Below the pieces are notes generated by a model that made no database searches, was not told where the DNA came from, and saw only the letters and a program-made list of their open reading frames with translations. Shown one piece after another: positions 1-64,000 of a stretch of DNA of 64,000 nt. The first letter of the stretch is position 1. Each line of letters opens with the position of its first letter. Source of the stretch: Arcuatula senhousia. Taxonomy: Eukaryota; Mollusca; Bivalvia; Mytilida; Mytilidae. The translations under genes were made by a program, and so were the position numbers. The stretch is from positions 52,524,203 through 52,588,202 of the forward strand of contig OZ020313.1 in assembly GCA_963971305.1 (NCBI GenBank). The letters run 5' to 3'.

Positions 1-2030
1 GCACCACGGGGCCTATGGGTCCCAGGGATGGTTCAAGTCTATCGAAATTGTGTATGTGGGTCCATATGAGTTAGGCCTAACATTCTAAATAGGTCCGGGA
101 TCAAATGGATCACTTTAAAAAAAAAAATCGAACCCTCATGCATTTCATGTATAACATGGCTTTATATAGAAATGTTGCACCATGGAAACGGACTTTGCAC
201 CACGGGGCCTATGGGTCCCAGGGATGGTTCAAGTCTATCGAAATTGTGTATGTGGGTCCATATGAGTTAGGCCTAACATTCTAAATAGGTCCGGGATCAA
301 ATGGATCACTTTAAAAAAAAAAATCGAACCCTCATGCATTTCATGTATAACATGGCTTTATATAGAAATGTTGCACCATGGAAACGGACTTTGCACCACG
401 GGGCCTATGGGTCCCAGGGATGGTTCAAGTCTATCGAAATTGTGTATGTGGGTCCATATGAGTTAGGCCTAACATTCTAAATAGGTCCGGGATCAAATGG
501 ATCACTTTAAAAAAAAAAATCGAACCCTCATGCATTTCATGTATAACATGGCTTTATATAGAAATGTTGCACCATGGAAACGGACTTTGCACCACGGGGC
601 CTATGGGTCCCAGGGATGGTTCAAGTCTATCGAAATTGTGTATGTGGGTCCATATGAGTTAGGCCTAACATTCTAAATAGGTCCGGGATCAAATGGATCA
701 CTTTAAAAAAAAAATCGAACCCTCATGCATTTCATGTATAACATGGCTTTATATAGAAATGTTGCACCATGGAAACGGACTTTGCACCACGGGGCCTATG
801 GGTCCCAGGGATGGTTCAAGTCTATCGAAATTGTGTATGTGGGTCCATATGAGTTAGGCCTAACATTCTAAATAGGTCCGGGATCAAATGGATCACTTTT
901 AAAAAAAAAATCGAACCCTCATGCATTTCATGTATAACATGGCTTTATATAGAAATGTTGCACCATGGAAACGGACTTTGCACCACGGGGCCTATGGGTC
1001 CCAGGGATGGTTCAAGTCTATCGAAATTGTGTATGTGGGTCCATATGAGTTAGGCCTAACATTCTAAATAGGTCCGGGATGAAATGGATCACTTTAAAAA
1101 AAAAATCGAACCCTCATGCATTTCATGTATAACATGGCTTTATATAGAAATGTTGCACCATGGAAACGGACTTTGCACCACGGGGCCTATGGGTCCCAGG
1201 GATGGTTCAAGTCTATCGAAATTGTGTATGTGGGTCCATATGAGTTAGGCCTAACATTCTAAATAGGTCCGGGATCAAATGGATCACTGTCAAAAAAAAA
1301 ATCGAACCCTCATGCATTTCATGTATAACATGGCTTTATATAGAAATGTTGCACCATGGAAACGGACTTTGCACCACGGGGCCTATGGGTCCCAGGGATG
1401 GTTCAAGTCTATCGAAATTGTGTATGTGGGTCCATATGAGTTAGGCCTAACATTCTAAATAGGTCCGGGATCAAATGGATCACTTTAAAAAAAAAAATCG
1501 AACCCTCATGCATTTCATGTATAACATGGCTTTATATAGAAATGTTGCACCATGGAAACGGACTTTGCACCACGGGGCCTATGGGTCCCAGGGATGGTTC
1601 AAGTCTATCGAAATTGTGTATGTGGGTCCATATGAGTTAGGCCTAACATTCTAAATAGGTCCGGGATCAAATGGATCACTTTAAAAAAAAAATCGAACCC
1701 TCATGCATTTCATGTATAACATGGCTTTATATAGAAATGTTGCACCATGGAAACGGACTTTGCACCACGGGGCCTATGGGTCCCAGGGATGGTTCAAGTC
1801 TATCGAAATTGTGTATGTGGGTCCATATGAGTTAGGCCTAACATTCTAAATAGGTCCGGGATCAAATCGATCACTTTAAAAAAAAAATCGAACCCTCATG
1901 CATTTCATGTATAACATGGCTTTATATAGAAATGTTGCACCATGGAAACGGACTTTGCACCACGGGGCCTATGGGTCCCAGGGATGGTTCAAGTCTATCG
2001 AAATTGTGTATGTGGGTCCATAGTTAAGCT
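1..2030 (+). repeat. 196-bp satellite array, homogenised part
   Basis: About ten head-to-tail units of 196 bp (unit starts at 1, 197, 393, 589 and so on) that differ only by isolated substitutions and the length of an A-run of 8-11 bases. Each unit contains GCACCACGGGGCCTATGG, then TTAGGCCTAACATTCTAAAT, the A-run, TCGAACCCTCATGCATTTC and GCACCATGGAAACGG. The motif TTGCACCAYGG occurs twice per unit, so the unit may itself come from a smaller duplication. The array runs off the left edge of the window. Near-identity suggests recent homogenisation or expansion. No coding potential is credible: 196 is not a multiple of three and every frame is interrupted. Confidence 0.97.
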
Positions 2031-2700
2031 TAGAATTCTAAATATGTTTGGGGTCCAATGAATCACTGTCAAAAATAAAATTCGAACCCTCATGCATTTC
2101 ATGTATGTCATGACTTTATATAGAAATATTGTGTACCATGGAAACGGACCTTGCACCACGGGGCATATTAGTCCCAGTGATGGTTCAAGTATAACGAAAT
2201 TGTGTGTGTGGGTTTATATGAGTAAGGCCTAAAATTCTAAATAGGTCCATTGTCTATTGGATCACTGTCAAAACATTGTCGAACACCCACATATAACATA
2301 GCTTTACATTGAAATCTTGCACCATGGAAACGGACCTAGCACCACGGGCCATTTATAAACTAGGGTTGGTCCAAGATTGTCTTAACTAGTATGTTTATTA
2401 GTCCATATAAGTAAAGCCTTCAATTTTAAATAGACCCGGTATGCCTTGGATCACTGTCAGAGAAAATTTTGATACCCACGTCTATATACGGTTTATACAG
2501 TCATCTTGCACCACAAAAACGGACTTGGCACCACGGGTCTTATAGGGGCCATAGGGAATGATTAAGTCTATCGAAATTGTTTTAGTTTGAGTTAGGACTG
2601 GATTACTAAATACTAGTAGGTCAAGGTTCACTCCCAAGAACATTTTTGAACCCTTATTTATTCGGTTTTTTTTTATAGCAATCTTGCACTATGAAAAACA
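2031..2700 (+). repeat. Decaying edge of the 196-bp satellite
   Basis: Three to four further units in the same orientation, progressively diverged and with small deletions. The landmarks GCACCATGGAAACGGACC, ACCACGGG and TAGGTC/TAGACCCGG remain recognisable to about 2,700. This is the usual appearance of a satellite boundary, where edge units escape homogenisation. Confidence 0.85.
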
Positions 2701-4730
2701 GAAATAGCACCATGTTGCACTGTATAATATGTGAAATGGACATACAGCTATAAATTGGTTCAGATTTCATGCAACCACAATTTGGAATCCTCCAAATATG
2801 GATTGTATTTTATACAAGTCATAATAGTCATTAGGATTTTTTTTTACACAAAACGATATTTTCAGGCTAAAGATAGGTCTATAAAACAATTGGGTGATGA
2901 TAAAGGTAGATGAATAAAAAAAAGTATTAAAGTTTCAAAGTCGGCGTGAAATATTCAAAATGAAACGAAATAGTTTTGTAAATTTTGTTTTCAGGAAACT
3001 TCATGCACACTAAAGCATTTTTTTAAAAACATTTTTGTGAACTTAAGTAAAAAGAGGAGGAAATGGACCTTTTGCTTATGATTAGACAAACGACCTGAAC
3101 AAAATTACTTCTATGTTATAGAACTCTGACGCACGAGGGTTCGATTCCCTCCCTAGGCTTTATTAGTTCCAGGCTGGTGCAAAGTTGGGCAGAACGCCTA
3201 GTGGCCCCACGTCAAAGATTCTTTACTTGTCAGTCTGTTCGTACGTCATACACCAAGTGCGTTTTAATGAACTGATTTTCCTTATATTCATGAAATGTTG
3301 TAGATTTACATGTATCTATAACCTTAAAGTTTTGGAATTCTAACATGCATGTGTCATTGAAGACTCAATTGCGTGTTGTCGTTCTTTTAATATTTCCAAC
3401 CATAAAATGCCATTCCTTTTATACATCTACTCCAATGATAAGACTCATAAACAAAAATTAGAGAATGTGGTACTTTATAATATTTCTAACTATTCATACT
3501 AAGTTAATACACGCACTCAGTAACTATCAAGTTAAGGCTTTTTTGCTTTTCTTAATAATTGTTCTCAAAGCCTTTTTTACAGAAAAAATGTAACGTGTCA
3601 ACATTTTAAAGGATGGGTAGCAATAAGGCCCTAATTTGGACCATCTAAAGGCGGAAGATAAAAAATGTCAATTTTTATTTTCCGCCTTTTTCGGCATTTA
3701 TTCTACATCTAAATACTTTAAGCATTTAGGTTGCAGCTTTCTTTAGGACCAACAGCGAAAAACCTCACACAAAAATGCAGCATCCCTATAATTTTCTTTT
3801 TCTCAAAGATGCTAAAAACGCCAAAACTTTCGTTTGTAATTTGTCAAAAATAAGGTTTCATTTCTCTAGCATGCATCTTTATAATATGTTTAGTAAACAA
3901 AATCTCTACATCTACAATATTTTGAGGAGCTAATATTCATTTTCTGCATGCACTTTTTTAACGCATGCTTAGATATGGATACATATTGTTCAGTCTGTCG
4001 GAAGTTGCTTCTCGTTTACTTCCTATTGTTCAAATACATATCATCTGAAAAGTACTCAAAATGTTAAACAAAAATCCACAAGAAGACCTGCGGACAAGGT
4101 TTCCGCTTGGAAAGCATCGTCACCCCTAAAACACCCGCGGACAATATTTCCGCCAGGAAAGCATATTAGCCCCGAGAAGACCCGCGGTCGGAACTTTCGC
4201 AGAGAAAACATGTTTCCCCGCTATCCCCAATATTAACTTTTTCAGTGAACAGGAAGTAGATATCTGACATGTGGACCTACTTTTGATACTTGCAATACGT
4301 CATATACCAAATATCATGCTCCTGTGATGAATAGTTTCCGATAAAATTGTTACCATGTGTTACGAACATTTTAAACAATTGACCAATAGTGTTAAAAATT
4401 CACAGTCTTAACAAAAAGTATATGTAAGACAGACCTAATTTTTGTTCTTGCGATAAAGGACCTCATGCTGAAGCCAACTATTAAAATTTCAAGCAATTGT
4501 GATATGTAGTTGTTGAGACAACTGTTAAGAAAGTTATGTTGCAGACGGACGATGGGAACGGAAGGACAGAGATAAACCAGTAAACCCCCTTCATCTTCAA
4601 AACAGGGTATGAAAATCCGCTTTAAATTTATTTGAAAAAAATATTACCATAACGATTGCAACAGAGCTTTGATGCAATAATCTGCACTAGTTTTTAAACT
4701 ATAATGAAAAGACAAACAAAAACTTAATAG
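2701..4730. other. Gene-free stretch between the satellite arrays
   Basis: AT-rich sequence with no convincing ORF or splice-bounded exon. A short piece near 3,130-3,160 (GAGGGTTCGATTCCC) resembles the satellite's TCGAACCCTC motif in reverse orientation. The rest looks like unannotatable old repeat or spacer. Confidence 0.6.
4080..4225. repeat. Degenerate tandem repeat, about 50-57 bp unit, three copies
   Basis: Three imperfect copies of a GC-richer unit with the pattern GAAGACC(T/C)GCGGACAA, TTTCCGC, GGAAAGCAT and a C-run. It stands out by base composition from the AT-rich flanks. No function is apparent. Confidence 0.6.
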
Positions 4731-4839
4731 CTTACCTGGTCCTTAAGGTAAATCTGAAGAATGACAATTTAACTCAATACTGACTTTTGTAGAGCTAAAT
4801 AAGCTGAATGTTTAAGCAAGTAACATCTTATCTTTAAGG

Positions 4840-6105
4840 AGCCATCTGACATCTTCGGCTAAATGGAGACTTTTGTAAAGTGCAGTGAGCTAAAGGTTTA
4901 AGAAAGCAACAGCTTTTCTCCCTAGTCCACAATAGCGTTCATTCTATAGGACAAAAACATGAAAAATAAAGAAGGAATGTGTCTATGGGACACAAATGCC
5001 CCCGCTAGGCCCTCAAACAGAGAGTGGAAGTCTCAAAGGTCTGAAAGTTGCCTAGAACATACAGATTGTCATACTGAACAATCCTACAAAGTTTCAAATC
5101 ATTCTCATGTATGGCTTTTGCGAAAAGCTTGACAGAAATTTTCAAGTCAGTTTTCATAGATTTCATATCGGCCCTATCCCAAACAGGAAGTAAACGTCCG
5201 ATAGGTCTGAAAGTGGCTTAGGACGTACAGTTTGTCATACTGAACCATCCTACCAAGTTTCAAATTATTCCCATGTACGGTCTCTGAGAAAAGCTTGACG
5301 GAAATTTGTTCGGACGGACGGACGAACATACGGATTGAGTAAAACTTAATGCCCCCGAAATGTCCTCGCCGGGGCATAAAACGCTATGAGAGAAAACCAC
5401 TATAAGGGGTCAGCTGACATCTTCGACCCAATGGATACTTTTGTAGACCTTCGGTCCAGGTCATCCGAAAACTTCCATCAGATGGAGAAGTTTTTTTGAA
5501 GAATTTCTCAAACTGGACATCTATCCAAGCAAAACTTTTATCTGTCTGTAATGGAATTCATTCTATGAGCCAAAAACCTTCTTTGGCCATAGCCCCTTAC
5601 AGGGGTCATCTGACAACTTCGAACCAACGGACAATTTTGTAGAGCTAATTGTGCTGAACATTTAAGCAAGCAACAGTTTCCTTCTATTTGCAAAAGTTTC
5701 CATTATAATTATATAAGGCAAAAACATGAAAATCGTGATTTTAAACTAAAAGGGCCATTACGTCTTAAAGGATTTACCTGACAACTTCGACTCAAAAGAA
5801 CCATAAAGGCATCATATTTGTTCTATCTGTCATATCAATTAAATTATAACACTTTAAAGGTGATTCTACCCGAATTTAATATTTTAGCGATGGCGACCAT
5901 GTTTTTTGTTGAATCAAACATCAGAAACAATAGTTTTGCAAACGCCACCACAAATAACAAGCATACCAAGTTGGTTGCACTTCGTCAATCGGTTTTAAAG
6001 AAACAAAGTTGTGAAAGTTGAACAGACGACAGACGACGGACGACGGATGCCAAGTGATAGCAATATATCACATGACCTTTGTCCAAGTGAGCTCAAATAA
6101 GGATA
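4840..6105 (-). mobile_element. DINE/HINE-like non-autonomous element, minus orientation
   Basis: Read on the minus strand, this begins at about 6,100 with the hairpin-forming GAGCTCACTTGGACAAAGG and the CGTCCGTCGT-type block (seen on + as CGACAGACGACGGACGACGG at about 6,030). It continues into diverged copies of the GTTGTCAGATGACCCCT repeat (on + as GGGGTCATCTGACAAC near 5,596, with older copies near 4,845, 5,407 and 5,770). The same family occurs in + orientation at 13,681, 20,581 and 23,137. It is interrupted at about 4,970-5,385 by another repeat. Small ORFs inside it have no coding signature. Confidence 0.7.
4975..5382. mobile_element. Nested element with two tandem units and a GCCCC/GGGGC end
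   Basis: Two diverged tandem copies of a unit of about 180 bp (landmarks GTCATACTGAAC, CCTACMAAGTTTCAAAT, GAAAAGCTTGACRGAAAT at 5,070-5,140 and 5,228-5,312), followed by GGACGGACGGACGAAC and the hairpin AATGCCCCCG...CGCCGGGGCAT. It also starts with ATGCCCCCGCTAGG at 4,998. It sits inside the DINE/HINE-like element and is therefore the younger insertion. The ORFs called across it are incidental. Confidence 0.65.
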
Positions 6106-7300
6106 TGTCCAAATTAAATGAAGACATTATGCCCTCCCATGCAACCACCCTTTGAACCGTAAAGTCGATTACATGCAGTGGGCATAACATGTAATAAAGA
6201 CTTTTTTATGCTAATATGCAACATATCCTAATAGTTTCAACTAGCAATAACCAATAATTCTAATTAATTCATAAGTGAATAACTGTTAAATGTAATTGCT
6301 TGCGAAGGTTCTTGATTGGTTTATTGGTTTAAAGAAACTATAACAAATATCATTCATAAGTTGATGGTACAGCTGCAGTTTTTCTAAAAAGATTTTGCGA
6401 TAATATCATATTTCCTTTATGGAAAAATAGCTTCAACCTGTTGATATAACCTGATATGGAACGGACGGACCAACTGACAGACCAGAACACCGTGCATATG
6501 CCCTTCTACTTTCGCAGACAAAAAAAGCTTTTGATGATAAAGGTCCTTCAGAAGGAATTCAATTTATAATGTGGGAAACCCGTAAAGATAGCAAAAAGGA
6601 CATGAATAGACAAAATTATATCAAATTGTCTGGCAAACATTTTAAACTGCATCTATTGCGCGTTTTGCTTTGAAAGAAACAATCTAATTCTGGATGAAAA
6701 TTTCAAGATTTTTATGAGCAAAATGATAAACCAAAATTTTTACCATTTTATCCGTTTGATTACAAGAGGATACCAATAACTTATCCACAACTCCTACTAA
6801 ATTACTCAATAGATTTTTACCACTCAATGGATTTTCATGAAATTTCATAGAATGTTTGTGACTAAATGTAGATGTGCAACTTCCATTAAAAATCTGGTCA
6901 ATTCGTGGGGTGTTGTGGGTATATATATATTTGTAAGCTGCAGTTAGCAGTTTTCTTGTTTTACACTAAAAGACAGGAAGAGTTTTATATAAAATAGCAG
7001 GGATTTCAAAGAAAGCAATTTTAATGCAACTACCGAATACAAACAGCTAGTTTAAAACCGTTGGGTTGTTCCATTTTGTTAACAACACTAAACGTGGATT
7101 TCTTGGTAAGAAGGGAGCGGTAATAGTTCAAAAAGTACTCTGTAAATAAAAGAACTGCTTTTCCGTGTACATGTACATATGAACATGTAACGAATAAGAC
7201 TAAGATCTTACAGGTCAATCATGACTAATAACGATATATATCTATAGCTTAGCATGTATTATTTAAAAAGAATTTAATCAACTCTTGGGCCAAGGGCATA
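6106..7300. other. Gene-free spacer before the right satellite array
   Basis: AT-rich, with no supported gene. Pieces such as GGAACGGACGGACCAACTGACAG near 6,457 look like remnants of dispersed repeats. A short ORF on the minus strand near 7,030-7,218 has no recognisable features and is probably random. Confidence 0.6.
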
Positions 7301-10300
7301 ATAATGCTTGGTTCGTTTTTGTGACCATTCCTGGGGACAATAGGCCCCACGGGATCCGTGGTGTTTGGTCTGTTTTTTTGTGTATACAGGATTTTCATAT
7401 AAATCATAAATGAACGGAGTTTTAATTTAATAACAGTGATCCAAAGGACACATGACCCAGAAAGGCCCCGTGGTGGTAGGTCATTTACAGGGTGCAAGAT
7501 TTCTATATTAACTCATGTTATTAACGAGGGTTCGAATTTTTCTTGACAGTGATCCATTGAATCCCGGACCTATTTAGAATGTTAGGCCTACCTCATATGG
7601 ACCCACATACACAATTTCGATAGACTTGAACCATCCCTGGGACCCATGGGCCCTGTGGTGCAAAGTCCGTTTCCATGGTGCAACATTTCTATATAAAGTC
7701 GAAATTGGACCCACATACACAATTTCGATAGACTTGAACCATCCCTGGGACCCATAGGCCCAGTGGTGCAAAGTCGGTTTCCATGGTGCAACATTACTAT
7801 ATAAAGTCATGCTAGAGGGTTCGATTTTTTTTTGACAGTGATCCATTGGATCCTGGACCTGTTTAGAATGTTAGGCCTAACTCATATGGACCCACATACA
7901 CAATTTCGATAGACTTGAACCATCCCTGGGACCCATAGGCCCAGTGGTGCAAAGTCGGTTTCCATGGTGCAACATTACTATATAAAGTCATGTTAGAGGG
8001 TTCCAATTTTTTTTTGACAGTGATCCATTTGATCCCGGACCTATTTAGAATGTTAGGCCTAACTCATATGGACCCACATACACAATTTCGATAGACTTGA
8101 ACCATCCCTCGGACCCATATGCCCCGTGGTGCAAAGTCCGTTTCCATGGTGCAACATTACTATATAAAGATGCTAGAGGGTTCGACTTTTTTTTTGACAG
8201 TGATCCATTGGATCCTGGACCTGTTTATAATGTTAGGCCTAACTCGTATGGACCCACATACACAATTTCAATAGACTTGAACCATCCCTGGGACCCATGG
8301 GCCCCGTGGTGCAAGGTCCGTTTCCATGGTGCAACATTTCTATATAAAGTCGTGCTATACATGAAATGCATGAGGGTTCGATTTTTTTTTGACAGTGATC
8401 CATTGGATCCTGAACCTATTTAGAATGTTAGGCCTAACTCATATGGACCCACATACACAATTTCGATAGACTTGAACAATCCCTCGGACCCATAGGCCCC
8501 GTGGTGCAAAGTCCGTTTCCATGGTGCAACATTACTATATAAAGTTATGTTAGAGGGTTCCATTTTTTTTTTTTTTGACAGTGATCCATTGGATCCCGGA
8601 CCTGTTTAGAATGTTAGGCCTAATTCATATGGACCCACATACACAATTTAGATAGACTTGAACCATCCCTGGGACCCATGGGCCCCGTGGTGCAAAGTCC
8701 GTTTCCATGGTGCAACATTACTATATAAAGTCATGCTAGAGGGTTCGATTTTTTTTTTTACAGTGATCCATTGGATCCTGGACCTATTTAGAATGTTAGG
8801 CCTAACTCATATGGACCCACATACACAATTTCGATAGACTTGAACCATCCCTGGAACCCAAAGGCCCAGTGGTTCAAAGTCGGTTTCCATGGTGCAACAT
8901 TTCTATATAAAGTCATGTTAACAATACATGAGGGTTCAAAATTATCTCTGACAGTAATCCATTTGGACCCCGAACCTATTTCAAATGCTAGGCCTAACTC
9001 ATATGGACCTACATGCACAATTTCGATAGACTTGAACTATCCCTGGGACCCATAGGCCCGGTTGGTGCAAAGTCCCTTTCCATGGTGGTACAAGATTTCT
9101 ATATAAAGTCATGTTATACATGAAATGCACGAGGGTTCGAAATTTGTTTTGACAGTGATCCATCCATTGGATCCCGGACCCATTTAGAATGCTAGGTCTA
9201 ACTCATATGGACCTACATACACAATTTTGATAGACTTGAACCATCCCTGGGACCCATGTTCCCCGTGGTGCAAGGTCCGTACCCATTGTGCAAGATTCCG
9301 CGTAGTACAGCCATGTTATGCGCGAGAATTTAAAATTTTCTTTAAAAGAAATACAATGGTCCCCGGACCTATTTAGTATTTTAAACCTTACTCATATGGA
9401 CCCACACACACAATTTCTATAGAATTGAACTATACATTGGGGTCAAAGGTTCCGTGGTGCAAGGTTCGTTTTCATGGTGCAACAATTCTATGTAAAGCCA
9501 TGTTTTACATAGAGGTTTGAAATTTTTTATGAAAGTGATTTAGTGGAAACCCGAACCTATTTAAAATTCCAAACCTAACACATATTTAGACCCACATACT
9601 TATTTTTTTTATAGAATTAAACTATCAATGGGACCATAGACCCCGTGGTGCAAGGTTCGTTATCATGGTGCAAGAATTCTATGTAAAGCCATGTTATGCA
9701 CGATCGAGGGTTCGATTTTTTTTAGAGTAATATAATAGACCCCGGACCTATTTAGAATTTTAAACCTTACTCATATAAACCCACATACTCAATTTCTGTA
9801 GAATTGAACTATCTACTGGGGCCCATAGGCCGCGTGGTGCAAGGTAGGTTTTCATGGTGCAAAATTTCTACCTAAAGCCATATAATACGTAGGGGTTTGA
9901 AATTTCTTTGAAAGTGATTCAGTGGACCCCGGACCTATTTAAAATTCTAAACCTAACTCATATGGACCCACATACCCAAGTTTTATAGAATTGTTCTATA
10001 ACCTGGAGTCCATAGGCCCCGTGGTGCAAGGTTCCTTTTCATGGTGCAAGAATGGTATGTAAAGCCATGTTATGCATAGAGGTTTGAAATTGTCTTTGAA
10101 AGTATTATAATGGACCCCGGACCTACTTAGAATTATAGACCTAACTCAAATGGACCCATTAACACAGTTTTGTTGGATTTGAAATAAGTCCCGTGGTGCT
10201 ATATCCTTTTTTGTCAAGGCAGTGGTGCTTGCAAGCTATAGTTTTAAGCTATATGGGAAGAGGAAAAAGGGGGGGGGGCTCTCAAGTTTTTTTTTCTTTT

Positions 10301-10450
10301 TCAAACAATGGTCCATTGGACCCGGGACCCAAAATATAATATTCAAGGCTTAACCTAACACAATTTTGATAGATGATCATAGATTTTCACAATCTCAGTG
10401 ACCAACGGGCCTAGTGGTGCTTAGTCCTGTTTTTCATGGTTCTTCCTATC
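7300..10450 (-). repeat. Same satellite in inverted orientation, diverged array
   Basis: About 15 units matching the reverse complement of the left array: TTAGGCCTAACTCATATGG, CACAATTTCGATAGACTTG, CCATCCCTGGGACCCAT and TTTCCATGGTGCAACATT recur at intervals of about 180-190 bp (TTAGGCC at about 7,873, 8,054, 8,237, 8,427). Units are shorter than on the left because most lack the TGTATAACATGG-side segment. One partial unit of about 105 bp sits near 7,690-7,795. Divergence rises toward both ends (7,300-7,540 and 9,300-10,450). Short ORFs across it (for example 8,097-8,423) follow the repeat and are not genes. Confidence 0.93.
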
Positions 10451-10740
10451 TAAGGTAAAATGTTTTTGAGGTTTCTACATTTAAATTTTTATTAAGAATA
10501 TTCTTTTGGTAAAATTATATTATTTTGAATTTATTACATATGAATTTGAATCATTTTCAACGTGTTTTACTATTCCTTATTCATCTTTTTCGGGATACTT
10601 TTCATGTACTAGGCACATCCCGCATGTCACATGATTTAAAGAACCAATAAGACGGTGGTGCTTATAGTGGTTGTTGTCACGTTTCTATATATTTATTATA
10701 AGTCATAAAAAATAACAAAGCGTGATCTAGACGAAAAATT
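10451..10740 (+). promoter_or_regulatory. Putative U1-C promoter and 5' UTR
   Basis: This is the only non-repeat DNA between the decaying satellite and the proposed first coding exon. It contains CCAAT at 10,644-10,648, TCACATGAT at about 10,627 and an AT-rich CTATATATTTAT at about 10,685. These are weak motifs in AT-rich DNA; the promoter call rests on position in front of the proposed ATG, not on motif strength. A transcription start cannot be placed from sequence alone. Confidence 0.3.
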
Positions 10741-10748
10741 ATGCCTAA
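10741..10748 (+). CDS. SNRPC: U1-C coding exon 1 (8 nt)
   Basis: ATGCCTAA followed by the donor GTATGT. Joined to exon 2 it gives MPKYYCDYC, matching the invariant start of the family (M-P-K-aromatic-Y-C). I found no other ATGCCNAAGT between here and exon 2. The implied intron of about 7.1 kb is long but full of inserted elements. An 8-nt match could arise by chance, so RNA evidence would decide. Confidence 0.65.
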
Positions 10749-13700
10749 GTATGTTGAAAATAGCACAAAGATTTAAAATGCTTTAGCAAAGAACATTAAC
10801 ATTAATGTAATCATTAAGACTACATTCACATTTTGTATCAATATATTCGTTTCACTTGATTATTTTGTAATGTAATATTGTATTGTCAATTTAAGTTTAA
10901 CAGATAATTTTACATGCATGTTACTTATTATGCCTTAAGCTACCTAAACAGAATTTCTTTATTACTGATATGCTAAATAAGACTTACTTTTGACCCTTAA
11001 ATAAAGGAATACTCTGGAAGTTAGGATTTGGGTTTTATAGAATTGATTCCTAGTTACGATAACGTATCCCTCCCTATGATTCTCTCCGTGAGGGTTATGA
11101 TTCCCACCCATTACTTTCAACGAAGCACAGCAAAACCAGTTGGTAGTGCTTGAGTATGCATTTTTAAAGACGATATTTGATCCGACCCTCTATTAATTAC
11201 TTAATATATGTCATTTTGCATCATTAATATGAGAAAGACATTGCCTTAAAAGCTCGCGTAGATAATTCCATTGAAAATTTCGAATAATGCCTGGGACGAG
11301 ATAATTTGGGACGATGTGTTACTATTTCCCGCAATTTTTCAGCACGCGCAGACATTTTCGAAAACTTCCGAAAATCGAATGTCCGGACAACCGGAAACAG
11401 AATGATTTTTCTTCCATAGTATTTTGAGTCTCGTGCAATTTGGCATACTTTCTACATTAGAGAGCTCGCTACGCTCGCATATCAATCACCCTAAGGCATA
11501 ATGACTTTTTAATGCATACATGTGATTCTCCCGCTTGGAGATGAAATCTCACGACTTTTTTATCCATCTCCCTTTCTCCCGACTTTTTGTGTAATCTCCA
11601 GCTTTTTCGAGACATGACAAAATTTTAGTTTTAAAGACATCTTAATTGTTCAATCATAAAACATTTCTGGTGTTTTAGGGGTTTGTCGATTAGGCAGACG
11701 TTAATTTAACAGGTAAAGGTGTTAATTAAAGGTTTATTGCCATAATTAACCTGATGATTGTATAAACAGTTTGAGATTAATCAGTGAAGCCATGTATAAT
11801 TGGCACACGCTAGTGCCTCCATTTGACATTGAAATGCAATTTTAATGAGCAATGAAAATCTCCGGCTTTTTAGTCCAATCTCCCTCCAACAAAATCTAAA
11901 TCTCCAGCTTTGCCATCATGGATTTTCACATGTATGTTAATGTATAATTACTTAGTAATTAATGTTATTAAATTTCTGATCCTGAACTTCATAAAGTTTA
12001 AGGTCAGTGTAAATGTAACATGAGGCAGGTAAACCCTGTTATGCTCCTGAAGTTTTGGTTCAAAAATAAAAACAAACTAGCTTTTCTTGGGGGTTATGTG
12101 AGCGTTTAATGACGTCCAAAATTTTAAAAGATAAAAATATTTAAAAGACGCCAAAAGTTCGTGAAAACAAGCGCGTGCTAAACCGGACATTGAAGGAAAA
12201 TTCCACTCATAGTACAACTAAAAAGGAGCGTATAAATAATCATACCCTTATCTAAATTTTTAGGATATATCTGAAAATTTATCAATACATTGGATTGAAC
12301 TTATCCTCAAATACATAAGTTCGGTATAAAAATAAACCAACATATTAATTTAAGTTTGTATTAAAAGAAAATTGTTTTTCTCCTTTGAGGTTAATGGGCG
12401 GGAATTGTAACCCTCACTTAGAGAATCATAGGGAGGGTTCAGGGATTGGGAAGGAATCTTTAAGAAGGGGCCATTTCCCAGTTTTTTCATGAAATCTGAA
12501 AATCTGAAGGGGCCATTTCTTAACATTCGTTGTAAAATCTGGAAATAAGAAGGGGCCATTTCAGATCCTAATGGGCCAATGGCCCTAAAATCAAGACCTT
12601 TCTAATCCCTGAGGGTTACGTTATTGTAACTAGATTGAATCCATGAATGAATATGAAAATTTATACTTTTCAATTTTATCATTTTAATTCCGCTAATTTT
12701 AACATGTTTAAACCTTATATTCAATTGTGACATCACCATTTCTACTTTAAAGAGCTACAAACCAGGATAATGAGATACTAGTAAACGTGTAAAAGATTGT
12801 GTTACAAAAATTTCTAAAATTTTGAGGACTGAACAAATTTTTACAGGTAGCAAGTGACCTGTTGGTATTGTGCTAAGGCCTAAAATATATATATTGTTCT
12901 GTTTTCTGCTACGTGACCAACCCCTAAACATTTTATTGGCATTTTGGTACAAGAATTGTTAAAGTCTGGATGTTTCCCTATTCATGGGTTAATAGTTGAC
13001 AGAGCCATGGGTGTGCTAAAGCAAGCCGGAACTGCTTTCTCTCCCAGAGCACCTGAGTTCACTATCGTTACGAATTGAGTTTGTGTTGTGGATTGCTACT
13101 GTTGTATTTGTGTTTCTTTTGTTTTATGTAATCTGTTTTTTTTCTCCTGTTCTCGTTGGTGTTTACTGGTTTTGTTTCTGCCCTTTCAGACTAACGACAT
13201 TCAGATACCCCATTGGTACCTCTGCTTCTTTCTTTTGTACATTCACCATTTTCTCCGATGCAGTTACAAAGCTGGTTAAAATTTGTAATTGAATGAAATT
13301 ATCAAAATTTGATTCATGAATCTGTTAAAAATATTATTTTTTTTTTTTTGTACCCATAAAAATTGACCAATAAGTCTAACTTTTCAATAGTCTTCCATTT
13401 TTTCATGGAATAAACAAAAAACATCTGACTTTCATTGCTCCCAATTTTGTTGATGTCACTTTTCCTTCTTGTGACCTATGACATAAGTACATGTACATTC
13501 CAATATCTGGAATGGATCAAATGTCAACCTGTGTACAGCCTTTTTTGAAAAACTCATCCAGAATTCTGATTTTGATTCTTTTATTTTCATATTTGCAAGA
13601 GTAGTTTCCCTTTTTTGGTCGGCAACTTGATGTGAACAACTTGAGCTAAGGAAAACACAAAATGTTCCCTATCTGTTTTTAGCTCACCTGGACCAAAGGT

Positions 13701-16700
13701 CCATGTGAGCTATTGCCATCACTTGGCGTCAGTCAGTCGTCCGTCGTCGTTAACATTTTTCAAACGTTAACTCCTCTAACACCATAAGTCCAATGGCTTT
13801 TAAATTTGGCACAGTTGTTAATTAGCATAGGTAGTATAAAACTAGCGTGGGGATTTTTGATTCGTTGAAAAACATGGCCGCCATGGCTAAAAATAGAACA
13901 TAGGGGTCAAATTACAGTTTTTTGCAAATAACTCAAAACGGTAACAGATATCAAAATTCTGGCATAGGGTAAAAGTGATCAGCACCTCAAGATCTACCTG
14001 CCCTGAAATTTTCAAGAGGATCCAACAACCGATGTAGGAGTTATTGCCCTTTTTCTGAATTTTTTCAAAATTTTTCACTTATTTAGCCCTATATCTTGAA
14101 AACTATACAAGATATTTTAAAAATTCAAATTGCATATGATTAAGCACATCAAGATCTACATTTCATGTAATTAGGTCAAAGCTGTAGAACCATTTCTTTT
14201 AGGAGTTATGGCCCTTAAAGCGTCAAAATTTACCATTTTTCATTACTTTTACCCTGAATTTCAAAGATTAACTTGTCTGACACCATACATCCAACTTCAA
14301 CCAAACTTGGCACAGTTGTTTAATAGCATTAATGCTACAATTCTATTGTTCGGATTTTTGATTTGTCAAAAAATATGGTCTCCATGGCTTAAAATAGAAC
14401 ATAGGGGTCAAATTACAGCTTTTTGCAAATAACTCAAAAACGGTAACAGATATCAAAATTTTGATGGAGACAAAAGTAATTAGCATCTCAAGATCTACCT
14501 GCTCTGAAATTTTCAAGAAGATCAAACAAACGACATAGGAGTTATTGCCCTTTTTCTGGATTTTTTTCAAAATTTTTCACTTATTTAGCCTATATCTTGA
14601 AAACTATACAAGATATTTCAAAAATTCAAATTGCATATGATTAAGCACATCAAGATCTACAATTCATGTAATAAGGTCAAAGCTGTAGAACTATTTCTTT
14701 TAGGAGTTATGGCCCTTAAAGCGCCAATATTTACAATTGTTCATTACTTTTCCCCTGACTTGTCTGAAATGGTAAGACCAACTGCATCTTAACATGGCAC
14801 ACTGTTTGATAGCTTATATGCTACAACTCTATCGTTCAGATTTTTGATACGTAAAAAAACATGGCCACCATGGCTAAAAATAGAACATAGGGGCAAATTT
14901 CATTTTTTTGCTAATAACTCAAAACTGGTTTCAGATATCAAAATTGTGCAAGAATCAAAAGTCGCAGTGATCTACCTGTCCTGAAATTTTGGATAAGATC
15001 TGACTGCTGATGTGGGAGTTATTGTTCTTTTTCCTAATTTTTGCCAAATTTGCACTTGTTAAGCCCAATATTTTGAAAACTAACCAAGATATTTCAATAA
15101 GCACAATAATATCTACAAATATATGTATCTGTGTAGTTCAGGTGAGCGATTCAGGCTCTTGGGAGCCTCTTGTTTGTGTAATTTCCCTTCATTGATTCAA
15201 ATGAACTGGCTTGGAGTGAAGTCCTTTAAATAATTTCCGACTTACCTACCCTATTTTTGTATGCATGGTAGCAGGAAACAAACAAATATTTTGTTTAGGC
15301 ATAATTCCAGTGACTGCCTTTATATTGATAGTTACTCCCTCACTTTTCACAACATAAAACACATCTATGAAGCGCTGAATATGGCATAGTAAATAAATGT
15401 CATCCCACTGCTAGAACTGATGAAACCATCAAAAACCAATTATCTTTAAAATGTTACATCTGTACCCTCATTACATCAAAGATACTTTGAACTGATTCAA
15501 AACACCTTTGGCACTGAATTGTTTAATGATCTAACATGAATGTAATAGCCAGTAAAAGCCTTGTACCCAGGTGCTCCGAGAAAAGAAGCAAAGAATTTGT
15601 ACAATAAGCCCTGGAAAATGTACTAAGAATGATGATGGATCTTGAAATTAGTTTGAATTCCAGACCTGCATCCTAACAGGTTTTACTTTGCACATCTATC
15701 AACAATTTTTTGTAAGCACCAAAAATGGAAGGGGGTACAGATCTGAAGTTTTACCAAGTAAAATACATGTACATGTAAAATAAATATTATCATTTTAGGA
15801 TTTGAATGTAAATCCTTGGAATATTTTTTGGAACTTAAGTTTTATGCTGACAGGACCCTATATCTATACTGAAGAATCTGTGATCACCTGGATATGAAGT
15901 ATGCTTTATCATAATATTAAGGAAACCTAGAACAAGAATTGTTTGAAATAATTTGAAATAACATGAAAAAAAAAAACTATTTCTTCACCTTTATTCAAGG
16001 GTCATCTGACAACTTCAGTCCAATGGAGACTGTAAATATTTTTATGCTGTAGTTAAAAGGTTATTCAGATTTTCTTTTTCTCTTATATTTTTGGAAACAC
16101 TAGTCTGACCTCCTGGTCTATTTTTAGCAACAGCGACCATGTGTTTGACGAATCAAAATTTAAACACAACTTTTGTGCAGGATACCCTAAGGATCAATCA
16201 TACAAAGTTTCATTGAATTCTGTATAGTAATTTCAGAGGAGAAGATTTTTGAAAAATCGTTAATGATAATGGACAACAGACAACAAGGGACACCAAGTGA
16301 TGGCAATAGCTCATTTGTACCTTCAGCATCTAAAGCTCTACAAAAGTCTCAACTGGGTCTAAGTTGTCAGATGACTCCTTATAGGGATTATGGCCAAAAA
16401 GTCAAAAATGGTGTTTTTTCATGTTTTTTGCCTATAGAAAGAAAACTATTGCAGATAGAGAATGCTGTTGCTTGCTTAAACCTTGAGCTCATTGAGCTCT
16501 TCAAAAGTCTCTTTTGGGTCAAAGTTGTCAGATGACTTCTTATAGGGGGTTATGGCCAAAAGGTCAAAAATGGTGTTTTTTCATGTTTTTAGCCTTTAGA
16601 ATGAAAACTATTGCAGATAGAGAAATGCTGTTGCTTGCTTAAACCTTCAGCTCAGTGAGCTTTTCAAAAGTCTCCATTGGGTCCTAGTTGTCAGAAGACC

Positions 16701-19700
16701 CCTTATTGGGGTTATGGCCCTTTGAAGGTAAAAATTGCCATTTTTTCATTAAAAAACCCCCAAACTATTGCTTGCTAAAACATTCAGCTCATTGTACAAA
16801 AGTCTTCACTGGGTCAAAGTTGTCAGATGACCCCTTATAGAGCTTAAAGCCCTTTAAATGTCAAAAATATTTTTTTCATGTTTTTTTTCCCTATAGAATG
16901 AAAATTATTGCAGATAAAAAAAAAGCTGTTACTTGCTTAAACCTTCAGCTTAATGAGCTTTAAGAAAGTCTTCTTTGGGTCGAAGTTGTTAGATGACCCC
17001 TTATAGGGATTATGGCCCTTTAAAGGTCAAAAATAGTGTTTTTTCATGTTTTTGCATCATAGACTGAAAACTATTGCAAATAGAGAAAAGCTGTTGCTTA
17101 CTTAAACCTTCAGCTCATTAACCTCTACAAAGCGTCCTTGGGTTGAAGTTGTCAGATGACCCATTGTACAAGTAATAGCTAATAGAAATGACCCAAATAG
17201 CTAAGCTTAAAGACCGGGTGAGCGATTCAGGCTCACAGGAGCCTCTTACTTTTTATTGGTCTGATTTCAATTTTTTTAGCAGGTTGTGATTTCAATTTTT
17301 TTAGCAGGTTAAGTCTCGTCAATTGGTGGATACAAAATGGGGGATAAATTTTTGCAACTCCCCTATTTCTGTTTAAGGTTGGGGACCAAAATCAAAACTT
17401 TTTTTATTATTGACCTATTTAATTTTTTTGGGCTAATTATAATTCTTGTCAAATGGTAAATTTACAAAACATAATATTGTGACACCCTGCTTCCCCTTAT
17501 TGCAGTTAGGGGCCGAAAGGGTGGAAAATGAAAGGAAGCAGATATCCTTAGTTAGGGGTCAAAAGGGATAATATTATTGTTAAACTGGAATTTATTTTTG
17601 GTCTGCTCTTGAATAAAATAATTCCTTGTGAAATATAGGAGGAAGGTCCACCAAAGGCTGTGTGTGTCAAAAACTTTGTCAGTCCACCATTGGTTGCATG
17701 TGTCCAGAGCAATTGACTATCCTCATTGGGCCTAAAATGACAGGGTTTGACATTTGCAGTAGTATCACGCTGTGCTTGGTGAAGCTTTTTATTGACTTTT
17801 TCAAATCGAAATCTTTTAAAGGTCTTTGTCAGTACATGTACCTGTAGTGTTAGTCAGTAATAACTTGGATGAATATTTTTCTATTTCAGATATTACTGTG
17901 ACTATTGTGATACATACCTGACGCATGACTCGGTAAGTTTACGCATGACTCGGTAAGTTTATGCATGACTCGGTAAGTTTTATGTAGGTTTTGCTTGCTG
18001 ATAACCTAAATTGGAATAGATTGATAATTATTTACAATTTATATCGATGTAAAGAAGGTAATGAGATGTTGATTAAGTGTATGTGACACAACCTACATGT
18101 ACATATATAAATTGAAATTCAAAAAGGAACAATGAAAAAACTGCTTGCAGCATTCAAACCAAGTGGAATAAGGAGTCAAAAGACCCCAATAATTCTTTCG
18201 GGAGTTAAGATCATTGTTGGTTTTCCGAGAATATGTGTCAGTACTTTTGTAATCAAACATTGATAAAGTTGCATTGTCCTAGAGATTCACCATATTAACA
18301 CTGCTAGTGTAGACGATAAAGAGATGTGGAATAAGTGTATGCGACACAACCAACATAAAGAAAAGGCAATTTTAAAAATCACAATGGAAAACTACTTGTA
18401 ATGTTGTGTTACTTTGGAAACATTTTAATGTGACATTGAAAATGTGGTGGTCTTTGAACTGTTTTATTTCTGATGTCCATGTAAACAATAGAAAATAAAA
18501 AGATGTGGAATAAGCATACGCGACACAGCCTACAATCAAGCTGCAATTCAGAAAAACCACAATGCATGGCCAACCGCCAGCAGCCTTCAACGAGGCCAGT
18601 AGGCACTGCTCGCGGTTCTGCAATTGGCCCATGGTCTATATAAAATGCATATACATGTAGTTCAAATCCAGCCCTGAAATAGTCACAGATGGACCCCCTT
18701 CTCAAACGGGACAGAAAACATCAAAAAGACATGTACAAGCAAAAGCTTTATCAAAGATTCCTGGCTTAGGACAGGCACATGTAATATGTGGCAGGAATAA
18801 ACTAGTTATCTGATTTGAGGATAATTGAGATGAGGTCATGTGAAAGCATCTCACACTGGTCATCTCAGCTCGAAAAAACACCAATTTACGTAAGAATATG
18901 CCATATGTACTTACTTGTTTGTATATATGATGATTTTTGTTTTATTATGTTTTAGCCATCTGTAAGAAAGACACATTGTGCAGGAAGAAAACACAAAGAA
19001 AATGTGCGAATGTTTTACCAGAAATGGCTTGAGGAGCAAGTCCAGAAACTAGTAGATGACACAAGTAATTTGTTTTTTAAAAGATTTAAAATATTTTTTT
19101 TTCTAAAGCATGTTATCAATTAGTTTAAGATTGATTAATAAATTAATAAACTTATTTGTTATGGTCCGCCTTTGACAGACAAGTTTTTCTTTCTATTCAC
19201 TTGTTTGTCTATCTGCTTATTCCACCTCAGGTTTGTCTTTGCACTTAACCTTGAGTCAGATCTTCTTAAAATGTTATACACTTATATCATGTACAGTCAA
19301 ACCTGCCTAAGTGGTCACTTCTTAGGCTCTGTTAGGCAATCACCTGCTGAAGAGAGCCACATTTGTTTTTGTCTCCCTCTATAATTATTCAACATAAATA
19401 AACCTAGATAAAGCAGCCATCTGTCATAAATGGCCACATTTTCGTCTTCCCTAGATGACCTTTTTAAAACAGGTTTGACTGTAGATATCACAACAAGGAC
19501 AACACATGACAAGGTATGGGTTAAACAGAAACAATTGCTTGTTTTGAAATTCCCTTAAGCTGCAGCATTTTTTTCCAACTCTAAATTCATTTGTTTTATT
19601 TTTAGCAGCATTTACAGAGAAGGTGGCCTCCAAACTTTTATAAAATCTGTTGTTTTATTTTTAGCTGCAGCATTTAAATCTGGGAAGATTGCCTCCAACC

Positions 19701-21905
19701 CATTCCAGACAGGCACTCCAGGTCCTGGTGGAGTTATGATACCACCTCCCTCTAACATGCAAGGTAAGGTGGCTATATGCTTGAGAATGACTGGTGATCT
19801 AGCCAGCATGTAGACATTTTCTGTCTTTTTTGCAAGTGGAGCAAAGGCAAAACAAAAAGACAAAAAAAAACCAAAAATTTCTATTACAAGAAAAAAAAAT
19901 GTTGTTCACTTGGTAAAAAAAAACCTGATATTTTCTTTTAATCTACTAAATTTTTTGTGAATCCCTTTAAACTGATGTTATTCCATATTAATTTATGCTT
20001 TGAATATCTTTTTATTTTCTTGGTAAGCCTGTCACTTTTACAATTGTAATATAATTTTGATTTCCAGGGAAGCCAGGTGCTCCCGGACCTAACCCAGGTC
20101 CCATGCCACAGATGGGAGGTCCAATGCCAGGTGGACCCATGCCACTTATGGCCCCTCCACACGGTGGCCCTATGCCACCCATGATGCAAGGTATATATAT
20201 AAATTTTTCATTACCAATATAATTATTAAGTACAAAAATAAAAACAAGATGTATAAGTTTTTTTCATACAAACCCCAAAAATTTTAATTCCACAATAGAA
20301 AGCAATCAGCAACCTTAAATGTAACCTGACAAATTCTGCGAATCTGGAAAAATATAAAGGCTAACATTACATTTTGATATGTGGTAAAGAAAAAAAAAAA
20401 CAGGGGAGATAAATAGTTGTGACACTAAAAATTTCTAAGAATGTGATCATATAAAACAAAGAGTATTTATTATGATATACTTTTGCCAATTTGGAAAAAG
20501 CACAGAGGATATGGTTTCGTGGATTAGAATAACTGTAATATGGTTTTGAACAAAAACAGAATATCTTAATTGATTTTTATGCTCCATCTACCGAAGGTCC
20601 ATGTGTGCTATTGCCATCACTTGGCGTCCATGGTCGTTAACATTTTTCAAACGTTAACTCCTCAAACACCATAAGTCCAATAGCTTTTAAATTTGGCACA
20701 GTTGTTAATTAGCATAGGTAGTATAAAATTAGCGTGGGGATTTTTGATTTGTTGAAAAACATGGCCACCATGGCTTAAAATAGAACATAGGGGTCAAATT
20801 ACAGTTTTTTGCAAATAACTCAAAAACGGTAACAGATATCAAAATTCTGATGGGGCAAAAGTGATTAGCATCTCAAGATCTACCTGCTCTGAAATTTTCA
20901 AGAAGATCCAACAAACGACATAGGAGTTATTGCTCTTTTTCTGGATTTTTTCAAAAAATTTTCACTTATTTAGCCCTATATCTTGAAAACTATACAAGAT
21001 ATTTTAAAAATTCAAATTGCATATGATCAAGCACATCAAGATCTACATTTCATGTAAGTTAGGTCAAAGCTGTAGAACCATTTCTTTTAGGAGTTATGGC
21101 CCTTAAAGCGTCAATATTTACCATTGTTCATTACTTTTCCCCTGACTGTAAGACCAACTGCATCTTAACATGGCACACTGTTTGATAGCTTATATGCTAC
21201 AACTCTATTTTTTTGCTAATAACTCAAAACTGGTTTCAGATATCAAAATTGTGCAAGAATCAAAAGTGATCAGCATATTAAGATCTACCTGTCCTGAAAT
21301 TTCGGAAAAGATCTGACTGCTGATGTTGGAGTTATTGTTCTTTTTCCTAATTTTTGCCAAATTTGCTCTTATTAAACCCAATATCTTGAAAACTAATCAA
21401 GATATTTCATAAATTTAAATCGCATATGGTTAAGCACAATAATATCTACAAATATATATATCTGTGTAGTTCAGGTGAGCGATTCAGGCTCTTGGGAGCC
21501 TCTTGTTTACTGACATGTGCCACATCAACTAAATTGGTATGGGAGGTGCACCTAGTGATGCTTAGCACAATGCATGCTTCAGATGCTGGCAGTGACCTAT
21601 ATTTTCTGCATGAATGACCACTTATAGAAGAATGGTTATATTAAAGTCCATTCCTTCTGACTGACAAGTGCTTTAATAGCAACCATGTTGATGCTTTAGT
21701 GATTGTGGAAAAAAAATAAATGTTGCGAGATGGGGCATTATGTCTTTTGGACATATTCTTGTTTTTCATCTGATGACATCTTTACTTTGTAGCAATGAGA
21801 CCTATGGGTCCGTTAATGGGAGGCATGCCAATGGGAGGAGCACCAATGGGGATGAGAGGACCTTTACTAGCAGGACCAATGGGTCCGAGGCCCATACGAC
21901 CTTAA
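10741..21905 (+). CDS. SNRPC: U1 small nuclear ribonucleoprotein C (gene span, six coding exons)
   Basis: U1-C is a U1 snRNP subunit that stabilises pairing of U1 snRNA with the pre-mRNA 5' splice site in the nucleus. Coding exons: 10,741-10,748; 17,890-17,932; 18,956-19,064; 19,665-19,763; 20,068-20,190; 21,793-21,905. They join with consistent phases to 495 nt, 164 residues plus stop (human U1-C is 159). Residues 1-30 carry the matrin-type C2H2 zinc finger with Cys6, Cys9, His24 and His30 at exactly the family positions, and the motif THDSPSVRKTH that contacts the splice-site duplex. A helix follows ([17 protein letters not shown]), then a Pro/Gly/Met-rich tail typical of the family. All introns are GT-AG. 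The first exon is only 8 coding bases, so it is the least certain part; the rest is secure. Confidence 0.93.
11050..12633. mobile_element. TIR DNA transposon (non-autonomous) with 8-bp target duplication
   Basis: The left end CTAGTTACGATAACGTA and following block (CCCTCCCTATGATTCTCTCC, CCCACCC) are repeated in reverse complement on the right (GGGAGGG at about 12,432; GTTACGTTATTGTAACTAG ending 12,633). Flanks ATTGATTC (11,042-11,049) and ATTGAATC (12,634-12,641) look like an 8-bp target duplication with one mismatch. The right inverted repeat is split by a tandem array of about 170 bp. No transposase ORF is visible. Superfamily not assigned. It lies in U1-C intron 1. Confidence 0.75.
12458..12570. 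repeat. Short tandem repeat, about 44 bp unit
   Basis: Three copies of a unit beginning AAGGGGCCATTTC (12,464, 12,508, 12,552) inside the right inverted repeat of the transposon around it. A minus-strand ORF of 69 codons here is a by-product. Confidence 0.7.
12642..13680. other. Intron sequence with a GGAGCACCTGAGTTCAC repeat
   Basis: U1-C intron 1. At about 13,000-13,290 it contains a copy of a repeat also present at 31,770-32,010 and 39,805-40,060 (landmarks GGGTGTGCTAAAGCAAGC, GGAACTGCTT, AGCACCTGAGTTCACT, TACCCCATTGGTACCTCTGC). Overlapping short ORFs there are not genes. The remainder shows nothing recognisable. Confidence 0.7.
13681..15175 (+). mobile_element. DINE/HINE-like element A (U1-C intron 1)
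   Basis: The 5' end AGCTCACCTGGACCAAAGG folds with TCCATGTGAGCT; a CGTCCGTCGTCG block follows. The interior has about three diverged tandem units of roughly 500 bp (CAAATAACTCAAAA, GGTAACAGATATCAAAAT, GGAGTTATTGCCCTTTTTCT). The 3' end is CAGGTGAGCGATTCAGGCTC, a GAGCC hairpin and CTTGTTT. Hairpin at the 5' end, internal tandem repeats, 3' stem-loop and no coding capacity is the architecture described for DINE-1/HINE helentron derivatives. That assignment is inference. Confidence 0.75.
15176..15985. other. U1-C intron 1, nothing recognised
   Basis: AT-rich intronic DNA without ORF, tandem repeat or inverted repeat that I could support. Confidence 0.6.
15986..17250. mobile_element. Composite DINE/HINE-like element B, two halves head to head
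   Basis: 15,986-16,330 reads as the minus-strand 5' part of the family (GGGTCATCTGACAACTTCAG near 16,000, then ACACCAAGTGATGGCAATAG and AGCTCATTTGTACC near 16,290-16,325). From about 16,335 to 17,250 the + orientation takes over, with five or six tandem units of about 155-165 bp (GTTGTCAGATGACCCCTTAT, TTTTTTCATGTTTTT, GAAAACTATTGCAGATAGAG, GCTGTTGCTTGCTTAAAC), ending in the 3' hairpin GAGCGATTCAGGCTC/GAGCC. The ORF at 16,263-16,535 lies across these units and is not a gene. Confidence 0.75.
17263..17310 (+). repeat. Short tandem duplication in U1-C intron 1
   Basis: TGATTTCAATTTTTTTAGCA plus GGTT is present twice in a row (about 24-bp unit). Each copy carries a pyrimidine tract followed by TTTTAG, an acceptor-like pattern upstream of exon 2. 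Probably neutral. Confidence 0.7.
17890..17932 (+). CDS. SNRPC: U1-C coding exon 2 (zinc-finger cysteines)
   Basis: Acceptor CTATTTCAG, then 43 nt encoding [14 protein letters not shown] with zinc ligands Cys6 and Cys9, and donor TCG|GTAAGT. Only this first donor keeps the frame into exon 3. Two further copies of the donor follow at +20 and +40 (see the separate repeat entry). Confidence 0.95.
17921..17980 (+). repeat. Three tandem copies of the exon 2 5' splice site (20-bp unit)
   Basis: The unit ACGCATGACTCGGTAAGTTT occurs at 17,921-17,940 and 17,941-17,960, and with one change (second base C to T) at 17,961-17,980. Each copy contains the last 12 exon bases and a full GTAAGT donor (GT at 17,933, 17,953 and 17,973). 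The second donor adds 20 nt and leads to TAA nine bases into exon 3. The third adds 40 nt and meets TAA inside the added sequence. Either product would end within the zinc finger. Confidence 0.97.
18040..18800 (+). repeat. Dispersed repeat cluster with GATGTGGAATAAG core, three copies in U1-C intron 2
   Basis: Three diverged copies of a repeat with core GAGATGTGGAATAAGTGTAT then GCGACACAACC begin near 18,062, 18,320 and 18,500. The third is longest and continues through CAACGAGGCCAGTAGGC and CTGCAATTGGCCCATGGTCT. Related copies lie near 25,040, 42,785 and 49,555. The later part (AAGATTCCTGGCTTAGGACAGG, about 18,755) has a relative near 62,015. This is probably a fragmented retroelement or SINE-type family; I cannot name it. 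Confidence 0.7.
18956..19064 (+). CDS. SNRPC: U1-C coding exon 3 (zinc-finger histidines and helix)
   Basis: Acceptor TGTTTTAG, then 109 nt in phase 0 starting PSVRKTH and ending in the helix [13 protein letters not shown], donor ACAA|GTAATT. It holds zinc ligands His24 and His30. Most family-conserved residues are here and in exon 2. Confidence 0.96.
19550..19664 (+). repeat. Duplicated acceptor region upstream of U1-C exon 4
   Basis: The acceptor block TTGTTTTATTTTTAG plus the exon start (GCAGCATTT...GCCTCCAAAC) at 19,650-19,700 has a diverged upstream copy at 19,591-19,640. A third partial copy (AGCTGCAGCATTT) lies near 19,558. The upstream AG ends at 19,605; splicing there would keep frame for about a dozen codons, then reach TAA at about 19,640. 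The original exon at 19,665 is the conserved one. Confidence 0.85.
19665..19763 (+). CDS. SNRPC: U1-C coding exon 4
   Basis: 99 nt, acceptor TATTTTTAG, donor CAAG|GTAAGG. Encodes the linker after the helix (AAFKSGKIA) and the start of the Pro/Gly-rich tail ([14 protein letters not shown]). Phases agree with exons 3 and 5. Confidence 0.94.
20068..20190 (+). CDS. SNRPC: U1-C coding exon 5 (Pro/Gly/Met-rich)
   Basis: 123 nt, acceptor GATTTCCAG, donor CAAG|GTATAT. Encodes a low-complexity tail with repeated GGPMP-type motifs ([13 protein letters not shown]), as in other animal U1-C proteins. Its GC content is well above the surrounding introns. Confidence 0.94.
20581..21508 (+). mobile_element. 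DINE/HINE-like element C (U1-C intron 5)
   Basis: Near-copy of element A with one fewer internal unit: damaged 5' hairpin (CTACCGAAGGTCCATGTGTG), TTGGCACAGTTGTTAATTAG, TAACAGATATCAAAATTCTG, and an intact 3' end CAGGTGAGCGATTCAGGCTC with GAGCC stem and CTTGTTT. High similarity to element A suggests recent mobility or gene conversion between introns of the same gene. Confidence 0.75.
21793..21905 (+). CDS. SNRPC: U1-C coding exon 6 and stop
   Basis: 113 nt, acceptor ACTTTGTAG, ending in GPRPIRP and TAA at 21,903-21,905. Met/Gly/Pro-rich ([17 protein letters not shown]), consistent with the family's C-terminal tail. Confidence 0.94.
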
Positions 21906-22080
21906 ATGGAAAATATGCAGGTTCTACTGCATGGTGTTTTAGATCTTATTTGTTATAAGACATTTTAAAGATAATAATAATGAAATAGAAATTATTGACA
22001 TTTTATGCTCCAACAAGAGAATTTCTTAGTTACTGTTAATTTGTCAATCTGGAAAATTTGAATTATAACATAACCATTCA

Positions 22081-22086
22081 AATAAA
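22081..22086 (+). terminator. Putative U1-C polyadenylation signal
   Basis: AATAAA about 176 bp after the stop, followed by a T-rich and TG-containing stretch (TTTTATGTTTTATTG). A second AATAAA lies near 22,165. Either could be used. Confidence 0.5.
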
Positions 22087-22099
22087 TGTATTTTGAAGT

Positions 22100-23136
22100 A
22101 TAGAGAACTGTCACCTTTTATGTTTTATTGTTCATATTTTATTTCTCTCATGTCATCATTTCATAATAAATGTTTGTGAAAAGTAAAACTGTTTTAAATC
22201 ATGGCAATCAAATATTTATGAATTATTTAATCTCAATATTGAAGAGCCTAGCTGTAACCCAATAACCTTATATGTTGATAGGTCTGCCTGCCTTTCCATT
22301 TATTCACTCATTTGTAACAAATATCTCAGTTTCTACCAAAGGGATTGACATTAAAGTTCGTTCACAGCTTTTCCACATTTGAAGTTTGGGGACTTACCCT
22401 GTCAATATCTGTCCATATGTCTGTCAAAATATCTTGCACAACTCCTACTTATTATCTAGATTTTGATGAAACTTTACCTAAAGGAAGTATGACAAATGGA
22501 GATGTTCATGAAGAAATCTTATGTTATTCAGGGGAGATAATTGGACTATTTTTTTTTTGCAATTTGAAGTTAAATATGAAGCAGGGGTTTCCTTTTGTGA
22601 GCTTGCTCCTTGTTTGTATTTTGGTCATTTCTCTTCAAACTGAGTTGATTTTATTCACAGCTTTTGCACTTTTGTTTTTATCAAGCAAGATGTTTTGCCC
22701 TCTTAGAAAACTACTACAGATATAGTCCATTTGGCTTCTATAAATCTTCAAAAATGGCTTGTAAAATTTTGTCCTGCAAAATAATTTAACTATTTTTCCA
22801 TTTTATAACTTTTTTAAGGCATACGAACTCCAGCGAAAAAATTCAGAATTTTTTCATGATAAATAAAAATATTTTTCATAGACTTGTATAGAAAAATGGA
22901 ACAGAAATTCACAGAATTCCGCTGGAGTACAACATGTTGACCAGGAAGAGCATTTGCTTGATATACCTTTAAAAGTCCATTGTTAAGCTAGTTGGTCATT
23001 AAATCTCATATTGTTGGTCCTTTCAATTATGTTCAGGTAGACCAATTACCTGGCTGTTCCATCAAATAAACACACATTTCTATGTTTTAATGAGATTTGT
23101 AAATTATTTACCATTAAACTATATGGAAAACTTTTT
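22100..23136. other. 3' flank of U1-C, no gene supported
   Basis: AT-rich. A 126-codon ORF at 22,345-22,725 reads like low-complexity hydrophobic sequence over a dispersed repeat (CTTGCACAACTCCTACTTAT...GATGAAACTTTACC) and has no family signature. An imperfect inverted pair, ACTCCAGCGAAAAAATTCAG near 22,828 and CAGAATTCCGCTGGAGT near 22,912, marks a short hairpin of about 100 bp. Confidence 0.55.
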
Positions 23137-24608
23137 AGCTCACCTGACCCGAAGGGTCAAGTGAGCTATTGTCATCGCCATGCGTCCGTCATCCGTCGTC
23201 TGTCGTCCGTCCGTTACTTTTTCAAAAATATTCTTCTCTAAAACCACTGAATGGAATTTTTCAAAACTTGGTCCAAGTATTAATCAGGGCATGATGTTTA
23301 AAAATTGTTTTCGGCTTTATGATTTGCTAACAAACATGGCGGCTGTTACTAAATGTAGAACATAGGGTAAAATCACATTCAAAGACTTATAACTTGAAAA
23401 CTAGTACAGATAGAAAAAATCTGAAGGATTTTAGGCTCTTCAGAGTCAAAAGCTCTACAAAAGTCTCTATTGGGTCGAAGTTATCAGATGACCCCTAATA
23501 GGGGCTATGGCCCTTTAAAGGTCAAAAATAGCGTTTTTTCATGTTTTTGCCCTATAGAATGAAAACTATTTGCAGATAGAGAAAAGCTGTTGCTTGCTAA
23601 AATGTTCAGCTCATTAAGCTCTACAAAAGTCTCCATTGGGTCCAAGTTGTCAGATGACCCCTAATAGGGGTTTTGGCCCTTTTAAGGTCAAAAACAGCGT
23701 TTTTTCATGTTTTTGCCCTATAGAATGAAAACTATTGCAGATAGAGAAAAGCTGTTGCTCAGAGTTGGAAATAACAGCCTGCCCGCCTGCCCGAGACTGG
23801 TAACTTTTGGGCAGGGCTGGCTAAAATTCATGAAAATTTGACTGGCTATATAGCTAAAACAGGTAGAATTTCAATTCAGGGCTGGTTACTTTTTCAGCGA
23901 ATTTCCTACCCTGTGTTGCTTGCTTAAATGTTCAGCTCATTAAGCTCTACAAAAGTCTCCATAAGGTTGAAGTTGTCAGATGACCCTTGATAGGGGTTAC
24001 AGCCCCTTAAAGGCCAAAAATAGTGTTTTTGGCCTACAGAATGAAAACTATTGCAGATAAAGAAAAGCTGTTGCTTGCTTAAATGTTCAGCTCATTTAGC
24101 TGTACAAAAGTCTCCATAGGGTTGAAGTTGTCAGATGATCCCTTAAAGGGGTAACAGCCCTTAGAGGGTAAAAAAATAGTGTTTTGGCCTATAGAATGAA
24201 AACTATAGCAGATAAAGAAAACTGTTGCTTGCTTAAATGTTCAGCTCATTTAGCTCAACAAAAGTCTCCATAAGGTCGAATTTGTCAGATGACCCCTCAT
24301 AGGGTTACAGCCCCTTAAAGGTAAAAAAATAGTGTTTTTGGCCTTTAGAATGAAAACTATTGCAGATAAAGAAAAGCTGTTGCTTGCTTAAATGTTCAGC
24401 TCATTTAGCTCTACAAAAGTCTCCATAAGGTGAAAGTTGTCAGATGACCACTTATAGGGGTTACAGCCACCTTAAAGGTGCAAAATAGCGTTTTTGGCCT
24501 ATAGAATGAAGACTTTTGAAGATAGAGAAAAGCTGTTGCTTGCTTAAATATTCAGATAATTTAGCTCTACTCAGGTGAGCAATTCAGGCTCCTGGGAGCC
24601 TCTTGTTT
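23137..24608 (+). mobile_element. DINE/HINE-like element D
   Basis: Best-preserved family member: 5' hairpin AGCTCACCTGACCCGAAGGG...TCAAGTGAGCT, the block CCGTCATCCGTCGTCTGTCG, a non-repeated part, then seven or so tandem units of about 155 bp (CTACAAAAGTCTCCAT, GTTGTCAGATGACCCCT, AGAATGAAAACTATTGCAGA), then CAGGTGAGCAATTCAGGCTC with GAGCC stem and CTTGTTTTG. One unit is interrupted by a hAT-type MITE (23,760-23,913). Confidence 0.8.
23760..23913. mobile_element. hAT-type MITE inside element D
   Basis: 154-bp insertion with short inverted ends CAGAGTTGGAAAT and, on the other strand, CAGGGTAGGAAAT. It is flanked by the duplication TGTTGCT (23,753-23,759 and 23,914-23,920). Size, CAG-type ends and 7-8 bp duplication fit a hAT-derived MITE. 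The empty site is visible in the neighbouring tandem units, which read GCTGTTGCTTGCTTAAATG without interruption. Confidence 0.85.
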
Positions 24609-25496
24609 TGTTTGAGAAGATACAATCTTGTTTCTTGTTGTCAGAGTTCGTATAATATAAAAAAGTTTATTTGTCTTTCAAATAGGACTTTTTTTTCTTC
24701 AAAAGACAAAAAAATAAAAGGATTTTTTGTTGATTTAAAGAACTCAAATGGACTATAGAGGAAAATGTTGCTTTCTTAAACCTTCAGGTCATAAAACTTT
24801 ACTATCTAAGTCTGCTCTCGGACAAAGTTGTAAGTTGGTTAAGGAATTTCAGAAATTGTGTTGTATTGTGGGATTGTTATTGTCCTCAACCTAGTTGATT
24901 GGTCATAACGTTATTTAAGAGTATGGTAAGTGATTTTACAAGGACAGAAGTTTAATTTTTGATTAGGTCCATTGAAGAAGTTGTTTCTTTGAACATTTAA
25001 ATCACAGAGGTGATTGTCTTTCAAGTACAGCAAAATAATGAGATGTGGAATAAGTGTTAATGACACAACCTCCAATTTAAAAACGAACATTAAAAACAGC
25101 CATCATTATGAAAATAATCTGTTGAATTTGAACATGTTTAAATATGAAATAGCAGGCTATCTTAGCTATGCTCAGTACATTGTTAAATATGCCTCATTTG
25201 CCTCATATGACTGACTCGTTTTTGTCATTTTCTCTGGACTATGCGATTGATCATTCAAGTTCGGTAGTTTTGTTATTACCTTTATTTATGATGGAGAAGG
25301 CATTGTTTGTTGTCCCAGAATTACAGTTTATTGCTTATCTTCAGGTTTGAATTAAGGTGAAATATTTGTTCATATTTTTATTCTGCCTTCATGATGACAT
25401 GGCAGGGTAGGACATTAAATTTTACCTGTCAATCCTTCAGTTCTATCCAAAACATTCTGTCGAGCTTTTTTCGGAAACATACACGAGATTGATTTG
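24609..25496. other. Intergenic, diverged repeat pieces only
   Basis: Contains a copy of the GATGTGGAATAAGTGTTAAT dispersed repeat near 25,035. Overlapping small ORFs (25,014-25,350) lie over repeat sequence and show no gene features. Confidence 0.6.
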
Positions 25497-26080
25497 AAAG
25501 GACAAGGTATGATAAGTGCTAAATTCGGCCCCCTAATTTACCATTTTTTAAAAATAATTGAACTGAGGTTAAACTTTTCTAGACCAGTTTTTAGATGAAC
25601 AAGGTATCATAAAATCATTTAAATTTTAACTAAACCTTGTTTATTATGTCACAGTGACGTCATCAAATTATGTGAGAATGGTATTTTTGTGAAAAAATGT
25701 TAAAATCGTGCAAAATTTGAGTAGTTTTTGGCAAATTTAACTATGAGCCACACAGAGTACCACAAAGATATTTTTGTGGTTTGTTCCTATATTAAAAATG
25801 ATTATCTACATGAATTATTGTAGTGGTACTCTGTGTGGCTCATAGTTAAATTTGCTGAAAACCACTTCAAAATTGCAGTTTTATTACAGTTTTTCACCAA
25901 ATCATGATTTTTAAGCTACTTCAGGTAACTATTTTAACATTATAAAGGACGACTTAAAACAAAATCATGCTGATATAGTAAAGTTTAACAAATCTAAAGT
26001 ATGGATCACATACTTTTTGCTCATTTTAATAATTTCAAAATTTGGGGGCAAAATTGGGCCCTTATCATACCTTGTCCTTT
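25497..26080. mobile_element. Foldback MITE of 584 bp
   Basis: Ends AAAGGACAAGGTATGATAAG and its exact reverse complement CTTATCATACCTTGTCCTTT. Inversion continues inward through GGCCCCC/GGGGGC and at the centre through AACTATGAGCCACACAGAGT and ACTCTGTGTGGCTCATAGTT, leaving a central loop of about 70 bp. The element is an inverted repeat over nearly its whole length. No clear target duplication was found. Confidence 0.85.
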
Positions 26081-26799
26081 GGCAGAATGGTTCAGTATGT
26101 CCTAGGCAGTCTTTTGACTTGTCAGTTTGGCACTGGACAATGCTGGATAGATATGAAAATTTTCACCACTCAAAGGCTCATTAGAATGGTTTGAAATGAC
26201 ATGTTGGTTAAGTTTGACATTTTACATCCTAAGCAACCCATACTTACTGTTTGTGGTGATGTATCATCATCATCATTCCTCCATTTTTTGCATCCTTTAC
26301 CAAAGTCTTTTTATACCCAAAGGTGAAGTATTGTGTAAAACCCAGCTGTGTTTGACTCAATGTCTATCCTGCTGTCTATCTGATTGCTCTGTCTGTTTCT
26401 CAAGGGTTTCTTGGTGAAATTGTAGGATTTGAATAAAATTTTGCACAGCACATTTAGTACAATAAAAAGAAATGATGTGACTGTTTACATTGGCATAATA
26501 CTAACTGTTATGTCTGCAATGTGTTTGAAAATTTAAAAACAAAAGAACAAAACTGTATATAACCTGGTGTTTTCAACTATTTGGAATTAAGACAATCGAA
26601 AATTTCAATAATAATAAAAAATAGATAAATTATATATTGATAAAGTTTGACTACCAGGCTTATGGTTACCCTCAGAAACCTCTGGTCCACCAGCAGTGGT
26701 TATTGACCCACAAAATACCAAGGCAGTATTAAAAATGCTTAATTTGGTTATGTTAAATATGCATATTTCAAGGTGAAACTCCTCGTCAGCAGCATTTGA
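26081..26799. other. Intergenic, nothing supported
   Basis: No tandem or inverted structure and no recognisable exon. Small ORFs near 26,196-26,417 (+) and 26,605-26,874 (-) lack any signature. Confidence 0.55.
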
Positions 26800-29496
26800 A
26801 CAAAAACAGAAGGTCAAAGACCTCCTGAGCTGGGATTTGATGTTATAAGAAGGGACAGAAAGAGCGATCCCCATGGTGGAGTGCTTATCGCCGCTAAGTC
26901 AGAACTATCACTCAACCAGGTATATATCAGTAAAGACAATGAAATTATAACAGGGACTATCAAACTAGGAAAGAAATCAATTATGATCTCCAGCTACTAT
27001 AGACCACCAGGCCAAAACAACACAAAGATAATAGAGAATACAATCAAAGAAATTGAAACAATGAGAAATAAAAACAAAAACAACATTTTTCTACTCGGAG
27101 GAGATCTTAACTTGCCTGATATTGACTGGGTGGATAACAACATCACAAGTCATCAAGTACCCAAGGCCATCAGTAACTTGTTCCTGAAGATGACTGCAGA
27201 TTTATCACTCCAGCAAATCAACAATCAACCAACAAGAAAAGACAATGTGTTAGACCTCCTCTTTACAAGCCATCCAGGACATATTGACCGTTGCAAGACC
27301 CTACCACCAATCGGCAATAGTGACCATGATATCCTAATGATTGACATCACATCAGACGAACAGAAGCCGAAACCAAGCAGGCGGAAAATCTTTCTTTGGA
27401 AGAAAGCAGACCTAGTAAATATGGGCATTTACCTCGACTCTGAATTTGCAAACTTCAATGATACTAATCACACTGATATCAACAACTCCTGGACATCGAT
27501 CAAGCAACTAATACTCCACTGCATAGAAAATCATGTACCAACCAAGCGAAGCCTAGCACGCAACAGCCATCCATGGATGAACACTCAGCTACGTAGACTG
27601 AGTAGACAAAAGCAACGAGCACACTCCAAGGCTAAGCACACGAAATGTACCAAAGACTGGAAGAGATACAAAAAGCTCAAGGCTGACCTACAGAGAGAAT
27701 CCAGGAAGGCACATACAATTTTCATGCAGGACATCGTGAGTGAAGACCTCCATAAAAACCCTAAAAGATTCTGGTCTTACATTAAGAGCAGGAAACAGGA
27801 GTCAACAGGTATAACCACGCTGAAAGATAAGGACGGATATCTCCACAGCGACTCATCAGCGAAAGCAGACATTCTCAACAGACAATTTCACTCCGTATAC
27901 ACCAACGAAGACCTCACTGATATTCCAGATAAAGGTGATAGCGCCTACCCAACTATGAAACCAATCAAAGTCAACCAACAAGGGGTAGCCAAACTTCTGA
28001 AGGGACTAAGACCATATAAGGCTACTGGGCCTGATGAAATTCCAGCCTTCATCTTAAAGAACTTAGCTGACCATCTAGCACCATATCTCACCAGATTATA
28101 CCAGCTCTCACTCGACCAAGGAAAAGTACCAGATGACTGGAAGAAGGCCAACATCGTGCCAGTATTTAAGAAAGGACAACGACATGTAGCCTCCAACTAC
28201 AGACCTGTGTCCCTCACGTCGATTGCTTGCAAGCTCCTAGAACACATCGTACACAGCTCCATCATGGACCATTTTGACAGACACCACATACTGTGTGAAG
28301 AACAACATGGGTTTAGAACCAAGCGGTCCTGTGAATCTCAGCTCCTGATAACAGTAAACGACATCATCCAGAACATCGAAAACGGAGATCAGACAGACAT
28401 CATCCTGCTAGACTTTGCCAAGGCCTTTGATAAGGTGCCACATGCCAGGCTGCTTCTGAAGATGGAGTACTACGGAGTACGCCAGAACTCACTTGAATGG
28501 ATAAGACAGTTTCTGATGAACAGATCCCAGTCCGTGATACTGGAGAACCACCGGTCAGATCCACTCAATGTCCTCTCGGGAGTTCCACAGGGCACAGTGA
28601 TGGGGCCTTTACTCTTTCTAGCCTACATAAATGACCTACCTGAAGTTACATCCTCAGACGCACGACTATTTGCAGACGATTGTCTTCTCTTCCGACGCAT
28701 TAGTAACACCGAAGATGCCAACTCACTACAGAGAGACCTGACACAACTAGAAGAGTGGGAAAGAAAATGGCAGATGTGCTTTCACCCTGAAAAGTGTACT
28801 GTTATCCGGGTACCAGGCAGACGTCATTCCATACAGACAACTTACACCCTCCACGGACACTCACTGGAAGTGGTCGACAGTGGGAAGTACCTGGGACTAA
28901 CCATCACCAAGGATATGTCATGGTCAAAGCACATCAACCAGATAACCGGCAAGGCTTCAAGAACCCTTGGCTTCCTTAGAAGAAATCTTGGTCGATGCAA
29001 CACCACGACAAAAGCCACTGCCTATACAACCCTTGTAAGACCAGTACTGGAGTATGCTGCCTCAGTGTGGGACCCACACCATGCCACTTCCATCCGCGAC
29101 CTAGAGCAAGTCCAGAGGCGAGCAGCACGGTTCGCATACAACTGCTACCAAGACAACTCTCCAGGCTGTGTGACCAAGCTCCTTGACAATCTTCAATGGG
29201 AATCCCTCCAACACAGACGGTGGAAGCAGAGCCTCATCACCTGCTACAAGATACAACACCACCAGATTGCCATTGACCCAGGGAGATACTACACAACTGG
29301 AGACACCCGGACCAGAGGTAACCATAGGTTCAGACAGATCAGAGCCATGAAGGACCTGTACCACCATTCCTTCTTCCCGAGATCCATACGATGCTGGAAC
29401 CAACTACCAACATCTGTAGTTGATGCAGGCACCCTAGAAGAGTTTAGGGCCAGGTTGAGCACCATTCCCTGGAGCCCTACTCAGCACAAACCATAG
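26800..29496 (+). CDS. LINE ORF2: endonuclease-reverse transcriptase
   Basis: Open frame of about 899 codons with no internal stop. The frame opens after a TGA at 26,797 and has no proper start: an ATG-less start at GTG 26,881 is sometimes called, but the frame clearly extends upstream (GFDVIRRDR at about 26,833), so the N-terminus is missing. Endonuclease motifs GDLNLPDIDW (about 27,103) and SDHD (about 27,320). Reverse transcriptase motifs: NYRPVSLTS (about 28,195), HGFRTKRSC (about 28,307), LDFAKAFDKVPH (about 28,408), SGVPQGTVMGPLLF (about 28,578) and catalytic FADD (about 28,668). The C-terminal domain includes LEYAASVWDPH. No RNase H domain seen. The uninterrupted frame suggests a young insertion. 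Confidence 0.93.
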   Translation, partial: TKTEGQRPPELGFDVIRRDRKSDPHGGVLIAAKSELSLNQVYISKDNEIITGTIKLGKKSIMISSYYRPPGQNNTKIIENTIKEIETMRNKNKNNIFLLGGDLNLPDIDWVDNNITSHQVPKAISNLFLKMTADLSLQQINNQPTRKDNVLDLLFTSHPGHIDRCKTLPPIGNSDHDILMIDITSDEQKPKPSRRKIFLWKKADLVNMGIYLDSEFANFNDTNHTDINNSWTSIKQLILHCIENHVPTKRSLARNSHPWMNTQLRRLSRQKQRAHSKAKHTKCTKDWKRYKKLKADLQRESRKAHTIFMQDIVSEDLHKNPKRFWSYIKSRKQESTGITTLKDKDGYLHSDSSAKADILNRQFHSVYTNEDLTDIPDKGDSAYPTMKPIKVNQQGVAKLLKGLRPYKATGPDEIPAFILKNLADHLAPYLTRLYQLSLDQGKVPDDWKKANIVPVFKKGQRHVASNYRPVSLTSIACKLLEHIVHSSIMDHFDRHHILCEEQHGFRTKRSCESQLLITVNDIIQNIENGDQTDIILLDFAKAFDKVPHARLLLKMEYYGVRQNSLEWIRQFLMNRSQSVILENHRSDPLNVLSGVPQGTVMGPLLFLAYINDLPEVTSSDARLFADDCLLFRRISNTEDANSLQRDLTQLEEWERKWQMCFHPEKCTVIRVPGRRHSIQTTYTLHGHSLEVVDSGKYLGLTITKDMSWSKHINQITGKASRTLGFLRRNLGRCNTTTKATAYTTLVRPVLEYAASVWDPHHATSIRDLEQVQRRAARFAYNCYQDNSPGCVTKLLDNLQWESLQHRRWKQSLITCYKIQHHQIAIDPGRYYTTGDTRTRGNHRFRQIRAMKDLYHHSFFPRSIRCWNQLPTSVVDAGTLEEFRARLSTIPWSPTQHKP

Positions 29497-29650
29497 ATGC
29501 CAAGACAACCAGTTTTTATTTGTATATACTATCCATTTTTTGGACTTTTAACTGTGTGTGAATGAGAGGAGTGTTATTCGTTTGTGCATGTACCCGAGTC
29601 AAGTACACTCTCAACAGAGGCCGACTCGTAACCGGGAAGAAGAAGAAGAC
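26800..29650 (+). mobile_element. Non-LTR retrotransposon (LINE), CR1/Jockey group, 5' truncated
   Basis: One long ORF with endonuclease and reverse transcriptase, then a 3' UTR of about 140 bp ending in a GAAGAAGAAGAAG tail at about 29,637-29,650. No ORF1 and no N-terminal part of the endonuclease precede it, so the 5' end is truncated, as is usual for LINE insertions. Its GC content is clearly above the AT-rich surroundings. I could not identify target duplications. Confidence 0.85.
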
Positions 29651-30309
29651 CAAAAGTATTTAAGGAAAAGCACTGCAACTGAAAACTCTCGAATATTGCA
29701 AGTCTTAGACAATTAAAATAGAATGAGAAAACATATTTAATTAAAGGGCCATAACTCAAACAATTTTGCAGATTAATAACCATTTTATTTTCCAATGCTT
29801 CTGATTAAAGGTTACTCATTGAAATAACTTAAGCATCATACAGCATAACAAAAATAACCGCTTTTTATACCAACTTTCAGCTGATATCATCAAGCTTTCA
29901 ATGTTTAGAATAATGATCAGAATAATGCAAAAATAATGAAAAACTCAAAGTTTTTATCGATTCCTAAAATTGCTTCATCTTCATCTTCTAGATTTTTGAG
30001 CTGAAATAATTTCTACTTCATTTGCTGGATCTCTTTCTCTATCTAGGTAATTAAAAATGAAAATTGGAAATTTTTTATTGGGTTGTATCATTTTTTTCTT
30101 TGATCATCAAAAATCCTCAATGAAAGACATTATTTATTTATTTTCCAATTAATGTCCCTCAAAGGGCAGCATCAGGGTTATTTAGAAACTTATTATTTGT
30201 ACTAAACTATATAAAATAGTGAAGATCATTTTCATTTTATTATATATTCAATTACCAATTAAATTCAATGATTTAGGAATAATTATTATTAGGAATTCGA
30301 TCGATATAT
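29651..30309. other. Intergenic, AT-rich
   Basis: No gene. TTGATCATCAAAAATCCTCA followed by ATGA and AAGACATTATTTATTTA at about 30,100-30,142 is repeated near 37,202-37,243, on the far side of the transposon cluster. Confidence 0.55.
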
Positions 30310-30485
30310 TTAAACAAGGCCGTAAATTACATAGAGGCAGAGGAGGCAGCTGCCTCCTCAGTTTTCAAAAAAAAAAAGAAGGAAAATGGGAGTTGGTTTC
30401 ATGTCTCTACTTCATATTTGAATCAGTCTTTCAATAAAATCGGGTTGATTGATTAGTATAAAGCTCTATGACAAACGTGATGACT

Positions 30486-31712
30486 TCAACTTTCCAATAG
30501 TTAACTTTCCCTTTCTGTGTAGCAACATTCCGTCCGCTCCAGCATATGGAGTTTACGTATCACAATTGATTCGCTATTCCAGAGCATGTGGGGAGTACAA
30601 CGACTTCCTTGATAGAGCCACACGGCTGACAAGCAAATTGTGAACACAGGGGTACGTTGCTCCCAGGTTGTTGTTGTAAGATTTTATATTGTTCCTCATT
30701 TTAATATGTCCTTCAGACAATTTAAAATAGTATATATTGTCCATGGACATAATTTTGTTACGAAATAATGTCCTGGACACTTTAAATCTGTAAAATTGTG
30801 TCCATAGCTATGAAAGATTGTCCTTCATACCAAATGCAAAATAGACAAACAAATTCCCTATTTATACCTGAATACTTACTCAGCAATAAAATAATTCATT
30901 ATTTTTGTGATAATATACTGACATATCAAAACGGGGAACCTTATTTAATCTCAAAACTGAATCTATGAAATAATGTCCATGTCTATGAAAGATTGTCCAT
31001 CATAATGTGGGATGGCCATTTGACTGAGATTTTTTCTCAAATATTAGTTTATTATTTTAAAGTACTTACAAATCAAGGAGAGACATATAAATAACTACAC
31101 TTAAAAAGTAAACATTGAATAAAACGTTATTTTCTAATACTTGTTAACTTTTCATAAATTACACCTAATGATTAAGCATTCAATTATGCTGTTGCTAGAA
31201 CTGGGAAGGCAGGAGGCCATGACCCATTGGCACATTAAGAATGAAAATGGTCCCTCTTGTCTCAATAATTTATGTAGAATATTAAAAAATGACCCCTTGA
31301 AATTTTGAATTTCCATGAAAAAAGTGTTGAATGACATTTTTCTTAAAATTCGTATAGTATTGAGCCTTATAATAACGAAATTTAGTTATACAATCACTAA
31401 TATTGAGTTTAAGAAAGAATATTGTAATATTGCATAATGTCCACAAGAGCTGTCAATTTCTTGAAAGGACAATTATAAATGGCATAAGAAGGTAAAAACT
31501 GTCCTACTCATGGACACTATTAAATAGCAAGGGACCCTTGAAAATAGCAACTTTTCTGGAAAATATTGTCCTCCTGGACAATTTATCACAGTACACTTTT
31601 TTGCCTTACATTGTCATCACTCAAGAAATTTTACGGACGACATCATGTGCTTGTATACAAATACTGGATTTCTATCTCTCAGATGAGCACAGATGTTGGT
31701 TTGACATAGAGT
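30486..31712 (+). pseudogene. Broken reverse-transcriptase C-terminal fragment, split by about 940 bp
   Basis: Codons at about 30,486-30,640 read PAYGVYVSQLIRYSRACG and on to LTSKL, then a stop and TQGYVAPRL. The same reading resumes at about 31,618 with SLKKFYGRHH and continues to ISQMSTDVGLT before a stop at about 31,710. From memory these pieces are adjacent in a reverse-transcriptase ORF common in bivalve genomes. A parallel copy of the second piece sits at 39,668-39,760. The gap (about 30,675-31,612) is an insertion of AT-rich DNA. The element is dead. Confidence 0.6.
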
Positions 31713-31769
31713 TTTGTAATGTCATCCTTTCCGGATTTGACCAACACATAATCGATCTTTGGCAACGTG

Positions 31770-32010
31770 ACGGGTGTGCTATAGCAAGCAGGAACTGCTT
31801 ACTCTTCCGGAGCACCTGAGTTCACTCTCGTTTCGACTTGAGTTCACGTTGCTGAACGCGGTTTTGTTGTTATGTGTGTTTGTGTTTTATGTTGTTATGT
31901 GGTTTGTTTTGTTGTGATGATTTTTGTCTGCCGGTTTTGTCTTTGTCTTTACGGTTTTATGATACTGATTACCCCTTTGGTACACCTTTGCTTCTTTGAT
32001 CTATTCTAAT
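31770..32010 (+). repeat. GGAGCACCTGAGTTCAC dispersed repeat, copy 2
   Basis: Shares ACGGGTGTGCTATAGCAAGC, GGAACTGCTTACTCTTCCGG and AGCACCTGAGTTCACTCTCG with 39,805-40,060 and, more distantly, 13,000-13,290. It directly follows the reverse-transcriptase fragment both here and at 39,668, so it is probably the 3' UTR of that retroelement. Confidence 0.75.
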
Positions 32011-32937
32011 ATTAATAAATAAAATTGAAAAAGCTTTCATGCCAAAATATATGGTCTCATATAATAGCTGTAGATGATTGTTGGTGAAAATGTTGATAAA
32101 AACGTTAAGGAGGTTTTACCGTGGAACCGTTCATACGTGATTAGATTTTGGGCTCTGTCTTTTTCCCCTAGTTAATAATTCTGGTCAAATTGGTAATTTC
32201 TCTCCCAGTCTACCAGCATGACCTCCCTCTAAGTTAATAAATGAATGACCGTATAGTTTAAGTGTTAAAGTGGCGACTGTTAGATAAAAAATCTTTTTCT
32301 ATTATATCTTCATACAATATATCGTAGTTTAGGATACTGTTATAAACTGTCAGATTGTCACTGCCGCACTCCTTTGTCAGTCTTTTACTAACTGTTGGTA
32401 GATTCAGTTTCTGTTTTATTCTGATGTCATGACGTGTCTGCGAATTTTTGCTATGTTGTTATTGGTCTTATTTATATATTAAGATGGTCGATTTTAAATC
32501 ATAACATGTCTTCTTTCATTTTTGTCAGTCTATTCATTTCAAATGTTTGAAAGGGCAATGAAAAACTGTCCATAGCCCAATATGTAAACAAGCTCTAGAT
32601 GAATGACCTTAGCACCACCGGATGGTGGGTCTTGTTTTGAACAACTTTGTTTCTAGTTTCCTTCTCGTTTGTATGTTAAAAATAATAAAAGCTCGATGTT
32701 AATGATTTTTGCATTTAAAACTTAGGAAAAGTGTATAAAGTGGATAGCATTCAGCGCCTTTTCGTTTATCTTTTTTTATAACTACTATCTAAATTAATAT
32801 TGAAAATGGTATCAGGATTTGCAAGAAAACTGGATTTGTTTTATTGAATTGTCTATAGCTTCTGGGGGCCTAGGTGGCCCCCAGACCCCCGCCTTCTGGT
32901 ATTGCCTCCTCTTTCATCGGAGGCAATTTACGGCCTT

Positions 32938-33545
32938 GTTTAAAGATTTTAAAAGAAATTAAAAAAAAGATTTAATTAGAAATCTCAAATAAATTTTAGT
33001 TAAGGAACTCGATCAATATATTTAAAGATTTTAAAAGAAATAAAAAAAAGATTTAAATTTCAAATAAATTTTTCAGGAATAAGTATATATAATTAAGGAA
33101 TTGATCTACTTACTGTATGTTACCAATTAAAAGACAAAAGAACCAACAGTGAATATTTTTGTAAGAACTTTAAAAAATATCTATGATGATAAAGTATTTA
33201 TTTGTTTATCCCTTTTACGCCTGAAGATTTTTAATGTTATTTTTAGCACGATTTTGTGTATGTATTTGAAAAGAAATCGATAAAATTGATTACTCCTACA
33301 CAATATGTTATGACGTCAAGACCAATATTGATTGGTATCGAGAACGGGATAATTCCTTGTCTTTGATCATCCCGGAATTGCAGGATTTCTGTGGCACCTG
33401 CTTGCTTTATACATATTGAGGCATCTTTAGACAAAAACATGACAAAAAGTAAGTATTAAAAGAAGACAAAACGAACATTACACGTGTACAGTTCTATATT
33501 TAGAAAAATTGCACTAGAAATATCACGTTTGTAAACTGGGGTGTT
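32938..33545. other. Tandemly repeated target site and spacer
   Basis: Two or three copies of a unit of about 70 bp (GGAACTCGATCAATATATTT, AAAGATTTTAAAAGAAAT) at 32,940-33,085, one of them split by the TTAA element. A 65-codon minus-strand ORF at 33,243-33,440 is AT-rich with no family features and is not called. Confidence 0.6.
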
Positions 33546-36230
33546 CTAAAAAAGGGGGAAGGTATTTGTTTAGGGCCTTTTGTTTACATAGGCTTGACCG
33601 TAATATTGATTTTTATGACCCAGGGACATACAGTATCGATGGTCGAGGAGGAGTTTTGATCCTCGTGAAAAATGATCTTAATCCTGTCGAATATCATGAA
33701 GCTGATGTGAGGGCCGAAATCATATGGTGCAAACTTAATCCTACCCCAGGCAAATATATAATCTTTGGCGCAGCTTACAGACCTGATAGAGGCAAGCATA
33801 CCAATGTACTTTCTATTTGTGAATCTATAAATAAAGAATGCACCAATGAGAATGTTATTTTAGTAGGCGATTTCAATTTTAGAGATATTAACTGGAGTTT
33901 ACACTCCTCCCCTCACGACCTAGACAATATCTTTATAAACGTTCTGGAGGAAAATTCGATGTATCAAATGGTGGAAGAACCGACTAGGGGCAACAACATC
34001 TTAGACTTATTACTTACTTCAAACCTAGATATAATCGACAATGTTAAAGTTGATGAAAATTTTAGTACTAGTGACCATAAGAGCATAGCTTTCACTATTT
34101 CCTTCCCGAAGATGAAAGTTAATTACAAACAACGCAAAATTTATCTATATAGTCGTGGTGATTATGATGGTTTAAATAGTGAAATAGGAAATATTAATTG
34201 GAATGCATTACTTGATGGAAAATCTGTTAAAGATCAATGGGACACTATCAAACGAGTATATGATTCATTAGTAGACAAATATGTTCCCCACAAAATCATT
34301 AAAGAAGGTGCAAAGCTTGATCCCCCTTGGATTCGTGCTAAGTCTGTTCGTCGTGCTAGATACAAAAGACAAAAGTCATTCCAAAAGTATAGCCAAAGAA
34401 AACTAAACTGTGACTTAATGGACTATGCTAATAGTAAGCTGAATTACCAAGATACCTTGAAAAGGGCAAAGTCTGATTATGAAGATAAACTAGTAGATTC
34501 TCTAAAAGATAATCCAAAGCGATTTTTTAACTATACAAGAAACTTTACAAAGACTTCTTCAACAGTCGAAATGCTTGAGGTCGACGGAAATACTTTAAAC
34601 CATGACCAGGATAAAGCTCAGGCTTTAAAAGACTTTTTTAGCTCTGTACTTATAGATGAGCCTCCATTACATCATACTATACCTATAAGCAATGATAGAA
34701 TTGACAATCATTTTACTTTTACACAATTTACTGTTGAACAAGTAAGGAAAAGGATTTCCAGCCTAACACTATTCAAGTCTAGTGGCCCAGATAATATACA
34801 TGTAAATGTCCTCAAGAAGACCCCGAACTTTGCGTTGCCTCTCTGTAAACTTTTTAACAGCTCAATTCAAACTGGAACTATCCCCTTGGATTGGAAGTTA
34901 GGAAATATCATACCAATATTTAAAGCAGGATCTAGGCGCCAATGTAAGAATTATAGACCAGTCACACTAACTAGCCAAGTAGCCAAACTTCTTGAGCGAT
35001 TACTTCAGGACCAACTGTTACATTTTGTTAAAGAGATTAATATCATTTCATGCGACCAACATGGTTTTCAGCAACAATGTTCTTGTATAAGTCAACTCTT
35101 GGAAAGTCTCAACGATTGGACTTTCTCATTCGATAAAAATATACCAGAAGACATTATTTACCTTGACTTTGCCAAAGCATTTGACACCGTACCACACCAA
35201 CGCCTTCTTTTTAAATTAGAACACTATGGCATTAGAGGATATATCTTAGATTGGCTTAGAAATTTTCTTACCGGCAGAAAGCAACGTGTTTTACTTAGAA
35301 ATGGATGTTCCGATTGGAAGGAAGTAACCAGCGGAGTACCGCAAGGATCCATATTAGGTCCACTTCTCTTTATTTTATATGTAAATGACCTTCCTTCTTT
35401 TGCAAAACTAACTGCCAAATTTTTCGCAGATGATACAAAACTGTATGGACCTGCAGCTTCCATAGATGATTGTCAGGAAATTCAGCAAGATTTAAACAAC
35501 TTTTCCGCCTGGTCAAAACTATGGCTGTTAAATTTCAATGCTCAGAAATGTGTGGTGCTAAGAATACGTGAGTCTGTTCGTTTTTTCTACTCGTTAAATG
35601 GAGTGTATCTATCAAGCGTCACTACCCAAAAGGACCTTGGAGTATATATTAACTCTAGCCTCAAACCGTCAGAACATATCCATAAAATTTCCATGAAAGC
35701 AAACCAGAAAATTGGACTTATTAAACGATGCTTTACATCTCTAACTCAAAAGAAAATAACAACACTGTATACTTCTATTATCAGACCGGGTCTCGAATAC
35801 GCCTCCCCAGTGTGGAGCCCGTGGTTAAAAACTGACATAAACAAACTGGAATCGATTCAGAAAAGATGCTTGGATTAGTCAAAGACTGATATACAACTGC
35901 CTTCTCTTAAATCTAGAAGAGACTTCTTCGATATGGTCGAAACTTACAAATATCTGCATGGTCTGGTCAAAACACCATCTCACTTTCAGTTTAGTCATCC
36001 AATACGTGAGCTAAGAGGTCATTCATTAAAACTCAGCAAGGAACACAGCAGAACAGATATCAGAAAGTTTTACTTTTGTAACCGTGTGGTGGACCAATGG
36101 AAAAGCCTCAGTGAAGCGACAGTCCAAGCAACTAGCCTATCCTCTTTCAAGAGAACCCTGAAGATGAGAGGGGATCGACACTAGATCCTTTTTACCCACC
36201 AAGTATCAAGTATAAGTATCAAGTACATTA
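33546..36230 (+). mobile_element. Second LINE, CR1/Jockey group, 5' truncated
   Basis: A different family from the one at 26.8 kb: AT-rich codon use, FADDT instead of FADDC at the catalytic site, and a 3' end made of AAGTATCAAGTATAAGTATC-type short repeats (about 36,200-36,225) instead of GAA repeats. It also starts inside the endonuclease. Confidence 0.85.
33566..36184 (+). pseudogene. LINE ORF2 with one premature stop
   Basis: Endonuclease motifs VGDFNFRDINW (about 33,860) and SDHKS (about 34,071). Reverse transcriptase motifs NYRPVTLTSQ (about 34,949), HGFQQQCSC (about 35,060), LDFAKAFDTVPH (about 35,162), SGVPQGSILGPLLF (about 35,331) and catalytic FADDTKLYG (about 35,426). The frame is open to an in-frame TAG at 35,876-35,878, then continues in the same frame through SLKSRRDFFDMVETY to a final stop at 36,182-36,184. 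The post-stop part is the conserved C-terminal domain, so the TAG is a disabling substitution and not the natural end. The start at 33,566 is TTG, so the N-terminus is missing. Confidence 0.9.
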
Positions 36231-36354
36231 CATTTGTTATGTTTCCTGAAGATATTGGCTGAAAAACCTTGTCCACAAGTCAAGGGTGAGTTGGTTCTGG
36301 TGTATATGTATCAATGCAGACAAATGTCAGTAGTTCAGAATGTCTTCCAACTAA

Positions 36355-36743
36355 TTTGCATTGTACATTTATCAAAATCATTTCAACATGTTGATTGTGT
36401 CTTTCTGGCACATATTCCATATTCTTTCGTTTTTAATATTATTTCAGAGTTTGGCTTTAGTGCCGTGTGGAGGCCGTAGAAAGCTTCCCCGTGCTTTAGT
36501 TGTATGCTCTTATATATTTTCGAGTACCGGAATATGTGTTGGAAAGATACGTTAACATATGCATGATATGATTGTCCAAAATTTGACAACATTTGGCAAT
36601 TTCGTAAAAAAATAATAAAAATTTTTACATCCAGAAAAGCGCTTCACACACAGTGAAATTTTGCATTGTACATTTATCAAAATCATTTCAACATGTTGAT
36701 TGTGTCTTTCTGGCACATATTCCATATTCTTTCGTTTTTAATA
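36355..36743 (+). repeat. Identical 84-bp direct repeats 305 bp apart
   Basis: 36,355-36,438 and 36,660-36,743 are the same over 84 bases (starting TTTGCATTGTACATTTATCA). The DNA between them and after the second copy is unrelated. Identity implies a recent event. No terminal structure identifies the cause. Confidence 0.85.
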
Positions 36744-36943
36744 ATGCCATTTGTTTCAGAAAAAAATTACATTCCTATACTCTATTTAATACAACAGTTG
36801 TAATAAATAGAGTAAAGGTGTATATTTATTTCCTGAAACAAGTGCCTATGTATGCAACCCACAATTTATTCTGATAACCGAGAAAGTCCAGACTCTTCTT
36901 GCAATTTTTTTTTATTTTATTTATTTACTGCTATACTGTGAAG

Positions 36944-37189
36944 GGCCGTCTAACAGCATCAACTCACAGGACATGCAATGTCACTCATATGATACCTGCA
37001 AGATATGAATTAGGATGTCGAAACCTGCAAGATAAAATTCAGAAACATACAGTGAATAATGTCATACGATTTACAATGGTGCTCCAAAAGTTTAGAGGAA
37101 ATAGGAGGTCACGAGCAGAATTAGCTGCTGTTTCAATGCGACAACAGCAGAATAATGATATGACAAGAATTTACAAGGACTTTGTATAA
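36944..37189 (+). CDS. Exon-like ORF, unrecognised (possible terminal exon)
   Basis: A T-rich tract (about 36,905-36,930) and CTGTGAAG precede an open frame of 81 codons with stop at 37,187-37,189. The composition is protein-like: basic, non-repetitive, with KIQKHTVNNVIRFTMVLQKF and a C-terminus rich in R, Q and N (RQQQNNDMTRIYKDFV). I do not recognise the family. It could be the last exon of an unannotated gene, a transposon-borne fragment or chance. No partner exon was found upstream. Confidence 0.35.
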   Translation, partial: GRLTASTHRTCNVTHMIPARYELGCRNLQDKIQKHTVNNVIRFTMVLQKFRGNRRSRAELAAVSMRQQQNNDMTRIYKDFV

Positions 37190-39443
37190 AAAAATTTTCA
37201 TTGATCATCAAAAATCCTCAATGACATAAGACATTATTTATTTAAAATAAGATCATGGAAGAATATTTTTTTAACTGTTTCAAACTTTCAACCTTTGATT
37301 TTTGAGATAAAGGCTTTTTAGCTGTGACTTTTTAACTAAATTTGGTAAAAACATGAAACCACTTTAAGCAACCTTAGTGAAAATATGCATTAAAGGTGAC
37401 CTTCATTGTACACATATAAACATTTTAAGAGCAACCTGAGGGGATAAAATATCGGAGCCCCGATTAGGGTTTAAGATTTGCAGGTCTGAATCCAATTTTA
37501 TATAGATTATATAGATTATGTGACAAAATTTGCCAATATTTTTGCAAGACTGAGCAGAGTTTTACAGGCCATGGCCTGTTGGACCTGGCCCCATGCTACT
37601 TTGAGGTCTGTAATGGTCTTGATTGGCAAAAATTGAAAAATTTGGCATAGGAGCAAAAAATATATACAAAATGTTAGTTTTGTTGACTAGAATTTACTCT
37701 GTCAAGGTTACTATCAAGATATAAGCACCATATAAAACCAACATGCATACAGAATTCTGTGAACTAACATAATCACATTTTCAAAAACAATGTTCAACAA
37801 AACCTAACCTTGAAACTTTTCTAAAAAAAAATATTATTTGAATAATGTCATGAATTAATATGTGTTAGTTAAATCTAAAAAAAAATGAGTGAAAGATTCT
37901 TGATAATTGAAACAAATAAACTGTACATTATATGAGATAAATCAGTAAAACCAGATGTTTTATTCACACACTTTATGAAATTGTCATCAAAATAAATAAC
38001 TGTAAATTTTGCCAAAATCTGAATGTATTTAGTTATGTCTGAAAGGAAAAAAAGTCCTAAGCTGAATGTGTCTGAAATTAAGTACATCATATTTGTTTTT
38101 AACTTCAATTACAATGTACTTATATTTGATATGTATCTTTCATCTTAAAAATCTGTCATGCATTGACATTTAGAGAAGATTTTATGAGTGACTGCATGCT
38201 TCAATACTTTTACTTAATTTAAACTAAACATTGGATTGAAATTAAATTATGAAAATGGGCAAATATCTTTTCATCTATACTTTCTCTTTCATGTCATACA
38301 ATTGTACCGCTTATCCTCCTTTTACACTGAAGAAACATCAGGTACACATAATCCTTTTAATTTTAAATTGTACTAAGTCTTGTACATGTAGATATAGGTT
38401 AGACAATTACATTATATGCTTGTATCTACAAGTTTGAAGATTCAATATGTTTCAAACAGCTGGTACAATGTTTTACAAATTTCTGGAAATTTTATTTTGT
38501 TATCAAAACAATCAATTAATTGAGGAATACATTTCACTCGAGGGGCCATGTTGTATCCTTGTTTGGTTATTTCTGACCATTGAAATACATTTATAAAACA
38601 ACAACAATACATGTATCTACAATGTTCATGGGGGTCGGTTCAAGAATGATTTCCACATAGTACACCATGTACATGTACATGTTAAAACAAAATTACAAAT
38701 TTTAAAAAGTTCCAGGTAAATAATTTTAAACTGTGTCGGACTCTGATACTTGTTCAGTCTCTTTTAGACTCATCTGAAATACTGAAAACTGTAAGTGAAT
38801 AAGATTACTGTAAACCTGGAAATTTTGATAAATGAATTGTATTGATTAAAAAAATTGAAATTTTATTTTAAAGATATAATTCCTTTGAGTCTGGAATTAA
38901 TGTTAACTTTTACAATTACATCTGTGATGGGAATATTATGCCGGTGAATTGATATTATTAACATGCTAACAGCAATTTCTATGTAAATTATGGCTGTTAA
39001 TGTTACAGCTGCAGTTATTACCAGCATTAGGGAAAATGTAGAAAATTCAATAATTTGTGACAATTTTCTACTTTTGTTTGCTTGACATTTATAAACTTTG
39101 GAGTCCTTGATGCTTATATTAATGGAAAATATTTTAAAATTATAAATGACCAATTACAACTGTAATAGAAATGTAAGTATAGCTAGGTCATAATAAATTG
39201 TATTTTAAAGATTTATTTGTCAAAAACCTAACCTTGTTATTCATGCCAACCCTAGCCTTTTTATTGATATTTTTGCTAAAGCTTTGTTTAAACTTGAATC
39301 TTACTGCCTATCTGCTTAATGTAATTAAAATGAATGCCTAACTTCTTACTCTTAAGCTTTATTCTGGCATGAAACCAAAAACTCGCATACTTTTTTTGGC
39401 CTTAATGAATGTTATACATATGATATCATTGAATCTTTTACAG
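37190..39443. other. Intergenic DNA and presumed RUNDC1 upstream region
   Basis: AT-rich, with no supported exon. Because the RUNDC1 start codon lies two bases after an acceptor-like CTTTTACAG, a non-coding 5' exon and promoter of RUNDC1 probably lie here or further upstream, but I could not place them. Small ORFs here show no features. Confidence 0.5.
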
Positions 39444-39444
39444 A

Positions 39445-53599
<14,155 letters not shown>

Positions 53600-55769
53600 T
53601 CATCAATGACCCCATTTTGACCTCAGTTCATTGTTAAAATACCTCTCATTTCTGGATAATACATTGATTAAGAAAGGGAGCCAAAAAGCTATCGGTCAGA
53701 ATAGTTATAATATGTCAAAGTCTTGTCAGGAATTCACCAACTTCGTAACAGAAGATGTGATCAATAACGAAAAAAGTCACTTTTCATGAAGCTTATCATT
53801 TTATTTTATTACATGAAAATAAACAAACACATCATATACACCTCCTAGTATCAGACTATCATGGGAGATAATTTTGTTTTAGGAAACAAGTCAATAGATC
53901 AGCATTAAAATGTAGAACACCCTCAAATAGGAATGATAGCATTAGATATATATATAAAAAGGGTGAAATAAAGAAGTAAGTTTTTTCAGAAACTACTTTA
54001 AGTAGATGGAATAATTTGGTATTATTATTTTATGAAATACAGGTTCCTGCATGGTCATTATAAATATAATTTTTCATTGTCTTCATGGTCGTAGAAAAGT
54101 CATGTTGAAGGTCACCAAGAATTCACCATGTTCTTACATCAATTTGAGATTTTTTGTGGCCCATTCCTATAAAAGCTTGTGTCACATTGACAATTTTTAT
54201 CAGATTGACTATTGCTGTATAAGCTTGTGTCATTTTTAAAGTGCATAGGGTAAACTTAATGGTTGTTTCTTTATGGTGCTGTGTAGTAGCCGAGGAAAAG
54301 ACATTTTTCATTAGATATCATAGTTTACTTAAGCACTTCATTTAAGTAACATATCCATCTCCACCATCCAAAGACATAATAGATCATTTACTAGATCTAC
54401 GTTAACATTTTCCTTTTTAGACCTCCCAGATGAAAAGGAATGCAAGGAATCAAATTACTTTTTCTTCTCCTGTTCTACCTTTCATTTTCTTCATGAAAAC
54501 ATAAATATTTATACTGTTACCAACCTTAAATTTTTGTATCTGTTAAAAAAATAAAATAAAGAAAAGGTTAGGTTTTCAGTAAAATCCAACTAACTATTTT
54601 CAAGTTATGCCACTCAGCATTTTTTGTGGTATCACACTGTTCTATGAAGGATGACCTATTTTTTTTTCATATACAGCATGATTTGAGAACAGACCATTGT
54701 ATTTCCTGGCATCTGGATGATGTATTTAATTTCCTGTATTTACTTCCAGATACATTTTTGATCATTTTTTTTGTGTTGTGACTTTTCTTTATTCATCAGT
54801 ATTGGATGATACTTTATAAAGGTTGTGCATTCCTTTTCAGTATATTTTTCATCTTTGCTAGCCAAGGTTGGGATATGTTCCTTAGATAATCCTCAGCTAT
54901 AAAATTTATGTATCCATAGAGTCAAGGATGATATGTGAGAGGGGCCGCTTCTGACCTTCAATTACCGGTAAAATGTGTGTACCTTCAAAATTCATTAAAA
55001 TAGGCTAAATGTCAGTGAAAACATAATTAAAACTGAATCATGAACACTTTTAAAGCAACTTGAGGGAATTTCTTACAGGAGTCATAATTCTAAACCTTGG
55101 CTGGTGATGATGTACATTTTCTGAAGAAAAATATTAGACTTGTAACAGTCAGTTGTTAACATTCCTTGTTTACATTTCATTTGATATTCTTTAGGTTCTA
55201 TTTTGTTATTTTATGATATTTTTGTATTTGTTTATATTTGATAATGTGTTATATACATTCAAACTGTTAAATCCTTTTGGTTATGGGTAAATCTTAGTGT
55301 AATTCTCTGTAAGAATCCTGAAGTGGATAAATCATAGAAGGAAAAAAATGCTTTGAATAAAATCTAATATCAGGGGCAATAACTCTCATTTTGTCTTACA
55401 TTCCAATGAAACTCTGGTAATCCTCTGACACAGTTCAGGGGAATTCATGAGATATACTGCAAACGTGAAAATCTTTGTGGGGTGATATTTTTGCTCTATG
55501 TTAAGTTAACCATTCTCTAGGGGGAAATTTTGCGATTTTTCTAACGATTCATATTCCATACTTAAAGAATTTAATCATCCGCCTGGGAGATAGTTTTGCA
55601 AATATTTTGTGATCACAAATTAAGCTAAAATAACACCTATGCAAAGATTTGCACATTTACAGTAGCATATATCATCAAATAACATACTTGATTCTTACAG
55701 ATAATAACACTAAACAGAATTGTTGATTTATTTATATTATTTTTTATACATCACTGAAATCCAGTCTGT
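53600..55769 (+). other. RUNDC1 3' UTR and downstream DNA
   Basis: AATAAA at 53,818-53,823 is the first polyadenylation signal, about 220 bp after the stop. Others lie near 53,968 and 54,550, so the 3' UTR length is uncertain. No further gene is supported; the short ORFs are AT-rich noise. Confidence 0.6.
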
Positions 55770-55773
55770 TAAG

Positions 55774-58209
55774 AGCATGTCTATGAGAAAACCATGCAAA
55801 ATCCAAAAAATTGTCCAGATGCAAGAATTTCAAATCTACAAAAGGGATGGGGCAACTAAAAGCATCCCCTTTAAGACTCCTTTTTGCAAAAAAATTTTTT
55901 CGAGAAATTCAAGATGGCCGACCTACGGGCCTTATAAGGATAACTGAGTTTCTTGGAAAAATAAGTCATTCTGAACAGTGCTGAATACAACAATTTAACT
56001 TTTTAATGGTTTATTTTTTCAATATTTTTTCTCCAATAATCCAAATTTGAAAGAAGAATTTGGAAAGGGTCATATTTCTGCTTCTTAATTCTACAACAAT
56101 TTTGAAAATCATCATTTCCATTCCTCAGCACCCATAGGGGGTATATGGGGCATTTTCCAAATTCCTTAAAAACATCAAAATGTTCCATTTTAAACATAAT
56201 TGTTTGTGAAAAATAACATTTTAAAATTCAATTTGCCATACTATGCAGAAAATGGATGCATTAAAGTACAAAATAGCAAAAGGAACTGCTTTGCATATGA
56301 ATTTTGGCATCTCTACAAGTCCACGAATTAGGGACATGCGCCAGTTTTGGCAAGACAATCCCATATTTTCAACAACTTTGGTTAAAGTATGAAAGTTTTT
56401 TTTTTCAATGAAAAACCATTTTTGACAAATGCAAAGACAGTTGGTTACATGAAAAATAACTGTATATACATTGGTGGTGCAGAAAATGTACAAAAGAAGA
56501 TGCAAAAAAGTGATTTTTTTTAAGAATTAAGGCAAAATGAAGAAATTGTCAATTTTAGGTGAACAAAGCAGATTTACTCAAGCTCAGGTCAAATTAATTG
56601 AATATGTCCCCAAAAGAATGCTTTTTGGTGTTTTGGAATTGATATATACAAAGTAGTATATTGTTGTTTTCCTCGAGGCAGATGCATTCAAATAGGGATC
56701 TTTGGCCATTTTCGGTAACTGCCAAAATGATCTCCTGGACCATATTTGAATGAGTTTTATAACAATGTTGTTTAATAAAGCGACGATCCTTTTTGTTATT
56801 TCTGACGTTTGTAATAATGTTCATCTAGACCAAAAATATTTGAAATATCTGTCAAGGCATAACTTTTTAAAAGTTGGTCAAAAATGGCCAAAAACCTCAT
56901 ATGGCTGAAATTAGCTATTTTCCTTAAAAACCGAACAATTTTTTGAAAAAAAAGTGTACCAGGGAAAGTAATTTTTTATGCTTCTTTTCACTTGTTCTTT
57001 ACTTTAAAATATTGTCTCAGATACCCTCAAGAAAAAAATATTTTGTTCGACTTAGTTTTTTTTCAGGAGGTGGCGGCCTTTTCTAGTCAAATGATGTTTG
57101 TTCTCAATTTTGACCATATTTTTTCAAGGTATCTCTCGACAGATTCTTTTTATATAATGTTTTCATGTGCTTACCTTTACATACTTTAGAAAACTTAACA
57201 ATAATGTTCACTGAAATGAACAACATTTTTATAAAAATTATACAAATATGGTCCAGGAGCTCATTTTGGCATTTTGTCGAAAATGGCCGAAGACCACTTT
57301 TTGAACGCCTGTCTTTCAAGAAAAACAACAATATGTCACTTTGTAAATATTAATTCCAAAAGACCAAAAAGGATTCTTTTGGGTACTTTCTCAACTTATT
57401 TGACCTGAGTTTTGGTAAATCTGCTGTGTTCACCTAAAATTGACAATTTCTTCATTTTTCCAGAATTCTTTAAAAAATCACTTTTTTGCATCTTTGTTTG
57501 TACATTTTCTGCACCGCCATTGTACATATAGTTATTTTTATTGGAACCAACTGTCTTTGCATTTGTCAAAAAGGGGTTTTCTTTGGCAAAAAATACTTTC
57601 ATACTTTTACCAAAAGTTGATGCAAATATGTGATGGTCTTGCCAAAACTGGGGTATGCCCCAAATTCGTGGACTTGAAGAGATGCCAAAATTCATATGCA
57701 AAGCATTTCCTTTTGCTATTTTGTACTTTAATGCATACATTTTCTGCATATTATAGCAAATTGAATTTAAAAATGTTATTTTTCACAAACAATTATGTTT
57801 AAAATTGAACATTTTGATGTTTTTGAGGAATTTGGAAGATGCCTCATATACCCCCTACGGGTGCTGGGGCATGGAAATAATGATTTTCAAAATTTTCGTA
57901 GAATTTAGAAACAGTAATTTGACCCTTTCTAAATTCTTCTTTCAAATTTGGATTATTGGAGAAAAAATAGAGAAAAATAAACCATTAAAAAGTTATTTTT
58001 TTGCGTTCAGCACTGTTCAGTGTGGCTTATTTTTCCAAGAAACTCAGCTATCATGATAAGACCCGTAGGTCGGCCATCTTGAATTTCTCGAAAAAAATAT
58101 TTTGCGACAAGGAGTCTTAAGGGGGGTGCTTTTAGTTGTCCCATCCCTTTTGTAGATCTGAAACTCTTGCATCTGGACCAAATTGCATGGTTTTCTCATA
58201 GACACGCTC
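55774..58209. mobile_element. Giant foldback element, 2.4-kb near-palindrome flanked by TTAA
   Basis: The left end GAGCATGTCTATGAGAAAAC and right end GTTTTCTCATAGACACGCTC are inverted copies, each bordered by TTAA (55,770-55,773 and 58,210-58,213). Inversion continues inward with substitutions and small indels: CAAGATGGCCGACCTACGGG at about 55,910 with CCGTAGGTCGGCCATCTTG at about 58,064; CACCCATAGGGGGTATATG near 56,130 with ATACCCCCTACGGGTGCTGG near 57,850; ATATTTGAATG/CAAATATGGTCCAGGAG near the centre. Arms are about 1.05-1.2 kb with a spacer near 56,830-57,170. ORFs on both strands mirror each other and are not proteins. Confidence 0.92.
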
Positions 58210-58737
58210 TTAACATTGTTCAAGAAATCTATTTAAAAATGATGGCTAAATGTTGGTTAATTGTTGTCTAGTTTTCTTTATGTATTGTTCTAAATTCATT
58301 TGATTTTTTACAACTTCAAAAATTATTGGTCATATAATGCTGTGGTGAGGTCATCTGCTGTAGAATATTCATATTGCATTCCATTTTGATAATTCTTCTA
58401 ATTCTACATGAAGTTCCTCTATGATTGTGTCAACAAAATATTCCAATGGTTTTATGTAATTTACATTAGAAGTCAAAGTTAGGCCACACCTAAATCATCA
58501 ACTTGTCAAAAACTTGTGGCTCAATTTGAGAATATTTTTATTGACAAACTATTTAATTTTTGTTTGTTTGTTAATTATGTTTGATTTGATATTGTCAATG
58601 AAAGCTTCAGTTGCAATAGCAATCTCATGTTTTATTTAATTTTGTTGGTTTTATTTTTGTTATATATTTTTCTCAGTGCAATTTAATAGGATCTGATCAC
58701 TAGTTATTTCAGTTAGAATTTGCCATAGGGTTTTACA

Positions 58738-58948
58738 TACTGTGGATTCATTTATTTTCGTGGGTTCCAATTTTCATGGTTTGATGAAAAAGGACTATTT
58801 CATGGATTCTTAAATTTGTGGTTCTGATGTCTGCAGCATACAGAATAATGTTATATTTCCTTTTTGTTAGGTCTCAAATTTCGTGATGAAGACCACCCAC
58901 GAAAACCATGAAAATTAATACCCTGCAAATATTAATGAAACTACAGTT
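58738..58948 (-). mobile_element. CTGTGG MITE, copy 3
   Basis: Begins TACTGTGGATTCATTTATTT, the form that lies at the right end of copies 1 and 2, so it is in the opposite orientation. The other end (ATGAAACTACAGT) is slightly decayed. Confidence 0.8.
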
Positions 58949-59358
58949 TATGATATGAGGAATGGGAGTACCGGTATATATTTATTATCCTTGTTCTGAC
59001 CATTGGTTGAATAAGTTTTTGTAATTCAATCAATGTTATATGGCAGAGAATTTGTTTACTCCTGTATTGTTTTCAAATTCACCCATGCCTATGGGTCTTA
59101 GTAAAAGAGATCTATGTTGTCTTATTTGCATATAATCTTTAATGAATCTTCAATGGTTGCATGAATTTAAAATATCCAAAATTGCAGTTTTTATGATGTT
59201 GGATTTATTCAACTTTATTTTTATTTTGTAAGACTCAAATATTTCAGTGATTTGATATGAAGTTTTCTTGGTGACTTTTCTGATATAACTAGTGTACTTG
59301 ATTCTAAGTTAATGAAATATTTTGATTACTCATGTGTTTAGAGATCTTTTTTCTTCTT

Positions 59359-59917
59359 AAGGTAGATGGGGTGTCAAAAAGTTTGTCCAAAGAAAAAATC
59401 TTATATTTTGGTAACATTTAGCCATAGAATGGTACTTTAAATCTCGATAATAAATTAAAAAGTTCATCATAAGAATTTTTGTAGAATTGGCTTTAAAAAA
59501 TATGTGCTATTTATACCTGTTACCCTGTTACTATAGATTTGATAGGTAAAAATTTTATGTCCTTCTATTTTAAAAAAAAAAACATAGATTCCTCTTACAA
59601 TTTATGTAAATCTTAGTTTTTAGATTTTTTGAAGTTTTCTAAATAAAAAAATGAGGTTCACCACCAAATGTTTTGGAAAAGGTGAAAAAAATTATCGGTT
59701 TTTCTATTATTTCTTTACAAATTATCTCCCCTTAAAAATTATGGGGAAAATATTGAAATTCGAAAATAAGGTGTATAATTTCAAAATTTTGTTGTACTTT
59801 ATCAATATTAATGTATACTTAGTCGAATAAAATTCAATTAAATACCAAGCATAATAATTTCACAGTTATAATAGATGTGCAAAAAAGATGATCAGTAATA
59901 GACTCCCCATCTACCTT
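59359..59917. mobile_element. MITE of about 560 bp with AAGGTAGATGGGG ends
   Basis: Left AAGGTAGATGGGG, right CCCCATCTACCTT, 13-bp perfect inverted ends, possibly with TA borders. Interior AT-rich, non-coding, with GTTACCCTGTTACTATAG near 59,519. Confidence 0.75.
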
Positions 59918-60192
59918 TACATGTATTGTTACCTAGTGTATTTAACTTGGGAGTTTGGGACTAGACTATAAAGGTCTGCAGCTATGAATTCCTATATTTG
60001 AAATCCTAATCTTTAATATTAATATAAAGTCTATACATTCCACATACCGGTATGTTTTGAAACCATTTTTCAATGATTGAATTTTAAAGAAATCAGAAAG
60101 AAAAAAAAGACATGTAAGTGTGATATTTGATTTTTTTTTTCATTGCTTTGAAAACATAAAAAGTGTGAATATCTATTTAAATGGTTCACAGG

Positions 60193-60317
60193 CTTTTTTG
60201 TTGTCAACTAGTGGTCTACATAAATCCATTGCAGGCTATTTTTTTGTTGTCAACTAGTGATCTACATAAATCCATTGCAGGCTATTTTTTGTTTTAAACT
60301 AGTGATCTACATAAATA
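60193..60317 (+). repeat. Tandem repeat, unit about 55 bp, 2.5 copies
   Basis: TTGTTGTCAACTAGTG, TCTACATAAATCCATTGCAG and GCTATTTTTT repeat twice, with a partial third copy ending CTAGTGATCTACATAAAT. Confidence 0.85.
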
Positions 60318-61039
60318 CTTTTTATTTTTTATGTTTTTCACATGTTTATTTAAGGTTGTGAAATCCAATGACATGTTTATATTTATTATATTGTTTTTTT
60401 TTAGTTGACTCAATTTTACTTAACTTGACAAGTGTCATAATTTTACATGTATATTGATGGCGAGTTACATTTGACTGTTAAATTTCTGTATTCTGAAGTA
60501 CACAAACCTTTACCCCCCAAATGAACTTTAAATAGCATACATAACTTGATACTGTGATTAAGATAGAATGTACTTGTTAATGGTTGTACAATATGGTGGA
60601 TTATAATGATATTTTTCTGTTATCTTATTTATGTCTCTTGTTAATTGTCAATAAATAACTACAGCAATCCTGATATATATATTGTTACATATATCCCTTA
60701 ATAAGTTCTTTGATGGAAGTGTTGTTCTGGCAATTTGTTTTTTTTTTCCTTTTCTACAAATTCCTTATCTGTTTAAACCCTAATCTCAGGCTAAGGTTTG
60801 AATTATCTCATATTGACACTTTTGATTTTAATATTGTTTAAACTATAAAGTATACACCAAAACATCCAAGCATCCATCCTTAACAACTACTGCAATCTGA
60901 AAATTTGTTACATATTCCCCTTAAAAACTTCTGATAGAAGTCAGGCTAAGGTACGAATTAGTCCGATATTAGCACTTTTGATTTTAATATGGAACTGTTT
61001 ACATTCAACTTTGCTTTACACTCTAGCCAAAAGAAGAAA

Positions 61040-61771
61040 CCAATCTATTACCATAGGGAGGATCTATCAACATTGACCTCTATACAATCACCCTTCTTCT
61101 TTAATGTGTAAATCCTCCACTGGAGCGTTCACTGATAATAGTGAAAAACTGTTAGGCTATTGATGTATATAGTAAGCAGTAAGCAACGGTGTGCAAGCTA
61201 AAACAAGATTTGGTGCTGTCCAGTATTTTATCGGTTCAAGTCCTAAGGTCACAATCATATCCGAATACTGGAGTGGATTGTATAACCGTCTATATCCCAT
61301 AACCCACCACCGTATACTACATAGGATCTGTAGGCCTACATCCACAAAAAATGTTCATGCAGCAACACATAGCGTAGAGCAGGATATTTACAAAAGCAGG
61401 TTAAATGTCTCTAGTCTATTGTGCATTAAAATTAGTAAAAAAAGAAGAAAAATTTCTAATAAAAAGTAAAAATATGACGAATAATCCATCAGAGAACTCA
61501 TCAAGGTTAGTTAAAGTCCTACAATGGACTAATATAAGGGATAGATGGATATAAATTTGATCAATAACTACTCATAACTATATATAAATGTAATATCAAT
61601 AATTACATGTATATATTATATAATATATATACTATAAAAGAAAACTATAAAGGATTGTGGGTAATTTCCCTGAATTTGGGGATTGAATCATGTTGACATA
61701 TTTCCCATAATCCTAAGTGGGATAGTATAGAGGTCAGTGTTGATAGAGGCTCCCTCTGGTGATAGATTGGA
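61040..61771. mobile_element. TIR element of about 730 bp
   Basis: Left CCAATCTATTACCATAGGGA, ATCTATCAACATTGACCTCT, ATAC; right GTATAGAGGTCAGTGTTGAT, AGAGGCTCCCTCTGGTGATA, GATTGG. Inverted ends are about 52 bp with about 15 percent mismatch by eye. The interior has its own inverted pair (AGGATTGTGGGTAATTTCCC and TTTCCCATAATCCT). The 92-codon ORF at 61,191-61,469 is basic and unrecognised; I do not call it. Confidence 0.75.
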
Positions 61772-61979
61772 ATGTAATGCTTTTTCACAGATTGAAACTG
61801 TTAGCCTGGTACCCTTTTATAATAGCTTTCAAACCTCAAGCATATCTTCACAGAATTTCATGAAATTATACTAGAAAACATCCCAGCAGCCTTTAAGATT
61901 GACCACTGCTTGAGATCTTTCAGTGTGCCAATGATGAAAATATTAATCCAAAATGATTCGAAACTCATCAAAGATTTAC

Positions 61980-62130
61980 CAAATACTGTATAACATCAAT
62001 GTAACAAGCCTTGCAAAGATTCCTGACTTTGGACAGGAACATCCAGACCTTCCCTTTATTCCACTAGTTTGATTCTGTTGTCAATGCAAGGTCATGCACT
62101 GGTGAGAAGTTACTCCTTCAAATATGCATA
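61980..62130. repeat. Copy of the AAGATTCCTGGC dispersed repeat tail
   Basis: GCAAAGATTCCTGACTTTGG, ACAGGAACAT and CAATGCAAGGTCATG resemble 18,750-18,840 (CAAAGATTCCTGGCTTAGGACAGG...GAGGTCATG). Confidence 0.55.
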
Positions 62131-62439
62131 AACATGTACAGGACAACCAAGAAAACTAGCAAAACCAGAGTGCAAATGATAGTGGTGCGCCCTGAAGGGA
62201 AAATGTCATGTTTCTTGCATCTTAAAGAGCCCTGGTGCAGATCTTGAAAAGAATAGGACCCATAGGATCCCAATGGAGTAGACTGCCAGATCTGACCCAC
62301 CATTTCATGATCATCTTATCAATCGTTTAATGTCCATCCCTGATATAGCCAAATTCATGCTGCTTGGGAGTAAAGCAATGACATTTTTGGTACTTTGTAC
62401 TTTAACATGACACAGAAATGATTCTCTGTTAAAAAAACA

Positions 62440-62590
62440 AATGATGTTATACAGTGATGGATCAAGAAATTCTGAAAAGAGGTGGCCCACTGAATGGCCT
62501 AAGAGGGGCCCACTTTGGTCATGCTTAAATGATTTCCTATATATTCAGCCCAATTTTTCTGCCAAAAGGGGGGCCTGGGCCCGCCTATGT
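62440..62590 (+). mobile_element. Probable hAT transposon end fragment
   Basis: CAGTGATGGATCAAGAAATT, GGTGGCCCACTGAATGGCC, AGAGGGGCCCACTTTGG and AAAAGGGGGGCCTGGGCCCG. A CAGTG start with a GGCCC-rich subterminal region is what I remember of a common bivalve hAT family. Only one end is visible. The 89-codon ORF over it is not a gene. Confidence 0.4.
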
Positions 62591-62921
62591 TATATTGAAA
62601 CAAAAAGACGCAAAGTATGCTACAGGGCGGTGTATGGCACCATTTGTAGAAAATGGAAAAATAATATTTACAGGAATACTGAAAGGCCTCTTTATTTCAT
62701 CTTGAAATAATAAATAAATAATTTTGATATAAAATACATAACAATTACCACAATAAAATCTGGTATAATTCATACAACTATAAAATACATAACAAATACC
62801 AATTAAAATCTGGTATAATTCGTACAAGATCACATTGTCAATGATGGTACCGGTATAAGAAACAATAAAAACAAAATCGTCACATGGTCGGATACCGATA
62901 TGTTAATGGGAATATATGGTG

Positions 62922-63107
62922 ACTGTGGATTCATTTATTTTCGTGGTTATCCATTTTCATGCTTTTATCAAAAGATTGGATTCTTGGATTTTTAATTTCA
63001 TGATTTGCACACGTCGCTTAATGTAATTCATCTGATTTTCTTGGTGTACATGCACCCATAAAAACTATGAAAATTGATATCCCACAAAAAACAATGAAAC
63101 CACAGTA
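62922..63107 (-). mobile_element. CTGTGG MITE, copy 4
   Basis: ACTGTGGATTCATTTATTTT at the left, ACAATGAAACCACAGTA at the right. Shorter and more diverged than the other three, same orientation as copy 3. Confidence 0.78.
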
Positions 63108-63473
63108 GATGATAAGTTCATTACAACATAGAATAATGCAACTTAATAGTATAATCATTCTTTGTTATTGTCACCCAATATATTTATGTCAATGCTAATC
63201 TCCTGGTAACTCAAATTTCAGGAATATGTATCATTATTCATAGTAGCTTCAAGGCCATTGTTACAGTAATAAAATGTGCTAGTAGACAGAAAAGTTGTCT
63301 ATATTCCCAAACAAGCAGTAACATTATAGACCACAAAATTCTGCGGCCGTGTCGTATAAAACTTATTTCTAGTCTGTGGGTCTATTTTGAAAAAGTGAAT
63401 TACAGATAGAGCTAACAGTTGAGTCCTATGACTCTAGAGAGGTTACAGGTCTCCAATATGTTTTAGGGAAATA

Positions 63474-63527
63474 TCAATTTACCACACTCTTTTGCCACCT
63501 CAATTTACCACACTCTTTTGCCACCTA
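63474..63527 (+). repeat. Perfect tandem duplication, 26-bp unit
   Basis: CAATTTACCACACTCTTTTG plus CCACCT occurs twice in a row. Confidence 0.9.
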
Positions 63528-64000
63528 AAATACTTAAAAAACATCATTTTTTGTAAGGAAGTCTCATCAATATGATTGACAAGACAAGTTAACTTTTTGT
63601 TCTGCTAAAAGAATACTAAAGAATTTCAAGACCTTTTGAAATGGAAAATTTTTACCCAAAACAAGTTTTTATGGTCTGATATTTTCAAAAAGCTTCCATG
63701 TATCAAGAAGATTTTAGAATGAGTGCTTACAGAAATGTACAGATTTAGATTTGTTTCACAATAATTTAAACTGCTTCTAATAAAACATGGTCTTTGGATT
63801 AAAACCACAAATTTCCCCTCCCAAAAAAATGAAAAATTAGATACATCTTAATCTAGTCAATAGTCATGATACTAGTAGTTTAATTCCATGAGATTAACTC
63901 TCACTTTTCAGTAAAAGACATCTGACACATATTGTAAAAGCTAAAAAATTAAAAATAGCCCTAGAATGATTCAGCATTGCACAAGATTCCCACATGTTTT
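63528..64000. other. Window end, nothing supported
   Basis: AT-rich. No exon, repeat or RNA gene could be supported. Confidence 0.5.

Follow-up and report, generated by a model that had tools for sequence, protein, structure and literature searches.

Does a gene whose product helps U1 to bind 5′ splice sites steer its own expression through three copies of one such site, or has a short repeat simply spread across the end of an exon? The question is raised by a 64,000-nucleotide stretch of the Arcuatula senhousia genome (C11:52524203-52588202, hereafter the window), which we analyzed together with the 1.04-Gb assembly (1803 contigs) that contains it. In this window, the donor of exon 2 of the gene for the U1 snRNP protein U1-C occurs three times in a row. 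A sequence-only reading of the locus had suggested that the choice among these donors could respond to the level of U1-C or U1 and act back on U1-C through nonsense-mediated decay (NMD), and had offered a recent neutral slippage duplication and an assembly artefact as alternatives. Here, we sought to establish what the repeat is, what each donor would encode, and which of these explanations fits the locus and the published data on U1-C best; regulation by donor choice is unproven.

A single U1-C gene in the assembly

The gene model comprises six exons on the + strand and five GT-AG introns, with an open frame encoding 164 amino acids. Its identity as U1-C, which had been proposed from the sequence, is borne out both by an N-terminal U1-type C2H2 zinc finger (PF06220, zf-U1; E 4.9e-22, 77.9 bits against a cut-off of 22) and by the best match of the product among solved proteins, which is human U1-C (E 2.2e-38). 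Exon 2 (17890-17932, 43 nt) ends at donor 1, TCG/GTAAGTTT, where the slash marks the exon end, and is followed by exon 3 with the remainder of the zinc finger (18956-19064, also covered by the zf-U1 match), exon 4 with the acceptor that suits the reading frame (19665-19763), exon 5 (20068-20190), and exon 6 with the stop codon (21793-21905). Each of these exons was recovered when the U1-C protein was searched against the assembly, which gave five matches, corresponding to exons 2 to 6 and all at one locus (8 of 8 candidates scored). The same assembly-wide protein search, again with all eight candidates scored, found no U1-C paralog, and no retrocopy in which the joining of exons 2 and 3 would be preserved. 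Exon 1 is too short for detection in such a search and is the least certain element of the model: its probable coding part, ATGCCTAA (10741-10748, 8 coding bases), lies 7.1 kb upstream and was placed by the sole match to ATGCCNAAGT in the window, where 0.66 matches are expected by chance.

Three contiguous copies of one donor

The triplicated repeat in the U1-C gene is real, and the three donors stand at 20-bp spacing, as had been described. A 20-bp unit, ACGCATGACTCG/GTAAGTTT, runs head-to-tail and without gaps from 17921 to 17980 on the + strand, in copies 1 (17921-17940), 2 (17941-17960), and 3 (17961-17980), whose donors 1, 2, and 3 place the exon end at 17932, 17952, and 17972, respectively. 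There is no difference between copies 1 and 2; copy 3 departs from them by a single C-to-T substitution at 17962, in a CpG (identities of 100/100/95% for the three). Tandem Repeats Finder reports the same interval with a period of 20 and 3.0 copies. With up to three mismatches allowed, the 19-mer CGCATGACTCGGTAAGTTT is matched three times in the window, against 0.03 expected from shuffles, and CGGTAAGT occurs three times in the window, each time inside the triplicated unit, a count that 3 of 100 shuffles likewise reached.

Having the same sequence, donors 1, 2, and 3 share a predicted U1 5′-end duplex energy of −9.3 kcal/mol each, compared with −5.0, −3.0, −10.0, and −5.9 for the donors of exons 1, 3, 4, and 5. 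By a hydrogen-bond count of U1 pairing, they score 20 against 15-18 for the rest (seven donor sites scored) and outscore 99.1% of the 3224 GT sites on the + strand. Exon 2 accordingly carries more than one donor sequence within a short distance, which is the sequence arrangement (two or more close together at one exon) of tandem alternative 5′ splice sites.

Two features that might have set the later copies apart were examined and set aside. RNA structure masking donors 2 or 3 received no encouragement from folding (z +1.05; 169 of 200 shuffles were equally or more stable), and the accessibility rank of the donors shifts with the stretch that is folded (three stretches). The substitution in copy 3 creates TGCATG, the RBFOX motif, 5 nt short of the end of the extension that donor 3 would add to the exon, where copies 1 and 2 have GCATG; but TGCATG has 26 occurrences on the + strand of the window and the change is a C-to-T at a CpG, and chance would be a sufficient explanation for the motif.

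What each donor would encode

Translation of the gene model supports the claim that donor 1 alone among the three retains the frame, its junction joining ...THDS to PSVRKTHC. Donor 3 meets a TAA within its own extension (17954-17956), also in agreement with the sequence-only reading, and donor 2 leads to a TAA in exon 3, which had been placed nine bases into that exon and is observed close by, at bases 8-10 (18963-18965). The resulting open reading frames, 26 codons from donor 2 and 24 from donor 3, give products unable to form the zinc finger, and their removal by NMD is probable, though not certain. Decay of these mRNAs is plausible because at least three exon junctions lie downstream of both stops. 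Nevertheless, NMD is sometimes inefficient for stops near the start codon, and these stops lie only 24-26 codons from it, so the step from stop to decay, on which the suggested feedback depends, is insecure.

Age of the repeat and the background of tandem arrays

Copies 2 and 3 together differ from copy 1 at one of 40 bases (95% CI 0.06-13%), a divergence that fits a recent duplication. The donor core (−3 to +6) is conserved at 18 of 18 bases and the unit outside it at 21 of 22. These figures do not point to selection on the core alone, although they are too small for such selection to be excluded.

How surprising a repeated splice site would be depends on how common short tandem arrays are. 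With satellites set aside, the remaining 58.9 kb of the window contain 11 such arrays, the triplicated donor included, amounting to 0.76% of bases, and a genome sample of 20 chosen 10-kb stretches (200 kb) contains 55 arrays amounting to 2.04% of bases, many of them contributed by a few dense arrays (L027, L037). Arrays with 15-30-bp units at no less than 95% identity number 15 in the same 200 kb, or 0.42% of bases. At about 0.4% per base, such an array would be expected to overlie a donor in roughly 2% of five-intron genes, and in several of the full set of spliceosome genes, an estimate that uses general gene and intron numbers and ignores selection. Given this array density, it is unsurprising by itself that the gene for a splice-site reader should have one of its splice sites repeated. 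The GTRAG donor core was found in none of the 55 sampled arrays, against 2.2 expected, and repeats that carry donor-like sequence may be scarcer than the overall array density suggests.

A doubled donor elsewhere in the genome was also sought, as two occurrences of CTCGGTAAGTTT separated by 0-20 nt, and this gave six hits, of which two fall at U1-C exon 2 and the other four overlap in one stretch of contig C3 that reads as a minisatellite. This minisatellite (L002, about 1460-1850) has units of ~26 bp with CTCGGTAAGTTT on one strand.

A probable slippage duplication with a proposed dominant first donor

The reading that we favor, with a probability of roughly 0.6, is a recent slippage duplication in which donor 1 would dominate, with low and unregulated use of donors 2 and 3, and the consequences would be near-neutral or slightly harmful. 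On this view, a slippage-type event would have copied in tandem a 20-bp unit spanning the end of exon 2 in the single U1-C gene, leaving three identical 5′ splice sites at 20-nt intervals, any of which would be open to U1, with neighbors mostly excluding one another. At normal U1-C, the upstream donor 1 would then yield most of the mRNA, with low leaky use of the other two, and the triplication may well be polymorphic. This is in essence the neutral alternative of the sequence-only reading, and it fits the sequence best, with two copies identical and the third off by 1 of 20 bases. Also in its favor are the commonness of short tandem arrays in this genome and the presence of an older duplication across another splice site of the gene, the exon-4 acceptor.

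Published data on clustered donors bear on the predicted dominance of donor 1 from both sides. Intron 7 of U1-70K contains three clustered regulatory 5′ splice sites, and according to PMC3798272, splicing of the endogenous gene favors the upstream site A, with no significant use of site C despite its greater strength, the rare use in this cluster being ascribed by the authors to close proximity. The dominance of site A in so close a cluster supports donor 1 as the main donor here. In the U1-70K minigene of the same source, however, site C had a positive effect but A and B a negative one, so that precedence of the upstream site is not a general rule. The favored reading is further weakened by the reported preference for the downstream one of two donors bound simultaneously (PMC3798272), and also by the shortfall of GTRAG among the sampled arrays. 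Moreover, three equal donors of which two are unproductive would imply a fitness cost unless donor 1 is strongly dominant. Even if neutral, the locus would offer a natural experiment on a long-standing question, namely which donor is chosen when three identical ones follow each other every 20 nt.

Precedents for tandem sites in splicing-factor genes

The sequence-only reading knew of no tandem-donor version of cross-control among U1 snRNP proteins. For tandem 5′ splice sites as such, however, the U11 snRNP-binding splicing enhancer (USSE; PMC8329584, PMC5473595) and U1-70K are precedents, although each acts on a 3′ splice site lying upstream and not on a choice among coding donors. The USSE consists of tandem U12-type 5′ splice sites in SNRNP48 (U11-48K) and RNPC3, and the SNRNP48 product takes part in reading U12-type 5′ splice sites (PMC8329584, PMC5473595); the notion of a reader gene with its own site in tandem is, on these accounts, already in print. 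Like the USSE, the U1-C array places a tandem 5′ splice site in the gene of its own reader and would, through donors 2 and 3, give unproductive mRNA, and the repeated site is indeed one read by the product of the gene, U1-type instead of U12-type. The USSE sites, in contrast, are non-coding and conserved and, instead of serving as donors, promote the use of a 3′ splice site upstream, whereas the U1-C sites are identical and copy 1 is the frame-keeping coding donor, which puts the array outside the USSE class as defined.

U1-70K (SNRNP70) exon 7a is similar in having three clustered U1-type 5′ splice sites in the gene of a U1 snRNP protein, with a premature stop and NMD as the outcome (PMC3798272). 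It differs in that its sites are of unequal strength and belong to an unproductive exon, where the U1C-dependent switch occurs at the 3′ splice site, compared with identical sites at a coding exon in the present case, and in that the regulated gene is U1-70K, not U1-C. As described in these sources, the USSE and U1-70K clusters act mainly as enhancers and not as competing donors. Competing donors proper are found among tandem alternative splice sites (TASS), which are likewise closely spaced and, where frame-disrupting, NMD-sensitive (PMC8055015, PMC2423196); in human coding regions, for example, NMD inactivation raises frame-disrupting minor tandem sites (PMC8055015). The commonest catalogued TASS, however, lie a few nucleotides apart, in contrast to three identical donors that a tandem DNA repeat sets at 20-nt intervals. 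Among the titles listed in open-access literature searches on U1-C autoregulation and tandem donors, none describes tandem donors in U1-C; the names SNRPC, U1C, and SNRNP70 do not occur in the main text of PMC6547761; and in PMC8724738, the passages that deal with duplicated splice sites hold nothing applicable to 20-nt spacing.

Alternative explanations

Rarely spliced extra donors might instead serve to boost U1 binding near the 43-nt exon and to strengthen its upstream acceptor in a USSE-like manner, and as exon 2 is productive, an increase in U1 would then increase U1-C, a positive coupling. Such help would suit an exon as short as this, the skipping of which shifts the frame, and the triplicated donors head the hydrogen-bond ranking. 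The tandem 5′ splice sites in SNRNP48/RNPC3 and U1-70K activate an upstream 3′ splice site, and U1C knock-down mostly increases exon skipping (169 predicted targets, compared with 37 in the opposite direction; PMC3798272). Yet donor 1 is strong already, being slightly surpassed in duplex energy by the exon 4 donor alone, and the published elements, as their sources describe them, are conserved and yield unproductive isoforms, unlike the productive exon 2 here. We regard this reading as unlikely, and as the one that survives best among the alternatives.

A somewhat smaller chance is given to an assembly or haplotype effect, in which the three copies of the assembly would be a minor allele or an error. 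A search with the 321-base exon-2 region gave one full-length match among the 40 scored of 677 candidates, without a second haplotype or paralog beside it; the 39 remaining scored matches fell solely on an interspersed repeat further down the intron. Against an artefact, 60 bp would be short relative to usual read lengths, and copy 3 has a base change of its own.

The other alternatives involve regulation, and here the published direction of U1C effects is informative. Following U1C knock-down in HeLa cells, the downstream site gained in 111 predicted alternative-5′ss targets and the upstream site in 12, with RT-PCR confirming 11 of the 14 tested, and a U1 AMO caused no significant ratio change in the six targets shown, two of which are 5′ splice-site choices (PMC3798272). 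By this direction, low U1-C would raise the use of donors 2 and 3 and so lower U1-C further, which is positive feedback and not homeostasis, while the downstream preference of co-bound donors would imply the opposite sign of feedback for the number of U1 particles. The homeostatic feedback that had been suggested thus runs counter to the knock-down data, and by analogy with these human (HeLa) results, a self-balancing loop in its simple form is unlikely.

Both signs would coexist in a U1 counterpart of the USSE, namely a lineage-acquired target array through which the level of U1-C or U1 would set the productive fraction of U1-C mRNA, self-reinforcing on U1-C and possibly balancing on U1 particles. 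We consider this improbable. If the array is regulated, it would be an independently arisen major-spliceosome parallel to the minor-spliceosome USSE, and one by which the loss of a splicing factor would be amplified, not buffered. More improbable again is a self-reinforcing switch, in which low U1-C would shift splicing to donors 2 and 3, lower U1-C further, and make expression all-or-none or dosage-sensitive; the HeLa direction (PMC3798272) and the frame outcomes both point this way, but such behavior would presumably be harmful for a core factor.

Least probable of all is the homeostatic loop itself, with donor choice sensing U1-C or U1 and NMD of donor-2 and donor-3 mRNAs holding U1-C constant, for which the coding-frame outcomes are as claimed and a toy occupancy model lets donors 1 and 3 (40 nt apart) be bound together when neighbors exclude each other within about 25 nt, so that more U1 would give more donor 3 if the downstream bound site wins, but whose sensitivity in that model vanishes at 45-nt exclusion and flips in sign if the upstream bound site wins, and against which stand the HeLa direction, by which low U1-C should raise the unproductive donors, the unresponsive AMO targets, and possibly weak NMD at stops so near the start.

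Other duplications and repeats around the gene

The exon-2 donor is not the only splice site of U1-C with a duplication. A second version of the acceptor and beginning of exon 4 lies upstream (19582-19633, + strand) and aligns with 19641-19698 at 45 of 52 identical bases. The alignment scores 62, where the highest of 500 shuffles scored 34, and five places in the window score as high, this one included. This duplication is older than the donor triplication, and use of its AG (exon from 19606) would lead to a TAA after 12 extra codons. A clustering of duplications on U1-C splice sites was considered and rejected, as two arrays on splice sites gave P 0.013 out of the four arrays first chosen but 0.14 out of all eight in the gene span, the four added ones being those near 12520 and at 16334-16719, 16799-17162, and 19843-19870.

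Within intron 1, a 25-bp direct duplication (17258-17313) repeats an acceptor-like T-tract with AG. Intron 2 contains an interspersed repeat (18017-18119), matched by at least 39 other places in the genome, as well as three related 46-nt stretches at 18053, 18311, and 18490. Upstream of U1-C, two satellite-like arrays (1-2348 and 7598-10158) consist of units of about 182-196 bp, with consensus units apparently in opposite orientation. Finally, two long open reading frames at 26800-29496 (898 aa) and 33518-35878 (786 aa) encode endonuclease and reverse transcriptase domains, a content like that of non-LTR retrotransposons.
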